NCBI RefSeq assembly: GCF_001457035.1
Contig: NZ_KQ758620.1
Span: 62,001 to 126,000 of the forward strand
DNA length: 64,000 nt
Reading direction: 5' to 3'
Origin: Fictibacillus enclensis
Lineage (GTDB): Bacteria > Bacillota > Bacilli > Bacillales > Fictibacillaceae
How positions within the stretch are numbered: the first letter of the stretch is position 1; every line of letters begins with the position of its first letter. This document shows positions 1 to 64,000 of this stretch, piece after piece. A program made the translations under genes and the position numbers. Under the pieces are notes generated by a model, which was not told the DNA's origin, made no database searches, and worked only from the letters and a program-made list of their open reading frames with translations.

Positions 1-592
1 CGAAAATCATATCTTCAAAGTGCTTCTGGTTATAGTCTTTGTAGTAGTTGTCTGTCTCGTTCTGCTTAATCGTGTTGTGAGGTGTATCAGAATATTCAAC
101 CATCAGTGTTAAAAGTTTTCCTTTTTTAACTACCTCACCTGGTCCGTGATCATTAACAGGATCCGGCTGTTTCTTATATTGCCCTTTCTTTTTACCGTTT
201 CCATGAAGGAGGCCGTTCGTGAATCCTTTGAACTCTCGTTGTTTTTCAGCGGCAGCCGCTTTTGCTTTTGGTGCAAGAGGATCCTTCTCTTTTACAGCAT
301 CCGGTTTTCCTTTCAGCTCAAGATAGGATTGCAGCGCCTTTTGCTTTTCCTTTTGGGAAGCATTTTTTGAAATGACCCCTTTTTTAATAAGTGAATCTAT
401 TAACTTATCATCATTTACGATAGCAAGGTCAAGCGCCGAGTGGCTATTGCTATGATGATTTGAAACGGTTTCCTGCATCGCTGTCTTTGCTTTTACGTCC
501 AAAGACCCAGTAAACAGGGATATTGATACTAACCCCAATGACAATCCCGTAACCGCCAGTGACGATCCCAATCTCTTACTCCACTTTCCCAA
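1..592 (-). CDS. Immune inhibitor A-type secreted metalloprotease (M6), N-terminal part only
   Basis: Reading the minus strand from 592 gives an open frame that runs off the left edge (about 197 codons). It starts at TTG, preceded by a good AGGAGGGG ribosome site seven bases upstream; no ATG lies nearby. The protein begins with a signal peptide (MGKWSKRLG, then a hydrophobic stretch, then DVKAKTAM). A propeptide-like region follows with LIDSLIKKGVI and EKQKALQSYL, then a segment with LLTLMVEYSDTPH and NYYKDYNQKHFEDMIF. These match the opening of InhA/M6 metalloproteases, which are secreted zinc proteases of Bacillus. The HExxH zinc site would lie outside the window. Family assignment is by remembered motif similarity; the cut end is due only to the window. 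Confidence 0.8.
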   Translation of the reverse strand, partial: MGKWSKRLGSSLAVTGLSLGLVSISLFTGSLDVKAKTAMQETVSNHHSNSHSALDLAIVNDDKLIDSLIKKGVISKNASQKEKQKALQSYLELKGKPDAVKEKDPLAPKAKAAAAEKQREFKGFTNGLLHGNGKKKGQYKKQPDPVNDHGPGEVVKKGKLLTLMVEYSDTPHNTIKQNETDNYYKDYNQKHFEDMIF

Positions 593-684
593 ATGTACCC
601 CTCCTGAAGAAGATAATGAATATTTTGTAATTTCTTGCTATCTAAAAGTATCATATACTCAGCAATTTGGAATGCGACCTTCGT

Positions 685-713
685 ACTATAATTAGAATAT
701 TTTAACTAATCAA
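685..713 (-). promoter_or_regulatory. Predicted sigma-A promoter of the InhA-like gene
   Basis: Minus strand: TTGATT at 713-708, a 17-base spacer, then TATAGT at 690-685. It lies about 90 bases upstream of the TTG start at 592. Spacing is ideal and only the hexamers deviate slightly. Confidence 0.5.
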
Positions 714-884
714 AAAATACATTTGTTCATCCTGAAAGGACTACCGAACCATATCAAGAGTCCACAAGAATCAATCGTCTTATTTACATAAAAATCCAAA
801 TTGTTTTTGATTGATATTTTGTCGGATATCCAGAAGGGATTAATTTGATGAGAAAGAATATTCTTTGATAAGGAGGAATAAAAG

Positions 885-1193
885 ATGGCCAATCAATCTT
901 TCATTGAAAAGTATAAAGAGGATCATCAGCATCCCATAAACAAACTGACCCATTCGATCGGCATACCGCTGATTGTTGTTTCGCTGCCTCTCTTTTTCTG
1001 GCGATGGAAACTTGCGCTGGCCTTGTTTATCGTTGGGTGGATCCTTCAATTTATCGGGCACCTTTTTGAAGGAAAAAAACCTTCTTTTCTTAAAAATCCG
1101 GTCTACCTTCTTGTCGGTCCTGTCTGGTATGTCAGGAACATCCTTACAGGGAAGGCATTCAAAAAAGAAAAAATAGAAAAACCGCACCTGTAA
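885..1193 (+). CDS. DUF962 / Mpo1-like membrane protein
   Basis: A 102-residue protein with an AAGGAGGAATAAAAG ribosome site. It starts with NQSFIEKYKEDHQHPINK and then has two hydrophobic segments (roughly residues 25-45 and 48-62) and the motif LQFIGHLFEGKKPSF. The histidines in 'HQHPxNK', 'HSIG' and 'GHxFEGKKP' are typical of the DUF962/YGL010w/Mpo1 family. The yeast member is a dioxygenase of fatty-acid alpha-oxidation; the bacterial role is not known, so only the family is claimed. It is convergent with yfmR and shares a bidirectional terminator with it. Confidence 0.75.
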   Translation: MANQSFIEKYKEDHQHPINKLTHSIGIPLIVVSLPLFFWRWKLALALFIVGWILQFIGHLFEGKKPSFLKNPVYLLVGPVWYVRNILTGKAFKKEKIEKPHL

Positions 1194-1239
1194 CAGCCAC
1201 CTCCAGACTTTGGAGGTCCCATTACAAAAGTGCGGTTTT
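1177..1239. terminator. Bidirectional terminator between DUF962 gene and yfmR
   Basis: Inverted repeat AAAACCGCAC (1177) and GTGCGGTTTT (ending 1239), with an inner CCTCCA...TGGAGG stem. It overlaps the end of the 885-1193 gene and faces the yfmR stop, so it can serve both convergent genes. Confidence 0.75.
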
Positions 1240-1253
1240 CATTCTTCCTTTTT

Positions 1254-3155
1254 TTATTTATTTTTTTCAATCTCTTCCACGAGCACAGAAAGCTCTTCCC
1301 AGCGGTTCATCGCCGCTTCAAGCCGGGCTGCAACTTCCTGCTGTTCACGGAACAAGCCATCGATCTTGCCAAAATCACTTCCGGCTGCAGCAATCTGGGA
1401 CTCTATTTCTTGATGCTTTTCTTCCAATTCTGCAATGGTGTCCTCAATGGTCTCCCATTCCTTTTGTTCCTTATAGGAAAGGCGGCGGGCTTTTTCTTTT
1501 TTCGGTTTCCAATCTTCAGGAGAAGCAGCTGTTTTCGAAGCTGCTATCTGTTCTTCATCTTTTCTTTTTTGCTCCAGGTATTCCGAGTAATCACCATCAA
1601 ACCGCTCCACCCTGCCATTTCCTTCAAGGGCAAAAAGGTGTTCCATCGTGCGGTCAAGGAAATACCGGTCATGGGATACCGTGATGACTGCTCCCGGAAA
1701 ATGCTCCAGGTAATCTTCCAGAACCGATAGTGTTTCAATATCCAGATCGTTTGTCGGCTCATCCAGGAAGAGGACATTCGGTTCATCCATCAATACCCGC
1801 AACAGATACAGACGCCTTCTTTCCCCTCCTGAAAGTCTTGAAATATATGTCCATTGCGCACTTGGAGAGAAAAGGAACCGTTCCAGCATTTGCGATGCCG
1901 TGATGGGCTGGCCGTCTTTCGTATAAATGACCTCTGCCGCTTCGCGTATATACTCGATGACCCGCAGGTTCTCATCCATTTCTTCATGATTTTGGGTGTA
2001 GAAGCCCAGTTTAACAGTCGGGCCTGTTTCCACCTGCCCGGTATCCGGAGTCATTTTGCCGGCAAGGATATTTAAAAGCGTGGTTTTACCGCTTCCGTTT
2101 TTACCGATGATGCCCAGCCTGTCATCCGGCATAACCAAGTAACTGAAATCGCTGAACAATAACTTTCCGTTAAACGACTTGGATATCTCCTCAATCTCAA
2201 TCACCTTCTTGCCGAGCCTCGCAGAACCAATCGCGACCTCCATCTGGCCTTTTTGGGCTGGACCCGATTGTTCCTTTAATGCTTCTGCACGCTGAACTCT
2301 TGCCTTCTGTTTGGTTGAGCGGGCTTTTGCTCCCCGGCGAAGCCAGGCCAGCTCCCGGCGAAGGAGATTTTGGCGTTTTTGTTCGGATGACGCTTCGCGC
2401 TCTTCGCGCTCTGCCTTCTTATCCAGAAACATTTCGTAGTTTCCTTCATACGTATACAGATTTCCGGCCTCAAGCTCAATCATCCGGTTCGTTACACGGT
2501 TTAAAAAGTAACGGTCATGTGTCACCATCAGGAGGGCACCTCTGTATTTGGCAAGAAAATCTTCAAGCCATTCCACCGTTTCATTATCAATATGGTTGGT
2601 CGGCTCATCCAGTATGAGAAGATCAGCTGGCTGGATGAGAGCACGGGCAATAGCCACTCGTTTTTGCTGTCCGCCTGAAAGCATGCTCACTTGCTGTTCG
2701 AGCATTGTGATGCCGAGCCGGTTGAGCACTGTTTTTGCGGTTGTATTCGTATCCCATGCATCCATGGCATCCATTTTCTGCTGAAGGGAAAACAGCTTGT
2801 TCTGAAGCTTTTCATTCTGTGGATCTGCTTCAAGGCTGCTGATCGCTCTTTCATATTCGCGCAACAGCTGCATAAGGGGCGAATTCCCGTAAAATACAGC
2901 CTCGAGAACCGTTACACCTTCTTCGAAATAAGGAGTCTGGGAAAGGTATTCGATGTGAAAATCATTGGCGTGAATGATTTCTCCTGTGTCCGCCGATTCC
3001 AATCCCGCAATTATTTTAAGCAAAGTTGACTTGCCGGTTCCATTGACACCTATGATGCCGATCCGCTGCTTTTCACTGATTGTAAAGGAGATATCCTGAA
3101 ACAGGGTTTTATCTCCGTAACTTTTTGAAAGTTGTTCAACCGATAATAAACTCAT
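1254..3155 (-). CDS. yfmR: ABC-F ATPase YfmR (Uup type)
   Basis: 633 residues with two ABC ATPase domains and no membrane segment, the layout of ABC-F translation factors. The first domain has Walker A GVNGTGKST (about 36-44), signature LSGGQ (159-163) and Walker B LLILDEPTNHID (179-190). The second has GKNGSGKTT, LSGGERRR and VLFLDEPTNDLD. An Arg/Lys-rich linker lies between them and a charged coiled-coil tail follows the second (about 545-633), as in Uup/YfmR. Family members act on the ribosome; YfmR is linked to rescue of stalled elongation. It stands alone on the minus strand. Length and sequence match B. subtilis YfmR, but the exact orthology is by memory. Confidence 0.85.
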   Translation of the reverse strand: MSLLSVEQLSKSYGDKTLFQDISFTISEKQRIGIIGVNGTGKSTLLKIIAGLESADTGEIIHANDFHIEYLSQTPYFEEGVTVLEAVFYGNSPLMQLLREYERAISSLEADPQNEKLQNKLFSLQQKMDAMDAWDTNTTAKTVLNRLGITMLEQQVSMLSGGQQKRVAIARALIQPADLLILDEPTNHIDNETVEWLEDFLAKYRGALLMVTHDRYFLNRVTNRMIELEAGNLYTYEGNYEMFLDKKAEREEREASSEQKRQNLLRRELAWLRRGAKARSTKQKARVQRAEALKEQSGPAQKGQMEVAIGSARLGKKVIEIEEISKSFNGKLLFSDFSYLVMPDDRLGIIGKNGSGKTTLLNILAGKMTPDTGQVETGPTVKLGFYTQNHEEMDENLRVIEYIREAAEVIYTKDGQPITASQMLERFLFSPSAQWTYISRLSGGERRRLYLLRVLMDEPNVLFLDEPTNDLDIETLSVLEDYLEHFPGAVITVSHDRYFLDRTMEHLFALEGNGRVERFDGDYSEYLEQKRKDEEQIAASKTAASPEDWKPKKEKARRLSYKEQKEWETIEDTIAELEEKHQEIESQIAAAGSDFGKIDGLFREQQEVAARLEAAMNRWEELSVLVEEIEKNK

Positions 3156-3347
3156 TTGCTCCTACCTCAGATCTATAGTTATCTTCTTTTATTGTAACAA
3201 AAATTGCTGAACAACCCGTACGATCGTGATTTAAAAAGTGGGGTCTGTTATGATAATAAAGGTTAAATGGTCCCTATTCAATAAATGGTTTAGACAAAGG
3301 TGGATACGGCTATGTAACTATGGAAGCTAAAAAGGGGGAATGTTGAG

Positions 3348-3596
3348 ATGGATCCTATGCAGCCCAGTGGTCCGTTGGATGCCATTGGTGCGTTAATGGG
3401 CATCTTTGGTTTACTGTCCTTTATCGTAACAATTTTTATCGTCGTTTTAACCATCATCTTTTTATTTAAGGCCATGGGCTTTATGAAACGGAAATTGGAA
3501 GCCGACCGCTTGAGAAACGAGCAGCTGGAACGGCTGATCCAGCTTCAATCCAATCATGAAATCAACCGTTACCGAACAGAGGAAGAACGTACATAA
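3348..3596 (+). CDS. Small single-pass membrane protein of unknown function
   Basis: 82 residues. A short Pro/Gly-containing start (MDPMQPSGPLDAIG) is followed by one long hydrophobic segment (about residues 16-43) and then a charged helix rich in Arg and Glu (residues 45-82: KRKLEADRLRNEQLERLI). This suggests a membrane anchor with a cytoplasmic coiled-coil tail. The ribosome site AAGGGGGAATGTTGAG is acceptable and a good terminator follows. I do not recognise a family. Confidence 0.65.
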   Translation: MDPMQPSGPLDAIGALMGIFGLLSFIVTIFIVVLTIIFLFKAMGFMKRKLEADRLRNEQLERLIQLQSNHEINRYRTEEERT

Positions 3597-3601
3597 CCCG
3601 C

Positions 3602-3637
3602 AAAAAAAGGATCGCGCCCGTGGCGCCATCCTTTTTT
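3602..3637. terminator. Terminator between small membrane protein and AIM24 gene
   Basis: Inverted repeat AAAAAAAGGAT / ATCCTTTTTTG around a GC-rich loop, with A/T tracts on both sides, so it can act in both directions between these convergent genes. Confidence 0.75.
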
Positions 3638-3650
3638 GTTTATCTTTCAA

Positions 3651-4430
3651 TCAATCTCCATCAAAGAGGTTAAAAAGCCCTTTCGCAATACTTCCCTCAT
3701 CCTTGGATTGAGGAATGGCAGCAAAGACCCTGCTTGCCAGCCTGCTAAACGGCAGGGATTGGATCCAGACTGCTCCCGGACCGCGAAGTGTCGCAAAGAA
3801 CAATCCTTCACCGCCAAACAATGCCGTTTTGACTCCCTTCACCATTTCGATGCTGTAGTCGACGTCTCTTGTCATGGCAACGAGACACCCGGTATCCACA
3901 CGAAGCACTTCTCCCGGCTGCAGTGTTTTTTCATGAATGGTACCGCCTGCGTGAACAAAGGCCATCCCGTCTCCTTCAAGCTTTTGCATGATGAATCCTT
4001 CACCGCCGAAAAAACCGGTTCCCAGCTTTCGCTGCAGTTCTATGCCGACAGATACCCCTTTCGCAGCGGCCAAAAAGGCATCCTTTTGACAAACAACTTT
4101 TCCGTCATACTCACTCAAATCCATTGGAATAATCTTTCCTGGATAAGGAGAAGCAAAGGAAACGTGTTTTTTTCCTGATCCATCGTTTGTAAAGGTCGTC
4201 ATAAACAGGCTTTCACCTGTCAGCATGCGCTTTCCGGCATTGAATAACTTGCCCATCAAACCCGATCCTTGGGAAGAGCCGTCTCCGAAGATGGTTTCCA
4301 TGCTGATGCCATCCTCCATCATCATCAAGGCACCTGCTTCAGCTACAACCGTTTCACGGGGATCCAGCTCCACTTCAACAAACTGCATGTCATCCCCATA
4401 AATTTTATAATCAATTTCATGGTTATTCAT
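3651..4430 (-). CDS. AIM24 / TIGR00266 family protein
   Basis: 259 residues, no signal peptide or membrane helix. The Gly-rich beta pattern is typical of the AIM24 family, with ETVVAEAGALMMMEDGI near the start, then GESLFMTTFTNDG, ATLRGPGAVWIQSLPFSRLA and GLFFATLRGPG. The fold is a beta-roll related to tubby C-terminal domains. No biochemical role is established for the bacterial members. The ribosome site AGGAGGAAGAAAAG fixes the ATG at 4430. A possible 23-residue peptide ORF lies just upstream in the same direction (4451-4522). Confidence 0.8.
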   Translation of the reverse strand: MNNHEIDYKIYGDDMQFVEVELDPRETVVAEAGALMMMEDGISMETIFGDGSSQGSGLMGKLFNAGKRMLTGESLFMTTFTNDGSGKKHVSFASPYPGKIIPMDLSEYDGKVVCQKDAFLAAAKGVSVGIELQRKLGTGFFGGEGFIMQKLEGDGMAFVHAGGTIHEKTLQPGEVLRVDTGCLVAMTRDVDYSIEMVKGVKTALFGGEGLFFATLRGPGAVWIQSLPFSRLASRVFAAIPQSKDEGSIAKGLFNLFDGD

Positions 4431-4450
4431 CTTTTCTTCCTCCTAAACTA

Positions 4451-4522
4451 TTAAAAATCACTACTCCTTTTACGCATCCATGCTGCCAAAGGTTTCAATA
4501 ATAAGAATACGGCTTTTTTCAT
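4451..4522 (-). CDS. Possible 23-residue peptide upstream of AIM24 gene
   Basis: Minus-strand ATG at 4522, stop at 4451. The peptide begins MKKAVFLLLKPLAAW and ends in a basic tail (MRKRSSDF). An AAAAGGA ribosome site lies six bases upstream, and the stop is 20 bases before the next gene's start. It could be a small amphipathic membrane peptide or a leader ORF for the AIM24 gene. It is too short for codon statistics, so this is tentative. Confidence 0.3.
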   Translation of the reverse strand: MKKAVFLLLKPLAAWMRKRSSDF

Positions 4523-4594
4523 GGATATTCCTTTTTATAAAAAAACTTCCGAAATATTTTAGGAAGTTCATCACATTGAAATCTATTTGAATGT

Positions 4595-4762
4595 TTATTG
4601 TACTTCTTTTTTTGTCAGCCCGGAACGCAAGGTGTGCCGAATAAACCACAAATTGATGAGTTCTACCTTTTTGTTGTACTCATTTATATTTAAACCGCCC
4701 TGTAAGTGTTTCTTCCTGATGATAAAAAAGTACTTTTCCACAACCTGGCTGTAGTCTGCCAT
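4595..4762 (-). CDS. Small uncharacterised protein (55 aa)
   Basis: Minus-strand ATG at 4762 directly behind a strong GAGGAGGAGCATCAC ribosome site; stop at 4595. The product starts MADYSQVVEKYFFIIRKKH and continues with GLNINEYNKKVELINLW and a basic end (RHTLRSGLTKKEVQ). Composition and the strong ribosome site argue for a real small gene. Family unknown. It may lie in one transcript with the AIM24 gene. Confidence 0.55.
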   Translation of the reverse strand: MADYSQVVEKYFFIIRKKHLQGGLNINEYNKKVELINLWFIRHTLRSGLTKKEVQ

Positions 4763-4878
4763 GTGATGCTCCTCCTCAAAATTACAGATAATATTCTCTA
4801 TTACCCGCTTTACTTTGTTCTTAAGCTTATATTTACGGATAGATTTGGGACAGACTACGTAAAAAGGAGGGTTATGAG

Positions 4879-5064
4879 ATGTCAGAAAAAGAAACCGACT
4901 ATGAAGGAAAGAAAAAGCTTTACCTCGACATCGACCGGATGATCAATGAAGGGATGGCCGGGGGAACAGTGGCCCATGAGTATGATTTGAATCAAATCAG
5001 CTATTCCACCGAAATAGGTGAAGAGGAAGAACCGCCAATCCGGCAGGAAGAAGACAAGAAATAG
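4879..5064 (+). CDS. Small acidic hypothetical protein
   Basis: 61 residues, very acidic at the C-terminus (EIGEEEEPPIRQEEDKK), with the central motif DIDRMINEGMAGGTV. The ribosome site AAAAAGGAGGGTTATGAG is strong and a terminator follows directly. No family recognised; short soluble proteins of this type are common in Bacillaceae. Confidence 0.65.
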   Translation: MSEKETDYEGKKKLYLDIDRMINEGMAGGTVAHEYDLNQISYSTEIGEEEEPPIRQEEDKK

Positions 5065-5068
5065 CAAA

Positions 5069-5100
5069 AGCAGGGAGCTCGTGACTCCCTGCTTTTTTTT
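5069..5100. terminator. Terminator after 61-aa gene, shared with vmlR-like gene
   Basis: Hairpin AGCAGGGAG / CTCCCTGCT followed by eight T on the plus strand. It lies immediately before the stop codon of the convergent ABC-F gene at 5103. Confidence 0.8.
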
Positions 5101-5102
5101 AA

Positions 5103-6755
5103 TCAGTTCATGTGTTGTTTGATCTGCTGTATGGATTTCAGCAGTTCTTGATACCGCAGCTCAAGCACTTCTTTCTGATCGCCTTTTCCTGGCATGGACA
5201 GTCTTCCAATCAGATCTGCGCGTTCAAGCTCCAGCGCTAACAGCTCTTCCTGTCCAGTAAATGGTTCCTGTTGGATTTCCTTTGCATGTTGCTGTTCAAA
5301 GGCAGCATAGTTGCCTTTGAAAAACATACATCTCCCCTCCCTGAATATCAACAAATGATCCGCAACGGTGTTCATCAGTTGGCGGTCGTGGGTAGCAAAC
5401 AAAATGGTACCCGGATAAACGGACAAGACATGCTCCAATGCCTCTCTTGTAAAAATATCCAGATAGTTGGTTGGCTCGTCCAGCAATAGCAGGTTAAAGT
5501 CTCCGAGAAATATCTTGGCCAGGGCTGTTTTTACTCGTTCGCCTCCGCTCAGCACCTTCACTTTTTTGTGTACATCTTCCCGTTTAAACAGCATCCGCGC
5601 AAGCACCGTCCGAATAAACATCTTGCTGTATGGACTCTGTTCCGAAACATTTTCCAAAATAGAACGTTCTCCGTCCACAATCTCTAAATTTTGATGGAAA
5701 TATCCGATCTTCAATGCCCGGGAGGCGGTTACGGACGAATGCCCCTTAAGAATCATGTTTATCATAGTAGTCTTTCCGCACCCGTTCGGCCCCGTCAATG
5801 CCACTTTCATTCCAGGTTTTACAGCAAAAGAAACCTCTTGAAACAACTTCCTCTGTCCAGCCGTTTTCTCCATATCTTTTACTTGTAACGCGAATCTCGC
5901 ATGTACCGGGCTTAATTTTGCGATATCAAACTGAACGATTTCCATTTCCTTCGGTTTCTCTTTTTTCTCCAGCTGCTCCATCCGCTTTTCCATCGCCTTT
6001 ACATTTTTCATCATGGCGGCCTGCTTGCTTTTCACCTTGCCTTTTCCAAGTTTTGCTTCGCTATCGCTCATCCGGGACGGCTTTTTTTTCATCCTTTTCA
6101 CTTTTTGCGTTTTTGCACTTGCCGCTTCCTTCAGCCGCTGCTTTTCTTTTGTATAGGCTTCATACTCGAATTGCTGCCGTGTCAGATTAAGCTCCTTCTG
6201 CTTTTGATAAGACGAAAAATTACCCGTGTAAAACGAAGGAACTGTATCCGCAATTTCAATCATTTTTGTACATACCTTATCAAGAAACGCACGGTCATGA
6301 GAGATGACGACTACCGCTCCCTTAAAAGAAGACAGTTCTTGTTCCAACTGCTGGATTCCATCAAGATCAAGGTGGCTCGTAGGTTCATCCATAAACAGCA
6401 AATCGGGTTCCTCCTCAAGCGCAGCCGCCAGGAACAGGCGGGTCTTTTCTCCTCCGCTCATGGATGAATACGACTTGTGGTTTACTCCCCACTTCTTCTG
6501 CAGTTTTGGTGATGGCAGTGCCTCCGCTTCGCGGCCGAATTGAAATACAGATGCAATTTTCCCGTAAACGTGGACTTCTCCTTTATCCGCCGCCTCTTCT
6601 CCGGCAAGCATATGCATCAGTGTGGATTTACCTGCACCGTTTTGTCCGACCACGCCGATCCGGTCGCCGCTATGAATTAACAGCGGTTCCTTCAGCTGAA
6701 CAATCAGCTTGGCCTGATACGATTTTTCAAGATCTGTTGTTTCCAATAAAAGCAT
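5103..6755 (-). CDS. VmlR/Vga-like ABC-F antibiotic-resistance protein
   Basis: 550 residues with two ABC domains and no membrane span. Walker A GQNGAGKS (about 37-44), signature MSGGEKTR (99-106), Walker B LLFMDEPTSHLD (119-130); second set GPNGCGKTT (322-330), LSGGERVK, LLLDEPTNYLD. The linker between domains (about 188-283) is long and very Lys-rich (TQKVKRMKKKPSRM), as in the antibiotic-resistance ABC-F group (VmlR about 547 aa, Vga, Lmo0919). Known members free the ribosome of lincosamides, streptogramin A and pleuromutilins. The leader carries an attenuator of the kind known for this group, which supports the assignment. The spectrum cannot be read from sequence. Confidence 0.8.
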   Translation of the reverse strand: MLLLETTDLEKSYQAKLIVQLKEPLLIHSGDRIGVVGQNGAGKSTLMHMLAGEEAADKGEVHVYGKIASVFQFGREAEALPSPKLQKKWGVNHKSYSSMSGGEKTRLFLAAALEEEPDLLFMDEPTSHLDLDGIQQLEQELSSFKGAVVVISHDRAFLDKVCTKMIEIADTVPSFYTGNFSSYQKQKELNLTRQQFEYEAYTKEKQRLKEAASAKTQKVKRMKKKPSRMSDSEAKLGKGKVKSKQAAMMKNVKAMEKRMEQLEKKEKPKEMEIVQFDIAKLSPVHARFALQVKDMEKTAGQRKLFQEVSFAVKPGMKVALTGPNGCGKTTMINMILKGHSSVTASRALKIGYFHQNLEIVDGERSILENVSEQSPYSKMFIRTVLARMLFKREDVHKKVKVLSGGERVKTALAKIFLGDFNLLLLDEPTNYLDIFTREALEHVLSVYPGTILFATHDRQLMNTVADHLLIFREGRCMFFKGNYAAFEQQHAKEIQQEPFTGQEELLALELERADLIGRLSMPGKGDQKEVLELRYQELLKSIQQIKQHMN

Positions 6756-6783
6756 AAAAAAACCTCCCTGAGAATCAGAGAGG
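6756..6783 (-). terminator. Leader terminator hiding the ribosome site of the vmlR-like gene
   Basis: On the minus strand CCTCTCTGA, loop TTC, TCAGGGAGG form a nine-pair hairpin followed by seven T, and the ATG of the ABC-F gene follows at once. The only Shine-Dalgarno sequence (AGGGAGG) is the 3' arm of this hairpin. It can therefore block both transcription and translation. It also sits downstream of the gerP/sHSP operon and may end that transcript. Confidence 0.8.
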
Positions 6784-6911
6784 AATTAGCTGCACAAAAA
6801 CACCCGATCGTTGCAGATCACGCAAAAAGAAAAAGGGTATAAAAATGGGCAAACTAATCCTATCTGAAGTTTATTTTCAAAAAAGAAGATAAAGTTCATG
6901 TTAAATAGGAG

Positions 6912-6923
6912 TTAGTTGCGCAT
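6912..6923 (-). CDS. Three-codon leader ORF (Met-Arg-Asn-stop) of the attenuator
   Basis: ATG CGC AAC TAA at 6923-6912 on the minus strand. A GGAAAGGAAAAGG purine run lies about eleven bases upstream. Its stop codon overlaps the first pairing segment of the leader. Very short leader ORFs of this kind sense ribosome-stalling drugs in related ABC-F genes. A longer alternative ORF (37 codons, 6786-6899) lacks a ribosome site. Confidence 0.55.
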   Translation of the reverse strand: MRN

Positions 6924-6965
6924 TGGACGATATACCTTTTCCTTTCCAGATTTTACTTCTCTTTT

Positions 6966-6994
6966 AGTTTAGAGCCGCTCCGGTATCTTGTCAA
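6966..6994 (-). promoter_or_regulatory. Sigma-A promoter of the vmlR-like gene
   Basis: Minus strand TTGACA (6994-6989), 17-base spacer, TAAACT (6971-6966). Predicted start near 6959, about 200 bases before the coding start, leaving room for the attenuator. It sits just past the stop codon of the upstream heat-shock gene. Confidence 0.7.
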
Positions 6995-6996
6995 TA

Positions 6997-7464
6997 TCAA
7001 TCGTCAAACCGGCGGATGTCTACTTTTTTCGGTTTTTGACGGTCAGCCGGCAGCCGATAGAGCCTGAGATATAAGAATCCTTTTTTATACGTTGCCTGAA
7101 TGGCATCACTACGGACTCTGTAAGGCAGCTCAATTTCCCTGCTGAAACTTCCGGAGCCAAACTCCTGCTTGGCAATTCTGTACTTGCCGCCGACAAGGTT
7201 GGTCTTTCCTTTTATATGAACACTTCTGTCGTCGACATAAACATCTACGTCTTCCGCTTTTTCCAAGCCCGGAATGGCTGCAATGCACAAAAGCTCATTA
7301 TCGGATTCGTAAATATTAACAGCCGGAAATCCTTTTTCCTCTGCAGGCTCGGCAGGCTGGTTCCTTTGTGCCTCATCCTGTTGCCCATAAGGCGAAAAGA
7401 AGTTTTGCCCGAGATACTGATCGGCGAACTTCTTCCATTCCATCATCTGTTTCCATGAGTCCAC
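6997..7464 (-). CDS. Small heat-shock protein (Hsp20), last gene of the gerP unit
   Basis: 155 residues. The N-terminal 50 residues are Gln/Glu/Pro-rich. An alpha-crystallin-like domain follows (about 52-145) with VNIYESDNELLCIAAIPGLEK, DRSVHIKGKT and FSREIELPYRV. The usual GVL motif near the end is replaced by GFLYLRLYRL. It lies 40 bases behind gerPB with its own AAGGAGGGA ribosome site, so it is probably cotranscribed with gerP late in sporulation. Hsp20-like proteins are known in spore coats (CotP, GerT). A chaperone or structural role in coat assembly is inferred. Confidence 0.75.
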   Translation of the reverse strand: MDSWKQMMEWKKFADQYLGQNFFSPYGQQDEAQRNQPAEPAEEKGFPAVNIYESDNELLCIAAIPGLEKAEDVDVYVDDRSVHIKGKTNLVGGKYRIAKQEFGSGSFSREIELPYRVRSDAIQATYKKGFLYLRLYRLPADRQKPKKVDIRRFDD

Positions 7465-7504
7465 GGAGTGATTCCCTCCTTTCTTGCAAGGTTGATGACT
7501 TAGA

Positions 7505-7699
7505 TCAGGATGGAGCCGGAAGTTCCACTGTCGGAAGGGCGGCGAGCGGCGGCGCTGCTCCTGTATAGCCCCCGGTGTTATACAGGTTCGATACCGGCCG
7601 AATCATACCAGCGCTTCCAATCTGCATAACAGAGGAATTCTGAATCCCCTGTACCTTTAATTGATAGATGGTAATCGTTTGGTTCACAAAGAGATTCAC
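7505..7699 (-). CDS. gerPB: Spore germination protein GerPB
   Basis: 64 residues. NLFVNQTITIYQLKVQGI, then NSSVMQIGSAGMI and LYNTGGYTGAAPP match GerPB, including the hallmark 'QIGSAG' and 'LYNTGGY'. GerP proteins are inner-coat proteins that let germinants reach receptors. It is shorter than the B. subtilis protein (about 77 residues) by loss of the variable Pro-rich tail. It lies after gerPE, two bases beyond the gerPE stop, whereas it is normally second in the operon. Confidence 0.85.
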   Translation of the reverse strand: MNLFVNQTITIYQLKVQGIQNSSVMQIGSAGMIRPVSNLYNTGGYTGAAPPLAALPTVELPAPS

Positions 7700-7701
7700 A
7701 G

Positions 7702-8157
7702 CTATTCCTCCCTTCCTTTTGGTTCCCGGTGTTTTCGTGATACAGTTGCAAAAGGAACGATGGACAAATTTTTGGGATCTGGATTCGTCCGGTAATCACG
7801 GACATGCTTTACTCTTGATTCCAAGTCGATGTTCTGGATACCGCCGATATGAAGCATAGCAGCGGTGGAAATACCAAAAATATCAATCGAGTTCACTTTA
7901 ATGAACGCTGGATCGTGGTAGGATTCCATGACCACCTCTTTTGGTGGAATTGCTGGAGGGCGTACCATGGTAAATATCTGATACCTTGGAAAATCGAGCA
8001 GGTTGTTGAGTGTGGGATTAAATTCAGGTTCGTACTTTTGAATGGCAATTGCCCTTGAAAACGCCGTATGTTCATCCGTATCTCCCACATTGACGATGGA
8101 AGAAAATAAAACCGAGCGAATATGGATGTGGTTCACTTCCGATGTACGCGGAATCAT
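7702..8157 (-). CDS. gerPE: Spore germination protein GerPE
   Basis: 151 residues (B. subtilis about 133). The motifs HIRSVLFSSIVNVGDT, FPRYQIFTMVRPPAIPP and VNSIDIFGISTAAMLHIGG fit GerPE: two GerP-type 'xSSxxxIGD/G' motifs, one at each end. It begins three bases after the gerPD stop codon, consistent with tight operon coupling. Predicted inner spore coat protein needed for germinant permeability. Confidence 0.85.
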   Translation of the reverse strand: MIPRTSEVNHIHIRSVLFSSIVNVGDTDEHTAFSRAIAIQKYEPEFNPTLNNLLDFPRYQIFTMVRPPAIPPKEVVMESYHDPAFIKVNSIDIFGISTAAMLHIGGIQNIDLESRVKHVRDYRTNPDPKNLSIVPFATVSRKHREPKGREE

Positions 8158-8160
8158 TTT

Positions 8161-8340
8161 TTATACGACCGATAAAGGAACAAGGGCGGTTCCGACCGTC
8201 AGAGTTTCAGGAGGTGTGTCAAAGGCAGCCGCAAGCGCGATGTGGCCGGCATCCCCTACCAATACAAGCGAAGAGATGCTTACCCCCACAATCTTCAGAT
8301 CCCCGATTGAGAGATCATGATTGATCACCTGGAATTTCAT
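8161..8340 (-). CDS. gerPD: Spore germination protein GerPD
   Basis: 59 residues, ATG at 8340, stop at 8161. Product: MKFQVINHDLSIGDLKIVGV, then SISSLVLVGDAGHIAL, then AAFDTPPETLTVG and a hydrophobic end (VPLSVV). This is the standard GerPD pattern (about 58 residues). Its start overlaps the last 26 bases of gerPC in another frame, which couples their translation. The position between gerPC and gerPE is canonical. Confidence 0.9.
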   Translation of the reverse strand: MKFQVINHDLSIGDLKIVGVSISSLVLVGDAGHIALAAAFDTPPETLTVGTALVPLSVV

Positions 8341-8956
8341 GGTTTTCGCCTCCGATGTTATTATTTTTTAAACTCAGGATAAAATGCTCCATTCCTTTGT
8401 AGACATCGCCCTTTACCTTGTTTTCAACAAGAAGCAGCCCTTCCTGGTTTTGAGGCGGGTACTTTTGCATGTAATGTTCAAGCCTTCCCGGCAGTTGTGT
8501 CCGGATATCATTGATGATTAACTCATGATAGGTCTCTTCCAATTTATGTTCATGCTCTTCTTCAATCTTGGCAATGTCATCCGCTGCTTCAACCTTCAGG
8601 TACTCTTCGAGGTTCCGCATAATTTCAGTATATTCCCGGCTCGAGCTCAACGATCCCGGCGGGCTTCCGCCATTATTAGGGACAGCGATGGATTCTCCTC
8701 CCACGGTAAAATCATCCACGATATTTTTACCATCCGCATCAGAACTGAGCCCGATATTCAGGGTTCCGTCGAGCCTTTCAATTTTCAACTGATCGAAAGA
8801 ATATTGGATTTGTGTGGTCGGCTGGTCTTTTACCTTTTTCATATCTTTCGTCAAGTCTTCAATCTGCTTCTCCAATTCACACACTTTATCCTGGAGGCAT
8901 TGAAGCTGCCCCTGCATTTGCTGTATATAGTAGTATTGATTGTAGGTGTCCGACAT
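8315..8956 (-). CDS. gerPC: Spore germination protein GerPC
   Basis: 213 residues (B. subtilis about 205). The Tyr/Gln-rich start (NQYYYIQQMQGQLQCLQ) runs into a coiled coil (DKVCELEKQIEDLTKDMKKV). A central IERLDGTLNIGLS segment and an acidic C-terminal helical part (residues about 115-200) follow, all typical of GerPC. In the canonical operon it follows gerPB; here it directly follows gerPA with a 65-base gap. Confidence 0.85.
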   Translation of the reverse strand: MSDTYNQYYYIQQMQGQLQCLQDKVCELEKQIEDLTKDMKKVKDQPTTQIQYSFDQLKIERLDGTLNIGLSSDADGKNIVDDFTVGGESIAVPNNGGSPPGSLSSSREYTEIMRNLEEYLKVEAADDIAKIEEEHEHKLEETYHELIINDIRTQLPGRLEHYMQKYPPQNQEGLLLVENKVKGDVYKGMEHFILSLKNNNIGGENHEIPGDQS

Positions 8957-9021
8957 AACATCATCTCCTTACTATGTTTTATGCCGGACCTATCCCAAAT
9001 TTGCTTTTTAAATCTTCACTT

Positions 9022-9243
9022 CTAGTAATTTCCGACGTTGGTATTGTCAACCTGGTCCATATCATACGTGTTTGTCAGGTTATAACCCGTATTGGTTCTG
9101 ATGTTGTCGCCCGTATTAAAGGATCCGGCCCCCGCAAACGTCTTCGCGTTGCTGATTGGTTGGATGGCCTGAACATCCCCAATATGGACAATCGAACTGC
9201 TTGAAACTGAGGCAATGTTGATACTCCCTACGATACCAGGCAT
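9022..9243 (-). CDS. gerPA: Spore germination protein GerPA
   Basis: 73 residues. MPGIVGSINIASVSSSSIVH, IGDVQAIQPIS, TFAGAGSFNTGDN and TNTYDMDQVDN match the GerPA/GerPF family; 'VHIGD' with 'GAGSFNTGD' points to GerPA. A very strong GGGGGGTTGG ribosome site precedes the ATG. It is first gene of the unit gerPA-PC-PD-PE-PB-sHSP and lies behind a sigma-K-like promoter at 9274-9300. Confidence 0.85.
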   Translation of the reverse strand: MPGIVGSINIASVSSSSIVHIGDVQAIQPISNAKTFAGAGSFNTGDNIRTNTGYNLTNTYDMDQVDNTNVGNY

Positions 9244-9273
9244 CCAACCCCCCCTGCCGTAACCGTCTCTTCA

Positions 9274-9300
9274 TAGCATATGTAGCTTTCTCTTAGGTGT
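9274..9300 (-). promoter_or_regulatory. Sigma-K-like promoter of the gerPA unit
   Basis: Minus strand: AC at 9300-9299, 16 bases, then CATATGCTA at 9282-9274, a perfect fit to the sigma-K -10 pattern CATANNNTA. It leaves a leader of about 25 bases before gerPA. Known gerP operons are sigma-K dependent. Confidence 0.65.
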
Positions 9301-9317
9301 TCACCCTCCTTATACAC

Positions 9318-9345
9318 ACCAAATTCCTGCTATCATCATAGATTG
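9318..9345 (+). promoter_or_regulatory. Sigma-K-like promoter of the gerPF unit
   Basis: AC at 9318-9319, 17 bases, CATAGATTG at 9337-9345 (one mismatch to CATANNNTA). It diverges from the gerPA promoter and lies 50 bases before the gerPF start. Confidence 0.45.
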
Positions 9346-9395
9346 ATAAGAGCAGCAGGAATCCAGACAGCACGTCATAAGGGAGGTCGTATTAC

Positions 9396-9620
9396 TTGCC
9401 ATCACTCATCGTAGGACCAGTCACCATTTCCGCCGTTCAATCTGATGGAGTTGTCAATTTCGGTGACACCCTTGTCATCAATCCGAAAAGCACGAGCAAA
9501 GGATACAGTGGTTCTGGTGGAGGAAATACAGGGAATTTCATGCAAACCGTCACGTTCGTCAGCGCCACCAATACTCTTGACACCGATGCCGTAGATTCGA
9601 ATGTAGCCGGCAACAATTAA
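9396..9620 (+). CDS. gerPF: Spore germination protein GerPF (GerPA/GerPF family)
   Basis: 74 residues starting at TTG (ribosome site AAGGGAGG, nine bases upstream). MPSLIVGPVTISAV, VVNFGDTLVINPKSTSK, GSGGGNTGNFMQ and SATNTLDTDAVD are the family signature; 'NFGD...INPKSTSK' suits GerPF better than GerPA. In B. subtilis gerPF ends the gerP operon; here it is divergent and is followed by its own small heat-shock gene. Paralogue naming within this family is by memory. Confidence 0.75.
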   Translation: MPSLIVGPVTISAVQSDGVVNFGDTLVINPKSTSKGYSGSGGGNTGNFMQTVTFVSATNTLDTDAVDSNVAGNN

Positions 9621-9644
9621 AATGATTAAAGGAGGAGTTTGATC

Positions 9645-10106
9645 ATGTCAGAAAACGACGGCCCTATTCTGCCCTTTTTAAATGAGAAATCGTTAGGTAC
9701 ATGGGTAAAATCACTCGAACAATTTATTGATAAAAGCTTTGAGCATTATCATACAATGGTTGATACCCTCTCATTCCCGCTTGAAGTTAAAGAAACAAAA
9801 GATGAATATCTGGCGTATGCAAATCTCGAATCCTATGACCAGAACCAAATTCAGATTGAAGTGCTGGACCGTGCTCTGAAAATTATTGCCTACGCCTCGG
9901 AAACGAACCGCTTCACAAATGACAGCACTAACATCAGCCAGTACAAGCAAGCGAACAAGCGGGTTGAACGCCTCGTTCCGCTTCCCTTTTCCGTTAAACA
10001 AGAGGACGTCCGTGCCACATTCGGAAACGGTGTATTAAAAATCAGGGTGCACAAACGAAAGCCTTCTGCCAACCTTATTGAAATTCAGCCTGAAACGGAA
10101 GAGTAA
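9645..10106 (+). CDS. Small heat-shock (Hsp20-like) protein of the gerPF unit
   Basis: 153 residues. I choose ATG at 9645, nine bases after AGGAGG; an in-frame TTG at 9639 is too close. The alpha-crystallin-like domain spans about residues 45-145: SFPLEVKETKDEYLAYANLE, EVLDRALKIIAYA, ERLVPLPFSV, then VRATFGNGVLKIRVHKRK, which keeps the GVL motif. It starts 24 bases after gerPF and is followed by a terminator, so the two form a two-gene unit mirroring gerP plus sHSP on the other strand. A coat role is inferred from context. Confidence 0.75.
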   Translation: MSENDGPILPFLNEKSLGTWVKSLEQFIDKSFEHYHTMVDTLSFPLEVKETKDEYLAYANLESYDQNQIQIEVLDRALKIIAYASETNRFTNDSTNISQYKQANKRVERLVPLPFSVKQEDVRATFGNGVLKIRVHKRKPSANLIEIQPETEE

Positions 10107-10134
10107 AGCCTGCAAAAAAACGCAGGCTTTTTGT
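10106..10134 (+). terminator. Terminator of the gerPF-sHSP unit
   Basis: Hairpin AAGCCTGC / GCAGGCTT followed by a T run, overlapping the stop codon of the heat-shock gene. Confidence 0.8.
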
Positions 10135-10168
10135 TTTAATATAAGAGCTTCATAGTTAAATATCTTGT

Positions 10169-10195
10169 ACACAAATACTAATTCTCCATATGCTA
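10169..10195 (+). promoter_or_regulatory. Sigma-K-like promoter of the Gly/Tyr/Pro-rich gene
   Basis: AC at 10169-10170, 16 bases, CATATGCTA at 10187-10195, the same -10 nonamer as upstream of gerPA. The ATG inside this element (10190) therefore cannot be the start codon of the gene. Confidence 0.6.
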
Positions 10196-10231
10196 AAAGG
10201 AACAAAAATCTTACCAGATAGGAACGATGAT

Positions 10232-10519
10232 ATGCGACAGCAAAATCCTTATGGATACGGTCAGTATCCTCCATATGGCTATCCCCTGGGAATGGGGTAT
10301 GGGCAGCCGGGCGTTGGTTACGGCCAGCAAGGATTCCCCGGCTACCCCGGCCAAGCTTACGGACAAGGTGGTTATCCCGGAGCGGGTTATACCGGGTCAG
10401 TTCCAGGCTTTGGCCAGGGAGTGATTGGGGGATATCCGCAAAATCCGGGCTATCCACAGCAACAGCAGTACACTAAGCCGCCCATAAGCGGCGGAGGCTG
10501 CGGCTGCGGAGGCCGATAA
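10232..10519 (+). CDS. Gly/Tyr/Pro/Gln-rich spore-coat-like protein
   Basis: 95 residues from ATG 10232 (ribosome site AGGAACG). An ATG at 10190 is in frame but lies in the predicted promoter. The protein is low complexity: repeats of GYGQ, GYPG and GFPGYPG, with a C-terminal Cys pair in SGGGCGCGGR. Such composition is typical of cross-linked coat or outer-layer proteins, since Tyr and Cys allow cross-links. With the sigma-K-like promoter and gerP neighbours a coat role is likely but not proven. No named family recognised. Confidence 0.7.
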   Translation: MRQQNPYGYGQYPPYGYPLGMGYGQPGVGYGQQGFPGYPGQAYGQGGYPGAGYTGSVPGFGQGVIGGYPQNPGYPQQQQYTKPPISGGGCGCGGR

Positions 10520-10525
10520 ATGAGA

Positions 10526-10557
10526 AACCATCCGGGAACCGTTTCCCGGATGGTTTT
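10526..10557. terminator. Terminator between coat-like gene and AAC(3)-like gene
   Basis: ACCATCCGGGAA / TTCCCGGATGGT hairpin followed by T on the plus strand; its end overlaps the stop of the convergent gene at 10557. Confidence 0.8.
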
Positions 10558-11366
10558 TACATAGGAGAGGACATCTGGATGTTTTTCTTCAACCAGTTTT
10601 CTGTGAAGTCAACCAGCTTCTTTTGTTTCATCAGCCGGCAGGTTGCGGAGCCAGCCCCGGCAATTTTTATCTCTTGTCCATAGTTTTCTTCATATTGTCG
10701 GCCAATCTCTTCAAACAACTCTTCCTGATATTCAATTTGTTTATACGTTTTCCATATACGCTGTCCCGATTCAATGACAGGACTTTCTTCTTCCACTTGT
10801 TTCTGTCCAGGTACACGGTACTCGGCCAAGTGCATGGACGTGTTGCTGTCATGTCCGACTCCAATAAGGAGAATAGATCCATCGAGGTCATAAATCCTGG
10901 CAATTGGCGAGGATTCCCCCAGTCCGTTATCCAGGGAGTGATTCCCGGTAATCCATTCTTTATCCTTACCCCATGCTGCGAAGGATACCGTAGGGTGATT
11001 GCTTCTTATGACTCCCGGAAAGGTCCGGAATACTTCGGCGACAGCCCCCATGAAGTAAGTGGGCGAAATTGCCGGGTCGAATGCCGGCATCTCGGAACGT
11101 ATGGTTTCCCACCATTCTTTGGGCACAGGAGGGTTTCCCCATCCTGCAGGGTCCGATAGTTCTGCAGAATGCGTCGGCATGATCAAGTTCCCCTCTTCGG
11201 TCACCACATCCATTAATGCCTGAACAACGGCAACAGCACCGCCGCACACCCAACCCATTTTACTCAACGATGTATGTACAATGACAGTCATTCCCTTTTG
11301 GACACCCAGTTTCTTAAAATCCTGAACCAGCGATGACCGGGTAACCAGTTGCTCTGTATTTATCAC
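10557..11366 (-). CDS. AAC(3)-family N-acetyltransferase (YokD-like)
   Basis: 269 residues. Family features are VIVHTSLSKMGWVCGG near residue 30 (acetyl-CoA loop), LIMPTHSAELSDPAGW, PTYFMGAVAEVFRTFPGVIR, SNHPTVSFAAWG, and ILLIGVGHDSNTSMHLAEY with the catalytic-type His/Glu region. These proteins acetylate aminoglycosides at the 3-amino group or, in YokD/FrbF-like members, other amines, so resistance is not certain. A sigma-A-like promoter (TTGAGA 11415-11410, 17 bases, TATCGT 11392-11387) lies between it and the divergent peroxiredoxin gene. Confidence 0.85.
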   Translation of the reverse strand: MINTEQLVTRSSLVQDFKKLGVQKGMTVIVHTSLSKMGWVCGGAVAVVQALMDVVTEEGNLIMPTHSAELSDPAGWGNPPVPKEWWETIRSEMPAFDPAISPTYFMGAVAEVFRTFPGVIRSNHPTVSFAAWGKDKEWITGNHSLDNGLGESSPIARIYDLDGSILLIGVGHDSNTSMHLAEYRVPGQKQVEEESPVIESGQRIWKTYKQIEYQEELFEEIGRQYEENYGQEIKIAGAGSATCRLMKQKKLVDFTENWLKKNIQMSSPM

Positions 11367-11434
11367 GCTTGAACTCCCCCCTTCATACGATAAGTATAAC
11401 TGGACTATATCTCAAACGGAAAGGAGGGATTTGA

Positions 11435-12076
11435 ATGAGCTTGCCTTTTGACGGAAATCAGCATTATCCCAAGCCATCTGTTGAGCAGTTTACTACCTGC
11501 GCACCTCAGCCCTACTGCGCCGGGCTCGGAGATATCGCTCCCGTGTTCACTGCAGCTTCCTTTCAAGACGGCGAAATCAAAGATGTCCGGCTCGAAGATT
11601 ACCGCGGCCGCTGGGTGGTCCTCTTTTTTTATGGCAGTGATTTCACGTTTGTCTGACCGACAGAATTAGCGGCGGTCGCCGCTTTATATGAAGAATTCAA
11701 GAAACTGAACACCGAGGTGCTCGGCATCAGTACAGACAGTGTCTTTTCCCATAAAGTGTTTAAAGATGTATCTCCCCTGGCCGGCAAGGTGCAATACCCG
11801 CTTGTAAGTGATCGGAATCATATGATCAGCAGGGCCTACCGGGTTCTTGATGTATTCAGCGGGGCATCCGTCCGGGCTACCATTATTGTAGCGCCCGATG
11901 GCTTTATCGCGAGCAAACTCATCTATCCTTCTGAAGTTGGCCGAAATGCATATGAAATCCTGCGGCTCGTTCAAGCCCTCCAATTTGGGGAACAATCACA
12001 ATCAGGCGTTCCAGCCAACTGGCTTCCCGGCATGCCCGGTCTCAACATGGATACCGAGAACATCGGGAGATTCTAG
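11435..12076 (+). CDS. Peroxiredoxin with in-frame UGA at the catalytic cysteine (predicted selenoprotein)
   Basis: The frame from ATG 11435 (ribosome site AAAGGAGGGA) is open for 213 codons to 12076 except for one TGA at 11654-11656 (codon 74). Around it the product reads VVLFFYGSDFTFV-(TGA)-PTELAAVAALYEEF, the peroxidatic-Cys motif FTFVCPTE of AhpC/Prx enzymes with TGA in place of Cys. The following 139 codons are intact: VLGISTDSVFSHKVF, QYPLVSDRNHMISRAYRV, VRATIIVAPDGFIASK, ending VPANWLPGMPG. The usual resolving Cys before 'PANW' is absent; two Cys lie near the start (22 and 28). A SECIS-like hairpin follows the TGA. I infer selenocysteine insertion. The alternative is a single nonsense mutation, giving a broken gene. 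Confidence 0.8.
11657..11683 (+). promoter_or_regulatory. Candidate bacterial SECIS element downstream of UGA
   Basis: Eleven bases after the TGA, AGCGGC (11668-11673) pairs perfectly with GCCGCT (11678-11683) around loop GGTC (11674-11677). The loop begins 17 bases after the TGA and has G in its first two positions. This fits the known bacterial SECIS rule (small apical loop with a G, 16-37 bases after UGA), and the loop resembles the GGUC of E. coli fdhF. Whether the host has selA, selB, selC and selD cannot be seen here. Confidence 0.65.
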
Positions 12077-12215
12077 TCATCTGGAACGGAAATCAGAGCT
12101 TTTTCGTTCTTTTTGCGGGTCCCAACAGGTGCGATTTCAGCAATACAAGCGGGTTTTGAAGTTTTACTGTCCTAATCTAGGACGTTACTGGCCAAACAGT
12201 TATTATGTTAACTAA

Positions 12216-12240
12216 TAGAGCCGTCCAGAGGACGGCTCTA
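12216..12240 (-). terminator. Hairpin after the alpha-glucosidase remnant
   Basis: TAGAGCCGTCC, loop AGA, GGACGGCTCTA: a perfect eleven-pair hairpin starting four bases beyond the stop of the remnant. The T tract is poor on both strands, so terminator function is likely but not certain. The stretch 12077-12215 otherwise shows nothing recognisable. Confidence 0.6.
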
Positions 12241-12243
12241 TCC

Positions 12244-12343
12244 TTACTTCAAACAGTAAAAGCTGACTTCATATGGCTTGAGTTTAATCTGGTTTATACG
12301 TGCTTCCGCAAGAACTTCATAGTTGCTGATGTCATTTTGGAGT
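12244..12343 (-). pseudogene. C-terminal remnant of a GH13 alpha-glucosidase
   Basis: On the minus strand a frame ending in TAA at 12244 encodes LLQNDISNYEV, then INQIKLKPYEVSFY. This is the typical last beta-strand region of oligo-1,6-glucosidases/maltases (family ends like 'LLISNYEV...IxLKPYEAxVYK'). No start codon or catalytic part remains. It lies directly behind a LacI-type regulator gene, where maltose operons are usually placed. I infer an internal deletion that removed the transporter and enzyme genes. Confidence 0.55.
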
Positions 12344-12353
12344 AAACGTTTAC
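12342..12353. promoter_or_regulatory. LacI-family operator (perfect palindrome) downstream of lacI-type gene
   Basis: GTAAACGTTTAC is a 12-base perfect palindrome with the central CG typical of LacI/MalR/CcpA sites. It lies between the regulator gene and the alpha-glucosidase remnant and now controls no intact gene. Confidence 0.6.
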
Positions 12354-12386
12354 GTAACCTTGTTAAATTAAAGAGCAAACCTTGGT

Positions 12387-13397
12387 TTACTCTGTTTCTT
12401 CCTTTTCAATCACTTTGACGGTTTCTCTTTCCACGATTTGGTGTGGCATAAAAACACTCTGCTGTTCCCCTGTTTCTCGGTCCAGAAGCACTTTTACCGC
12501 GTTTTTCCCCATTTCGTAGAGCGGCTGCCCCACTGTTGTGAGCGGTGGAATCGCCATTTCCGCCACCTTCGTATTGTCGTAGCCGATAATGGAGATTTGG
12601 TCAGGCACCCGGATCGACATTCTGTACAGATAGGACAGAGCACCTGCAGCCATTTCATCACTGGAACAAAAAATGGCTGTAAGATCATCATTCTTGTCCA
12701 GGAGTTCCTTTGCTGCTGTTATCCCACTTTCAAATCCGAAATCACCGAAAGCGATCTTTCTCCTGTCGACCGGGTGGCCTTTTTCCTTAAGTGCCCGTTT
12801 ATATCCTTCAATTCTGGGTAATGTGGCGATGGGATCCCCTTTTGTCCCGGCAATCATCCCGATGGAACGATGGCCTCTCTCAAGTAGATAGGTGACGCCA
12901 TCGAACACCGCCTTCTTGTCATCCACTTTTATAAAAGGAACATCATACTTGGACTTAGTTGATACGAGAACGACTGGAAGATTCATGGCAATGATGGCAT
13001 TATAGTATTCTTCCTTAAAAAATTCACTGACAAAAACGATGCCGTCCACTTGCTTTTCACGGAGAGCCTGCAAATATTTCATTGTTCGCTTTCCATCTTT
13101 ATCCGTATTACAGACCATTACACTGTAATCCAGCTCATGTGCCATATCTTCAATCCCGCTGAGAACAACCGATGCAAAGGTATCAGAAACTGCTGGCAGC
13201 AGCACACCCAATGTTTTTGTCTTTTTGTTGATCAAGCCCCGTGCTATCGCATTTGGCTGATATCCCATTTCCGCAATAACCTCTAGAACCTTTTCTTTTG
13301 TTTTCTCTGAATAGCCCGGCAGATTGTTCAAAATCCTGGAAACTGTAGCCACTGAGACATTGGCCTTTTTGGCCACATCCTTGATCGTGTAGGACAA
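12387..13397 (-). CDS. LacI-family transcriptional regulator (MalR-like)
   Basis: 336 residues. The N-terminal helix-turn-helix YTIKDVAKKANVSVATVSRI is followed by the hinge YQPNAIARGLINKKT. The periplasmic-binding-protein-like effector domain (about 60-330) has GVLLPAVSDTFASVVL, GIVFVSEFF, IFCSSDEMAAGAL and QISIIGYDNTKVAEMA. Sugar-responsive repressor; MalR is the closest type I recognise. Matching operator-like sites lie both upstream (13419-13430) and downstream (12342-12353), so autoregulation plus control of a former adjacent operon is likely. The secreted amylase at 51.6-54.1 kb, which has a related site, could be another target. Confidence 0.85.
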   Translation of the reverse strand: MSYTIKDVAKKANVSVATVSRILNNLPGYSEKTKEKVLEVIAEMGYQPNAIARGLINKKTKTLGVLLPAVSDTFASVVLSGIEDMAHELDYSVMVCNTDKDGKRTMKYLQALREKQVDGIVFVSEFFKEEYYNAIIAMNLPVVLVSTKSKYDVPFIKVDDKKAVFDGVTYLLERGHRSIGMIAGTKGDPIATLPRIEGYKRALKEKGHPVDRRKIAFGDFGFESGITAAKELLDKNDDLTAIFCSSDEMAAGALSYLYRMSIRVPDQISIIGYDNTKVAEMAIPPLTTVGQPLYEMGKNAVKVLLDRETGEQQSVFMPHQIVERETVKVIEKEETE

Positions 13398-13418
13398 TTC
13401 AAGCCCTTCTTTCTCTAC

Positions 13419-13430
13419 GTAAACGTTTTC
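13419..13430. promoter_or_regulatory. LacI-family operator upstream of the regulator gene
   Basis: GTAAACGTTTTC, one mismatch from the perfect palindrome at 12342-12353, 21 bases upstream of the regulator start. Suggests autoregulation. Confidence 0.55.
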
Positions 13431-13479
13431 GTAAATTTATAAAAACAATATACCACCATATGTAAGCATTTTCAACAAC

Positions 13480-13506
13480 AAAAAAACAACCCTTTTACAG
13501 GTTGTT
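13480..13506 (-). terminator. Terminator of the 13.5-14.0 kb two-gene unit
   Basis: Minus strand AACAACC / GGTTGTT hairpin followed by T7. It overlaps the last codons of the 13495-13755 gene. Confidence 0.7.
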
Positions 13507-13755
13507 CCGGTCCATGCCCCTCCACTCGTTATATAAAGATGCAGCATAAAATTCTATGTGTTCTATGAGATGCGGTGTCTTTAATTCCTGCAGCCCATAA
13601 AGATAGGCAATAAAGGTTTGAACGCGGTCCATAAAAACAGACAACCTATTCCTTTGAGGTAAATCCCGGCACTGGACGGACACTTGCCGGATGTTCTCTT
13701 CTAATCGCAAGCACCAGACCAGTAACGAGGAGACATAATCATCATAGGTGATCAT
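13495..13755 (-). CDS. Hypothetical protein, second gene of a possible coat pair
   Basis: 86 residues, helical, with MITYDDYVSSLLVWCLRLEE and QTFIAYLYGLQELKTP. Its ATG overlaps the stop of the upstream gene (ATGA at 13755-13752), so translation is coupled. No signal peptide or membrane span. Family not recognised; the Tyr content and partner gene suggest a sporulation role, which is only inference. Confidence 0.6.
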   Translation of the reverse strand: MITYDDYVSSLLVWCLRLEENIRQVSVQCRDLPQRNRLSVFMDRVQTFIAYLYGLQELKTPHLIEHIEFYAASLYNEWRGMDRNNL

Positions 13756-13979
13756 CCGTTCGGCTGTTCTGTTTCCGGCTGGCTTTGAATAGGAGTATAC
13801 GTCTTTTCATAGGAGGTTTTTGTCTTCCACTTTTCCTTGACCTCGATGTTGGGAGGAAGGATATATTCGGAGGTTGCCTCCTGGTCACCAAACATTAATT
13901 GATAGTAATATTTGCACATCTCGGCATGGTACTGATAATACCGATAATAATACTCCATTTCATTCTGAGGGTTTGTCAT
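13752..13979 (-). CDS. Hypothetical Tyr-rich protein
   Basis: 75 residues. The N-terminal third is very rich in Tyr (EMEYYYRYYQYHAEMCKYYY), and the rest is polar with LPPNIEVKEKWKTKTS. Composition resembles small spore-coat proteins. A GGAAAGGAGCC ribosome site lies some distance upstream. First gene of a coupled pair with 13495-13755. No family recognised. Confidence 0.6.
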   Translation of the reverse strand: MTNPQNEMEYYYRYYQYHAEMCKYYYQLMFGDQEATSEYILPPNIEVKEKWKTKTSYEKTYTPIQSQPETEQPNG

Positions 13980-14073
13980 CTACTGCCAAAGGCTCCTTTC
14001 CCTGCAGCTTTGGTATCCAGTACATTGTATGTCCAGACCTTGCCGTTTTGCTTATGTTATTGCCTATAAGCCT

Positions 14074-14706
14074 CTATTTCCTTGCCTTCTGATACCACGC
14101 CCCGCAAAAAAAAAGCCATGATGTGCCTGCCAGCAATCCCCCCATAATATCACTTGGAAAGTGTGCTCCAAGATACACCATGCTAAACCCGATCAACAGG
14201 ATGATTGCTGCGGTTAACACTGCCAGTTTCATCAGCAAAAAATCGGACATCTTCTTGTTCATCCATATCAACATGCCGATTCCTCCATAAAAGGCGACAG
14301 CCAGCATCGTATGCCGGCTGGGATAGCCAAAACTGTTTTCCTGGAGAAGCATACCGAATGATGGTCTTGGACGGTGAAAATAGTTCTTCAGTAAGCCGTT
14401 TATTACATACGCTCCCCATACCGAAGAAAATAGGAAGACTACGTCATATAGTCTATTAAACAGAATAAGATAAAGCCCTCCAGCAGCCAAGATTGGGAAT
14501 AACGTATTTTTGGAGCCAAGCTGCTGGATAAAGATAAAAACGGATGTGCATTCCGGCGTACGTTGGCTGTATACCGCCAGTAACTGATGATGATCTGTAT
14601 CATTTACAAGATTCGAGTGAATGAGCAAGGAAAAAGCAAGGAAAGCTGCACAAGATAATAATCCGCCCCAAAAAAACCAAAAAGAAACTGAATACCCTTT
14701 TTTCAC
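14074..14706 (-). CDS. PAP2-family membrane phosphatase with altered motifs
   Basis: 210 residues, about five or six hydrophobic segments. The three PAP2 motifs are visible: KNYFHRPRP (motif 1), YPSRHT (motif 2, PSRH in place of PSGH) and SMVYLGAHFPSD (motif 3, with Met where the usual Arg follows Ser). Family members dephosphorylate undecaprenyl pyrophosphate or lipid phosphates at the membrane. The motif 3 change may lower or change activity. Its ATG overlaps the stop of the CotS-like gene (ATGA), so the two form an operon. Confidence 0.8.
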   Translation of the reverse strand: MKKGYSVSFWFFWGGLLSCAAFLAFSLLIHSNLVNDTDHHQLLAVYSQRTPECTSVFIFIQQLGSKNTLFPILAAGGLYLILFNRLYDVVFLFSSVWGAYVINGLLKNYFHRPRPSFGMLLQENSFGYPSRHTMLAVAFYGGIGMLIWMNKKMSDFLLMKLAVLTAAIILLIGFSMVYLGAHFPSDIMGGLLAGTSWLFFCGAWYQKARK

Positions 14707-15749
14707 TGTTTTCTCCCCTTTGCCATTTCCGCAAACAATCGAAAGGAGTGTCCCAGTATATCGGGGTGATATTGTTTGAACAAGTTTTCTTTCGCCTGGT
14801 CATGAACCAGAATTCCAAGCAATTTAAAATATGAAAATTCGGTCGGATGGTCAAAATGCCGATAGCACCAGCTCTCCATCCTTCTTGGAAAAGCCAGGAA
14901 AGAGAACAAATGTCTCCACTCCGGATAGGACAAAGGTTCCCTTGCCCCCCGGTGATACCCCTTGATCAACCGGTGCATCACAGAAGGAACCCATTGGTAT
15001 GACGGCGCAAAATAATGAATAAATGAAGCAAGATCATACGTCCGTTCTGCAAATAACAAGGACTCTACATCAATCAGGTAGACTTCCCCCTCCGTATTCA
15101 GCAGAATATTCCTCTGATGCAGACTGCCGTGTGACAGAACTCCTTTGACCCTTCCATGGTCTGTTTGACCTTGATCCAGGTATGAAAAAGACAGCCGGCA
15201 CCTCATTTCCAGAACGTCGAGCATCCATGGTTCCATCGTCCACTCGGGCACAGCCTCATAACCGGATTTCCATCTTTGTATATCTTGATGTATCCGGTTC
15301 AATTTCTCAGCACGTTTACCAAATTCCATACGAAAGCTGTCTGCTGGCGGAGCCGCTCCTTCTGCTGCCTGATGAAAACGGGCCAGAGCCAATCCAATCC
15401 GTTCAATCAATGGCAGATCGGCAAAAAGAATATCTTTTCCTTTTACCCACTCCTCCATATAATAAAGCTCGTTATCATGTTCAAAATAAACTTGTCCGTT
15501 TTTGCAGGGCAGAACACTTGGTATAAATGGAAAACCGTTTTGCTTGATCCATTTGATGCATTGAGAAACAAACGGCAAGTCGTTGAGTTCATTTGCGTTT
15601 TTAAATCCGAAAATCCCTCCGTTTGTATACACCTTCGGGATGGAGAGGATACGCTCAACGGAGTGCACGTTTAGTCCATAGTTTGTATTGATTAAGGAGG
15701 ACAGGACGGCATTAGATAAAAAAACCTTTTGGCCCCGGACCTGTTTCAT
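14703..15749 (-). CDS. CotS-like spore-coat protein with kinase fold
   Basis: 348 residues of the CotS/YutH/aminoglycoside-phosphotransferase-like family. The ATP-lobe region includes GGIFGFKNANEL and ELYYMEEWVKGKDI. The catalytic-loop equivalent is VLSHGSLHQRNILL, where the usual Asp (HGDxxxxN) is Ser, and the metal-binding motif reads VYLIDVESLLF. CotS proteins sit in the spore coat; many appear to be inactive as kinases, and the lost Asp fits that. Upstream ribosome site is weak (GGCGGAACT). Coupled to the PAP2 gene by an ATGA overlap. Confidence 0.75.
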   Translation of the reverse strand: MKQVRGQKVFLSNAVLSSLINTNYGLNVHSVERILSIPKVYTNGGIFGFKNANELNDLPFVSQCIKWIKQNGFPFIPSVLPCKNGQVYFEHDNELYYMEEWVKGKDILFADLPLIERIGLALARFHQAAEGAAPPADSFRMEFGKRAEKLNRIHQDIQRWKSGYEAVPEWTMEPWMLDVLEMRCRLSFSYLDQGQTDHGRVKGVLSHGSLHQRNILLNTEGEVYLIDVESLLFAERTYDLASFIHYFAPSYQWVPSVMHRLIKGYHRGAREPLSYPEWRHLFSFLAFPRRMESWCYRHFDHPTEFSYFKLLGILVHDQAKENLFKQYHPDILGHSFRLFAEMAKGRKQ

Positions 15750-15833
15750 AAGTTCCGCCTTCTTTCTCGCACATTGTCTGTCTGTTGCCGTTCATTTCAT
15801 CTTATGAAATAAACATCGACCCCATAACTAAAA

Positions 15834-15860
15834 AAGCATCCGGAGAAATTCCGGATGCTT
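15834..15860 (-). terminator. Terminator of nhaC
   Basis: AAGCATCCGG / CCGGATGCTT hairpin followed by T6 on the minus strand, two bases past the nhaC stop. Confidence 0.85.
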
Positions 15861-15861
15861 C

Positions 15862-17259
15862 CTAGGATGCCTTTGTTACCGCTGATAATTTTGTTTTTTT
15901 CATGCCGAGCCCAATTCCGCTGTATGCGTAAATCAAAGTAAACAGCGGAGAAAGGTAAAGCAAGAAGGCATATGGAATATAATCGAGTGCTGAAACTCCA
16001 AGCGTAGCGGCAAAAAAGGCGCCACTCACACTCCATGGAACAAGTGGATTAATCAGTGTTCCGGCATCTTCCATCGTTCTTGAAAGGTTCTTCAGCGGTA
16101 CTCCGTTCTTTTCAAAATGCTTCTTAAACGCCTGTCCGGGAAGCAAGATGGAAAGGTACATTTCACCTGTGAGAAGATTGATCCCCAAACCAGCTGCTGC
16201 TGTGGCTGCAATCAAATGCTCCGTTTTCTTGAGCAGTTTTTCCACTGAACCCAACAGGACATCGATGACGCCAAGCTCACGAAGAAGACCGCCAAGGGAA
16301 AGAGCAATGATAATGAGTGCAACCGACCACATCATCGGAACGAGACCGCCTTTATTCACGATCGCATCGACCGCTTCATTGCCCGTTTTCAGATTCATTC
16401 CATTTTCCAATGCATTCATCATCTGAGCTATGGTTATATCCGCATTCAGCATAAAAGCTGTAATTACCGCCGTGATTACGCCGGTAAGAAGCGTAGGCAG
16501 TATGGGCAGTCTTCGAAACGCCATCAGCATGACGATCAGTGGAGATATAAGAGTAACCGGAGTGATTTCAAAATGGTCTCCCAGCGTTTTTTTCATCTCA
16601 GCCAACTGAGCCAAAGAGGCTCCGGAACCCTGGTGTCCAGCAAAAAAGAAAATAACCGCTGTAATGGCAAGCGCAGGCACTGTCGTCCACATCATATGCC
16701 GAATGTGTTCAAACAAGTTCACACCTACTGTACCTGAAGCCAGGTTGGTGGAATCTGATAATGGTGACATCTTGTCGCCGAAACAAGCACCGCAAATGAT
16801 CGCACCTGCTGCAAGACCCGGGTTGACGTTCAGTACATGGGCAATCCCCATCAGTGCTACTCCAACTGTGCTGGCCGTGGTAAAGCTGCTCCCTGTAAAT
16901 GTTGAAACGAGAATGGTAATAAACAAAGCGCTGAGTGCAAACCATTCAGGTCGAATAAAATCCATCCCGTAAAACAGAAGCGTTGGAACAGCTCCGCTTA
17001 TCATCCAGCTTGCGATGACAAGGCCGATCATAATCAAAAGCAAAAGTGGCTGTATGCCGCTGACCACTCCTGCTATCAGACCGCGTTCAATCCGTTTCCA
17101 GTCGGCTCCCCAAAACAGTGCAAAGATGCCTGTAAGCACTACACAAAGAAACAAAGGAATATGGGGTTCTACTTTTACAAAAACCATACTTGTAAACATG
17201 GTGACTACAATGAATATGAATAACAGGATAACTCCTGGCAATTTTACTTTACTGTTCAT
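15862..17259 (-). CDS. nhaC: NhaC-family Na+/H+ antiporter
   Basis: 465 residues from ATG 17259, which has a GAGAGG ribosome site; an in-frame ATG 39 bases upstream has none. About twelve hydrophobic segments. Family motifs: STFTGSSFTTASTVGVAL, GAIICGACFGDKMSPLSDST (conserved ion-site region) and NLLTGEMYLSILLPGQ. It exchanges Na+ for H+ across the membrane for pH and sodium homeostasis; some NhaC-family proteins exchange organic acids instead. Single-gene unit with its own promoter and terminator. Confidence 0.85.
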   Translation of the reverse strand: MNSKVKLPGVILLFIFIVVTMFTSMVFVKVEPHIPLFLCVVLTGIFALFWGADWKRIERGLIAGVVSGIQPLLLLIMIGLVIASWMISGAVPTLLFYGMDFIRPEWFALSALFITILVSTFTGSSFTTASTVGVALMGIAHVLNVNPGLAAGAIICGACFGDKMSPLSDSTNLASGTVGVNLFEHIRHMMWTTVPALAITAVIFFFAGHQGSGASLAQLAEMKKTLGDHFEITPVTLISPLIVMLMAFRRLPILPTLLTGVITAVITAFMLNADITIAQMMNALENGMNLKTGNEAVDAIVNKGGLVPMMWSVALIIIALSLGGLLRELGVIDVLLGSVEKLLKKTEHLIAATAAAGLGINLLTGEMYLSILLPGQAFKKHFEKNGVPLKNLSRTMEDAGTLINPLVPWSVSGAFFAATLGVSALDYIPYAFLLYLSPLFTLIYAYSGIGLGMKKTKLSAVTKAS

Positions 17260-17348
17260 GAATGACCTCTCCCTGATGCACATTGAACTTCCATTCATAC
17301 TTAAACGCTTAAACGCTTTTATGCGTTGAAGTACTGTAACAATATGTT

Positions 17349-17377
17349 ATGATACCGAAATCGATTATTTTTGTCAA
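17349..17377 (-). promoter_or_regulatory. Sigma-A promoter of nhaC, with repeats in the leader
   Basis: Minus strand TTGACA (17377-17372), 17 bases, TATCAT (17354-17349). The 90-base leader holds a direct repeat of AAGCGTTTA (about 17301-17318) that could bind a regulator. Confidence 0.65.
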
Positions 17378-17407
17378 TCTGAAGCTTCCAACTGGAAAAT
17401 GATACAA

Positions 17408-17446
17408 AAAAGGCAGCAGACTGATTGATCAGCCTTGCTGCCTTTT
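17408..17446 (-). terminator. Terminator of the amino-acid permease gene
   Basis: AAAAGGCAGCA / TGCTGCCTTTT hairpin just beyond the permease stop codon; T/A tracts on both sides. Confidence 0.8.
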
Positions 17447-17448
17447 CA

Positions 17449-18855
17449 TTAGATCACTTCCCGCCGAAGCGTTCCGGCTTTTTCTTTTTTCCTGATGACC
17501 AGGTAGTAATAAAGGTAACACCCGATAAAGAACGGAACTCCAAGGTAAAGAGCAAGACGCTGCTCGGGATCAAACGCCATGCTCACAAGAACCCCTGTGT
17601 TCAAGGTGGTAGCCAAAATCGGCAAGATGGGATAAAGCGGCACTTTAAATTTCAAGTCCTCTACCTTGCCGCCATTGCGGATATACTTTCTTCTGAACGC
17701 CAGCTGTGAAGCAGTGATAGCGATCCAGCCCACTTGCGCTCCAAGTCCTGCAAGCGAAAGCAGCCATACAAAAACGGTTTTTTCCGCTTTAAAGCCTGAT
17801 AACAGGGACAATAGCGCAACACCGATTGTAATGTACAACGCGTTCATCGGAATGCCGCGCTTGTTGACTTTGGCAAGCTTTGGACTTGCCATACCCTCCT
17901 TTGACAAGGAATAGAGCATTCTTGTCGCGGCATAAAGCCCCGAATTAGCGACAGACAGTAAAGCCGTCAGAATAACAAAATTCATTAAATCAGCGGCATA
18001 AGGAATTCCAATGCTGTCAAACACGACAACAAACGGGCTTTCCACTTTTCCTGCCTTTTCCATCGGCATCAGAGCTGCCAGTACACCAATGGCGAGCACA
18101 AAGAAAAAGAGTGTACGCCACACCGTTTGCTTGATTGAGCGCGGAATGGTTTTTTCCGGATCTTCACTTTCACCCGAAGCTATCCCGATTAATTCTGTAC
18201 CCTGAAAGGAAAAATTCACAGCGATCATGGTTACAAATAGGGCGGTAAGCCCGTTCGGAAACCAGCCAGCAGATAGGAAGTTAGAGAATGCGGGTGCAGA
18301 GCTGGCCCCTTTCATATCAATCCATCCAAACATAGCCGCTCCGCCAAGAACGATAAACAGGATAATCGCAATCACTTTAATGCTTGCGAACCAAAATTCA
18401 GCTTCTCCAAACGCTTTTGCCGACAGGGCATTCAACGCGAAGAGTACCACGGCAAAAATGAGACTCCACATCCAGAGCTGCGAATGAGGAAACCAGCGCT
18501 GCATAAGAGCAGACGCGGATAAAAACTCCAGAGCCACGGTTACTGCCCAGCCCAGCCAGTACAGCCAGCCCACCGCGAACCCAGTGCCAGGGCCGATAAA
18601 TTTGGACGTATACGTCTGAAAAGAGCCGGATACCGGCAGGGCGACCGACAGCTCTCCAAGACAAAGCATCGTTAAGTACATGATAAAACCGCCAACCAAA
18701 TAGGAAAGCACAGCACCTGCAGGACCAGCATCATGAATGGTCATCCCGGAACCCAGAAAGAATCCTGTTCCGATCACTCCACCCAAAGAAATCATAAATA
18801 AATGCCGGGCCTTCATGCTGCGCTTCAGTTCGTGATTGTTCTGATTACTGTTCAT
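17449..18855 (-). CDS. Amino-acid permease (APC superfamily, AAT family)
   Basis: 468 residues, twelve predicted membrane spans. The N-terminal motif RHLFMISLGGVIGTGFFLGS, the motif FQGTELIGIASGESEDPEKT and the motif ANSGLYAATRMLYSLSKEG are characteristic of proton-coupled amino-acid permeases such as RocC/RocE and related Bacillus transporters. Substrate cannot be fixed; a cationic amino acid is plausible. A cre-like site lies in the upstream region. Single-gene unit. Confidence 0.85.
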   Translation of the reverse strand: MNSNQNNHELKRSMKARHLFMISLGGVIGTGFFLGSGMTIHDAGPAGAVLSYLVGGFIMYLTMLCLGELSVALPVSGSFQTYTSKFIGPGTGFAVGWLYWLGWAVTVALEFLSASALMQRWFPHSQLWMWSLIFAVVLFALNALSAKAFGEAEFWFASIKVIAIILFIVLGGAAMFGWIDMKGASSAPAFSNFLSAGWFPNGLTALFVTMIAVNFSFQGTELIGIASGESEDPEKTIPRSIKQTVWRTLFFFVLAIGVLAALMPMEKAGKVESPFVVVFDSIGIPYAADLMNFVILTALLSVANSGLYAATRMLYSLSKEGMASPKLAKVNKRGIPMNALYITIGVALLSLLSGFKAEKTVFVWLLSLAGLGAQVGWIAITASQLAFRRKYIRNGGKVEDLKFKVPLYPILPILATTLNTGVLVSMAFDPEQRLALYLGVPFFIGCYLYYYLVIRKKEKAGTLRREVI

Positions 18856-18877
18856 CTGTTCACCTCTTGTTGTTTTA

Positions 18878-18891
18878 TGTATACGCTTTCA
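18878..18891 (-). promoter_or_regulatory. cre-like CcpA site upstream of the permease
   Basis: Minus strand TGAAAGCGTATACA, one mismatch from the consensus TGWAANCGNTNWCA, 23 bases before the start codon. Would make the permease subject to carbon catabolite repression. Confidence 0.45.
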
Positions 18892-18932
18892 TTATCTTAT
18901 CATTTTCTGTCGAAAAACCAAAAGCTTTTTTT

Positions 18933-19727
18933 CTAATTTTTTTGAACACTTATTAAATAGTCCTGGATCGCCGTGCCAACGGCTGCGAGCTTATGCCGTG
19001 CATCGGCTTCGCGGGTGAGATTTTTCGTCAGCACCACTGCGAAAATGATTCTTCCGTTGTACTCAAATATTGCGGCATCATGCTCTGTGCCCTGTAGTTC
19101 ACCTGTCTTATTAGCAATAATAACTGCTTCTTCGTCCATGCTCCCCGGGAGTTTATGGCGAAACTGCTGATTCCGTAAAATATCCAGCATCATTTTCCTG
19201 CTTTCGTTTTGCAGCAGCTTACCGTGATGAATTTCCTTCAAAAGAAGAACCACATCTTTCGCAGACGTGTAATTGTTCTTCCCCGCTTCGATTGCTTTAA
19301 AATCCATAAGCTTTCTTTCGAGCACAGTTTGATCGCATTGAAGTTCCGTAAGCAGTGCGTTGATCCGCTCCCTTCCTGCATGTTCAATCATCACGTTTGC
19401 TCCAGTATTGTCCGATACCGTAATCATTAAGGTTAACACATCCAAAACGGTAAGAGAGGCACCCGGCGATAGATGGTTCATTACTCCTGCTCCGCCTACT
19501 TTGTCTTTTTGATTAATATGTACAGGCACTGACAGGTCAAGAAGACCCGCTTCCTTCTGCCGGAAGGCTTCGATCAAGATCGGCAGCTTGATCAGGCTCG
19601 CCGCCGGAAACACTTTCTCTTCATTTTTACCTATGTATCCTTCCTCAGTTTCAATATAGTACGCAAATTCCCCATTTAGAGGGTCAATAATGCCATTTAC
19701 CCTGTTTTTCAGCTCGTCTAACGTCAT
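18933..19727 (-). CDS. Class A beta-lactamase-like serine hydrolase, no signal peptide
   Basis: 264 residues. SLIK (about 44-47, SxxK), SDN (about 104-106) and KTGEL (about 208-212) are the three class A/PBP active-site motifs. The omega-loop region reads LMDFKAIEAGKNNYTSAKD and lacks an obvious ExxLN glutamate. There is no signal peptide, so the protein seems to stay in the cytoplasm, unlike secreted penicillinases. It may hydrolyse other amides or esters; drug resistance is doubtful. Ribosome site AAAGGAGCGGG is good. Confidence 0.75.
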   Translation of the reverse strand: MTLDELKNRVNGIIDPLNGEFAYYIETEEGYIGKNEEKVFPAASLIKLPILIEAFRQKEAGLLDLSVPVHINQKDKVGGAGVMNHLSPGASLTVLDVLTLMITVSDNTGANVMIEHAGRERINALLTELQCDQTVLERKLMDFKAIEAGKNNYTSAKDVVLLLKEIHHGKLLQNESRKMMLDILRNQQFRHKLPGSMDEEAVIIANKTGELQGTEHDAAIFEYNGRIIFAVVLTKNLTREADARHKLAAVGTAIQDYLISVQKN

Positions 19728-19895
19728 TTCCCGCTCCTTTCATGTGTCCGTCTTCCTGATAGAGTTCTTTATGTGGGTGGCGGACTCCTTTTTGGGTGCG
19801 GTTTTTGAAATACCCGCCATAATCCGCTTTTTACCGCCAAACGCTCGTGATGTCAACAAACTCCCCGACGTCAGCACCCAGCCCAATCTCCACAT

Positions 19896-19929
19896 CAAAA
19901 AAACGCCCCACGTAACTCAGGGCGCTTTC
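19896..19929 (-). terminator. Terminator of the GerPF-like trio
   Basis: GCGCCCTGAG...GGGGCGTTTTTTT on the minus strand, just past the last gene of the trio. The remaining part of 19728-19941 shows no other feature. Confidence 0.7.
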
Positions 19930-19941
19930 CCGTCTTGCTAT

Positions 19942-20175
19942 TCATTTTTGCTGTCCGCCCTGTCCTTCACTCTGAATCATGTCGTTTACATCGTTGTCTT
20001 CGTTGAAATTCAGCATGTAGGCACAGGCATCCGAACAATCGCCAAACGAGATGACGGCTCCCACTGATTTGGTATTGGCTGTATGACTGTTTTGAATGGT
20101 GGTCCCAATATCAAGGTTACCGTTCATCGTAACACCGTTCACACTGATTCTGCCGATTTTAAAAGAATAACGCAA
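19942..20175 (-). CDS. GerPA/GerPF-like paralogue 3 (TTG start)
   Basis: 77 residues if started at TTG 20175 (ribosome site AAGGGATGG eight bases upstream). The start is chosen because the product then aligns with its neighbours: RYSFKIGRISVNGVTMNG, LDIGTTIQNSHTANTKSVG, SFGDCSDACAYML. An open frame continues upstream to 20250 but without family similarity. 'NSHTANTKS' and 'GD' mark it as a diverged GerPA/GerPF-type protein. Two Cys (in GDCSDACA) are unique to this copy. Last of three tandem paralogues. Confidence 0.7.
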   Translation of the reverse strand: MRYSFKIGRISVNGVTMNGNLDIGTTIQNSHTANTKSVGAVISFGDCSDACAYMLNFNEDNDVNDMIQSEGQGGQQK

Positions 20176-20274
20176 ATCTGTTCCATCCCTTTTTGTCTTT
20201 ACCTTCAGTGTATGGCTTGAACAAAAAGCTGCTTGGACAGACTGCCCCATTCGAGAAAAACAGGCGGACAGATA

Positions 20275-20517
20275 TTACGGCTGGGCGACGATTGGAGCGG
20301 ATGGATTCGCGATTTGATCCTGGTCGCTGATATCCGGATCGATATTGCTGTTTACCATGAAACCGGTGGAAGGTGAAAAGTCCCCCAAAGAAACCGTGGA
20401 ACCGACAGACTTCGTGTTGGCTGTATGGCTGTTATGCACCGTGGGACCAATGTCAATGTTACCGTTCATGGTCACACCGTTCGTCTTGATGTTAAAGATG
20501 TTAAAGAGGTAGGGCAT
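20275..20517 (-). CDS. GerPA/GerPF-like paralogue 2
   Basis: 80 residues from ATG 20517, behind GGGAGG (eight bases). An ATG six codons upstream would start inside the ribosome site. MPYLFNIFNIKTNGVTMNG, then IDIGPTVHNSHTANTKSVG, VSLGDFSPSTGFM and DPDISDQDQIANP. It shares the 'NGVTMNGNxDIGxT' block with paralogue 3. Probably an inner-coat protein like GerPA/GerPF, expressed from the sigma-K-like promoter at 20836-20863. Confidence 0.75.
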   Translation of the reverse strand: MPYLFNIFNIKTNGVTMNGNIDIGPTVHNSHTANTKSVGSTVSLGDFSPSTGFMVNSNIDPDISDQDQIANPSAPIVAQP

Positions 20518-20557
20518 AAAGTGGCCTCCCTTCATTGAGTAATGACAGGCTTATCGG

Positions 20558-20806
20558 TTACGTATGGTTTTGGCTCGTAAACGCTGCATCTGTGTTTGCA
20601 AATTCATTTTGATCGTGAACATCCGGGTCAAATACCATGTTTTTCATTACCGCATCAGCCGGGGAATGGTCACCTACAGAACTGTTGTCCCCTGTCGATT
20701 TGGTATTGGCTGTATGGCTGTTATGGAATGTGGATCCCAAATTCAATGAACTGTTGCTCGCCAGGCTGTTTATTTTTAAATAATAGATATTTACCATGCA
20801 CCCCAT
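20558..20806 (-). CDS. GerPA/GerPF-like paralogue 1
   Basis: 82 residues from ATG 20806, eight bases after AAAGGTGG; a second ATG at 20797 is possible. The frame is open further upstream (to 20920), but that part overlaps the predicted promoter. Product: NIYYLKINSLASNSSLNLG, STFHNSHTANTKSTGD, SVGDHSPADAVM and FDPDVHDQNEFANT. First of three tandem copies that all keep 'NSHTANTKS'. Confidence 0.75.
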   Translation of the reverse strand: MGCMVNIYYLKINSLASNSSLNLGSTFHNSHTANTKSTGDNSSVGDHSPADAVMKNMVFDPDVHDQNEFANTDAAFTSQNHT

Positions 20807-20835
20807 TGCTATCTCCACCTTTAAAAGTGTTAGTG

Positions 20836-20863
20836 TAGTGTATGATAAATGTCCCTTAAAGGT
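20836..20863 (-). promoter_or_regulatory. Sigma-K-like promoter of the GerPF-like trio
   Basis: Minus strand AC at 20863-20862, 17 bases, CATACACTA at 20844-20836, a perfect CATANNNTA. It lies 30 bases before the first gene and overlaps the intergenic space after the MBL gene. Confidence 0.65.
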
Positions 20864-20885
20864 GAAAACCCCAGAATCTCCCGAG

Positions 20886-21815
20886 TTACGAAACCGGCTG
20901 CTTCCAAAGCGTCTCTCCAAGCGACAAAACCTTCAGCCTCGCCTCATCAAGGCTCTGTTTCTCCCACTCTTTTTCAAGCCGCCGAAGGGCTTCCGGTCCG
21001 GTATCGTCCGCCAAACGGTAGGCGCCGTAATGCATAGGGATAAAGAGAGAAGCGCCTGTTTCCAGAAACGCTTTAACCGCATCTTCCGGGTTGATATGGG
21101 ATACCTTCATAAACCATTCCGGTTCATATGCACCGATCGGCATAAGCACCGTATCCGGCTTCAAACGTTCTCCAATGTCCCGAAATCCGCGAAAATAACC
21201 GGTATCTCCGGCAAAATAGACGCTTTCTCCCGTTTTCAGGTCTTCGATTACCCAGCCTCCCCAATGGGAAGTGTTCATGTCAAAAGCGCTCCTGCGCGAC
21301 CAGTGCTGGGCAGGAACAAACATAATCTTCAGGCCCCTTTCCACAAACTCCTCCCACCAGTTGGCCTCTGTTACTGCCTGATACCCTTTTTTGCGGAACA
21401 AACCTTTAAGTCCGGCAGGCACATAAAAAGAGATTTTTCCTTTTAGCTGTTTGATGCTGTTGAAATCAAGGTGGTCATAATGTCCGTGGGAGATCAGAAC
21501 AAGATCGATGTCCGGCAGCTGCCCGGCGGACAACCCAGGGGCTGTGAGCCGCTTTTGCAATCCCATTTTTGGAGCCCATACAGGGTCTGTCAGGATATTC
21601 AGTCCGCCCACCTGCAAAAGAAAGGTTGAATGGCCAATCCATGTAATCGAGTGTATGCTGCGGTTTTCTTTTAATCTCTGAGGCTCTTTATTCGTGCTCT
21701 GCTGAATTTGTTGGGTCAAATCCTTTTTATTGCTTCGTCTTTCCCGCTGCCAGCGGAGTAAGTCTTTAAATGTATGTGTATTTTCAATGTTGTCAAGGTT
21801 GGCGAACTTCTTCAT
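20886..21815 (-). CDS. MBL-fold metallohydrolase (NAPE-PLD/UlaG-like)
   Basis: 309 residues from ATG 21815 (AGGAGG ten bases upstream); an in-frame ATG at 21851 has no ribosome site. Metal ligands: SHGHYDHLD (HxHxDH), HWSRRS, YFAGDTGYFRGF (Asp) and IPMHYGAYRL (His). The arrangement and 'WIGHSTFLLQVGG' fit the NAPE-PLD-like group, which cleaves phosphodiesters of lipids in animals; the bacterial substrate is unknown. No signal peptide. Confidence 0.8.
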   Translation of the reverse strand: MKKFANLDNIENTHTFKDLLRWQRERRSNKKDLTQQIQQSTNKEPQRLKENRSIHSITWIGHSTFLLQVGGLNILTDPVWAPKMGLQKRLTAPGLSAGQLPDIDLVLISHGHYDHLDFNSIKQLKGKISFYVPAGLKGLFRKKGYQAVTEANWWEEFVERGLKIMFVPAQHWSRRSAFDMNTSHWGGWVIEDLKTGESVYFAGDTGYFRGFRDIGERLKPDTVLMPIGAYEPEWFMKVSHINPEDAVKAFLETGASLFIPMHYGAYRLADDTGPEALRRLEKEWEKQSLDEARLKVLSLGETLWKQPVS

Positions 21816-21886
21816 CGTCCGGATTCCTCCTGTTTGATACGATCCTAGCAAGATTGTAAAAAGCTATTGAAATGTTCTAATAATTA

Positions 21887-21915
21887 TTGTAAGGTATAAA
21901 GAACTAATTTTATAG
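21887..21915 (+). promoter_or_regulatory. Sigma-A promoter of the methionine operon
   Basis: TTGTAA (21887-21892), 17 bases, TTATAG (21910-21915). Predicted start near 21922, immediately before the riboswitch. Confidence 0.5.
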
Positions 21916-21925
21916 CAATTTGGTT

Positions 21926-22090
21926 TCTTATCCAGAGAGGTTAAGGGAATGGCCCGTTGACACCTCAGCAACCTTCAGCGATTACGAGCTGAAAAGGTGC
22001 TAAGTCCAACAAGTTCGATTGCAGAACTTGAAAGATAAGAAGAATGACATCGAATGTTCAAAGTCTTCTTCTTTAAGAAGGCTTTTTTTA
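21926..22090 (+). promoter_or_regulatory. SAM-I (S-box) riboswitch with terminator
   Basis: Begins TCTTATCCAGAGAGG and continues with the conserved core around GGCCCGTTGACACC, CTCAGCAACC and AAGGTGCTAAGTCC, ending the P1 stem at GATAAGA. The expression platform is AGTCTTCTT / AAGAAGGCT followed by T7 at 22061-22090. SAM binding terminates transcription before yitJ-metH. Confidence 0.95.
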
Positions 22091-22136
22091 TTTTTTTGGG
22101 CCGCTGGAAGATACCGAACCAACAGGAGGACTCATA

Positions 22137-23984
22137 ATGGGATTATTGAAAGACCTAGAAAGCAAGATTCTGATCGCTGACGGAGCCATGGGAACGCTGC
22201 TGTATTCCTATGGAACCGACTGCTGTTTCGAGCAACTGAATCTGTCTCACACTGAACAGATCCAGTCGATTCACCAGGCTTATATTCAGGCCGGGGCAAA
22301 TGTGATCCAGACCAATACGTACAGCGCCAACTATATTAAGCTGCAGCGGTACGGACTGGAGGAGCAGGTAAAAGAATTAAACAGCGCAGCCGTTTCTCTA
22401 GCGAAAAAAGCAGCCGGCGGCAATGCGTACGTTCTTGGAACCATTGGGGGTATACGGGGAACCGGCCCCAGTTCTTTGTCTCTTGAAGAAATAAAAAGAA
22501 GCTTCAGGGAGCAGCTGTACTGCCTTCTCCTTGAGGGTGTAGACGGGCTTCTTCTGGAAACGTTCTATGATCTGGAGGAACTGGAGGCCGTACTTAAAAT
22601 CGCCCGAAGCCAGACCGATCTGCCGATCATTTCACAGATTTCCCTCCAGGAGGTAGGCATCTTAAACGACAGAACCCCGGTGAATACGGCGATCAAGCGG
22701 CTGGAAGAGTTGGGATCCGATGTCGTCGGCCTCAATTGCCGGCTCGGCCCTTTCCACATGATCAAAACCTTGGAGGAAGTAGAAATTCCAAAGCATGCTT
22801 TTCTTTCCGCCTATCCCAATGCGAGCCTTCCTTCCTATGTGGATGGCAAGTTTCAATATGAAGGCGATGCGGAGTATTTTAAAAACAGTGCTTCTCTTTT
22901 CAGAAATCAGGGTGTCCGTCTGCTTGGCGGCTGCTGTGGAACCACACCGGCCCACATAGAGGCCTTCGCAGAGGAACTGAACGGTCTCTCACCTGTTACC
23001 GAAAAAAATGTTCGGCAGCGGCCAGAGCCGATTGCTGTTGCATCATCCGGGCAAAAGCCTCAAATCTCTTTGCCGGAAATACTGCAGGAACGCCGATCGG
23101 TCATTGTGGAGCTCGACCCTCCCCGAAAACTGGATACGACGCGATTTTTCGAAGGCGCCAAAGCCCTCAAGGAAGCAGGCGCAGATGCGATTACGCTGGC
23201 AGACAACTCTTTGGCATCGCCAAGAATTTGCAACACCTCGCTGTCATCTCTTGCAAAAGCGCAGACCGGTGCCCAGCCCATCGTCCACCTGGCCTGCCGT
23301 GACCGGAACATCATCGGTTTGCAGTCCCATTTGATGGGCCTTCACACGCTTGGTCTTCATGACATTCTGGCCATTACCGGTGATCCCGCAAAAGTGGGTG
23401 ATTTTCCGGGTGCCTCCAGCGTCTATGATGTAACATCGATCGAGTTGATCAAAATGATCAAGCAGTTTAACGAAGGGGTCTCCCTCTCCGGTAAAGACCT
23501 CGGAGAGAAAACACATTTTACCGTGGGAGCGGCCTTTAATCCGAATGTGAAAGCACTCGACCGTGCTGTCCAGCGCGCAGAGAAGAAAATAGAAGCCGGT
23601 GCAGACTACTTTATCAGCCAGCCTGTTTATTCCGAGGAAAAACTGTTGCAGTTCCATGAGGCGGTAAAAGACCTCCCTGTTCCGGTCTATGTGGGCATTA
23701 TGCCGCTGACTTCAAGCCGCAATGCCGATTTCCTTCACTATGAAGTGCCCGGCATCAAGCTGAGTGATGAAGTAAGGAACCGGATGGCGGAATTCAAGGA
23801 TGATCCGTTAGCCGCGGCTCGTGAAGGACTGGCGATTTCAAAGTCATTAATTGATGCAGCCACGGAACTCTTCAATGGCATCTACCTGATCACACCGTTT
23901 ATGCGCTATGAACTAACCGTTGAATTGACGCGATATGCATATAATATTGCTCCCCAAATCGTAAGGAGGATACAAAATGTCTAA
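22137..23984 (+). CDS. yitJ: Bifunctional homocysteine S-methyltransferase / methylenetetrahydrofolate reductase
   Basis: 615 residues. Residues about 1-285 form the Hcy-binding methyltransferase domain ([24 protein letters not shown], zinc Cys pair in [12 protein letters not shown] near 263). Residues about 315-610 form the MetF-like flavin domain ([48 protein letters not shown]). This fusion is YitJ of Bacillus, supplying and using 5-methyl-THF for methionine. It is controlled by the S-box upstream and overlaps metH by eight bases. Confidence 0.92.
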
Positions 23985-26900
23985 CATCACCCTTGAACAA
24001 CAGCTAAAGAAGAAAATACTGATTATGGACGGGGCGATGGGCACCATTCTCCAGCAAGCCAACCTGACAGCAGACGACTTTGGCGGCGAAGAGCTTGAAG
24101 GCTGTAACGAAAATCTGAATTTCACCCGTCCGGATGTGATTCTCGATGTACACCTTCAATATTTGAAAGCCGGAGCCGACATCATTGAAACCAATACGTT
24201 CGGAGCTACAGACATCGTCCTTGATGAATATGGCATCGGATACAAAGCCTACGAAACGAATAAAGTGGCAGCAGAGATTGCACGACAGGCTGTCGAGCAG
24301 ATCTCTACTCCCGAGTGGCCGCGCTTTGTGGCGGGTTCCATGGGCCCGACTACAAAGACGTTAAGTGTGACTGGCGGAGCCACCTTCGAAGGGCTTACAG
24401 CCTCTTATGAGGAGCAGGCACGCGGTCTGATCGACGGAGGAGCAGACTTGCTTCTTTTGGAAACGAGTCAGGATATGCTCAATGTAAAAGCCGCATTTAT
24501 CGGCATTAAACAAGCGTTTAAATCGACGGGAAAAGAGCTGCCATTCATGGTGTCAGGAACCATTGAGCCCATGGGTACCACGCTTGCCGGCCAGTCAATT
24601 GAGGCATTTTATATTTCGCTTGAGCATATGAAGCCGATTGCGGTAGGTTTAAACTGTGCCACCGGACCTGAATTTATGACCGACCATGTTCGCTCCCTTT
24701 CTTCACTTGCGCTCTCCGCGGTCAGCTGTTATCCAAACGCCGGACTGCCGGACGAAGACGGAAATTACCATGAAACACCTGAAACGCTGGCAAAGAAAAT
24801 CAGCGCGTTTGCCGAGGAAGGATGGCTGAACATTGCCGGCGGCTGCTGCGGAACCACTCCGGATCATATCCGGGCAATAGCAGAGGCGATGGAATCCCTG
24901 CCTCCGCGACAGCTTCCCGAAAATCATTCACACGTGGTTTCCGGTATCGAACCGCTTATTTACGATGATCCCTCCATGAGGCCGCTCATGGTTGGTGAAC
25001 GGACGAATGTCATCGGGTCCCGGAAATTCAAGCGTTTGATCGCGGAAGGAAAATTTGAAGAAGCTTCGGAAATCGCACGTGCCCAGGTCAAAAAAGGCGC
25101 ACACGTAATCGACATCTGTCTGGCAGACCCCGACCGTGATGAACTGGAAGACATGGAGAATTTCATAAAAGAAGCGGTCAAAAAAGTAAAGGTTCCGCTT
25201 GTGATTGATTCTACCGACGACCAGGTCATCGAAAAGGCCTTAAAATACTCGCAGGGAAAAGCGATCATCAACTCCATCAACCTAGAGGACGGCGAAGAAC
25301 GATTTGAAAAAGTGGCGCCGATTGTTTCCCGTTACGGTGCTGCCGTGGTTGTCGGAACCATTGATGAAAAAGGAATGGGTGTAACGACAGAGCGCAAGCT
25401 GGAAATCGCCAAGCGCTCCTACGACCTTTTGGTCCATAAATATGGCATTGCCCCAAGCGATATTATTTTTGATCCGCTGGTCTTTCCTGTCGGAACCGGT
25501 GATGAGCAATATATCGGCTCCGCAAATGCAACAGTGGAAGGGCTCCGGAAACTGAAAGAACAGCTTCCAGAATGCCAGACCATTCTTGGTATTTCAAACG
25601 TATCCTTCGGTCTGCCCCCTGTCGGTCGTGAAATCTTAAATGCGGTATATCTTTATTACTGCACACAGGCCGGGTTGGATTACGCGATTGTGAATACCGA
25701 AAAACTCGAACGTTTTGCCTCCATCCCGCAGGCGGAAGTGGAGCTAGCCAAAGCGTTGCTTTTCGAGACCAATGACGAGAATCTTGCGAAATTTACAGAG
25801 TTTTACCGCGGCAAGAAAAAAGAGGCAAAAACTCCTGTTGTGGAGCTGCCCCTTGCAGAACGTCTCGCATTTTATGTGGTAGAAGGAACAAAAGAAGGGC
25901 TGATCCCGGACCTTGATCTTGCGTTAAAAGAGTACGATGCACCGCTCGATATTATTAACGGCCCCTTAATGGCAGGAATGGAAGAAGTAGGCCGGCTGTT
26001 TAACGATAACCAGTTGATTGTGGCGGAGGTCCTCCAGAGTGCCGAAGTCATGAAAGCCGCTGTCGCCCATCTTGAACCCCACATGGAAAAGGGGGGAACG
26101 ACGAGCACCAAAGGAAAAGTAGTGCTCGCCACAGTGAAAGGTGACGTGCATGACATCGGAAAGAATCTGGTGGACATTATTCTCGGGAACAATGGCTATG
26201 AGGTGGTTGACCTCGGCATTAAGGTCGCTCCGCAGGAACTGATCCAGGCCATTCAAAAAGAAAAACCCGATATGATCGGCCTTTCGGGTCTGCTAGTAAA
26301 ATCAGCTCAGCAGATGGTGCTCACTGCCTCTGATTTAAAAAATTCCGGTATATCTGTGCCAATCCTTGTAGGCGGTGCCGCTTTGACGCGTAAATTCACC
26401 GAAAACCGGATTGCCAACGAGTATGAGGGTACCGTTCTTTACGCAAAGGATGCGATGGATGGATTAAGTCTTGCGAACAAACTGCAAAAAGGAGAAACGT
26501 TTGAAAAGCCTGAAGTTAAGACACCCATAGAGGAGCCTGAGGATTTCCCTGCTGCAGGAACGGCAGCTTCGACTGCAACCGCGGTAAAAGTCCGACCTTC
26601 TGTGGATCAGACGCTAAAGGTTTTTGTGCCTAAAGATACGGAGCGGCATGTATTTAAGTCCTATCCTCTTTCCTCTGTGATTCCGTACATCAATTTACAG
26701 ATGCTGATGGGTCACCATTTAGGGGTAAAGGGGAAGGTATCGCGGCTGCTCGCTGAAAAAGATGAGCGTGCACTGGAAGTTAAGGAAATAGTGGATCAGC
26801 TTTTGAAGGAAAGCCAGGAAAACCACTTGATTGCTCCGGCCTCGCTTTATCGTTTTTTCCCTGCACAGTCTGAGGACGAGAAATTATATATTTACGATCC

Positions 26901-27420
26901 GAATGATACATCCCGGATCATTGAGACCTTTGAATTTCCGCGCCAGAGCCGAAGCCCGCATCTCTGTTTAGCAGATTACGCAAAGCCGGTAGAGAGCGGC
27001 GAGATGGATTATGTCGGATTCTTCGCTGTTACTGCGGGCAGCGGCATTCGTGAACGTGCGCAGCAGCTGAAAGCGGAGGGCCGTTTCCTCGAAAGCTTTG
27101 CCCTTCAGTCCCTGGCACTTGAAACAGCGGAAGGGCTGGCCGAGCTGGTGCACAGGCAAATGCGTGATAAATGGGGATTCCCGGATCCTGTCAGCATGTC
27201 CATGCAGGACCGCTTCTCCGCCAGATACCAAGGACAGCGCTTCTCATTCGGCTACCCGGCCTGCCCTGACCTTGAGGATCAGGCAAAGCTCTTTAAACTT
27301 CTGGAGCCTGAGGAAATCGGTATCCAGCTGACCGAGGGCTTTATGATGGAACCGGAAGCATCAGTTACCGCCCTTGTGTTTTCCCATACGCAGGCCCGGT
27401 ACTTCAACGTATTAGTATAA
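23977..27420 (+). CDS. metH: Cobalamin-dependent methionine synthase MetH
   Basis: 1147 residues with the full four-module layout: Hcy domain with zinc ligands ([17 protein letters not shown] near 288), pterin-binding domain ([14 protein letters not shown], then [14 protein letters not shown]), cobalamin domain ([14 protein letters not shown] near 722, with the B12-ligand His, then [13 protein letters not shown]) and the C-terminal AdoMet reactivation domain (about 900-1147, including [17 protein letters not shown]). It methylates homocysteine using methyl-THF and B12. B. subtilis has only MetE, so this organism can use B12. Cotranscribed with yitJ. Confidence 0.95.
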
Positions 27421-27423
27421 AAA

Positions 27424-27456
27424 AACCAGGAAGAAGATTTCTCTTCTTTCCTGGTT
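27424..27456. terminator. Bidirectional terminator metH / PTS IIA
   Basis: AACCAGGAA / TTCCTGGTT with an inner GAAGA/TCTTC stem; overlaps the stop codon of the convergent PTS gene. Confidence 0.8.
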
Positions 27457-27961
27457 ATTTAATGTCCGTGATCCGCATGATCTGGGTCGTCCCAGCCTGA
27501 GCCTGATCCGGACTGAGCTTTTCAACGGTACCCGCTTTCTCGCCATTTGTAATAATAACGGGTGTAACGGTGCTTTTCGCTTTTTCTTTGACGAGGTCCA
27601 CGTTAAAGGATATCAATGGCTGGCCTGTTCGTACACGGTCTCCCTCTTTTACAAGCGAAGTAAAGCCCTCCCCTTTCATCATTACGGTTTCAAGACCAAT
27701 GTGAATGAGGATTTCAAGACCGGATTTAGTTTTAATTCCCACCGCATGCTTGGTCGGGAATACTTGGAGCACTTCGCCATCGACCGGGGACATCAACTCA
27801 CCGTCTTCAGGAACAACGGCAACGCCGTCACCCATCATTTTTTCTGAAAAAACGGGGTCAGGCACTTCTTCAAGAGGAATAATTCTGCCATTTAACGGTG
27901 AAACCACAATTTCTTCAGTGAGTGTTTCTTGATCTTTTTTTCCAAATAACTTTCTCAGCAT
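27455..27961 (-). CDS. PTS glucose-type IIA protein (YpqE/Crr-like)
   Basis: 168 residues, single EIIA-Glc domain, no membrane part. VVSPLNGRIIPLEEVPDPVF is the family opening; FPTKHAVGIKT carries the first active-site His and EILIHIGLETV the phosphorylated His. The LNGRIIPLEEVPD and GDRVRTGQPLI motifs are standard. It accepts phosphate from HPr and passes it to a sugar-specific IIB not encoded here. Stand-alone IIA proteins like YpqE can serve several permeases. Confidence 0.88.
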   Translation of the reverse strand: MLRKLFGKKDQETLTEEIVVSPLNGRIIPLEEVPDPVFSEKMMGDGVAVVPEDGELMSPVDGEVLQVFPTKHAVGIKTKSGLEILIHIGLETVMMKGEGFTSLVKEGDRVRTGQPLISFNVDLVKEKAKSTVTPVIITNGEKAGTVEKLSPDQAQAGTTQIMRITDIK

Positions 27962-28111
27962 AAGAACACCTTCCTCGTTTTATTTTTATTTACTAAGTAA
28001 ACCATAACTCAGAGGCTGGGAGCAAAGAAATAATGTCTGCTACTACTTTTCACGTTTTCCCGGCAAACTAAACAATGATCGGGCAAAAAGCATCCAAGAA
28101 GGCCATAGGCT

Positions 28112-28139
28112 TTGTCTCGGATCAGATCATTGCTATAAT
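28112..28139 (+). promoter_or_regulatory. Sigma-A promoter of pdxK
   Basis: TTGTCT (28112-28117), 16 bases, TATAAT (28134-28139), 48 bases before the pdxK start. Confidence 0.6.
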
Positions 28140-28186
28140 AAAATTTATTGATAATCATAAAAAAAGGCATAAAAGGAGATTGGACA

Positions 28187-28999
28187 ATGAGTATGTATAA
28201 AGCATTAACCATTGCCGGTTCCGATACTAGCGGCGGAGCAGGCATTCAGGCGGACTTAAAAACCTTTCAGGAGCTGGGTGTATACGGCATGACAGCTATA
28301 AATGTTGTGGTGGCCCAGGATCCGAAGCGGGACTGGTTCCATGAAGTCTTTTTGCTCCCTCTTGATTTGTTCAAGGCCCAGCTCGAAACCGTTCTTGCAG
28401 GAATTGGTGTGGACGCAGTGAAAACGGGAATGCTTGCTTCTGTTGATGTCATTAAAGCAACAGCTGAAGTGATTGACAAGTACGAATTGAAAAACGTAGT
28501 GGTTGATCCTGTTATGGTCTGCAAAGGAGCAGAACCGCTTCAGCCCGAGCTCGCGGATACGCTTCAAAACGTTCTTGTGCCGCGCGCTACGGTCGTGACA
28601 CCAAACTTGTTTGAGGCAGCCCACCTGGCAGGCATGCCCCCCATCACGACGGTTGAAGAAATGAAGGAAGCCGCACAAAAGATTCAGTCTGCAGGTGCCA
28701 AGTATGTCATCGTAAAAGGCGGCGGCAAACTCGTACACGAAAAAGCGGTGGATGTGGTATTTGACGGAGAAACGTTCGAAGTTCTTGAATCCGACCGAAT
28801 TGATACCACTTACACACATGGCGCAGGCTGTACGTACTCTTCCGCTGTAGCGGCAGAGCTGGCGAAAGGAAAATCGGTAAAAGAAGCCATTTCTGTGGCC
28901 AAGGACTTTATTACAGAAGCGATCCGCCATTCATTTCCTCTGAACGAGTATGTCGGCCCAACGGATCACAGCGCTTACCGTAACTCCAAAAATGTATAA
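28187..28999 (+). CDS. pdxK: Pyridoxine/hydroxymethylpyrimidine kinase PdxK (ThiD family)
   Basis: 270 residues from ATG 28187, with AAAGGAGATTGG before it; upstream in-frame ATG 28148 lacks a ribosome site. ThiD-type ribokinase fold: LTIAGSDTSGGAGIQADLKT (substrate loop), VVAQDPKRDWFHEV, VVVDPVMVCKGAEPL, and THGAGCTYSSAVAA (anion hole and catalytic Asp position occupied by G-A-G-C context). The 'HGAGC' Cys is diagnostic of the Bacillus PdxK subgroup, which phosphorylates pyridoxine, pyridoxal and pyridoxamine. Monocistronic. Confidence 0.85.
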   Translation: MSMYKALTIAGSDTSGGAGIQADLKTFQELGVYGMTAINVVVAQDPKRDWFHEVFLLPLDLFKAQLETVLAGIGVDAVKTGMLASVDVIKATAEVIDKYELKNVVVDPVMVCKGAEPLQPELADTLQNVLVPRATVVTPNLFEAAHLAGMPPITTVEEMKEAAQKIQSAGAKYVIVKGGGKLVHEKAVDVVFDGETFEVLESDRIDTTYTHGAGCTYSSAVAAELAKGKSVKEAISVAKDFITEAIRHSFPLNEYVGPTDHSAYRNSKNV

Positions 29000-29111
29000 T
29001 GTGTACACGAGCAGACTCCGGTCTGCTCTTTTTTGATGGGCTTTCCACGAATAAAAAATGCCGTGCATTGGGACGCTAACCACTATACTTACAAGAAAAG
29101 GTGGGGTAACC

Positions 29112-29309
29112 ATGGGCAGAGGCAACAGCCATAAACAACCAGCACGTGACAAAAATAAAGCAAAGCTTCCTCAAACACCGAAATACGAAATCGTTCATGA
29201 CAATCAGGAAGCTGAGCTGGCAGAGGAACTGACTTCTCAATATGAACTAACATCGCCTCCGGGCTTCGAGCCGACAGAAGTGGTTCGTAAGGATGAAGGG
29301 AATAAATAA
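29112..29309 (+). CDS. YfhD-family small protein
   Basis: 65 residues from ATG 29112, five bases after AAGGTGGGG; an ATG 18 codons upstream lacks a ribosome site. GRGNSHKQPARDKNKAKLPQ then TPKYEIV and acidic AELAEELTSQ match the short YfhD family of spore formers. Function unknown. Confidence 0.75.
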   Translation: MGRGNSHKQPARDKNKAKLPQTPKYEIVHDNQEAELAEELTSQYELTSPPGFEPTEVVRKDEGNK

Positions 29310-29316
29310 AAGGGTG

Positions 29317-29350
29317 AAAAGAGGAATTAAGCTTAACGAATTCCTCTTTT
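29317..29350 (+). terminator. Terminator after the YfhD-like gene
   Basis: AAAAGAGGAATT / AATTCCTCTTTT hairpin with a T run at its end. Confidence 0.85.
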
Positions 29351-29451
29351 TTATGGGCAAAAACCCCTGTAGCGGTCAGGCAGTTTATTTAACGCTTTGG
29401 CAATAGTTCAAGTATAATGATTGAAATGAAGCTTATCGAGGAGGGAAAACC

Positions 29452-29802
29452 TTGCAGCCGATCACACTAGATACGGTTCAAAACGAGATCGACAAGTTTT
29501 TGAATCAGGATGTCTACCTACATTTGGAAACAACAAACGGAGCATACGCTTCTCACTTTAATCAGTCGTTCTTTTCAGTGGGCGCTTATATACGAAATGC
29601 AAAAGTGAAAATTGAGCGGGGAATTATCACGGGAGACAAAGCTCCTTACCGTGCTGGATTAAAAATTGAACTGGGATGGGTTTACGCTGAGGGCCTGACG
29701 CATTGGGAAGTAAACGAGGACGGACAGCTTTTGCTTGCCGGACATGATGCAGAAGGCAAACTGGCTGTTGCACTTCAGCTTAGCCCCCATCCGTTTGAAT
29801 AG
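29452..29802 (+). CDS. yojF: YojF-family protein (DUF1806)
   Basis: 116 residues starting at TTG 29452, seven bases behind GAGGAGGGA. Motifs: QPITLDTVQNEIDKFLNQDV, YLHLETTNGAYASH, VGAYIRNAKVKIERGII and LGWVYAEGLTHWE, as in YojF. It precedes the bacillithiol deacetylase gene by eleven bases, the same order as yojF-yojG in B. subtilis. A supporting role for BshB2 is inferred only from context. Confidence 0.85.
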   Translation: MQPITLDTVQNEIDKFLNQDVYLHLETTNGAYASHFNQSFFSVGAYIRNAKVKIERGIITGDKAPYRAGLKIELGWVYAEGLTHWEVNEDGQLLLAGHDAEGKLAVALQLSPHPFE

Positions 29803-29813
29803 GAGGTTACCAT

Positions 29814-30476
29814 ATGTCACATGAACATGTTTTAGTCGTATTTCCGCACCCCGATGATGAAGCATTCGGGGTATCCGGCACGATCGCCATGAATACCGAA
29901 AAAGGAGTGCCTGTCACTTATGTGTGCCTCACTTTAGGAGAAATGGGCCGCAACATGGGGAATCCTCCCTTTGCCACTCGTGAATCCCTGCCGAAAATCA
30001 GAAAAAAAGAACTGCAGGCAGCTGCCGATACACTGAATATTCAAGACCTCAGAATGTGGGGCTTGCGTGATAAAACCGTAGAGTTTGAGGATCCCAAAAC
30101 ATTAACCGCCAGGATCGGCAATGTGATTGATGAGCTGAAGCCTACATTGATCATTACCTTCTACCCCGGCTACAGTGTGCATCCGGATCATGAAGCAACA
30201 GGCCGGGCCGTTATCCGGGCAGTGGAACAGCTGCCGGAAGACCGGCGTCCCACTGTTCATTGCGTGGCATTCTCAAATGACTGCTACGAGATGCTTGGTG
30301 AACCTGATGTGGTCAAGGATGTGAGCTCCGTATCACACCAAAAGCTTGAAGCAATTAAAGCCCACCGTTCGCAGACCGAATGGATCATCGCGGCGATGGC
30401 TGAAGAAAATCCGGAAAAAGTACCGGAAGTGCTCAAGCGGATCAACAAAGAGCAATTCTGGACCTATAAATTTTAA
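29814..30476 (+). CDS. bshB2: Bacillithiol biosynthesis deacetylase BshB2
   Basis: 220 residues of the LmbE/PIG-L zinc hydrolase family. VVFPHPDDEAFGVSG gives the zinc motif HPDDE, and the second His is in YSVHPDHEATG. LGEMGRNMGNPPFATR is typical of the YojG/BshB2 group. It removes acetate from GlcNAc-malate to give GlcN-malate in bacillithiol synthesis, and may act on S-conjugates. Ribosome site AGGAGG, translated after yojF. Confidence 0.88.
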   Translation: MSHEHVLVVFPHPDDEAFGVSGTIAMNTEKGVPVTYVCLTLGEMGRNMGNPPFATRESLPKIRKKELQAAADTLNIQDLRMWGLRDKTVEFEDPKTLTARIGNVIDELKPTLIITFYPGYSVHPDHEATGRAVIRAVEQLPEDRRPTVHCVAFSNDCYEMLGEPDVVKDVSSVSHQKLEAIKAHRSQTEWIIAAMAEENPEKVPEVLKRINKEQFWTYKF

Positions 30477-30482
30477 TAGGCA

Positions 30483-30517
30483 ATAAGCTGGCTTCTATGG
30501 GGCCGGCTTTTTTTATG
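30483..30517 (+). terminator. Terminator after bshB2
   Basis: AAGCTGGC / GCCGGCTT hairpin (one G-T pair) followed by T6. Confidence 0.8.
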
Positions 30518-30561
30518 CGACCAATCGGTAAAAACAAAAGCCCCCATATAACTGGGAGCGG

Positions 30562-30930
30562 TTAAAATTTTTTATGAATTTTATCTCTGTACGCTCCAAT
30601 TGCAGAAGAACTGGACATCTTTCGCTTTTCCATCAACGAATTAAACCGCAGTGACTTCTCGGTCCATTTCTTTTTGAGCGTTTCTTTTTCCTCTGGGTCT
30701 TGGCAAAGGTCAATGATATCCTGAATCGACATCATTTCTTTTTTCAACTGCACTTCTTCAGGAACATATCCTGCATTTTTCAGAATCTTGTAGCCCATTC
30801 TCAGTTCCTGGGGAACGGTGGAGAGATCTTCAAGTTCAAGCGGCTTCCCTTTCCCCGGCAAATGGTCCAAGTCTCCCTTTTGAATCGCATCCTTAATGCG
30901 CTGCTCAGCCATCATAAAGGCAAAATCCAC
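30562..30930 (-). CDS. DUF1992 (DnaJ-C28-like) protein
   Basis: 122 residues. AFMMAEQRIKDAIQKGDLDH, LPGKGKPLELED and VPQELRMGYKILKNAGYVPE are the DUF1992 signature, shared with the conserved domain of DNAJC28. No J-domain is present. Soluble, helical; function unknown. Minus-strand single gene with a weak hairpin downstream (GCTCCC / GGGGGC near 30540). Confidence 0.8.
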   Translation of the reverse strand: MDFAFMMAEQRIKDAIQKGDLDHLPGKGKPLELEDLSTVPQELRMGYKILKNAGYVPEEVQLKKEMMSIQDIIDLCQDPEEKETLKKKWTEKSLRFNSLMEKRKMSSSSAIGAYRDKIHKKF

Positions 30931-31038
30931 AAGCCAACTCCCCTTTCCAAAGAGTATTTACCACATTTTATTATACTACATCGTACTATTTTTTACTTAG
31001 CCGCATAAAGATGAAGTAAAAACCGAGGGGGTAAATGG

Positions 31039-31443
31039 ATGGATTTAAAAGTGGGACAAGTTACCGAAGAGATGGTGTCACGTTTTCACGAGCTGAATCA
31101 GCTCTCGAAAGCCATTGACGTAGAGCTTTCCGAATTAAAAACAAAATTCAATGCTCATTTTGATTCTGTTCTTGGACAAAGCGAAAAGGGCGAAATTCGG
31201 TACGGAAACTATAAGCTGCAGCGGCAAATCCGCAAATCTGAAAGCTTTCATAACAATAAAACCGTTCAAAAGCTGGAAGAACTGAATCTTCAGGATTGCA
31301 TTATCACAACCAAACAGCCAGATAAGCAAAAAATTGAAGCCGCCCTGACTCTCGGTCTGATCCCCTATGGAGAATTAGATGAGTGTGTACAGCGTAAAAT
31401 TACACCAGTCATTGTCGTAAAAGAAACGCCCACCGTTAAGTAA
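31039..31443 (+). CDS. Hypothetical protein, coiled-coil N-terminus
   Basis: 134 residues. The N-terminal half is helical (MVSRFHELNQLSKAIDVELS), the middle basic (YKLQRQIRKSESFHNNKTVQ) and the C-terminus ends KITPVIVVKETPTVK. The pattern resembles phage host-nuclease-inhibitor or Gp157-type proteins, but there are no phage genes around, so no family is claimed. Ribosome site CCGAGGGGG. Confidence 0.6.
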   Translation: MDLKVGQVTEEMVSRFHELNQLSKAIDVELSELKTKFNAHFDSVLGQSEKGEIRYGNYKLQRQIRKSESFHNNKTVQKLEELNLQDCIITTKQPDKQKIEAALTLGLIPYGELDECVQRKITPVIVVKETPTVK

Positions 31444-31464
31444 GAGCCCGGGATACGGGCTCTT
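31442..31464 (+). terminator. Terminator after 31039-31443 gene
   Basis: AAGAGCCCG / CGGGCTCTT hairpin starting at the stop codon. Confidence 0.7.
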
Positions 31465-31479
31465 ATCTCCTAAATGACG

Positions 31480-31676
31480 TTAGCACCATGTCCCATCCAC
31501 TAACCGGATGCGATCTCCGACAATATGTACCTCGTAAAACGGACGGGCATGATAATAAGCCAGCGTATGTTCTGTTTCCCACACCTTTTCCACTTCCGTA
31601 TTTCCGCTTAATACTTCATCACAATAAAAGTCTTCTACTGCAGTCGCCCAATTGACACATCTCCCCTTTTGCCAAT
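31480..31676 (-). pseudogene. Possible HIT-family protein fragment without start codon
   Basis: On the minus strand an open frame ending at 31480 encodes RCVNWATAVEDFYCDEVL, then NTEVEKVWETEHTLAYYH, ARPFYEVHIVG and a non-matching end (DRIRLVDGTWC). The middle resembles the start of HIT nucleotide hydrolases ('VEKVxEtEHtLAfxhtrPfxpvHIV'). A stop precedes it and there is no ATG, GTG or TTG in frame. The histidine triad itself is missing. I read it as a decayed fragment; the alternative is an unrelated small gene with a sequencing error. Confidence 0.35.
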
Positions 31677-31782
31677 CATTTTTTCATACCTGAAATTTAT
31701 CTTTAACTTTTTTAAAGAGAGATGAATAGATTCATAGATTAGGGCAATACTGGTTGTAAATAAGCTTAAGGGGATGAGCTGA

Positions 31783-32067
31783 ATGAACGTATATGAATAC
31801 ACAGTGATGAATATTGTGATGGCTTTTGAGGAGAAAGACTTGAATATCATAGATGAACATTTGATGAAAGTTGCCTATAAAGTGGCAGATGATTTTACGA
31901 AAGAGCAAATTTCGGTTTCCTTGATCACCTCCATCGTGATGGATATTATGCCTGGCATTATACATATTGAAGCCGGCCCCCATGACTGGCAATTCGACCT
32001 CGACGGCAACTATATCGGAAATGGGATGTTCAACGATGTTTCCGTAGAGCTGGTGGGAATGGTTTAA
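31783..32067 (+). CDS. Hypothetical acidic protein
   Basis: 94 residues, ATG behind AAGGGGATGAGCTG. YTVMNIVMAFEEKDLNIIDE is followed by a mixed helical part and a beta-like end (IIHIEAGPHDWQFDLDGNY). Strongly acidic, no export signal. Family not recognised. Confidence 0.6.
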   Translation: MNVYEYTVMNIVMAFEEKDLNIIDEHLMKVAYKVADDFTKEQISVSLITSIVMDIMPGIIHIEAGPHDWQFDLDGNYIGNGMFNDVSVELVGMV

Positions 32068-32132
32068 AATATCGTTCATTGGCACATAATCTTTATGAAA
32101 CGATATTCCAACCAAAGAAAGGATACTCCATT

Positions 32133-32288
32133 ATGTCTCGCGGAAAAGAATTTGAACATAAGAAAAAAGGGCACCCGGGTAATTTTCCTGAAGGAAGCAT
32201 TACCTCTGACCAAGGGAAAGAAAAAGCGGAAGTGGATCCGTATATCGTAACAAACGAAGCCTTCAAAAATCGAAAAGAAGAAGAATAA
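32133..32288 (+). CDS. Small basic hypothetical protein
   Basis: 51 residues from ATG 32133 (AAAGGAT nine bases upstream); an in-frame ATG at 32079 lacks a ribosome site. SRGKEFEHKKKGHPGNFPEG, then DPYIVTNEAFKNRK. Very hydrophilic, like many small spore-associated proteins, but no family recognised. Confidence 0.6.
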   Translation: MSRGKEFEHKKKGHPGNFPEGSITSDQGKEKAEVDPYIVTNEAFKNRKEEE

Positions 32289-32292
32289 CGAT

Positions 32293-32325
32293 CAACCGCC
32301 GGACGGGTTGCCGGCGGTTTTTTAT
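32293..32325 (+). terminator. Terminator after the 51-aa gene
   Basis: ACCGCCGG / CCGGCGGT hairpin followed by T6. Confidence 0.8.
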
Positions 32326-32355
32326 GCTGGCCATATTCTTGTCATTTAAGGGCTT

Positions 32356-32916
32356 TTATTTTATATCCTTAAATGTTCCCGTAGGGATGTCAAATGACCA
32401 TTTTTTTCCGTCTTTTGCCTGGAGAGTTAATATAAATCCTTTTGCTCCGGCAATTTTTACCGCACCATGCTTGCTGGGGGTCTTATATTCCTTCTCCCCC
32501 ATATACTTGCGTTTATCCCCTTCTGTTCTCACAATCAGGTAGCCTTGCAGCGAGTCTGTGGTCAATGCCCCTGCCTCGACCGTTACGTTCTTGCCGCTCA
32601 TCTCACCGTTTTTGATCGAGCTAACCCAGCCATTTGTGAATTTAGCTTTTTGGTCGTTTACCGGATCTTCTACATGTGTCAAAATTTGAGCCGCCACCGC
32701 GCTGTCATTCTGAACAACAAGCGGGCCGTTCACTCCATCTTTCTTTGAGATGCTGTCATTTCTTGCTTTATTTTTGTTCTCAGCTTTTCGTTCCATAATC
32801 TCTCTTTTTTCTTTTGGAAGATTATCATACGTGCCAGAAGCAGATACATGGTAATAAGTAAATCCTGCCCCAAACAAAACAGCTGTCGTTATTAATGAAA
32901 TGGTTATTTTTTTCAT
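32356..32916 (-). CDS. Secreted or membrane-anchored hypothetical protein
   Basis: 186 residues from ATG 32916, eight bases after AAGGGG; a GTG at 32925 is the alternative. MKKITISLITTAVLFGAGFT is a signal peptide or anchor, followed by a charged linker (KEKREIMERKAENKNKARND) and a C-terminal domain rich in Lys and Gly (YLIVRTEGDKRKYMGEKEY, WSFDIPTGTFKDIK). No family recognised. It lies 22 bases behind another exported protein on the same strand, so the two may form an operon. Confidence 0.6.
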   Translation of the reverse strand: MKKITISLITTAVLFGAGFTYYHVSASGTYDNLPKEKREIMERKAENKNKARNDSISKKDGVNGPLVVQNDSAVAAQILTHVEDPVNDQKAKFTNGWVSSIKNGEMSGKNVTVEAGALTTDSLQGYLIVRTEGDKRKYMGEKEYKTPSKHGAVKIAGAKGFILTLQAKDGKKWSFDIPTGTFKDIK

Positions 32917-32938
32917 GTCTTTCACCCCTTAGACGGAA

Positions 32939-33943
32939 TTAATGCCAACGGATATCCGTTGAGAGCATTGGATAATTTGTAGCAGCTTTGGTTTTTGAAT
33001 CACTATATAGTTCGTTGTACAGCTGGTTCCAGCCCTCGTCTGGTGTATTATCAAGCTCCGAATGGCACCCAGTATTCGTACAAGCACCATATTGGGTTAA
33101 AGAAGCACTAAATTGCATTGGTTTAGCAGCAGTGACGGCAGAGTATTTGGCAATATTCTGCCACTGCTCGGCCATATCTCCGCTATTATCATAAATTTCA
33201 GGAAGTGGCCATGCAGGTCCTGCTCCCCAGGAAATATATTGAATGTCTTTATAGGTCCAGCCGTTATTGCATGAATAATTGGTCGTGCCGGAGTTCACAT
33301 TGGTGTGAAAGCAACCGTCTGCAGAACCATAATTATAGAGCGAATAGCTGTTAACAGAATCATAGCCTTTCACCCACTCAGTGGTCGTCGATACAGGATC
33401 GTAACCCGGCTCCATATCGTTACCGCCATCTACTTCAACCTGATCAGCATAAGAATTTGTGTTATTATGGCTGTTAATATCATCAATCATATTGGCAAAG
33501 TTCTGGCCGCCTTCATACGTAACGGTAAAGGAGTTGTTCGTTCCCACAATGAGATGAACCGTGGAAAGTGAATCACTTGCTGTTCCTTTCCAATATCCCC
33601 GAGAGTAAGCTTCGACCGCTGCCCCGACCTGAGTCAACGTGGCATCAGGCATCCCAAAAAGAGATAAACTGGTTGGAGAAGGCTGTCCACCGAAATCTAA
33701 AATGACCATACTTTTCTGTGTTCCCGCTTTCTTATAATCCGCGCGGCCTTTTTGGTACCCCATATCATACAGCGTCGCAGTATCAACCGTGTCCATATAG
33801 TAGCTTTGGGCTGACGGAGGCGGTGTAGCTGCGCTGACATTCTTTACCGGCAGTAAACAACCAAAACTAAACATTAAAGCCAGTGACAATGACACCACTA
33901 CTTTACTTATGTAGTCTGCATTTAATCCCATGTTCTTCAACAT
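32939..33943 (-). CDS. Secreted protein of unknown function
   Basis: 334 residues. Signal peptide with hydrophobic core VVVSLSLALMFSFGCLLP and probable cleavage after VSA-A. The mature part has GYQKGRADYKKAG, KSMVILDFGGQPSP, TVHLIVGTNNSF, then VEVDGGNDMEPGYDPVST and an aromatic, Asn/Gly-rich end. The 'GGNDMEPG' block after a beta-strand recalls acidic active sites of TIM-barrel glycosidases, but this is only suggestive. Six Cys may form disulfides. Ribosome site GAGGGGTAAGAG. Confidence 0.65.
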   Translation of the reverse strand: MLKNMGLNADYISKVVVSLSLALMFSFGCLLPVKNVSAATPPPSAQSYYMDTVDTATLYDMGYQKGRADYKKAGTQKSMVILDFGGQPSPTSLSLFGMPDATLTQVGAAVEAYSRGYWKGTASDSLSTVHLIVGTNNSFTVTYEGGQNFANMIDDINSHNNTNSYADQVEVDGGNDMEPGYDPVSTTTEWVKGYDSVNSYSLYNYGSADGCFHTNVNSGTTNYSCNNGWTYKDIQYISWGAGPAWPLPEIYDNSGDMAEQWQNIAKYSAVTAAKPMQFSASLTQYGACTNTGCHSELDNTPDEGWNQLYNELYSDSKTKAATNYPMLSTDIRWH

Positions 33944-34266
33944 CTCTTACCCCTCTTCTCTTTGAACTTTTACAGTTGCAAAAAAACAATACCCTAAACT
34001 CCCACTTCAATTCATAGAAATATGAACATAAAAGGACTTCGTTAGCATAATTGTTTTTATTTACAATATTCCAATAAATTTTCTGTAAATGTTTTAATTC
34101 ACAAAAAGGAAAGGGGCGAATTGAAAGCTTCTCTTTTGATTCTTCTTTATACATCAATTCTTTACCAGCATCCTCGTTCTTTCTCTGGTTTTATTTTTAC
34201 CATTCGTGGAAAAGGAATGATAGGGATTCTGGATTCTGTTTACAAAATTCGGCAAGGAGGATTGTG

Positions 34267-35871
34267 ATGAACGTTCTATTTGATCTGGTTACTGCTTTAC
34301 TTATCATTATTGGTATCATGCTTTTGGTTCCCCTTGTCTTCTTCATCTATTTATACATAAAAGACGACCGCCAAAAGCAGCATTCCATCCTTAGGAACTT
34401 CCCGGTTCTCGGGAAAGTCAGATACTTCACAGAAAAGATAGGGCCGGAGCTCAGGCAGTATCTGTATAACAACGACAATGAAGGAAAGCCTTTTTCACGC
34501 AAGGAATTTCAGGATGTAGTGAAGTCGGGAAAATATAAAGACAGGCTGGTCGGGTTTGGCTCACTGAGGGATTTTGGTGATGAGGGCTTTTACATCCGCA
34601 ATACCCTATTTCCTAAATTGAGAACCGAACTAAAAGTGGATAATGAGCCCAAGATCAGAACCAGAATTTATGTCGAGGAAGGTGATAACTTATTCTCCCG
34701 AAAAGAGCGCAGCGAGGAACGCCTTATTAACCCGGTATTTCTTACGGATGACAATGCCGTGATTCTTGGAGAACATACTTGCAGGCACCCGTTTAAGCTG
34801 AAAGGACTGATCGGCCAATCCGGCATGAGCTATGGCGCTCTCGGTGAAAACGCAATTACCGCTTTATCCAAAGGACTGGCCATGGCCGGAGGAACGTGGA
34901 TGAATACAGGTGAAGGCGGACTGTCCCAATATCACCTTGCAGGCAAAACGGACATTATCTTTCAAATCGGTCCGGGTCTCTTTGGAGTAAGAAATCTAAA
35001 TGGAGAATTTTCATGGGAAGCGTTTAAGAAAAAAAGTGAAATGGAACAGATAAAAGCGTTTGAGCTCAAGCTTGCACAGGGGGCAAAAACACGCGGCGGC
35101 CATGTAGAGGGTGAAAAAGTGACCGAGGAAATCGCAAAAATACGTCTGGTGGAACCAGGAAAAACGATTAACAGCCCCAACCGCTTTAAAGAGTTCGACT
35201 CTCCGGCATCCCTTATTCACTTTGTCGAAGAATTAAGAAATGTGTCCGGGAAACCCATTGGCATTAAAATTGTGGTAGGCGACCTGGATGCATTGGAAGA
35301 ATTAGTGGCCTATATGAAAGAAAGCGGAGAAGGCCCTGATTTTATTACGGTTGATGGCGGTGAAGGCGGAACCGGAGCCACTTTCCAAGAACTGGCCGAT
35401 ACTGTCGGACTGCCGATCCAGTCCGCCCTTCCCATTGTGGATGAAATGCTCAAAGAATACGGCATACGGGACAGGGTCAAGCTCATTGCTTCCGGCAGGT
35501 TGATTACCCCTGACAAAATCGCCATTGCGCTGGCTATGGGCGCAGACCTGGTCAACATTGCCCGTGGATTCATGATCAGCGTGGGCTGCATCATGGCCCA
35601 GGTTTGCCATACGAATAACTGCCCTGTCGGGGTGGCAACCACCAACAAAAAGCTGCAGGACGGACTCATCGTCGATGAAAAGCAATACAGGGTCTGCAAC
35701 TATCTGGTTTCGCTGAGGGAAGGTTTATTTAACCTTGCTGCAGCTGCAGGAATTGACTCCCCGACCAAGTTTGAACGAAAGCATATCGTTCATAAAGATA
35801 AGCTCGGCCGTGTGTTCCCGCTGGATGAGATTTTACACGCTGCAAAAAGAACGCAGCATCAAGAACATTAA
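34267..35871 (+). CDS. FMN-binding glutamate-synthase-like protein (YerD type)
   Basis: 534 residues from ATG 34267 (AAGGAGG six bases upstream; GTG at 34264 is too close). One N-terminal membrane helix (about 6-30), then a GltB central-domain-like TIM barrel: IGQSGMSYGALGENAITALS, GTWMNTGEGGLSQYH, GAKTRGGHVEGEKV, TVDGGEGGTGATFQEL, and MGADLVNIARGFMISVGC. The Cys cluster GCIMAQVCHTNNCPVGV matches the 3Fe-4S ligands of glutamate synthase. Lacks the glutaminase and beta-helix domains. B. subtilis YerD is the nearest I know; the reaction is unproven. Confidence 0.82.
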   Translation: MNVLFDLVTALLIIIGIMLLVPLVFFIYLYIKDDRQKQHSILRNFPVLGKVRYFTEKIGPELRQYLYNNDNEGKPFSRKEFQDVVKSGKYKDRLVGFGSLRDFGDEGFYIRNTLFPKLRTELKVDNEPKIRTRIYVEEGDNLFSRKERSEERLINPVFLTDDNAVILGEHTCRHPFKLKGLIGQSGMSYGALGENAITALSKGLAMAGGTWMNTGEGGLSQYHLAGKTDIIFQIGPGLFGVRNLNGEFSWEAFKKKSEMEQIKAFELKLAQGAKTRGGHVEGEKVTEEIAKIRLVEPGKTINSPNRFKEFDSPASLIHFVEELRNVSGKPIGIKIVVGDLDALEELVAYMKESGEGPDFITVDGGEGGTGATFQELADTVGLPIQSALPIVDEMLKEYGIRDRVKLIASGRLITPDKIAIALAMGADLVNIARGFMISVGCIMAQVCHTNNCPVGVATTNKKLQDGLIVDEKQYRVCNYLVSLREGLFNLAAAAGIDSPTKFERKHIVHKDKLGRVFPLDEILHAAKRTQHQEH

Positions 35872-35875
35872 TAGT

Positions 35876-35907
35876 AAAAAAGGCAGCTCATCGCTGTCTT
35901 TTTTTTT
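35876..35907 (+). terminator. Terminator after the YerD-like gene
   Basis: AAGGCAGC / GCTGTCTT hairpin followed by T8. Confidence 0.75.
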
Positions 35908-35950
35908 GCAATTGTATCTCCGCCTATTTACAATTCCTTATTATTTGTAT

Positions 35951-35976
35951 AGTATTTAGATAAACATCTAAATACT
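35951..35976 (+). promoter_or_regulatory. SdpR operator (inverted repeat over the -10 box)
   Basis: AGTATTTAGAT, four bases AAAC, ATCTAAATACT: an 11-base perfect inverted repeat. A TATAGT -10 element overlaps its left arm (35948-35953). Position is right for autorepression of sdpRI. Confidence 0.7.
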
Positions 35977-36001
35977 TTTTCTTCCAGAAAGGAGAGTTGC
36001 T

Positions 36002-36289
36002 GTGAACGAGGTGTTTAAGGCGTTAGCCGATCCCACCCGGCGCCAGATCCTGGATCTTCTCAAAAACAGGGATATGACAGCAGGTGAAATCTCCGATCAT
36101 TTTCAAATGACAAAACCGACGATCTCCCATCATTTGAACACGCTCAAAAAAACAGAGCTTATCCAGGATGAAAAGCGAGGACAGTATGTTATCTATTCCA
36201 TCAACACCACCGTGTTCCAAGACGTAATGAATTGGTTTTTTGGTGTCATGCAGAGCAATCCTAATCATAAAGGAGAGAATGAAAAATGA
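36002..36289 (+). CDS. sdpR: ArsR-family autorepressor SdpR
   Basis: 95 residues from GTG 36002, behind AAAGGAGAG. NEVFKALADPTRRQILDLLK and the winged helix AGEISDHFQMTKPTISHHLN are the ArsR/SdpR family core. In B. subtilis SdpR represses sdpRI and is inactivated when SdpI binds the SdpC toxin and captures it at the membrane. It overlaps sdpI by four bases. No metal-binding Cys motif is visible, as in SdpR. Confidence 0.85.
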   Translation: MNEVFKALADPTRRQILDLLKNRDMTAGEISDHFQMTKPTISHHLNTLKKTELIQDEKRGQYVIYSINTTVFQDVMNWFFGVMQSNPNHKGENEK

Positions 36290-36936
36290 AAAAACATGTC
36301 TTTCCCATTTTAATCATTCTTGCTGCAGCAGCTATTTGGCTCGTATTCTATTCGCAGCTTCCTTCCCAATTGCCCATCCATTGGGGTCCGAACGGCGAGG
36401 TCGATGGATATGCCGCCAAGTTTTCAGCCATGGCCATGAGCCTCGGGCTCTTGATTTTTGTTTATCTGAGTCTTTACTCTTTACCGAAAATTGATCCAAA
36501 GAGAGAGAACTACAAAAAATTTTCCCGAAGCTATTTCGCCATTAATTATTGCCTGATGGCCCTGTTTTTTGTCATTAATCTTATGATTATTGGTTCAGGA
36601 CTCGGGTACTCCCCTTCCATGAAACTCATCATGCCCATCATACTCGGCTGTCTGTTTATTATTCTTGGAAACTATATGCAGCAGGTCAAGCAAAACTGGT
36701 TCTTTGGCATAAAAACCCCCTGGACCCTTTCGGATGAAGAAGTTTGGAAGAAGACCCACCGGTTCAGTGCCAAGCTCTTTTTCGCAACGGGTATCATTAT
36801 TATCCTTTCGTTGCTTGCCCCTTCCGAATGGAGAAGCTATTTGATCTTTCCTGTAATCGTCGTTTCGTCTCTTTTGTCTATTGCTTCATCTTACTACTTT
36901 TTCAAAAAAAATCAGAACTACACCAATAACCTGTAA
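36286..36936 (+). CDS. sdpI: SdpI-family immunity/signal membrane protein
   Basis: 216 residues, six hydrophobic segments. The DUF1648-like opening (QLPSQLPIHWGPNGEVDGYA) and the later SdpI domain (GNYMQQVKQNWFFGIKTPWT, then LSDEEVWKKTHRFSAKLFF) are both present. SdpI gives immunity to the SdpC cannibalism toxin and sequesters SdpR. No sdpABC genes are in the window, so here it may guard against toxins of other strains. Confidence 0.85.
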   Translation: MKKHVFPILIILAAAAIWLVFYSQLPSQLPIHWGPNGEVDGYAAKFSAMAMSLGLLIFVYLSLYSLPKIDPKRENYKKFSRSYFAINYCLMALFFVINLMIIGSGLGYSPSMKLIMPIILGCLFIILGNYMQQVKQNWFFGIKTPWTLSDEEVWKKTHRFSAKLFFATGIIIILSLLAPSEWRSYLIFPVIVVSSLLSIASSYYFFKKNQNYTNNL

Positions 36937-37018
36937 CATTGCTCACATTCCAAACTTTTTGAATCGCTCCCTTTTGGGTACATTGAATATTGAATTCTTA
37001 AAAATGGGAGCGTGCCGT

Positions 37019-37627
37019 ATGAGCATTCGAAAAAAGATATCAGAGCAGTTTGAAAAACCGGAGGGATTGCTTGGCAAGCTTGCCGGTAGAATCATGTCCA
37101 ATGAAAACAAAGAATTAAACGAAAAAACGATTTCCATGCTAAAGCCCAAAAATGATGATGATCTGCTTGAAGTGGGTTTCGGCCCCGGCGTTGGCATTGA
37201 ATATGTGTGCAGCACCTACCCTTCCTGCCATGTTGTTGGTTTTGACGTCTCAGAGGAAATGAAAAAACAGGCCGCCGCACGAAATGAGGAGTATATCAAT
37301 GAAGGACGTGTGCAACTGTTTCACGGTCCCATTGCCTCGGCTGAGAAATCCATGCAGTTTGACGGTGTCTATTCCGTCAACTCGATCCTTATTTGGAAAG
37401 ATCCCATTGCCGACCTTACAACGATCCAGCAGTTAATGAAGCCCGGAGCACGCATCGCCATAACCCTTCAGCCTCATGAAAAAGGTGCAGATGATGAAAC
37501 AACAGAAGAAATCAGCAAGATCATTGCATTGTATTTAAAAGAAGCCAACTTTGAACAAATCACTGAGACCATTTTGGACTTAAAGCCCGTGGATGCGGTG
37601 ATTGTTACGGCAGTCAATCCATTCTAA
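37019..37627 (+). CDS. Class I SAM-dependent methyltransferase
   Basis: 202 residues from ATG 37019 (GGGAG upstream). The frame is open further upstream but that part overlaps sdpI. LLEVGFGPGVGIEYV is the SAM-binding motif I, CHVVGFDVSEEMKKQA motif II, and FDGVYSVNSILIWKDP motif post-I. Substrate unknown. It lies 82 bases after sdpI on the same strand and may be expressed with it. No terminator is obvious right after it; the tandem array follows. Confidence 0.8.
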   Translation: MSIRKKISEQFEKPEGLLGKLAGRIMSNENKELNEKTISMLKPKNDDDLLEVGFGPGVGIEYVCSTYPSCHVVGFDVSEEMKKQAAARNEEYINEGRVQLFHGPIASAEKSMQFDGVYSVNSILIWKDPIADLTTIQQLMKPGARIAITLQPHEKGADDETTEEISKIIALYLKEANFEQITETILDLKPVDAVIVTAVNPF

Positions 37628-37723
37628 AAAAGTTTTAAAATTTATTGTAAATCATGTTTTAATTCTGGATGAGCGGGAAAACAAACTATGCAACACTATA
37701 TCAACCATATGGAGGGAATTGTG

Positions 37724-37780
37724 ATGAGTAAGAACAATCGTTCCGAAACATCCAATGAGCCAAGAGATGGACCGAAATAG
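37724..37780 (+). CDS. Microgene copy 1 (18-residue peptide)
   Basis: ATG at 37724 behind GGAGGGA (eight bases); stop TAG at 37780. Peptide starts MSKNNRSETSNEPRDGPK, complete in 18 residues. It aligns with copy 2 (ETSNEPRDGP versus ETCNDPRDGP) but stops earlier and has no Cys. No family recognised. Confidence 0.5.
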   Translation: MSKNNRSETSNEPRDGPK

Positions 37781-37907
37781 TGAATGCTTGACAGAAATAA
37801 AGTAACAAGAAGCAAGAAGAATTAGCCACACCGATTTATGATTCAAAAAGTCAGCTCTATGGTAAGATGCATTACGCATTACTAAGTCATATACTGGAGG
37901 GTTTGCA

Positions 37908-37994
37908 ATGGGTAAGAACGTTTACAGTTCCGAGACATGCAATGATCCAAGAGATGGACCTAGTAGTACATGTAAGTGTGTAAGAGCGATTTAG
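37908..37994 (+). CDS. Microgene copy 2 (28-residue Cys-containing peptide)
   Basis: ATG at 37908, six bases after GGAGGG; stop at 37994. The peptide has MGKNVYSSETCNDPRDGP then SSTCKCVRAI: a basic start, the conserved PRDGP core and a tail with three Cys in all. It is the fullest copy in the array. Small secreted-like or signalling peptides can look like this, but there is no signal sequence and no known family. Confidence 0.5.
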   Translation: MGKNVYSSETCNDPRDGPSSTCKCVRAI

Positions 37995-38091
37995 GGAAAT
38001 GAGCAAAAGCAAGTAAAAGCATTGTACGGATGAAAGACCTGTGCAACTTTTTATGAACATCGAATAAAATACTATTTAGACCCAAATTGGA

Positions 38092-38187
38092 GTGATTTGT
38101 CATGGAGCGGAACGAATAGGTTCCGAGCCTTGCGAAGAACCGAGAGATGGACCTGGTAGTACTTGTAAGTATGTAAAAGCGATTTAA
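38092..38187 (+). pseudogene. Microgene copy 3, frameshifted
   Basis: The core reads GSEPCEEPRDGPGSTCKYVK then AI and stop at 38187, parallel to copy 2. The ATG in the matching place (38102) is out of frame because one base is missing in the region corresponding to codons 5-7. A GTG at 38092 is in frame but has no clear ribosome site. Probably a decayed copy. Confidence 0.45.
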
Positions 38188-38286
38188 GCAAATGATTAAA
38201 AGGAAGTAAAGCAAGTAAAAGCATTGTACGGATGAAAGACGTGTGCAACTTTTTACGAAAATCGAATAAACACTATTCAGACCCAA

Positions 38287-38382
38287 ATTGAAGTGATTTG
38301 TCAAGGAGCTGAGTGAATAGGTTCCGAACCTTGCGAAGAACTAAAAGATGGATCTAATGGTGGAAATGTGAAGGAAATGTAA
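38287..38382 (+). pseudogene. Microgene copy 4, start lost
   Basis: The core GSEPCEELKDGSNGGNVKEM ends at 38382. The start position reads AAGG instead of ATGG, and the PRDGP core is changed to LKDGS. The flank matches copy 3 closely, so this is the most decayed unit. Confidence 0.4.
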
Positions 38383-38439
38383 GTTTGTAGGACGAATGAA
38401 ACGCAAGAAACCACGTACGTTGAAGAAGCATTAAGATTG

Positions 38440-38470
38440 AAGGAGTCTTGGTCCCAAGGCTCCTTTTTTT
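38440..38470 (+). terminator. Terminator of the microgene array
   Basis: AAGGAGTCTTGG, TCC, CAAGGCTCCTT hairpin followed by T7. Confidence 0.8.
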
Positions 38471-38475
38471 ATGCC

Positions 38476-38509
38476 AAAACCCCTTTCCTGTTGAGTTGAA
38501 AGGGGTTTT
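38476..38509 (-). terminator. Terminator of the 57-aa minus-strand gene
   Basis: AAAACCCCTTTC / GAAAGGGGTTTT perfect hairpin, five bases beyond the stop codon of the small gene at 38514. Confidence 0.75.
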
Positions 38510-38513
38510 TCTC

Positions 38514-38687
38514 TTAAAATGATTTTTCTTCCTCAATCTCCAGCTTCGAATCATACACAAGCACCCTGCTCGGTGAATCTTCTTTTGCCAGCCTTTCCGC
38601 TTCGGCAATCCTCCTTTGGCTTGGTACAGTAAAAGTTTCCCATCTCCCTGCCAAACAAACATTATTTGAAAAATCCTTCTGAAACAT
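38514..38687 (-). CDS. Small hypothetical protein (57 aa)
   Basis: Minus-strand ATG 38687, stop 38514. Product contains FQKDFSNNVCLAGRWETFTV, then PSQRRIAEAERLAKEDSPS, VLVYDSKLEIEEEKSF. Composition is protein-like (amphipathic helix, then acidic end), a purine-rich GGGGGAAA stretch precedes the ATG, and a perfect terminator follows. Divergent from yfmM. Family not recognised. Confidence 0.55.
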   Translation of the reverse strand: MFQKDFSNNVCLAGRWETFTVPSQRRIAEAERLAKEDSPSRVLVYDSKLEIEEEKSF

Positions 38688-38756
38688 TGAGTTTCCCCCG
38701 CCAAACGTACTATAATCAAATGGTGAATCGTAACAAACAAGAAAAGGTGCATATAG

Positions 38757-40313
38757 ATGAGTGTATTAGCAGTAAAAGATTTGAGCCACGGTTTTGGTGA
38801 CCGTGCCATTTTTAATAACGTTTCCTTTCGTCTTTTAAAAGGAGAGCATGTAGGTTTAATTGGAGCAAACGGTGAAGGTAAATCAACCTTCATGAACATT
38901 ATTACCGGCAAACTTCAGCCAGATGAAGGCAAGGTGGAATGGGCCAGAAAGGTCCGCGTTGGATACCTTGACCAGCATACTGTCCTTGAGCAGGGCATGA
39001 GCATTCGTGATGTTCTCAAAAGCGCGTTCCAGTATCTGTTTGATGTTGAAGCGGAAATGAACGGCATGTATGAAAAAATGGGAGAAGCGACTCCCGAAGA
39101 GCTTGAAAAACTTCTTGAGGATGTCGGTGTTCTTCAGGATACACTGACCAACAATGACTTTTACGTCATTGATGCAAAGGTAGAAGAAATTGCACGCGGT
39201 CTTGGTCTTGATGACATTGGTCTCGATCGTGATGTACATGAACTGTCCGGCGGGCAGCGTACGAAAGTCCTTCTTGCCAAGCTATTGCTTGAAAAACCTG
39301 AAATTCTCCTTCTGGATGAGCCGACCAACTACCTTGATGAACAGCATATCGAGTGGCTGAAGCGATATCTTCAGGAATATGACAACGCGTTTATCCTGAT
39401 CTCGCATGATATTCCATTTTTAAACAGTGTTATTAATTTAATCTACCATATGGAAAATCAAGAGCTTACCCGCTATGTCGGAGATTACGACAACTTCCAG
39501 AACATCCATGCCGCGAAGAAGCAGCAGCTTGAAGCGGCTTACAAGCGACAGCAGCAGGAAATTTCCGAGCTGAAGGATTTTGTTGCGCGAAACAAAGCCC
39601 GTGTTTCCACACGTAACATGGCCATGTCCCGCCAAAAGAAGCTGGATAAGATGGACGTTATCGAATTGGCCAAGGAAAAACCGAAGCCGGAATTCAACTT
39701 TAAGGAAGCGCGAACGTCAGGAAAGCTGATCTTTGAAACAAAAGACCTTGTCATCGGCTATGACGAACCGCTTTCCCGTCCGCTGGATCTCCGCATGGAG
39801 CGCGGACAGAAAATCGCGCTCGTTGGGGCAAACGGAATCGGTAAAACCACCTTGCTCAGAAGCATTCTCGGCGAAATCAAGCCGATTTCCGGAACCGTTG
39901 AACAGGGTGAATATCTTCATATTGGATATTTTGAACAGGAAATCAAAAGCACCAACAATAATACATGTATCGATGAAGTTTGGAATGAGTTCCCTTCCTT
40001 CAATATGCATGAAGTGCGTTCAGCGCTGGCAAAGTGCGGCCTGACCACCAAACACATTGAAAGCAAGGTGCAGGTGCTGAGCGGCGGCGAAAAAGCCAAG
40101 GTGCGCCTCTGCAAACTGATCAGCAATGAGACCAACCTTCTGGTTCTCGATGAGCCGACCAACCACCTGGATGTGGATGCGAAGGATGAACTCAAACGTG
40201 CCTTAAAGGCTTATAAAGGAAGCATCCTTCTCATTTCCCACGAACCGGAATTTTACCGTGAGGTGGTAACCGAAGTTTGGAACTGTGAAGACTGGACAAC
40301 CAAAGTATTTTAA
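38757..40313 (+). CDS. yfmM: ABC-F ATPase YfmM
   Basis: 518 residues, two ABC domains without membrane spans. First: GANGEGKST (about 36-44), LSGGQRTKVLLAK, ILLLDEPTNYLDEQH; second: GANGIGKTT, LSGGEKAKVRLCK, LLVLDEPTNHLDVD. The linker contains RNKARVSTRNMAMSRQKKLD. Length and the opening SVLAVKDLSHGFGDRAIFNN match B. subtilis YfmM. ABC-F proteins of this group act on the ribosome; specific role not established. Third ABC-F gene of the window. Confidence 0.85.
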   Translation: MSVLAVKDLSHGFGDRAIFNNVSFRLLKGEHVGLIGANGEGKSTFMNIITGKLQPDEGKVEWARKVRVGYLDQHTVLEQGMSIRDVLKSAFQYLFDVEAEMNGMYEKMGEATPEELEKLLEDVGVLQDTLTNNDFYVIDAKVEEIARGLGLDDIGLDRDVHELSGGQRTKVLLAKLLLEKPEILLLDEPTNYLDEQHIEWLKRYLQEYDNAFILISHDIPFLNSVINLIYHMENQELTRYVGDYDNFQNIHAAKKQQLEAAYKRQQQEISELKDFVARNKARVSTRNMAMSRQKKLDKMDVIELAKEKPKPEFNFKEARTSGKLIFETKDLVIGYDEPLSRPLDLRMERGQKIALVGANGIGKTTLLRSILGEIKPISGTVEQGEYLHIGYFEQEIKSTNNNTCIDEVWNEFPSFNMHEVRSALAKCGLTTKHIESKVQVLSGGEKAKVRLCKLISNETNLLVLDEPTNHLDVDAKDELKRALKAYKGSILLISHEPEFYREVVTEVWNCEDWTTKVF

Positions 40314-40324
40314 GCATAGAGAAA

Positions 40325-40374
40325 AAGGAGCTGTCCTGAAAGTCAGTAAAAATGACTTCTGGAAGCTCCTTTTC
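40325..40374 (+). terminator. Terminator of yfmM
   Basis: AAGGAGCT / AGCTCCTT outer stem, with inner AAGTCA / TGACTT, followed by TTC. Confidence 0.7.
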
Positions 40375-40420
40375 ATTAGGCAGGATGGGCTTGGGTCATC
40401 ATCTTCATTGATAAGTTACT

Positions 40421-40546
40421 TGGAGTGGAGGGTGCGAGACTCCTGCAGGGGAAGCGTGACAGGTGAGACACATAGGCGCTTGCGCCGGTGGGGCTCAGCG
40501 CACGCCCTGCTGAAAGCGAGCGACCCGAAACGGAAAGTAACACTTT
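40421..40546. repeat. Copy of a GC-rich Bacillaceae intergenic repeat
   Basis: From TGGAGTGGAGGGTGCGAGAC through GACAGGTGAGAC, GGCGCTTGCGCC and GAAAGCGAGCGACC to CGGAAAGTAACACTTT. I recognise this as a widespread non-coding element found between genes in many Bacillaceae genomes, often in many copies. GGCGCTTGCGCC is a palindromic hairpin. Function and mobility are unknown; only one copy is seen here. It fills the gap between yfmM and the X-Pro peptidase. Confidence 0.6.
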
Positions 40547-40599
40547 CAAGAGCTTCAAAGACACTTATTGGACACGCCCTTTTTTTACTTGCCTTTTCT

Positions 40600-42405
40600 T
40601 TATTGAAGAGCTTTGCTTCCACCAGTTACCGGAAGGATCAGCTCACTTTTTAGCGGGTTCACTGTAATCACTGTCCCTGCCGCTGGCCTGAGGGTGTAGT
40701 TATAATCGCTCGACACTAACACCAATCCTAGACGGTGCCCTTTTTGGATCACATAATCATCCGGCTGCATTTCCCATGCAAATGTATATTGCTTGCCGGG
40801 CTTTAATGCTTTGGAACGGAAATCAGATTTGATATTTTGCGGATCCATCCATCCGCGTGTTACAATTTCCGTTTTCTCTAGTCCGTAATCAACCAGCAAA
40901 GCCGTCAGATTGGCTACGGGGCGGTCAATGCTCGCTGCCAATTTCACTTTCGGAGTACCGCTGATTCTGACATCTTTTCGCAGCTCAGGTGTCAGATACG
41001 CCAACCGGTTTAACGAATTTGTTTTCGGGTTCAGAACAAGATCCTCTGACTTTTGTGTCGCATCATCCACAATTTTCTGGCTCAGCTTTTTCCCATGGTC
41101 AATCGGCAGCTTGGACAAGACTCCAGAACTAAGATGCAGCGAAACCGGCTTTGTTTTTTCTGCCGGCCAGCTGTTTTCGGTTTGCCACTGCTTGTCTTCC
41201 CGCTGAATATCGACTTCAGGTTCCTCCATAATGTCATTCTTCACATCATACAGCCAGTAATCAAACCATTTATTTAGCGTAGGCAGCCATACGTCCCGTC
41301 TGAAACTGTACGGGTTGGCATGTGCTCCCTGATGCAGCCAAAGCATGCGCGGGACATCATTTTCGCCAAGTGCTTTCCACCACTGCGCGAACTGTTTGGT
41401 CTTTACATTCCAATCATTCAACCCATGCACAACAAAAACGCTCGCTTTTACCTTGTCCGCATTTTTCACATAGTCACGGTGAGACCAATAATCATTGTAG
41501 TCCCCCGTTTTACGGTCCTGGCCTTCAGTCAGTTCTTTCATCACATCACGGCAAACCTCAGGATTGGCACGGGTTAAAATCGCTTCAGCCATATTATCCG
41601 TGTCTTCCCCCGGATAGCCGCCAGGAGCGATGACCGCACCGTTTCCTCTGTAATAGTCATACCAGGAGCTGATAGCTGCAATCGGAACAATCGTTTTCAG
41701 TCCCTCTACCCCAGTTCCGGCTACTGCGTTGGGAAGCGTGCCGTTATACGAAACACCGGTCATCCCGACGTTGCCAGTTGTCCACTCAGCCTTTACTTCT
41801 TTTCCATCTTCCGTATACGCCTTGGCTCTTCCGTTCAGCCAGTCGATCACCGCTTTTGTTCCTTCAATTTCCCGCTCATCGCCTGTTGTCGGGCAGCCTT
41901 CCGATAAGCCTGTGCCGATGCTCTCTGCCAGCACCACTCCATAACCTCTGGGAACAAAATAATCATCGTAATAGCCCGGCAGGTTGGCAGCACTGGCTTC
42001 TGGCGCCGGTTTACCCTCCCGGTGGCCGTTTCCGCCCTTTTTCGGAACAGCATACAATTCGGTGTTCACATCATAGACCGGTACATCCTTCAAGCCAGCG
42101 CGATAGGGGCTCATTTCATAGATCACCGGTACTTTGAGCCCTTCTTCCGTTTCTTTTGGCCGGATGATATCCGCATGCACCCGGTCCAGCTTTCCGTCCC
42201 TGTCGCTATCAATCTTTGTTTCTATGAAAACCTTCTCCGTAATTGCGTCATCCAATGAATAAACCGGCTGTGTCATTCCGTTTTTCACCACCGGATGCTG
42301 AACGTCCGCCTCTGTGCTATGTACTGTTTTTTGCACATTGGCCCCCATCATGAAGGGCAGAAGTAAAGCTGAACACAAGGTAACCGAAAGCGACTTTCTC
42401 ACCAA
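40600..42405 (-). CDS. Secreted Xaa-Pro dipeptidyl-peptidase (S15, CocE/PepX-like)
   Basis: 601 residues from TTG 42405, seven bases after AAAGGAGG; an ATG at 42459 is in frame but lacks a ribosome site. Signal peptide: VRKSLSVTLCSALLLPFMMG. Catalytic triad by motif: Ser in GMTGVSYNGTLPNAVAG, Asp in FVVHGLNDWNVKTK, His in LWLHQGAHANPYSF. The C-terminal jelly-roll domain (about 420-600) includes GTPKVKLAASIDRPVANL. It removes X-Pro dipeptides outside the cell, complementing the other secreted peptidases of the window. Confidence 0.85.
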   Translation of the reverse strand: MVRKSLSVTLCSALLLPFMMGANVQKTVHSTEADVQHPVVKNGMTQPVYSLDDAITEKVFIETKIDSDRDGKLDRVHADIIRPKETEEGLKVPVIYEMSPYRAGLKDVPVYDVNTELYAVPKKGGNGHREGKPAPEASAANLPGYYDDYFVPRGYGVVLAESIGTGLSEGCPTTGDEREIEGTKAVIDWLNGRAKAYTEDGKEVKAEWTTGNVGMTGVSYNGTLPNAVAGTGVEGLKTIVPIAAISSWYDYYRGNGAVIAPGGYPGEDTDNMAEAILTRANPEVCRDVMKELTEGQDRKTGDYNDYWSHRDYVKNADKVKASVFVVHGLNDWNVKTKQFAQWWKALGENDVPRMLWLHQGAHANPYSFRRDVWLPTLNKWFDYWLYDVKNDIMEEPEVDIQREDKQWQTENSWPAEKTKPVSLHLSSGVLSKLPIDHGKKLSQKIVDDATQKSEDLVLNPKTNSLNRLAYLTPELRKDVRISGTPKVKLAASIDRPVANLTALLVDYGLEKTEIVTRGWMDPQNIKSDFRSKALKPGKQYTFAWEMQPDDYVIQKGHRLGLVLVSSDYNYTLRPAAGTVITVNPLKSELILPVTGGSKALQ

Positions 42406-42561
42406 TAAATCTCCTCCTTTTTTTAAAAAAAATGACTGACTTTGCTGTATCTTCATCATAACTGAAAAGGAGAGGTTAATTAGCAGGTGTTAAACAAAAA
42501 TGGATAAAACAGGATTTTGTTACCATCCTATTTTTTCGAGATGCAACCTTTGGCCCAAATA

Positions 42562-42585
42562 AAAAAGGCTCACAATGGTGAGCCC
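42562..42585 (-). terminator. Terminator of the secreted nuclease gene
   Basis: GGCTCACC ATT GTGAGCC hairpin followed by T6 on the minus strand. Confidence 0.75.
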
Positions 42586-42590
42586 GCCCC

Positions 42591-43763
42591 TTATTGCCAG
42601 ATGACATCCGCGTATTCCGGATGATCGATAAATGGATTTCGGTTATGCTGATAATCATTGTATATCACATCATTGCGGTGGCGTTCCATACTGTCCACCG
42701 GATCTTGGTCGTTCCATTGCAGAAGAACAGACATTTTACCGATATAAGGTGCTGATCCATTGTTCACATTGTTATTCATCTCTAGATCCGGCTCACCGGA
42801 ATCGCCTTCATAGCGGACCGCCATATAAAAAATCATTCGCGCCACATCACCTTTAACCGCATCCCTAGGTTCCCACGAGTCGCTGTCCGAATAGTTTCCC
42901 TTTGCTTCGGAATTCTCGGTTCCGCCATTGTCAAAATCAAGATTGCCTCTGGAGCTGTTTACCGATACATCGGTCGCGCGAAGGTGATGAAGATCGGTGC
43001 CCGGCCCCATTGCGGTTCCAAAATCACCGTGCGATTTCGCCCAGACATGCTCGCGGTTCCAGTCGTTCACACCGCCTCCGTTGGTTGTTTTGCTTTGCGA
43101 TCGTCCTGTATATAAAAGGATCACATTGTTTTTGTTGTTCGGATCTTCATCCGTATGGCGGAGTGCATCCCAGACCGCATCATATGAAATCTCTGTGTGA
43201 TCATCGATAATGTTATGAAGCGCGCTCTTTAACGCCGCTCCTGTTTTTCCTTGTGCACTGTCGTAATACGAGCCCGTATCGGCGGCTGGCGGCGGATCAG
43301 ACGGTGTTCCTCCGCCTCCTGTTTCCATCAAGGTAACGTTTTTCACGCCGGGATGGGTAAAGTAAGCCGTTAAATAACCGGTCACCTTTACTTTCGTGTC
43401 TTTCAGTCCTGGGTTGCTCTGCAGACCGAACTGGCTTCGATACGAGGATGGCACTTGAACATAAATCATTTTGGATGTCGCTGCTTCTCCGGATGCATCT
43501 GCCAGGGCAATGGCATAATCACTTGGATAATTGCTGGTTACAACGGTCGATGCAGCTGTTGGCTGGCCTGTCACGTATCCCTGCACGGTCTTTAGCGTGT
43601 TGCTTTGATTGGCTATCGCCTGTGACACCGTATACGGCGATGATGCTGAGCCATCCCCTGCTGCTTTCAATGTTGGAACAAAAGCCAAACTTCCAATGAC
43701 CATGGTTAAAACAAGTGATAAAAGAAAGACCAGTTTTATACTTTTAACCGGTTGACCTTTCAT
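42591..43763 (-). CDS. Secreted endonuclease I family nuclease with N-terminal OB-like domain
   Basis: 390 residues from ATG 43763 (GGGAGGGTATCC upstream). Signal peptide: IKLVFLLSLVLTMVIGSLAF, cleavage near LKAAG. An OB/DUF6359-like region (about 40-150) has SPYTVSQAIANQSNTLKTVQ and GYVTGQPTAA. The EndA/Bsn domain (about 165-390) has NREHVWAKSHGDFG (catalytic His), TDLHHLRATDVSVNSSRG, and DSDSWEPRDAVKGDVARMIF. Similar to B. subtilis Bsn/YurI, an extracellular nuclease. It likely releases nucleotides from environmental DNA/RNA. Confidence 0.85.
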   Translation of the reverse strand: MKGQPVKSIKLVFLLSLVLTMVIGSLAFVPTLKAAGDGSASSPYTVSQAIANQSNTLKTVQGYVTGQPTAASTVVTSNYPSDYAIALADASGEAATSKMIYVQVPSSYRSQFGLQSNPGLKDTKVKVTGYLTAYFTHPGVKNVTLMETGGGGTPSDPPPAADTGSYYDSAQGKTGAALKSALHNIIDDHTEISYDAVWDALRHTDEDPNNKNNVILLYTGRSQSKTTNGGGVNDWNREHVWAKSHGDFGTAMGPGTDLHHLRATDVSVNSSRGNLDFDNGGTENSEAKGNYSDSDSWEPRDAVKGDVARMIFYMAVRYEGDSGEPDLEMNNNVNNGSAPYIGKMSVLLQWNDQDPVDSMERHRNDVIYNDYQHNRNPFIDHPEYADVIWQ

Positions 43764-44049
43764 ATGGATACCCTCCCGCATCTTAATTTTATCCATTGGA
43801 CATACTGACTGAAGTTTTGGTTCCTTGCTGAAAAAGCAGCATCATGTATGATGAATATAGTTTTATCTTAAAAGACTTCTGTTAATTCCATTTTATAAAG
43901 TTATAAAACATTCACACAGTTACCAAAGAAGGAATTATTTAAGAGACAAAACCGCACCTTATGGCACGGCGTGAAGAGGAATGTTTGCCATTGATGGGGT
44001 TTTGCGGGCAAGTTTATTGGTTTTCCGGGCAAGTTCCAAAAACCACAAA
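43764..44049. other. Intergenic region without a recognised gene
   Basis: About 290 bases. It holds the probable promoter region of the nuclease gene and a short direct repeat (GCGGGCAAGTT and CCGGGCAAGTT, near 44006 and 44025). No convincing ORF with a ribosome site. Confidence 0.5.
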
Positions 44050-44078
44050 AAAAACCAGGACTAGCATCCTGGCTTTTT
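44050..44078 (-). terminator. Terminator of the DUF1835 gene
   Basis: CCAGGA / TCCTGG hairpin with T7 on the minus strand, adjoining the stop at 44079. Confidence 0.75.
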
Positions 44079-45032
44079 TCACGTACGTTTACCGATGATT
44101 TTTTCTCCATCCCAGCGCCACTCGCCATGCTGCACAGCTGCACCGCCGAGCCACCATTCGCTCGCGGCATAGTCGAAGCGGTCTTCTCGTTCCATCAGAA
44201 CTTCAATGCCTTCATAGGTCAGCTCCAAAACGGCTTCCTCCGGTTCAGCATCATAGCTCGGCAGCGTACCTTCCGTGAGTCTGAGCAGAGGCTTCAAATG
44301 ATCGAGGATAGCTGCAAAATGCAAATCGCTGAGCCCGTCGTCTGATCGTTGTGCCGTTACGTTTTGATAGAGCTCTGTAAAGGAGCCTATCCCCTCATGA
44401 ATCAGCTGAAATATGTGCTCCTCCACTTCATTCAACCCATTTTTCTCCGATGGAAAATAGGTGAGATGCCTCCGCAACGCACGTTTCGTGTAAGGAAGAC
44501 TGCATTCCCCCTGCAGCAGCCAGTACACCAAGTCCCGCGGGTCATCCGATGCATAGGCATTCCAGCCAAGTTCAGCTTCTTGCATTTGTTTTTCAGTAAT
44601 CGGGATGCGGTCTGTATGCAGTGCGGTCAGCTGGGATGCGGTCAGCTGCCCCAATCCGAAAAATGGGTCGATGCCAGGATACGCATCCGCCGTCACCATA
44701 TATAGATTGGTTAATCCGCGTTCTTTCAAAGATTTCAGCAAATAGAGCAGCATGGTTTGGTCATAACGGTCATGCTCAAACCAGAGCGTGATGTCCGCAT
44801 CGATAGGAATGGAACGGAGCTCCTGTTCCTGCTGCCGGCACGTATTAAGAAACAGCTCATTGGGCAGGCCAAGCATATTTTCAAAGAATACAGCCCGTTT
44901 CTTTAGCAATCTGTCATTCATATCGGGATCAACAGGACCCAAGTCATACATTTCCCTCCAGATGATCATGTCACCTTCAAGATCAGTTAACTTATTTCCA
45001 ACCATGTCGCCATTGACAATATGAACTTTCAT
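44079..45032 (-). CDS. DUF1835 / DUF3658-type protein
   Basis: 317 residues. MKVHIVNGDMVGNKL and MIIWREMYDLGPV are the DUF1835 opening, and ITLWFEHDRYDQTMLLYLLK its second conserved block. The C-terminal half (about 165-290) contains a winged-helix-like region (LPYTKRALRRHLTYFPSEKN). Function unknown; sometimes called RNA polymerase sigma-70-like region annotation by error. It lies nine bases behind pheA on the same strand, so the two are probably cotranscribed. Confidence 0.75.
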   Translation of the reverse strand: MKVHIVNGDMVGNKLTDLEGDMIIWREMYDLGPVDPDMNDRLLKKRAVFFENMLGLPNELFLNTCRQQEQELRSIPIDADITLWFEHDRYDQTMLLYLLKSLKERGLTNLYMVTADAYPGIDPFFGLGQLTASQLTALHTDRIPITEKQMQEAELGWNAYASDDPRDLVYWLLQGECSLPYTKRALRRHLTYFPSEKNGLNEVEEHIFQLIHEGIGSFTELYQNVTAQRSDDGLSDLHFAAILDHLKPLLRLTEGTLPSYDAEPEEAVLELTYEGIEVLMEREDRFDYAASEWWLGGAAVQHGEWRWDGEKIIGKRT

Positions 45033-45041
45033 GCCATCCCC

Positions 45042-45872
45042 CTAATCCAGCTTTGTGGCAGTGAAGCTGCCCAGAATATTAACTTCGTGTCCATAGGTTT
45101 GCAGAACAGCAACCGCTTTTTCGATCAATGGATTCTGTACTCCAAAACCAGCCTCCAGGAAAAATTGATAAGCGCCCAGCTTCTTTTTGGTGGGCCTTGA
45201 TTCGATCCAGGTCAAGTTGATGTTCAGTGCTGAAAAAACGTTCAGAATGGAAGACAGCACCCCGGTATATTCATCGCTCGGAATCACCTGAAGCATCGTT
45301 TTCCTTGCATCAGCCGGTGCCTTTTTGTCATTGGTCACGACCACAAAACGGGTCTGATTTTCATAGCTTTCTTCAATATTCCGGCGTACCTTTACTAAAC
45401 CAAACAAATCCCCTGCATACGCGGAGGCCACTGCAGCCACATCATTCCGTCCGGCTTCGCGGATCGCTGCCGCTGCAGAAGCAGTGCTGTCAAAGTGCCG
45501 CGTTTTCACCTTCAGACTTCGTATGTATTCCCTGCACTGCGCAAGAGCCGGAGGAATCGACCAAACCTCCCGAATATCCTCCTCCTTTGTACCTGGAGTG
45601 CCAAGCAAATGAAGAGATACCGGAAGAATGACCTCGCCAGCGATATATAAATCATTTACAAGCAAACTGTCCACGGTCATGTTAATGGTTCCTTCAATCG
45701 CATTTTCGATGGGTGCAATGCCCCAATCTGCCAGTCCGTCTCCTACTGCCTCAAGCACTTCAGGCACCGAATCACACATATGCCAGTCTATCTGCCGGTC
45801 TTTAAAATAACGATGAGCTGCTTCTTCAGAAAATGTGCCATGAGGCCCCAAATATGCCACTTTCATTGCCAA
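45042..45872 (-). CDS. pheA: Prephenate dehydratase PheA
   Basis: 276 residues. AYLGPHGTFSEEAAHRYFKD is the family start, followed by WGIAPIENAIEGTINMTVDS and TRFVVVTNDKKAP (catalytic Thr-Arg-Phe). The ACT regulatory domain (about 195-270) has LSSILNVFSALNINLTWIES RP with the ESRP phenylalanine-binding motif. It converts prephenate to phenylpyruvate and is inhibited by Phe. First gene of a likely pair with the DUF1835 gene. Confidence 0.92.
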   Translation of the reverse strand: MAMKVAYLGPHGTFSEEAAHRYFKDRQIDWHMCDSVPEVLEAVGDGLADWGIAPIENAIEGTINMTVDSLLVNDLYIAGEVILPVSLHLLGTPGTKEEDIREVWSIPPALAQCREYIRSLKVKTRHFDSTASAAAAIREAGRNDVAAVASAYAGDLFGLVKVRRNIEESYENQTRFVVVTNDKKAPADARKTMLQVIPSDEYTGVLSSILNVFSALNINLTWIESRPTKKKLGAYQFFLEAGFGVQNPLIEKAVAVLQTYGHEVNILGSFTATKLD

Positions 45873-45973
45873 AACTCCTCTTTTAATGTTTCATATACGG
45901 AAACTTTTCTGAGGATTATACCACGTTAGGGAAAGAATAACCATAGGTGTCCGGCGGTTCGTATTAAACAGGG

Positions 45974-46005
45974 CCTATAGAACCTGCCAGTCGGCATAGG
46001 CCTTA
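45974..46005. other. Hairpin in the pheA / M14 intergenic region
   Basis: GGCCTAT ... ATAGGCC inverted repeat with a 17-base loop. Neither side carries a T tract directly after it. It may be an operator or a weak terminator; no gene is seen in 45873-46143 otherwise. Confidence 0.35.
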
Positions 46006-46143
46006 TCACTCAGCTTCTCTCGTTTTTTTTTTTACACTTGGTAAATATCTCCTGTTTTACTTATAATTGGACCAAAACCATTTATCAGCCAGGAAAACTA
46101 TGATATAGATTGGATAATCAAATAATTTAACAGGAGGTATTGC

Positions 46144-47820
46144 ATGAAAAAAGTCCTGCGTCCCACTTCTTTCGTTCTGGCTCTTGTTCTTGCAGCCGGC
46201 ATCTCTGCTCCTGCATCACACACCGAAAAGGCTGCCGCTGCTGATGCGTCGGATCCCTTCACACCTTACTACGGAAATGGTCCAAGCTATGTCCAGCCCG
46301 ACAACATTGCGTATCTGTTTCCAAAACCCAGCGAAAGCTTTTCAACTCCCGCCTTTGAAAAAGGAAGGCTTCCCTTTACTTCTCAGGAAGAAATGATGTC
46401 GTTCATTAAAAAGTTGGACCGTAACCACAAAAATGTTTCCCTGACAACCATCGGCCGTTCCCTTGAAGGACGAAAGCTGCCGCTGCTCCTCTTCAGCAAC
46501 GATAATCCCAACAAGATCAAAACCAATAAAAAGAAGCCTCTGATCTGGATTCAGGGACAAATCCACGGCAACGAACCAGCCGCTGGTGAGTCTGTGCTTG
46601 TTACCGCCCAAAAGCTCGCACAGGGCAAGATGGGCAATGTTCTCGATAAAGTAAATATTGCGATAATGCCGCGCGTCAATCCCGATGGTTCTTTCTACTT
46701 CAAACGGTACATCGCCACCAACCTGGATGCCAACCGCGACTACATGAAGGTTGAATACCCTGAAGTTCAAGCCATACATAAGGCAATAAATGAATTTCAG
46801 CCGGATGTTGTGCTTGATACGCACGAGTACACGGTTAATTCAGGGCCACTCAAAAAATTCGGGGAAAGCGGTTCTCTTCCTTCCTACGACCTGTTGATTT
46901 CATCTGCGAAGAACCTTAATATTCCGCAAAGCTTAAGAAAAGCGTCTGACAACCTTCTTCTGAAGAATGTCAATAAAGGACTTGATGCAAAAAATCTTTC
47001 TCATCATGCCTACTATACGCTTGCAACCGAAGGCAGTGAACTCGTTGCTACGGAAGGAAGCACGGAAACACGAATCGGAAGAAATGCGCTCGGCCTGAAA
47101 AATACGATGACCTTTTTAATTGAAACAAGGGGCATCAATATCGGCCGTGCTGATTTTGACCGCCGCGTCTATGCACAGACCATGGCGCAGCAATATTTCA
47201 TCAAAGTCGCGGCAGGCAATGCGGCCAGGGTAAAGAAGCTGGTCAAAACGGCCCGTCAGGACGTCATCTCTAAAGGTAAGAAAGCAAATGATGGGGATAA
47301 CGTGGTGGTCACCAGCGAAAACAAGCGGGTACCGGATCAGAAGCTGAAGGTCGTGGACCTTGCCACTGCGAAAAAAGCGGACATCCCCATCATCTGGGAG
47401 GACTCCACTGATGCGTATCCAACACTTGAAAGAGAACGACCAACAGCGTATATCATGCCGCCCGCGTACCACGATATTGCCAAAAAGCTTGCCGTTCTCG
47501 GCGTGAAGGTTGAAAAGCTGAAAAAACCGGCCTCCCTTTCTGTGGAAAGCTACAAGGTGACTGATAAAGTCGTTTCTACCGAGCTTGAAAACGGCCACTA
47601 CACCAATAAAGTAACAACCGAAGTAAAAGAGCATGTTCATCCGTTCCCGGCCGGAAGCTATGTCTTCAGCATGGCACAGCCAAATGCAAACTTCATCTCG
47701 CTGGCTCTTGAACCAGAATCGGTGGACAGCTATGTCACCTTTAACTTTTTGCCGGTTGAAAAAGGAGATGAAATCCCGATCTACCGTTATATGAGCGAGA
47801 AAAATTTGAATGTGAAATAA
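46144..47820 (+). CDS. Secreted M14-family zinc carboxypeptidase
   Basis: 558 residues. Signal peptide VLRPTSFVLALVLAAGISAP. M14 motifs: WIQGQIHGNEPAAGE (HxxE zinc ligands), MPRVNPDGSFYFKR, NLDANRDYMKVEYPE, VVLDTHEYTV (third zinc His) and FLIETRGINIG (catalytic Glu). The C-terminal part (about 390-558) is an extra beta-rich region ending FNFLPVEKGDEIPIYR. It removes C-terminal residues from peptides outside the cell. Ribosome site ACAGGAGGT. Single gene with its own terminator. Confidence 0.85.
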   Translation: MKKVLRPTSFVLALVLAAGISAPASHTEKAAAADASDPFTPYYGNGPSYVQPDNIAYLFPKPSESFSTPAFEKGRLPFTSQEEMMSFIKKLDRNHKNVSLTTIGRSLEGRKLPLLLFSNDNPNKIKTNKKKPLIWIQGQIHGNEPAAGESVLVTAQKLAQGKMGNVLDKVNIAIMPRVNPDGSFYFKRYIATNLDANRDYMKVEYPEVQAIHKAINEFQPDVVLDTHEYTVNSGPLKKFGESGSLPSYDLLISSAKNLNIPQSLRKASDNLLLKNVNKGLDAKNLSHHAYYTLATEGSELVATEGSTETRIGRNALGLKNTMTFLIETRGINIGRADFDRRVYAQTMAQQYFIKVAAGNAARVKKLVKTARQDVISKGKKANDGDNVVVTSENKRVPDQKLKVVDLATAKKADIPIIWEDSTDAYPTLERERPTAYIMPPAYHDIAKKLAVLGVKVEKLKKPASLSVESYKVTDKVVSTELENGHYTNKVTTEVKEHVHPFPAGSYVFSMAQPNANFISLALEPESVDSYVTFNFLPVEKGDEIPIYRYMSEKNLNVK

Positions 47821-47828
47821 ATAAACAA

Positions 47829-47872
47829 AGCAGCAGTACAGCGGGACGACCCGCTGCGCTGCTGCTTTTCTT
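47829..47872. terminator. Bidirectional terminator M14 gene / DinG-like gene
   Basis: AAAGCAGCAG / CTGCTGCTTT outer stem with inner GCGGG / CCCGC; T tract on the plus side. Confidence 0.8.
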
Positions 47873-47875
47873 TGT

Positions 47876-50164
47876 TTAGATGACGGTGAAGTGTTTCCAC
47901 TCGTTCGGCAAAAGCGTCTGATACTGCCTGGTCAAGAAACGGTCGTCCACGAGCACGATGGTGCCATGGTCACTTTCGGATCGGATCAGCCTGCCGCCGG
48001 CTTGCAGCACTTTATTGATGCCGGGAAAGACATAGGAATAATTATAACCATTCTTTCCGCGTGACGAAAAAAAGTCCTTGATGATATTCCGCTCAAGCCC
48101 AAGTTGTGGAAGACCCACTCCTATAACAATGACACCATTTAAACGATCACCAACTAGATCGACACCTTCTGAAAAGATGCCGCCCATCACGGCAAAGCCG
48201 ACCAGAGTGTTGTCTGTGCCTGCCTGGAAGGATTGTAAAAAGCCTTCCCTCTCTTCCTCTGTCATACCGGGTGACTGCACGATGGACTGCACATGAGCAT
48301 CAAGACTTTGAAACTGTTCATATACGTCATTCATGTATTGATAGGAAGGAAAAAACACAAGAAAGTTCCCTTTATTTTTTCCGGTTACGCTGAAAATCAT
48401 CTCTGCAATCGGTACTTTTGTGTTTTCTCTGTCTCTGTATCTGGTTGATAACGGCTGAATATAAACTTCCAGCTGGTCAGGGTCAAAGGGAGAGGGGATC
48501 GCCAGCGCATAATCGTCTTCCCGAAAACCGATCATATCCTTGTAATAGTCAATGGGCGTGAAGGTGGCCGAGAAATAGATGCTTGAGCGATATCCCTTGC
48601 TCATCTGCTGAAGCAGCACTGACGGGTCCAGACAGAACATCTTGATCTTTACCTCACTTCTCACATACTCCACATAAGTGACATACCGTTCATCATACAG
48701 TTTTGAAATGCGGATAAAGCTTTGCGCCGTAAAATACGTATCAAGAAGAAGCTGCTGGCTTTCTCCCTCCTCCCCGCGAAGCAGTTCACTTTCGGCCGCC
48801 GCTACAAAGAGTTCAAGGAGTTCAATAAGCGCTTCAGGCAGTTCTTCCTGCACCAGGCTTCTTTTCTCACCACATTGTTTTTTCACTGCCAGTGCAAAAT
48901 CGTTAACGGCCTTGGCCGATTTCTGCAGCTCGCTGTTTCTTCCCTTAAATTCTCTGGATACCTGTAGAAACGCAGACTTGAACAGCTCTGCCGAAAACAT
49001 GGAGCGGCCGCGGTCAACAAGATTGTGTGCTTCATCAACAAGCAGGGCACTTTGTTTTTTCTGTTCCTCAAAAAACCGCTTGAGCGAAACCCTGGGATCG
49101 AATACATAATTGTAATCGCAGACCACTGCGTCCGCGCCATAGGCAAGATCCAGCGAAAATTCAAATGGACAGAGCCTGTGCTTTAACGCATATTCCTGGA
49201 TCACACTGCGGTGAATGACCGTTTCATTGGCAAGGATGTCCAAAACAGCACCGTTCACACGGTCATAATAGCCTTCTGCAAATTCACAGTACTCTTTCTG
49301 GCAGATGGTTTTGTCCTTCAGGCACATTTTTTCCTTGGCGGTCAGTGTGACCGTATGCAGTTGAAGCCCCTTTTGTTGCATGAGCATAAGCGCTTCTTCC
49401 GCGGCCTCTCGTGTAATCGTTTTGGCCGTGAGATATAAAAAGCGCTGCAGAAGATTTTCTCCGATTGCTTTTACAGCCGGAAACATGGTGGACATTGTTT
49501 TTCCAATGCCTGTTGGCGCCTGGGCGAACAGGTTTTTCTCCTCCATAATCGTGGTGTAGACGGCTCCGGCCAGTTTTCGCTGCCCTTCCCGGTAGGTGTC
49601 AAACGGGAACGGAAGCTCCTTGATGCTCCGGTCACGTTCCTGGCGGTGATGAACCATCAGCTGCGCATAAGGGACATACTTGTCCACCGTTTCGGTTAAA
49701 AAATCCGACAGCTCACTTTGAGTGAACGTTTTTTTAAAGCGTTTCTGTTCCTCTGTTTCCACCTGCATATAGGTGAGCTGCACATCAATCGAATCCAAGT
49801 CATGGTCAGATGCATAAATACAGGCATACACCTTGGCCTGTGCCCAATGGACAGGATAGGTATCTTCTTCAATCCATTGCAGATCGTGGGAGGTGGACTT
49901 GATTTCATCTACGGTGACATTGCCCTCTGAAAAGAGCAACCCGTCACAGCGGCCTTCGATCACGAATGCAAGCTGGTCCCGTACCACCTCAGTCTGGACA
50001 AACACTTCTTTTTGATCATTTTCGGCATAGGTTTTTTGTATTTTTTGATGGGCTTTCGTGCCCTCGGTCATCGTGCTCACCGAACGGAAGCGGGAGTCGA
50101 TACTGCCGCCTCTGTACACATATTCGACCAGTCCCCGAACGGAAACTTTTACAATGTCCGGCAT
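47876..50164 (-). CDS. DinG/XPD-like helicase fused to N-terminal PD-(D/E)XK nuclease domain
   Basis: 762 residues. The N-terminal part (about 1-170) has IEGRCDGLLF and TVDEIKSTSHDLQWIE, the PD-(D/E)XK pattern (Asp, then ExK). The helicase follows: Walker A FAQAPTGIGKTMSTMFPAVK (about 215), DEAH box LLVDEAHNLVDRGRSM, and motif VI QAGGRLIRSESDHGTIVL. Four Cys between motifs Ia and II (KMCLKD, TICQKEYCEF, HRLCPFEF) fit the XPD-type Fe-S cluster. The domain fusion suggests branched-DNA processing in repair; the substrate is not known. Confidence 0.85.
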   Translation of the reverse strand: MPDIVKVSVRGLVEYVYRGGSIDSRFRSVSTMTEGTKAHQKIQKTYAENDQKEVFVQTEVVRDQLAFVIEGRCDGLLFSEGNVTVDEIKSTSHDLQWIEEDTYPVHWAQAKVYACIYASDHDLDSIDVQLTYMQVETEEQKRFKKTFTQSELSDFLTETVDKYVPYAQLMVHHRQERDRSIKELPFPFDTYREGQRKLAGAVYTTIMEEKNLFAQAPTGIGKTMSTMFPAVKAIGENLLQRFLYLTAKTITREAAEEALMLMQQKGLQLHTVTLTAKEKMCLKDKTICQKEYCEFAEGYYDRVNGAVLDILANETVIHRSVIQEYALKHRLCPFEFSLDLAYGADAVVCDYNYVFDPRVSLKRFFEEQKKQSALLVDEAHNLVDRGRSMFSAELFKSAFLQVSREFKGRNSELQKSAKAVNDFALAVKKQCGEKRSLVQEELPEALIELLELFVAAAESELLRGEEGESQQLLLDTYFTAQSFIRISKLYDERYVTYVEYVRSEVKIKMFCLDPSVLLQQMSKGYRSSIYFSATFTPIDYYKDMIGFREDDYALAIPSPFDPDQLEVYIQPLSTRYRDRENTKVPIAEMIFSVTGKNKGNFLVFFPSYQYMNDVYEQFQSLDAHVQSIVQSPGMTEEEREGFLQSFQAGTDNTLVGFAVMGGIFSEGVDLVGDRLNGVIVIGVGLPQLGLERNIIKDFFSSRGKNGYNYSYVFPGINKVLQAGGRLIRSESDHGTIVLVDDRFLTRQYQTLLPNEWKHFTVI

Positions 50165-50216
50165 GTTATCACCATTCCATAAGTTCTCTTATGAACAGTT
50201 TAACAGAATATATCGA

Positions 50217-51485
50217 TTAATAATTGATATTCACCTTATTGTGGAGCGGAAGTCTGAGGGTAACTTCGGTTCCCTTTCCCGTTTCGCTTTTGAACGAGAT
50301 TTTTCCCTGCATGGACTCAATGATCTTCACTGAAACCGTGGTTCCGAGCCCTGTCCCTTTCTCTTTTGTGGTATAAAAAAGAGTGCCGATCCGGGACAGC
50401 TGCTCTGGTGTCATGCCATTACCGGTATCCGTAATGGAAACAACCGCCCGGTCGCCGGATAAGGAGAGTGCCACGGTAACGGTTCCTCCGCCCGGAGTGG
50501 CCTCAATCGCATTTTTTATCACGTTAACGAGTGCCTGTTTCAGCTGGTTCCGGTCAGTAAAAAGGAAGGCTTCTTCCGTCCCTCCCCATTTCAGCTCCAC
50601 TCCCTGCTTTACCGCCAGGGCATTCAAAAGCATGCATACCTCTGAAAGAATTTGAGATAAAGAGAAATGTTCAAGCTTCTTAAATTCGGGTTTGGCGAAA
50701 TTCAAATAATCATTAATAATCACCTCAGCCCTTCCCAGCTCGCTCAGCACAAGGGGAATATAAGAAAAATGATGGTCCTTGTCGTCTTTTTGCATAAGCT
50801 GAAGAAATCCTTTCACAACAGTAAGCGGGTTTCTGACTTCATGAGCGATCGAGGCTGCGAGCTCGCCCATGGTGTTCAGCTTTTCGGCCTTCTCAATCTC
50901 TTGCTTCATGAGAGTACGTTCAATAATCAATTCATTCAGCCGGGCAGCGGTTCCCACCCCGAGAACGCCAATGATGCCAAAGGGCAGCACACGATAGACT
51001 GAATCCACCAGCGTGCTGTTGATTTCACCCGAATAGGCCGTATAGGACAAAAGGATAAAAATTTGCACAACAGTGGGCCATACCCCCACCAGCATGGCGA
51101 TCTTCACCCGTTTATAAGGATGGTAGTTCCTGAAGGTACTACTAAGTAAAAAAGGAGTCAGGGCAGCCAATACAATTCCTGCCAAAGCAAATAACAAGGC
51201 CTCTCCGCCAAGAGCTGTACGGCAAACAAGAATGGTTGCCAAAACCATCCCTCCTGAAACTTTACCTCCGTACAAAAAGGCAAGGATTAGCGCTACATAA
51301 CGCAAATCCCAATACAGACCGCCTTCCTCATGGGCAAAGATCATGCAAAAAGCAGCGCAAATGCTTTGCAGTACTCCCCAGAGGTAAGGAGACGAAAAAA
51401 AATGCTTTTTTTCAAAAAAGAAGCCGTACCCCAAAACCGGGGCAAGAACCATCAACACATGTAAAAGGAGTTTTTCTGTCAGCAT
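50217..51485 (-). CDS. Orphan sporulation-type sensor histidine kinase (KinB-like layout)
   Basis: 422 residues. Six to seven hydrophobic segments (about 5-195) of the LytS/5TM type, no PAS domain. HisKA: LAASIAHEVRNPLTVVKGFL with the phospho-His (about 215). HATPase: LKQALVNVIKNAIEATPGGG (N box), SITDTGNGMTPEQLS (G1) and TKEKGTGLGTTVSVKIIES (G2). No response regulator adjoins it. Membrane-embedded kinases of this size that feed Spo0F are known (KinB), so a phosphorelay input is plausible. Confidence 0.82.
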   Translation of the reverse strand: MLTEKLLLHVLMVLAPVLGYGFFFEKKHFFSSPYLWGVLQSICAAFCMIFAHEEGGLYWDLRYVALILAFLYGGKVSGGMVLATILVCRTALGGEALLFALAGIVLAALTPFLLSSTFRNYHPYKRVKIAMLVGVWPTVVQIFILLSYTAYSGEINSTLVDSVYRVLPFGIIGVLGVGTAARLNELIIERTLMKQEIEKAEKLNTMGELAASIAHEVRNPLTVVKGFLQLMQKDDKDHHFSYIPLVLSELGRAEVIINDYLNFAKPEFKKLEHFSLSQILSEVCMLLNALAVKQGVELKWGGTEEAFLFTDRNQLKQALVNVIKNAIEATPGGGTVTVALSLSGDRAVVSITDTGNGMTPEQLSRIGTLFYTTKEKGTGLGTTVSVKIIESMQGKISFKSETGKGTEVTLRLPLHNKVNINY

Positions 51486-51597
51486 CAGCCTGTCTCCTGA
51501 CGATTTTAGTTATCTTAATTTATTACGACAAGAAATGACGTTCCCCTGCCACCTGCCGAAAAAATCGACCTTTTGTGGCAAGTATCCCCAAAAGTAA

Positions 51598-51637
51598 AAA
51601 GGCCGCTCCCCTAACTTGGAGAATCGGCCTTCATTTT
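51598..51637 (-). terminator. Terminator of the amylase gene
   Basis: AAAGGCCG / CGGCCTT outer stem with inner CTCC / GGAG, T5 on the minus strand. Confidence 0.8.
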
Positions 51638-51640
51638 TGG

Positions 51641-54100
51641 TCAGGAAGCTTTTTTCTTACTGTATTTCTTGCCTTTCACCATTTCGTAGATCTGAACGCC
51701 GCCTGCTTTGGAAGCAATCTTTAGATCATCTTTCTTTCCTGGATGTATCACATCTTTTTTATCCCAAACATTCTTTAATACAAGCTCATGGCCTTTAGCC
51801 AAAGACTTTTGCAGCGTGATTTTTTCGGCACTTCCATTGTTCAGAACAACGAGGAAATGGTCATGTTTGTTGCTTCTTTCATAAACCAGCACTTGGTCAT
51901 CGGAATACCATTCTTTGATCTTGCCGGTTCGCAGTGCAGGCTCATCGTTTCGCAGCTTGATCAATTGTTTGTAATACTTCTTCAACTCCAGGTTTTGCTT
52001 CGCTTTATTCCAAGGCATCGGTTCACGGTAATAACGGTCCTGATATTCGTCGACCGTTGTCTGGTCTTTACTTTGAGACAGACCAACTTCTGTTCCGTAA
52101 TAAATGATAGGTGCTCCCGGAAGTGTAAACTGTGCCGCTGCTGCTTGCTTCAGCTTGTTTACATCTCCCTTGGACTCGAATAAAAAGCGCGGCATGTCAT
52201 GGTTATCCAGGAAGGTTCCCATCACATACTGAGGGTCATAGGTTGACTGGTTCAAACGGATCGCATCACTGAGCTCTTGCATCGACTGTCCTTTGGCAAA
52301 TACATCAAGCAATGCGTTCTGCATCGGGAAGTCAAGCGCACCATCCAGCTTGCCGGCGTACGTATTGATTTTTTCCCTGCTGTCCCAAACTTCTCCGTAA
52401 ATAAAAGCATTCGGCTTCAGCTTTTTCACTGTATGCCTGAAATCCACCCAGAAGCTGTAGCTCGGACCTTTGGCGTAGTCAAGGCGGAAACCGTCAAAAC
52501 CAAGGTCGTTCAGCCAGAACGGAACCACCTTGTTCATCATATAGCTTCGTGTTGCCGGATTGTCATTATTCAATTCAGGAAGTTCGGTGACACCGTAAAA
52601 CGTTTTATACTCATTCGGCCAGTTGGTAAACGTATACCAGTTATAATACGGGCTTTTGGTTCCATTTTTTACCGCATCCTGGAAAAATGGGTGCTGATTG
52701 GACGTATGGTTTGGAACGAGGTCGTAAACCACCTTCATCCCGTTTTTATGCGCTTCTTTAATGATTTCCTTCATTAGCTTGTTGTTTCCGAAGCGGGGGT
52801 CGATTTTCAGAAGGTCTGCCGGATGATAGCCGTGAAAATACGGGCCCTTGAATACCGGAGAAATCCAGATCGCATTCACACCAAGGTTCTTGATATAGCT
52901 GATTTTCTCTTTTACCCCCTGGAGGTCCCCGCCCATCCAGTTTTTTAGCTTTTCATCATAGGTTAGGTTTGGATCGACCGGCTCGTTGTTCAATGGATTT
53001 CCGTCCTTGAAACGGTCAACAAACACATGATAGATGGACGCATTTTTCGCCCATTGAGGAGATTTGTAGTCATCCACATAATAGGCAAATTCTGTTGCAT
53101 CAGCAGACAGAATGCTGTTGGTGTCTGCAAACTGGGAGCCTGTGCCTTCTGTATCCCACACATCAACCTTGTATTTTACACGTGTATCATTTTTTTGCTT
53201 TGGAATGAATCCAGTCAGCACTGACTTATACAGTCCATTGCCAAGGCTCACTTTTGAGGTTACATACATTGGCGAAAACCGCCCGTTCGTTGCCAATCCT
53301 CGCTTGCCCACAGGCGTTGAACCTTCAGTTGTGTAGTAAATCCCGCCTTTGTTGATGGGGCCGTAATGCTCTACAGTGGTTTTAACAGTCACCTTATCCT
53401 TATGGTCCGGGATAGAAGGTTGAAAGTTGAAATCGTGGGTTACGCTTTTAGCAACGGGTACGGCGCTCCAGTCTTTCACTGTATCACTGACCGTTTGGCC
53501 AGCCTCAGAAAAGGTTGCCTTTCTTGGCTCACTTTTCACTTCTTTATATTTGGCATCCCCGAGTGCATACAGGTAGCTGAACGATTGTCCAGGCTCCCCG
53601 GTCAGCTGTATGCTGTAGGTCTTGTCTCCGGTCTTTTTCAGACTGGTGAGTGAATAGTTGTACTTGTTGAGGCTTGTCCCGATCGTCACATTCGCCCAGT
53701 CTGGGGTAGAAGCTGGAACGGTGACATTAAGCGTGACCTTCCCCTTGCCTTCCACCAGCTGAATATCTACTTTTCTTTCATCTTCCGGATGAAAGACAAA
53801 CACATAGTTTCCTGTCTGAGGAGGTACGAATTCCAGGTTGCTGCCGTCCATCCATTGATCGTCTCTTACATACTTAAACTCCAGCTTGTTCCCGCCAGTT
53901 AACGGGATGGGATTGCTCTTCCATGTTCCATCCTGTTGAAGGGTCAGCGGATTATTGTCAGTTCCCCAATCAAGCGGCGCCAGGCTTCCTCTTACCACGA
54001 CTTTTTGATAGCTTGCCGCGGCTGCGGTTTGTGGAAGCTGTACCAGTATAATACCCAAAAGAAGCACCAATGACATCAGAATGCCAAAACTCTTTTTCAA
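51641..54100 (-). CDS. Secreted GH13 alpha-amylase / neopullulanase-like enzyme
   Basis: 819 residues. Signal peptide (FGILMSLVLLLGIILVQLP, cleavage after AAA). Two to three N-terminal beta domains (about 30-350) include a starch-binding-like module (VVVRGSLAPLDWGTDNNPL). The GH13 barrel starts at WAKNASIYHVFVDRFKDG; catalytic residues are Asp in FDGFRLDYAKG, Glu in FIYGEVWDSREK and Asp in FLDNHDMPRF. The region II His is in VYDLVPNHTSN. The C-terminal domain is beta-rich and ends in a Lys-rich tail. It probably cleaves starch and related glucans outside the cell. Confidence 0.88.
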   Translation of the reverse strand: MKKSFGILMSLVLLLGIILVQLPQTAAAASYQKVVVRGSLAPLDWGTDNNPLTLQQDGTWKSNPIPLTGGNKLEFKYVRDDQWMDGSNLEFVPPQTGNYVFVFHPEDERKVDIQLVEGKGKVTLNVTVPASTPDWANVTIGTSLNKYNYSLTSLKKTGDKTYSIQLTGEPGQSFSYLYALGDAKYKEVKSEPRKATFSEAGQTVSDTVKDWSAVPVAKSVTHDFNFQPSIPDHKDKVTVKTTVEHYGPINKGGIYYTTEGSTPVGKRGLATNGRFSPMYVTSKVSLGNGLYKSVLTGFIPKQKNDTRVKYKVDVWDTEGTGSQFADTNSILSADATEFAYYVDDYKSPQWAKNASIYHVFVDRFKDGNPLNNEPVDPNLTYDEKLKNWMGGDLQGVKEKISYIKNLGVNAIWISPVFKGPYFHGYHPADLLKIDPRFGNNKLMKEIIKEAHKNGMKVVYDLVPNHTSNQHPFFQDAVKNGTKSPYYNWYTFTNWPNEYKTFYGVTELPELNNDNPATRSYMMNKVVPFWLNDLGFDGFRLDYAKGPSYSFWVDFRHTVKKLKPNAFIYGEVWDSREKINTYAGKLDGALDFPMQNALLDVFAKGQSMQELSDAIRLNQSTYDPQYVMGTFLDNHDMPRFLFESKGDVNKLKQAAAAQFTLPGAPIIYYGTEVGLSQSKDQTTVDEYQDRYYREPMPWNKAKQNLELKKYYKQLIKLRNDEPALRTGKIKEWYSDDQVLVYERSNKHDHFLVVLNNGSAEKITLQKSLAKGHELVLKNVWDKKDVIHPGKKDDLKIASKAGGVQIYEMVKGKKYSKKKAS

Positions 54101-54125
54101 TCAAATTCCTCCTTTTATCACTTTG

Positions 54126-54139
54126 TGCAACCGTTTTCA
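54126..54139 (-). promoter_or_regulatory. cre-like / LacI-family operator of the amylase gene
   Basis: Minus strand TGAAAACGGTTGCA, one mismatch from the cre consensus TGWAANCGNTNWCA, 26 bases upstream of the start. Compatible with catabolite repression, and MalR-type regulators bind similar sites. Confidence 0.6.
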
Positions 54140-54222
54140 TAAATCTTTAGTAAAAGTTTATCTGTCTTGACAGAAATATGCAATGAATCTTTTTTACTAT
54201 TGAATTCAAAATAACAAAATAA

Positions 54223-54247
54223 AAAACAGGCTTTCGCCTGTTTTTCA
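54223..54247 (-). terminator. Terminator of the alanine symporter gene
   Basis: AAAACAGGC, loop GAAA (minus strand), GCCTGTTTT hairpin two bases beyond the stop codon. Confidence 0.85.
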
Positions 54248-55708
54248 TTAGGATACTTGCTCCTTTTCCGGTTCCTTGTAGTCCTTTTCCCAGTAGTCTG
54301 CATTTTTTATGCCGACTTTAATGGAATTAAAGACAGGATCAAGACCTTGCTTTTTCTGTTGTTCGTAATCTTTTAACGCTTTTAGAGCCGGTTTGGCAAG
54401 AATTAATATGGCAATAAGGTTCAGCCATACCATAATCCCGAGACCGGTATCTCCAAGCTTCCACGCGAGTGCTGCTTCCTTAATGGTACCGTAGAAGGTT
54501 GCCGCGAGAATAACCACTTTTAGCAGCGGAATGGCCCACTTGTTTTCCCGGCCACGAATCAGATAAGCAATGTTAGTTTCGGCAATATAGTAATACGCCA
54601 TAATTGTTGTAAAGGCAAAGAAGAACAACGACACAGCAACAAAGCCAGCTCCAAACCCAGGAATAACCTGCTCAACCGCAGCCTGTGTGAATCCTGGTCC
54701 TGGTTCCACCCCTTTTAAATTATCATAAAGGAAGGTTTTGTCCGGTGCCTGTGTATTGTACATGCCTGTAAACAGAATCATGAATGCTGTCGCGGAACAT
54801 ACAAGAAGAGTATCAATATATACAGAGAATGCCTGAACCAAACCTTGTTTGGCAGGGTGGGAAACCTCAGCGGCAGCCGCCGGATGGGCACCTGTTCCCT
54901 GACCCGCTTCATTGGAATAAATTCCGCGTTTTACTCCCCATTGAACCGCCATACCGACGATCCCGCCGAACACGGAATCAGCGGCGAATGCACTTTTGAA
55001 AATCAACGCAAACACAGCTGGCAGCTCTGTAATATTAATCGCAACGATAATCAATGAAACAGCGACATAGCCAATGGCCATAAATGGCACTACGTATTGC
55101 GCGACATTCGCAATCCGTTTGACTCCGCCAAAAATTATAATTCCTAAAAGAGCAATAATAATAAGACCAGTAATCGATTTATTCATTCCAAACGCATTTT
55201 CAATTCCCAGTGCAATAGAGTTCGACTGCACTCCTGGCATGAGAATCGCCATGGCAAGAACGGCCGCCAGGGCAAATAAGACACCATACCATCTCCAGCC
55301 TGTCCCCTTTTCAATATAAAAAGCAGGCCCACCGCGGTATTGCCCCTCATGCTTTTCTTTATAAATTTGGGCAAGGGTGGATTCGATAAAGGCAGTGGAT
55401 GCTCCGATAAAAGCAATCGCCCACATCCAGAACACTGCCCCCGGTCCACCAAACCCGATGGCTGTCGCGGTACCTGCAATATTTCCCGTTCCTACACGGC
55501 CAGAAAGCGCAATGGAAAGTGCCTGAAAAGAAGAAACACCAGCATCAGAGCTTTTCCCCTGAAACATCAGCTTGATCATGTCTTTAAAATGCCGCACCTG
55601 CAAAAAACGTGTAATGATGGAAAACAGCAGGCCGACTCCCAAACAGATGTAAATCATCGGCTGGCTCCACAAAATGTTGTTGTTCAAAAAATCGATAAAT
55701 CTCTCCAA
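54248..55708 (-). CDS. AGCS-family Na+/alanine symporter (AlsT-like)
   Basis: 486 residues, about ten to eleven membrane spans. SFQALSIALSGRVGTGNIAG and GGPGAVFWMWAIAFIGASTA are the family signatures, followed by YRGGPAFYIEKG and GVKRGIYSNEAGQGTGAHPA. It imports alanine or glycine (or glutamine in some Bacillus members) with sodium. Fits the peptide- and amino-acid-feeding theme of the window. Own terminator; single gene. Confidence 0.9.
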   Translation of the reverse strand: MERFIDFLNNNILWSQPMIYICLGVGLLFSIITRFLQVRHFKDMIKLMFQGKSSDAGVSSFQALSIALSGRVGTGNIAGTATAIGFGGPGAVFWMWAIAFIGASTAFIESTLAQIYKEKHEGQYRGGPAFYIEKGTGWRWYGVLFALAAVLAMAILMPGVQSNSIALGIENAFGMNKSITGLIIIALLGIIIFGGVKRIANVAQYVVPFMAIGYVAVSLIIVAINITELPAVFALIFKSAFAADSVFGGIVGMAVQWGVKRGIYSNEAGQGTGAHPAAAAEVSHPAKQGLVQAFSVYIDTLLVCSATAFMILFTGMYNTQAPDKTFLYDNLKGVEPGPGFTQAAVEQVIPGFGAGFVAVSLFFFAFTTIMAYYYIAETNIAYLIRGRENKWAIPLLKVVILAATFYGTIKEAALAWKLGDTGLGIMVWLNLIAILILAKPALKALKDYEQQKKQGLDPVFNSIKVGIKNADYWEKDYKEPEKEQVS

Positions 55709-56064
55709 ACTTCATCCCCCTTATATATAGTCTGAATTTTAAACCTATTTCGAATTATATGTTAAGGTCTGTACTATGACAATGTCAGAACAAAATTCTA
55801 TGCAATAAATGAGACATTTCTACTAGGAAGGTAGTAATTGGAAATCAAAAAACAGTACACCTTGAAATAGTGTCGAGAGGCGTTTTTCCTGCTTCCTGTT
55901 CAGCTTTTTTATTTTTTCGTTTATTGAGCGTTTCAGCAAGCCCCATGCCCAAAGGCGGAACAGCACTAGCTTCCGCAAACGCGGTGTTCCCCTAAAAGTT
56001 TTAAAAAGGATTTTATAAAATTCGGCCGAATCACAGGTAAGAATACGAAAAAAGGACTGAGAGA
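55709..56064. other. Intergenic region between alanine symporter and Nudix gene
   Basis: About 355 bases with no convincing gene. The only structure I see is a set of competing hairpins at about 55952-55995 (GCGGAA / TTCCGC and GGAACA / TGTTCC), of unknown meaning. The ribosome site of the Nudix gene (AAGGACTGAGAG) is at the right end. Confidence 0.45.
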
Positions 56065-56535
56065 ATGGGTTATATTATGGAGTTGCGCAAACTGGTCGGA
56101 AGCCGGCCGCTCATCATGACCAGGGCTTGTGTTCTTTTAGTTGATAATAAAGGGGAACTGCTGCTGCAAAAACGAAAGGACAATGGATGTTGGGGCCTTC
56201 CCGGAGGTGCGCTGGAGCCAGGGGAACAGCTTGAGGAAGCAGCAGCAAGAGAGCTGTTTGAAGAAACAGGATACATTGCCCGTAAACTGGAGTTCATGCA
56301 CATATTTTCAGGAGAGAAATTTTATTACAAATATCCTCATGGAGATGAGGTTTATAATGTAATTGCCGCCTATACTTGTACAAAATATGAAGGATTGCCC
56401 CGTCTTGATGAAACTGAAGGGGAGGAAATTGCGTTCTTTGGACTTAATGAGCTTCCTGAAAATATTAATCCGACTGATATTCCGGTCATTGAATACTTTG
56501 TGGAAAAAAACAGCAAGGATCCGCGCCTTCTGTAA
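56065..56535 (+). CDS. Nudix hydrolase
   Basis: 156 residues. Complete Nudix box GGALEPGEQLEEAAARELFE then ETGY (GX5EX7REUXEEXGU). The start (ELRKLVGSRPLIMTRACVLL) and the late part (GEEIAFFGLNELPENINPTD) are typical of small MutT/YtkD-like or ADP-ribose-type enzymes. It hydrolyses a nucleoside diphosphate linked to another group; substrate unknown. A hairpin (CAGCAAGGATC / GATCCTTGCTG, 56511-56561) spans its stop codon and may terminate it. Confidence 0.85.
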   Translation: MGYIMELRKLVGSRPLIMTRACVLLVDNKGELLLQKRKDNGCWGLPGGALEPGEQLEEAAARELFEETGYIARKLEFMHIFSGEKFYYKYPHGDEVYNVIAAYTCTKYEGLPRLDETEGEEIAFFGLNELPENINPTDIPVIEYFVEKNSKDPRLL

Positions 56536-56770
56536 TGGAGGTGTACAGATCCTTGCTGCCTTATAAATAAATGCTGGACGTGCTTTCCTGACTTCTGTCT
56601 GTCACTTGTTCTACCACAAAGAGCGCATGCCAGTCCCTTTCACTTTCGATTTATCTGCTCCTTTACTAGTCCAGGTCTTTAGGAACAGAAATCAACCAGA
56701 AAGTTTGTTTTATAACAGGAGGTTGGAGGAATACTAATTTTAAGATGTCCATGGAAGGAAGTGCTCACAA

Positions 56771-56911
56771 ATGGAAGAAGGCAAGGTAAAGAGGCATTGC
56801 AGCAACTGTAATCAAGAAACCACGCATGTGGTGCGGGAAGATGCGCTTGAACTGGAATATACATGTACCAACTGTGATCATACAGAAACAGAAGTTAAGA
56901 CATTCTTTTAA
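56771..56911 (+). CDS. Small zinc-ribbon protein (46 aa)
   Basis: ATG 56771, stop 56911, purine-rich AAGGAAGTG about eight bases upstream. Product: MEEGKVKRHCSNCNQETTH, then ALELEYTCTNCDHTETEVK. Two CxxC pairs (Cys 10/13 and 32/35) with polar spacing make a classic zinc ribbon. Role unknown; such proteins often bind nucleic acid or act as adaptors. A good terminator follows. Confidence 0.7.
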   Translation: MEEGKVKRHCSNCNQETTHVVREDALELEYTCTNCDHTETEVKTFF

Positions 56912-56919
56912 TTTACAAC

Positions 56920-56945
56920 AGCCGGCAGCGGATGCCGGCTTTTTG
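56920..56945. terminator. Terminator between zinc-ribbon gene and ALDH
   Basis: AGCCGGCA / TGCCGGCT hairpin followed by T5; overlaps the end of the convergent ALDH gene region. Confidence 0.8.
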
Positions 56946-56946
56946 T

Positions 56947-58332
56947 TTATTTGAGCAGTTTCTTCACCAGTTGCAAACCATTATTGGCGGAAGGGTAACG
57001 AAAGGAGAAGTCGAAACGGTTCGTTTGTTTCAATACACTTTTCCGGTGAGAAAATGTATCGAAGCTGGCTTTGCCATGGTAGTTTCCCATCCCGCTTTCC
57101 CCGACACCGCCAAACGGAAGATACGGTGTCGCAATGTGCATGAGGGTATCATTGATGCAGCCTCCTCCAAAGGAGATTCTGCTGGTTACCTCGTCTGCTG
57201 TATTCTTATTCTGAGTGAATAGGTACAAGGCGAGGGGCTTCGGACGTGAATGGATCAGCTCAATCGCTTCTTCAAGCGAGGTGTATTCCACAACAGGAAA
57301 AATCGGGCCGAAAATTTCTTCTGTCATCACAGAGGAATCCAGCTTTACCCTATCAATCAGGGTCGGTGCGATTTTTTGTTTGCTGTCATTTCTCTCTCCG
57401 CCATAGATAACCGTTCCTTCCTTCAGGTAGCCTGACAACCGGTTGTAATGCCGTTCATTCACAATTTTTGAGTAAGCGGGACTTTGGATTGGATCGGGAC
57501 CATAAAACGCTTGAATTACTTCCTTCATCGCTTCAATAAGGGAAGTTTTAATCTTCGAGTGAACAAGCAAATAATCAGGTGCGATGCAGGTTTGACCCGC
57601 ATTCATGAACTTTCCGAATACAATCCTTTTTGCCGCAAGCGGAATGTTGGCATCCTCATGGACAATGACCGGACTTTTACCCCCCAGCTCCAGTGTAACG
57701 GGTGTCAAATGCCTGGAGGCTGCCTCCATCACTACTTTACCAACCGCTGCACTGCCTGTGAAAAAGATATAATCAAAACGTTCTTCAAGAAGTGCCTGGC
57801 TTGTTTGTACACCTCCTCCTATGACAGCGACATACGATGGAGGATAAAGCTCCTGAAGCAGCGTTGAAAGTAAGGCCGATACATTAGGTGTCAGCTCCGA
57901 GGGTTTGATAATAGCCGTATTTCCTGCAGCAATCGCGCCCACTAGCGGGGACAGAGCAAGCTGAAACGGATAGTTCCATGGTGCAATTATGAGGACAGTC
58001 CCATACGGTTCAGGAATGATAGAACCTTTTGAGCCCACATGAGTTAACGCAGTTTTTACTTTTTTCGGTTTTGTCCAGCCTTTTAGATGCTTGATTGTGA
58101 AATTAATCTCTTCATACAGAATGCCAATTTCTGTTGAATAGGATTCAAGCTCTGACTTTCCCAAATCAAGCGCAAGAGCATCAATTACTTCATGTTCGCG
58201 CTTCTTTATGCCGGCTTTCAGTTTTTTCAGCTGCTCCATCCGGAAAGGCAATAATTTTGTCTCCTGTGTCGCAAAATAGGTTCTTTGGTTTTGAAGAATC
58301 CGTTGAATTCCCGCTGCTGACACCTCTTTCAT
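56947..58332 (-). CDS. ywdH: Aldehyde dehydrogenase (YwdH, class 3-like)
   Basis: 461 residues from ATG 58332 (GAGGTG six bases upstream; the GTG nine bases earlier is in the ribosome site). [20 protein letters not shown] and [14 protein letters not shown] form the cofactor site, [19 protein letters not shown] the Rossmann motif, [13 protein letters not shown] holds the catalytic Glu, and [15 protein letters not shown] the catalytic Cys. Length and sequence fit YwdH, an NAD(P)-dependent aldehyde oxidiser of the fatty-aldehyde group. Substrate not certain. Confidence 0.87.
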
Positions 58333-58454
58333 CAGGCTCACCTCATAACGAATTAAAATGATTAAAGGTTTAAAAATATAAACATTAGTACAACGAAACT
58401 ATAGGAACTCCCGGCTGAAAAGTCAACACAGTATGTTTGTACATTCATTAAAAA

Positions 58455-58495
58455 ACACCCGGTACTTCCTTTGTAAGCAAGAAGCGACCGGGTGA
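58455..58495 (-). terminator. Terminator of the ABC exporter operon
   Basis: CACCCGGTCGCTTCTT ... AAGGAAGTACCGGGTG imperfect long hairpin followed by T6 on the minus strand. Confidence 0.8.
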
Positions 58496-58499
58496 ACAG

Positions 58500-60338
58500 T
58501 TATCCTATTTCTTTTTGAAGCTGGCTGTGATAAAGCTCCGAGTAGTAGCCGTTTTCCTTTAATAGCTGCTGATGAGAGCCCTTTTCCAAAATCCCTCCGT
58601 CATTTAGAACAAGGATTTGATCAGCTTTTTGTATCGTGTTGAGTCGGTGTGCGATGATAAAGCTGGTCTTGCCCTTCATCAGGCGCTGTAATGCCTCCTG
58701 GATCTTCATTTCTGTGATGGTGTCAATACTGCTGGTCGCTTCGTCCAGCACAAGGATAACAGGATTGGCAAGAATGGCCCTCGCGATACTGAGGAGCTGC
58801 TTTTGCCCTTGGCTGATTCCGCTGCCGTCCTGTTCGATAACTGTATCATAACCATTGGGAAGTTTCGTGATAAACGAGTGGGCATTTGCTTCTTTTGCCG
58901 CCTTCACAACCTCTTCATCACGTGCTTCCAGCCGTCCGTAGCGTATGTTTTCCATAATCGTACCTTCAAATAAAAACGGATCCTGTAAAACAAACCCCAT
59001 TTGGGCACGGAGTGCTTCCCGTTTAATGCTTTTAATATCCCGCCCATCCAGCAGGATGGTTCCACTATCCGTATCATAAAAGCGGGACAGCAGATTGATA
59101 ATCGTTGTTTTCCCCGCTCCCGTAGGACCGACCAGGGCGACTGATTCGCCAGGTGCTGCATGAAACGAGATTTGGCTGACCGTATTTCCACCTTCTTCAT
59201 AAGAAAAGGAAACATCCACAAATTCAATTTCTCCCCTTACTTCTCCAAGTTCTTTATGGCCTTCCTCATCCTTTTCTTCTTCCTCTTCTTCAAGAATTTC
59301 AAATACACGCTCTGCACCAGCGACTGCGGATAAAAGGGTATTAAATTGGTTGGATAAATCGTTCAGCGGCCGTGTAAACTGGCGGGAATACTCGGCAAAA
59401 ATCACAATGGTACCGATTGTAACCAGCCCTTTGAGCGCCAAAAACCCGCCTGCTCCGGCAATTAATGCAAAGCTGATATTATTGAGCACGTTCATCAGTT
59501 TGGGAATAAAGCCTGAATAGGTTTGGGCCCAGAAACCCGATTCTTTCAGTTTATCATTCTTTTTCAGCAGTTCTGCAATCACCCGGTCTTCCTGAGAAAA
59601 AGCTTTAACGATGCGCTGCCCTGAAATGGTTTCTTCAATAAAGCCATTCAGTTCTCCCAAATTTCTTTGCTGCAGTTTGAACAGCTTTCCCGTTCGTTTC
59701 GTGATCCAGCGCATACCGAGAAACATGACCGGAACAATGACGAGGGTTACGGCAGTCAGAAGCGGACTCAGCCATAGCATAAACCCGATTGTTCCAAACA
59801 GCGTCAGCACACTTGAGATAATTTGAATCACCGATGAATTCAGCGTCGAGCTTACATTTTCTATATCATTGATGACCCGGCTCATGATTTCCCCATATTG
59901 GCGTTTATCAAAAAAAGGAATCGGAAGTTTGTGCAGGTGGCGAAACAACTGCGTCCTCATGGAGAACACTGTATTTTGTGCAATTCCGATCATCCAATAA
60001 TTCTGAAACCAGAGTGCAACAGAGTTTAGAACATAAACACCAAGCAATCCGGCCAGCAGACGCAAAAGCCCGCTGTTATCCCGGGTGATGATGTAGTTGT
60101 CAATCGCTTTACCGATCATGAAAGGCCCCAGCAGCCCGAATACAGAACTGAGAACAACCATCAGCAAAACGAGCCATAATCGCCCCTTCTCTCTGGCAAG
60201 GTAAATCCAAATCTGCCGCAGTGTCCCTTGCCAGTCCTTCGCTTTTTCTACTTTCTTTTTGGCCGGGGGTTCCTTTTCCAATACTTCCTGGACGACTTCC
60301 CTTTTATGGCGGAACGGCTCAATCAAATCCTTGAGCAT
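58500..60338 (-). CDS. ABC exporter half-transporter, second subunit
   Basis: 612 residues. A charged N-terminal extension (about 1-45) precedes six membrane spans (about 50-330) and the ATPase domain: Walker A VALVGPTGAGKTTIINLLSR, signature ISQGQKQLLSIARAILANPV, Walker B VILVLDEATSSIDTITE. Here the signature is ISQGQ rather than LSGGQ, and the catalytic Glu is present. It overlaps the upstream subunit gene by 20 bases, typical of heterodimeric exporters such as YfiBC, YknUV or BmrCD. Likely drug or lipid export. Confidence 0.85.
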   Translation of the reverse strand: MLKDLIEPFRHKREVVQEVLEKEPPAKKKVEKAKDWQGTLRQIWIYLAREKGRLWLVLLMVVLSSVFGLLGPFMIGKAIDNYIITRDNSGLLRLLAGLLGVYVLNSVALWFQNYWMIGIAQNTVFSMRTQLFRHLHKLPIPFFDKRQYGEIMSRVINDIENVSSTLNSSVIQIISSVLTLFGTIGFMLWLSPLLTAVTLVIVPVMFLGMRWITKRTGKLFKLQQRNLGELNGFIEETISGQRIVKAFSQEDRVIAELLKKNDKLKESGFWAQTYSGFIPKLMNVLNNISFALIAGAGGFLALKGLVTIGTIVIFAEYSRQFTRPLNDLSNQFNTLLSAVAGAERVFEILEEEEEEKDEEGHKELGEVRGEIEFVDVSFSYEEGGNTVSQISFHAAPGESVALVGPTGAGKTTIINLLSRFYDTDSGTILLDGRDIKSIKREALRAQMGFVLQDPFLFEGTIMENIRYGRLEARDEEVVKAAKEANAHSFITKLPNGYDTVIEQDGSGISQGQKQLLSIARAILANPVILVLDEATSSIDTITEMKIQEALQRLMKGKTSFIIAHRLNTIQKADQILVLNDGGILEKGSHQQLLKENGYYSELYHSQLQKEIG

Positions 60339-62058
60339 GCTTCAACGTCTCCTCTCCAAACTGCGATTCAAAGATTTGCTGATAGAGTCTTGAACGCAGC
60401 AGCAGGTCTTCATGTTTGCCTTCCATTAAAAGCCTTCCGTTGTCTATTAACAGAATTTTATCAGCCTCCATGGCTGTAGCAATCTTTTGGGTAATAATTA
60501 AAAGGGTTGAAGGATAGTGATGGAGCGCCTCCAGCAGCTTCCTCTCTGTCTTTAAGTCCAGTGCACTTGTGCTGTCATCCAGCAAAAGGATTTTTGGATG
60601 TCTTACCAATGCCCTGGCGATCGACAAACGCTGCTTTTGTCCGCCAGAAAGATTTACTCCCTTTTGCCCCAGCCTGGTGCGGTACTGCTCTGGCAGTTTG
60701 GCAATGGTATCGGCAATCTGCGCATGCTCTGCCGCCGTCTTAATTTCGTCGTGCGTTGCATTTTCTTTGCCCCAGGCGATATTTTCCGCTACAGTTCCGG
60801 TGAATAACAGCGACTCTTGTGGAACAAGACCAATCGCATTTCTCAAGGATTCCAGCTTCATACGGCTGATATCCGCACCATCCAGCAAAATCTTTCCTTC
60901 CTCCACATCATACAGCCGCGGAATGAGCTGAAACAGCGAAGATTTCCCTGATCCCGTCGCTCCCATCACCGCCACCGTCTGTCCGGCTTCTGCAGTAAAG
61001 GAAATATGTTCAAGCACCTTTTTTTGAGTTCCGGGATAACGGAAAGCTACGTCCTGAAATTCAATTTTTCCTTTTATAGCGGGAGCAATGATTTCTGATT
61101 CTGAGCGATTCACAAGATCAATCTCTGTATCCAGTACATCCGTGATCCGGTTGGCCGAAGCCTTCGCCCGGGAGAACGCCATGATAATCCAGGAAAAGAT
61201 GGAGAAAGTGGAGGTAATTCTTGTACTGTAATTAATGATGGCCACTAAATCCCCTACCTGGGCACTCCCAGTGCTGATCTGTACGCTTCCAAACCACAGA
61301 ACGCACATAATGGCAATGTTCATGACCAGCAGCAAGATCGGATTGGTGGCTTCCATCAGCCGCAAGGCATAAACCGTCTGATCCTTTAGTTTGGTGTTAG
61401 CGGCTGTAAAACGTTTTACCTCATGCCTGCTTCTTAAAAAAGCTTTGATTATCCGGATGCCCGCGAGATTTTCCCGCATCACGCCATTCACTTTATCCAG
61501 ATAGCCCTGGACAAACTTGAACAGGGTTCCTCCCTTTTTTAAAACCCACAGCAAGAAAACAAACAAAACGGGAACGGCCACTGCCAGAAATAGCGCCAGC
61601 TCGGGATTAACAACAAAGGACATCACCAAACCGCCCACTACCAAGAGGGGCGCCCGGAGCATCACCCTGAGGCTCATAAAGACGGTATTCTGCAGCTGCG
61701 TGACGTCATTGGTCATTCTCGTAATAAGAGAGGAAGTGGGAAAAGAGCTGAAGTTGGCGAAAGAGAAGGCTTGAATCTTTGTAAACAGGATTTTACGGAT
61801 ATCATATCCGTAATTCTGGCTGACATGGGAGGCGTAAAAGGAGTTGATGATGCCAGCAATAAAGGCACAAAGCGAAATGCCGACCATTACACTTCCCCAT
61901 AGCATGACAATATCAAGATCCCTTTTTATTATTCCATTATCAATCACCTTCGCTATCAAAAGCGGCTGCAGAAGCTCAACCGCCAGTTCAACCAGCATCA
62001 ATAGCAATGCTACCGCAATTTGAATTCGGTAAGGTTTTAAAATTCGAATCACTTTCAA
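60319..62058 (-). CDS. ABC exporter half-transporter, first subunit
   Basis: 579 residues from TTG 62058, eight bases after GGAGGGTG; the frame is open to 62097 but without a ribosome site. Six membrane spans (about 15-300), then Walker A VAVMGATGSGKSSLFQLIPR, signature LSGGQKQRLSIARALVRHPK and Walker B ILLLDDSTSALDLKTER. The Walker B is DD where the catalytic Glu is expected, so this subunit holds the degenerate ATP site of a heterodimer with the next gene. Substrate unknown; multidrug export is plausible. Confidence 0.85.
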   Translation of the reverse strand: MKVIRILKPYRIQIAVALLLMLVELAVELLQPLLIAKVIDNGIIKRDLDIVMLWGSVMVGISLCAFIAGIINSFYASHVSQNYGYDIRKILFTKIQAFSFANFSSFPTSSLITRMTNDVTQLQNTVFMSLRVMLRAPLLVVGGLVMSFVVNPELALFLAVAVPVLFVFLLWVLKKGGTLFKFVQGYLDKVNGVMRENLAGIRIIKAFLRSRHEVKRFTAANTKLKDQTVYALRLMEATNPILLLVMNIAIMCVLWFGSVQISTGSAQVGDLVAIINYSTRITSTFSIFSWIIMAFSRAKASANRITDVLDTEIDLVNRSESEIIAPAIKGKIEFQDVAFRYPGTQKKVLEHISFTAEAGQTVAVMGATGSGKSSLFQLIPRLYDVEEGKILLDGADISRMKLESLRNAIGLVPQESLLFTGTVAENIAWGKENATHDEIKTAAEHAQIADTIAKLPEQYRTRLGQKGVNLSGGQKQRLSIARALVRHPKILLLDDSTSALDLKTERKLLEALHHYPSTLLIITQKIATAMEADKILLIDNGRLLMEGKHEDLLLRSRLYQQIFESQFGEETLKHAQGFD

Positions 62059-62171
62059 GAGTGCATCACCCTCCAGATCTTCTATAAAAAAGCACAATAT
62101 GTAAGTTTCACTAGCTTAATCATACCTCGCTGCTGGAATTTTTAAAATTATTTGAACCTTTTTCCAAAAAA

Positions 62172-62227
62172 ATAAAGAGCGGAAAGAAAAACAGTTTAAA
62201 ACTGCCTTCTTTCCGCTCTTTATTTTT
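62172..62227 (-). terminator. Terminator after the first DUF2294 gene
   Basis: AAAGAGCGGAAAGAA / TTCTTTCCGCTCTTT long perfect stem with T tracts on both sides, between the DUF2294 gene and the ABC operon. Confidence 0.85.
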
Positions 62228-62235
62228 TTCGCCTG

Positions 62236-62910
62236 TTAATTTGGTGAAAAGTAAAAAACAAGGAGACCGGTATCTGAATCAAAGTCCCAATCGCAAAAGA
62301 CATCTGTCAGTTTTTTTCCCAGAATCGTATCGATCCCATCGTTGATAAAAGACTTTTTCTCCAAAATTCGTTTGGTAACCCTTAAAGGCTTTGCATATCC
62401 TTTTTGAATCATTTCTTTTTCTATGCTGACCAGGATGCCTTTTCTGATACTAACCAATACTCTGTCATTAATCATCCAGCTTACCGTTCGTTCCGGCCAT
62501 TTTTGAACAAGCTGGCTGATTTCGTTGATTTTCTTTTCGACTTCATTCTTTTTTTTATAGTTTTGATCATCTTGTGAGAGATAGTTGTCCTTCGCCACCC
62601 CGGCTATCATCATGGACTGATTGGCTGTATTCCAGTCGTAATAAAATTTTTCATATTCCGTTTCCGTTAAAGCCAGGATATAGGCTTGTATTTCCGGAAC
62701 CAGGCTAGACAGCATGGTCTCTCGTGTTTCTTCGACCGTTGATTCTTTTCCCTGTTTCAGAAGGGCGTTTTCCATTGGCGAAATAAAATTTCGGATGTGA
62801 ATCAATATGAAAGGGTGCTCAATGGTAACGTAGGCGGACTCTGGCCCTTTCCCAAAATTATCCCGTAACAGTTTACCAATGTAACTCGAAATTTGCACTT
62901 CTATAGACAT
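62236..62910 (-). CDS. DUF2294 (MpsC-like) protein, copy 2
   Basis: 224 residues from ATG 62910; a GTG at 62922 is possible. SIEVQISSYIGKLLRDNFGK then GPESAYVTIEHPFILIHIRN are the DUF2294/MpsC core, and a second, weaker copy of the same fold lies in the C-terminal half (WMINDRVLVSIRKGILVSIE). The family name comes from the MpsABC sodium/bicarbonate-linked system of S. aureus, but no mpsA or mpsB genes are here. Function of stand-alone copies unknown. Paralogue of 63039-63734. Confidence 0.75.
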   Translation of the reverse strand: MSIEVQISSYIGKLLRDNFGKGPESAYVTIEHPFILIHIRNFISPMENALLKQGKESTVEETRETMLSSLVPEIQAYILALTETEYEKFYYDWNTANQSMMIAGVAKDNYLSQDDQNYKKKNEVEKKINEISQLVQKWPERTVSWMINDRVLVSIRKGILVSIEKEMIQKGYAKPLRVTKRILEKKSFINDGIDTILGKKLTDVFCDWDFDSDTGLLVFYFSPN

Positions 62911-63038
62911 ATGGCCTAACACCTACATTCTTTTTAAGATAAAAGCATCCTTTCTTTTATCCTTGCTTTCCTAATTATGTGAACTATTATTTCTAATTCC
63001 CCAGTAAGAAATACATAAACGTCGTCCGGCAACTACTC

Positions 63039-63734
63039 TTATTTTGCCGATAGAGCAATCAAAATATAACTTTTGTCCTGTAAAAAGTTCCATTCAACAA
63101 AAATATCGGAGATTCTTTTTGTAAGGATCTCTTCCAATCTGCTGATCTCAGCTTCTAAAAGATTCTTTTCCAGCTTCTTTTTTGTCATGAACAGTTCTTT
63201 AACAAACCCATCTTGTATCAGTTCATTTTCTATTCGTGTGAGAACCCCTTCACGTCTAACCAGGAGCAGCCGGTTCGATAAAAATACGGAAGATATATGA
63301 AGCGGCCTTTTTTGAGCGGTTTCACTGATTTCATCTACTACATTATTTATCGACTGTAATACTTCGTCTGAGTTCCAAAGCGGCTCGTTTCCTGGGATCT
63401 CAGCAAGAAGCAACCCGCTTTTCTTCTGCAGGTTCCAGTCACAGTAAAAGTCTCCCACAAGCTGCTGCCCAGTCATCAAATAAAACTGTTCTCTGATTTC
63501 AGGCAGGAGCTCATCCATGATGATGTCACGCGCATGATATACAAACGATTCCTTTCCCTTGTTCAACAGCATCTGTTCTAATGGAGAAAGGAAGTTTTTG
63601 ATTACAACAGCAACAAATGAAGGGGTGATTGTAACATAAATCGATTCAGGGCCTTTTCCAAAACGATCCCGGAGCATTTTTCCTATCATACTCCCAAGCT
63701 TGATTTGAAGATTGTTGATTTGAGTTTTTTCCAT
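63039..63734 (-). CDS. DUF2294 (MpsC-like) protein, copy 1
   Basis: 231 residues, ATG 63734 behind AAGGGCGG. IKLGSMIGKMLRDRFGKGPE, SIYVTITPSFVAVVIKNFLS, and a repeated second half (SSVFLSNRLLLVRREGVLTR). It aligns along its whole length with the downstream protein, so the two arose by duplication. Soluble, no signal peptide. The 128-base gap to the next gene has no terminator, so cotranscription is possible. Confidence 0.75.
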   Translation of the reverse strand: MEKTQINNLQIKLGSMIGKMLRDRFGKGPESIYVTITPSFVAVVIKNFLSPLEQMLLNKGKESFVYHARDIIMDELLPEIREQFYLMTGQQLVGDFYCDWNLQKKSGLLLAEIPGNEPLWNSDEVLQSINNVVDEISETAQKRPLHISSVFLSNRLLLVRREGVLTRIENELIQDGFVKELFMTKKKLEKNLLEAEISRLEEILTKRISDIFVEWNFLQDKSYILIALSAK

Positions 63735-63767
63735 TCTAACCGCCCTTCATTCACAAAATTAAAAAAA

Positions 63768-63802
63768 CCAAATAGAAACAGAGGATATCTGTTTCTATTT
63801 GG
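63768..63802 (-). terminator. Strong terminator of a transcript entering from the right edge
   Basis: CCAAATAGAAACAGA / TCTGTTTCTATTTGG perfect 15-pair hairpin followed by T7 on the minus strand. The gene it ends lies right of 63802. Between 63803 and 64000 I see only a 21-codon minus-strand ORF (63841-63916 region) without a ribosome site. Confidence 0.75.
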
Positions 63803-64000
63803 CTCAAGTCCAGCTCATCTATGTCTAGTTCATTACCGCCAACTATTTAATTTAAAGACTAAGAAAACCTTCATTTTGTGCAAATCTCCAGATAACAGCG
63901 TTCTTTCTCTTATCCATGCTTTATTTTAATATAGAATAGAATTTTTTCAACCTTTTTCTCTTTTGCGGGAATGCTATACTGATAAAGACAGCAAAAGTTT

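Follow-up and report, generated by a model that had tools for sequence, protein, structure and literature searches.

A peroxiredoxin gene of Fictibacillus enclensis with an in-frame UGA at the peroxidatic position, very probably decoded as selenocysteine

The window analyzed here is a stretch of 64,000 nucleotides from Fictibacillus enclensis (NCBI RefSeq assembly GCF_001457035.1, contig NZ_KQ758620.1, positions 62,001 to 126,000 of the forward strand), and positions given without a genome label refer to it. The locus of interest comprises the following features:

11421..11427, + strand: ribosome-binding-site-like AAGGAGG upstream of the ATG at 11435, read directly from the sequence
11435..12076, + strand: putative selenocysteine (Sec)-containing peroxiredoxin gene of the AhpC/Prx1 type, 213 residues, stop TAG
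11654..11656, + strand: in-frame TGA at residue 74, the peroxidatic Cys position of FTFVxPTE, putatively read as Sec
11668..11683, + strand: bacterial SECIS-type hairpin with a 6-bp stem (AGCGGC/GCCGCT) and a GGUC loop at 11674-11677, from alignment, covariation and folding

An earlier note on this DNA had described a 213-codon frame with one TGA exactly at the peroxidatic Cys, and this was borne out. Codon 74 is the sole internal stop in the frame 11435-12073 (plus TAG), 139 codons follow it, and the active-site motif of the encoded protein reads FTFV-U-PTE. The protein belongs to the AhpC-TSA family of Pfam (PF00578; 119.4 bits against a gathering cut-off of 26), and the in-frame UGA thus lies where a conserved protein has its catalytic Cys, as is expected of a selenoprotein gene. 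Translation table 11 nevertheless halts the frame at codon 74, as it would if a Cys peroxiredoxin had recently acquired the TGA by nonsense mutation and the locus were a pseudogene, although the frame in the window contains no second internal stop. The prediction that standard annotation would call such a gene broken holds as far as table 11 is concerned, but does not hold throughout, as the Cytobacillus spongiae record (NZ_CP089998.1) carries the orthologue as a single CDS spanning the TGA. Beside the gene, at 10557-11366 on the minus strand, lies an aminoglycoside 3-N-acetyltransferase-like frame (196.5 bits, short of the 270 that the family cut-off demands).

When the window protein was used as a query, an orthologue was found in 13 of 34 genomes of the same family, at 54-100% identity and with exactly one TGA each. 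In an even sample of 397 genomes of the order, 53 gave a match at E <1e-60, 52 of them with one TGA and one (G210) with none; this count excludes eight matches at 42-43% identity, which belong to another, stop-free AhpC-like group, as well as a second TGA peroxiredoxin in G134, and it includes five genomes (G221, G230, G268, G289 and G386) counted from the stop number alone. (G289 and the genome of locus L073 show the same SelB position and are probably one assembly.) In a phylum-wide sample, 10 of 398 genomes matched at E <=1e-50, again with one TGA each, and eight of these lie outside the order. The carriers of the TGA gene named among the matches listed are Litchfieldia alkalitelluris, Alkalihalobacillus algicola, Bacillus sp. 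J33 and Bacillus sp. cl95, two of which are apparently also in the order sample, and all four have SelB over the cut-off; further carriers are Cytobacillus spongiae and a Bacillota MAG (L074, partial gene). A separate pattern scan of genome contigs, which used several patterns, one of them with the Cys codon, and therefore under-reports Sec forms, returned at least 80 loci, 71 of which were read, with TGA at the active site in 5 and not in the other 66.

The alignment of homologues that the earlier note had proposed as a check came out in its favor: among the orthologue loci read, whose identity goes as low as about 53%, the active-site codon is TGA in 63 of 64 and TGT in only one, that of G210. 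This is the fair count, since the 62 TGA sequences aligned for the analyses below (all 63 but L071, a duplicate of L063) were chosen by a stop at the active-site motif and are all-TGA by construction. Conservation of the same TGA over such distances is hardly compatible with a recent nonsense mutation.

The hairpin that follows the TGA was likewise confirmed. Its letters, AGCGGC-GGTC-GCCGCT, form six Watson-Crick pairs, and the loop begins 17 nt after the TGA. Bacterial SECIS elements are described as having a loop of 3-9 nt, an upper stem of 4-16 bp, a G among the first two loop bases, a distance of 16-37 nt from the UGA and an energy of at most -7.5 (PMC13188914). With a 4-nt loop, 6 bp, a loop that starts with GG, a spacing of 17 nt and -10.5 kcal/mol, the hairpin agrees with all five of these published rules, so that the claimed fit to the bacterial SECIS rule stands on loop size, stem length, loop G, spacing and energy alike. 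The folding energy by itself is modest evidence for a hairpin, at about two standard deviations better than that of shuffled sequences: the 25-nt fold of the hairpin alone has a z of -2.09, and 5 of 200 shuffles fold equally well. When 50 nt were folded, another structure had the lowest energy in 5 of 13 family sequences. The consensus fold of the 62 TGA sequences is the same 6-bp hairpin. A search with Rfam at gathering score over the window reported no element at the hairpin and returned only a SAM riboswitch at 21925-22041 on the plus strand (92.9 bits).

More can be learned from how the hairpin varies among relatives. Four of its six stem pairs are invariant; across 59 distinct rows, stem pair 18-27 occurs as A-U in 37, G-C in 14 and G-U in 8, and the outermost pair is broken in 7. 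The first and last loop bases (pair 21-24) occur as G-C in 49 of these rows and as A-U in the other 10, and all 59 follow the loop pattern N1-GU-N2 with N1 and N2 paired. In the four relatives from outside the order, the loop pair is C-G in three and A-U in one, with GU between them in all four. Given this co-variation, it is possible that the first and last loop bases form a seventh pair. None of 500 shuffles, which ignore kinship, reached the observed covariation score or percentage paired, and shifting the structure along the alignment gave lower covariation scores and fewer paired cells. Two of the five shuffle measures were not significant, namely the tally of pairs in which both bases changed (reached in 104 and 75 of 500 shuffles) and the number of pair types (90 and 429 of 500).

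The codons that encode the hairpin are also unusually restricted. In the 62 sequences, the Ala-Ala-Val-Ala-Ala codons at +5 to +9 from the UGA have normalised synonymous entropies of 0.27-0.48, as opposed to at least 0.71, with a mean of 0.89, for a comparison set of 21 conserved codons elsewhere that specify Ala, Val, Gly, Pro or Thr (Mann-Whitney p 3.6e-4 versus these 21 codons and 3.4e-4 versus all 55 other conserved codons). Conserved Ser codons elsewhere in the gene are low in entropy as well (0.31-0.74), a probable reason being that no single change leads from one Ser codon box to the other. Conserved, co-varying and encoded by codons short of synonymous freedom, the hairpin is by these alignments under selection as RNA. 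A chance hairpin, which we had considered, was rejected for the conservation, covariation and codon constraint seen across the 62 sequences. Such constraint at the RNA level is also not what a pseudogene would be expected to display.

The genome that contains the window (G000; 4.50 Mb in 10 contigs) encodes, within about 5 kb, the components of the Sec pathway:

G000 C1:1301230-1301322, - strand: tRNA-Sec (Rfam model 56.7 bits, cut-off 47; UCA in the anticodon loop)
G000 C1:1301924-1303789, + strand: SelB (359.6 bits, cut-off 242.25)
G000 C1:1304826-1304828 (L042:9827-9829), - strand: in-frame TGA near the start of a SelD-like frame, recognized by sequence and by its place beside SelA and SelB
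G000 C1:1305233-1306318, + strand: SelA (468.1 bits, cut-off 22.8)

Hence selA, selB, selC and selD, for which the earlier note had suggested searching the rest of the genome, are all present, SelD having been recognized by sequence beside SelA and SelB, and the set of SelA, SelB, SelD and tRNA-Sec that a bacterial selenoprotein gene calls for is complete. Residues 13-636 of the 642 residues of this SelB align with the solved SelB structure 4zu9 (E 2.8e-76). ARAGORN reported no tRNA at the Sec locus, although the Rfam model matched there. The TGA of the SelD-like frame falls within STKGG-U-GCKIG, and SelD is, judging from this context, probably a second selenoprotein of the genome. Formate dehydrogenase was considered as a further one, and four FdhA matches lie over the cut-off, with no stop in any matched stretch.

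Across the order sample, SelB, whose presence was called from E-values (1e-97 or lower versus 1e-49 or higher), is over the cut-off in 179 of 397 genomes. It accompanies the TGA gene in 51 of 52 genomes, compared with 128 of the 345 others (Fisher p 8e-19, kinship ignored), and the sole TGA genome for which SelB was not called, G230, is split into 480 contigs and has both SelA and tRNA-Sec over their cut-offs. The reverse association fails, since SelB also occurs in these 128 genomes of the order and in 19 of 21 family genomes that lack the gene; in the family table alone (13 of 13 with the gene versus 19 of 21 without it) the difference is not significant (p 0.51). With the TGA gene in 52 and SelB in 179 of the 397 sampled genomes of the order, the suggestion that Sec peroxiredoxins are unusual in Bacillaceae needs correction: this one is not very unusual in the order.

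Low-level readthrough of UGA is known in bacilli, and UGA 74 could conceivably be decoded by suppression or near-cognate readthrough as some residue other than Sec. We consider this very improbable, because the site is that of the catalytic Cys, because the hairpin follows the bacterial SECIS rules, because SelB, or in the one remaining genome SelA and tRNA-Sec, accompanies every TGA gene of the order sample, and because the TGA is replaced by Cys in a genome without detected SelB (G210).

Two genomes in which the Sec machinery was not detected behave in a manner that fits, at the level of sequence, the reading of UGA 74 as Sec. In the first, G210, no SelA match was found, tRNA-Sec stayed below the cut-off and the match to the SelB model (5e-55) was as in SelB-less genomes. 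Its orthologue has TGT (Cys) at the active site, and the loop codon GTC has become ATG, so that the loop reads AATG and the GU is gone, while the stem letters remain. The earlier note had held that close relatives with Cys and no hairpin, along with further decay in this gene, would tell against a selenoprotein; the sole Cys orthologue, however, sits in precisely such a genome without detected machinery, and the claim stands. In the second, G021, which belongs to the genus of the window, no SelA match and neither SelB nor tRNA-Sec over the cut-off was found, and what is left of the gene is an open remnant of 126 residues without the segment that would hold the active site and the hairpin; like the gene in the window, it lies near a LacI-type regulator and a frame rich in Tyr, Gly and Pro. 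Thus, with the machinery undetected, the gene appears either converted to Cys or decayed. That visible decay was found in G021, and there alongside undetected Sec machinery, also counts against the view that the gene in the window is a pseudogene, which with the conserved TGA, the otherwise uninterrupted frame and the constrained hairpin we consider next to negligible in probability. Judging from all these sequences, it is very probably not broken but functional, and encodes a selenoprotein of a known kind.

Arguments from absent machinery, including those for G210 and G021, are weakened by a third genome, G029, from the same family. It has no SelA match, neither SelB nor tRNA-Sec over the cut-off and no copy of this peroxiredoxin gene, and it carries at G029:C19:22468-22845 (L188) a PrxQ-type frame that is intact apart from a TGA at its catalytic position. 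Either the assembly lacks Sec genes that the organism has, or these genes disappeared only recently, leaving the TGA gene behind as a relic. In G030, this peroxiredoxin is absent and contigs C81 and C89 hold two sets of SelB, SelA and tRNA-Sec; with its 160 contigs and 5% contamination, this assembly may be a mixture.

TGA-bearing peroxiredoxins of other kinds were seen as well. PrxQ/Bcp-type frames of the same family have, like the gene in the window, TGA in place of the peroxidatic Cys; they represent another subfamily with the motif DFTPG-U and an open frame of mostly about 155-165 residues. The TGA is at the catalytic position in all seven such loci read (L173, L192 and L193 from genus g2, and L188-L191 from genus g4), and by stop count a PrxQ-type TGA match is present in 18 of 18 g2 and 8 of 8 g4 genomes. 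The second AhpC-type TGA peroxiredoxin of G134 (G134:C1:4227065-4227625, L194), a genome that also carries the main Sec gene, shares 43% identity, reads FTFV-U-ATE and has no xCPxxW Cys.

The protein also lacks the usual C-terminal resolving Cys. Among the matches listed, 45 of 47 stop-free Cys homologues carry the xCPxxW Cys, and the two that do not are from Chloroflexi (54 of the at least 80 scan loci were checked, and five TGA forms and two with other stops were excluded), whereas it is absent from all 61 Sec proteins. In one of these, L069, the motif search gave no match, and no Cys follows U in the protein; no Cys downstream of U is common to the Sec family, and the Cys form of G210 is also without the resolving Cys. 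The AlphaFold model, built with 46 sequences, has a mean pLDDT of 87.3, and its best match in the PDB is AhpC (4mab; E 3.3e-22, TM-score 0.94 by target length). The window protein thus shares with typical 2-Cys AhpC/Prx1 enzymes (TIGR03137; Salmonella AhpC, 4ma9 and 4mab) a common fold, the FTFVxPTE site and the AhpC-TSA domain, but its lineage differs from them in having Sec for the peroxidatic Cys and no resolving xCPxxW Cys. The genome of the window also has a stop-free AhpC-like frame at G000 C1:970850-971329, to which the Sec enzyme would apparently be an addition.

Because the usual resolving Cys is missing, the selenenic acid formed at U74 would most likely be reduced by an external thiol, either thioredoxin or a low-molecular thiol such as bacillithiol. 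An N-terminal Cys, which most members possess (at U-46 or U-48 in 52 of 61 Sec proteins, by a census of distance from U), could perhaps assist in this. A stricter version, in which the N-terminal Cys (Cys22 or Cys28 in the window protein) and not an external thiol resolves U74 in a two-residue mechanism, draws on the same census but appears rather unlikely to us: the Cys is missing in 9 of the 61 proteins (in one of these, L169, the open frame starts only 30 residues upstream of U), the model gives residues 1-26 a pLDDT below 50, and the census goes by distance from U only. Reduction by an external thiol remains our preferred reading. Gene neighbors in 10 loci inspected by eye, six of them with about 1-1.7 kb per side, included no candidate reductant; L072 and L073 resemble each other in both flanks.

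In a tree of 109 proteins (61 Sec and 48 Cys; midpoint root, with the partial L074 and the duplicate L071 left out), the Sec proteins form a clade with 100/100 support, inside which the Cys form of G210 is nested beside L171 (support 90/91). Two changes, one gain of Sec and one return to Cys, would suffice in this sample, whose Cys rows come from the pattern-limited scan, such that nearer Cys relatives may be missing. As for existing family models, the window protein scores 164.8 bits on the PrxU equivalog NF040737 (cut-off 270) and 155 bits on the AhpC equivalog TIGR03137 (cut-off 272), whose resolving Cys it lacks, and hence falls outside both. All nine peroxiredoxins scanned, the window's included, reach 140-189 bits on NF040737, which is the top NCBIfam model for eight of them, and stay below its curated cut-off; they are therefore not PrxU, as far as a comparison via the model alone can tell.

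Sec peroxiredoxins as such are already published and form an established family (PMC13188914, PMC9312934, PMC1794560), with 91 members in 78 organisms according to PMC5029168, and the lineage in the window adds to them. PrxU of Eubacterium acidaminophilum (Sohling 2001, cited in PMC13188914, PMC9312934 and PMC8533274) is by the title of that paper a Sec peroxiredoxin, as the window protein very probably is. PrxU of Sulfobacillus thermotolerans, reportedly raised in ore-grown cells, is described as a selenocysteine-containing peroxiredoxin (PMC7409299) and is likened to the window gene by this description only. For Firmicutes/Bacillales, a 2006 table gives three selenoprotein families and three selenoproteins (PMC1794560). 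The Bacillales Sec-decoding trait as treated there has SelA, SelB, SelD, tRNA-Sec and the in-frame bacterial SECIS in common with the present case; the passages on that trait do not contain the spread of this gene over 52 of 397 genomes, and the table records no peroxiredoxin that went from Sec to Cys, a change of which G210 looks like a case. Within the open-licence literature searched, no paper naming this lineage in Bacillaceae was found, which is weak evidence of absence.

Taken together, we argue that the gene encodes a one-selenocysteine peroxiredoxin in which UGA 74 is read as Sec by means of SelB and the downstream hairpin, a reading to which we assign a probability of about 0.96. The sequences bear directly on the gene, its UGA, the hairpin, the machinery genes, the conservation and the missing resolving Cys; from these we infer translation, peroxidase activity and the nature of the reductant. 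According to this model, SelB would deliver Sec-tRNA-Sec to UGA 74 by binding the intragenic hairpin just downstream, Sec insertion would yield a 213-residue protein in place of a 73-residue fragment, and the U74 selenolate in the AhpC/Prx1 active site would reduce hydroperoxides. We also think it likely that the gene represents a separate one-Sec AhpC-type lineage in Bacillota, which arose by a single gain among the compared sequences, is present in about one eighth of the sampled genomes of the order, has no resolving Cys and would follow a thiol-dependent cycle unlike that of ordinary AhpC, and in which loss of the machinery would lead either to Cys and a ruined SECIS (G210) or to loss of the active-site segment (G021).

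For annotation, the locus serves as a warning, since a frame of this kind seems broken under the standard code. If the gene is translated as inferred here, Sec use in many Bacillales would be tied to peroxide defence, and the Sec form, the Cys form and the remnant would together provide a natural series for measuring the cost of losing selenocysteine.
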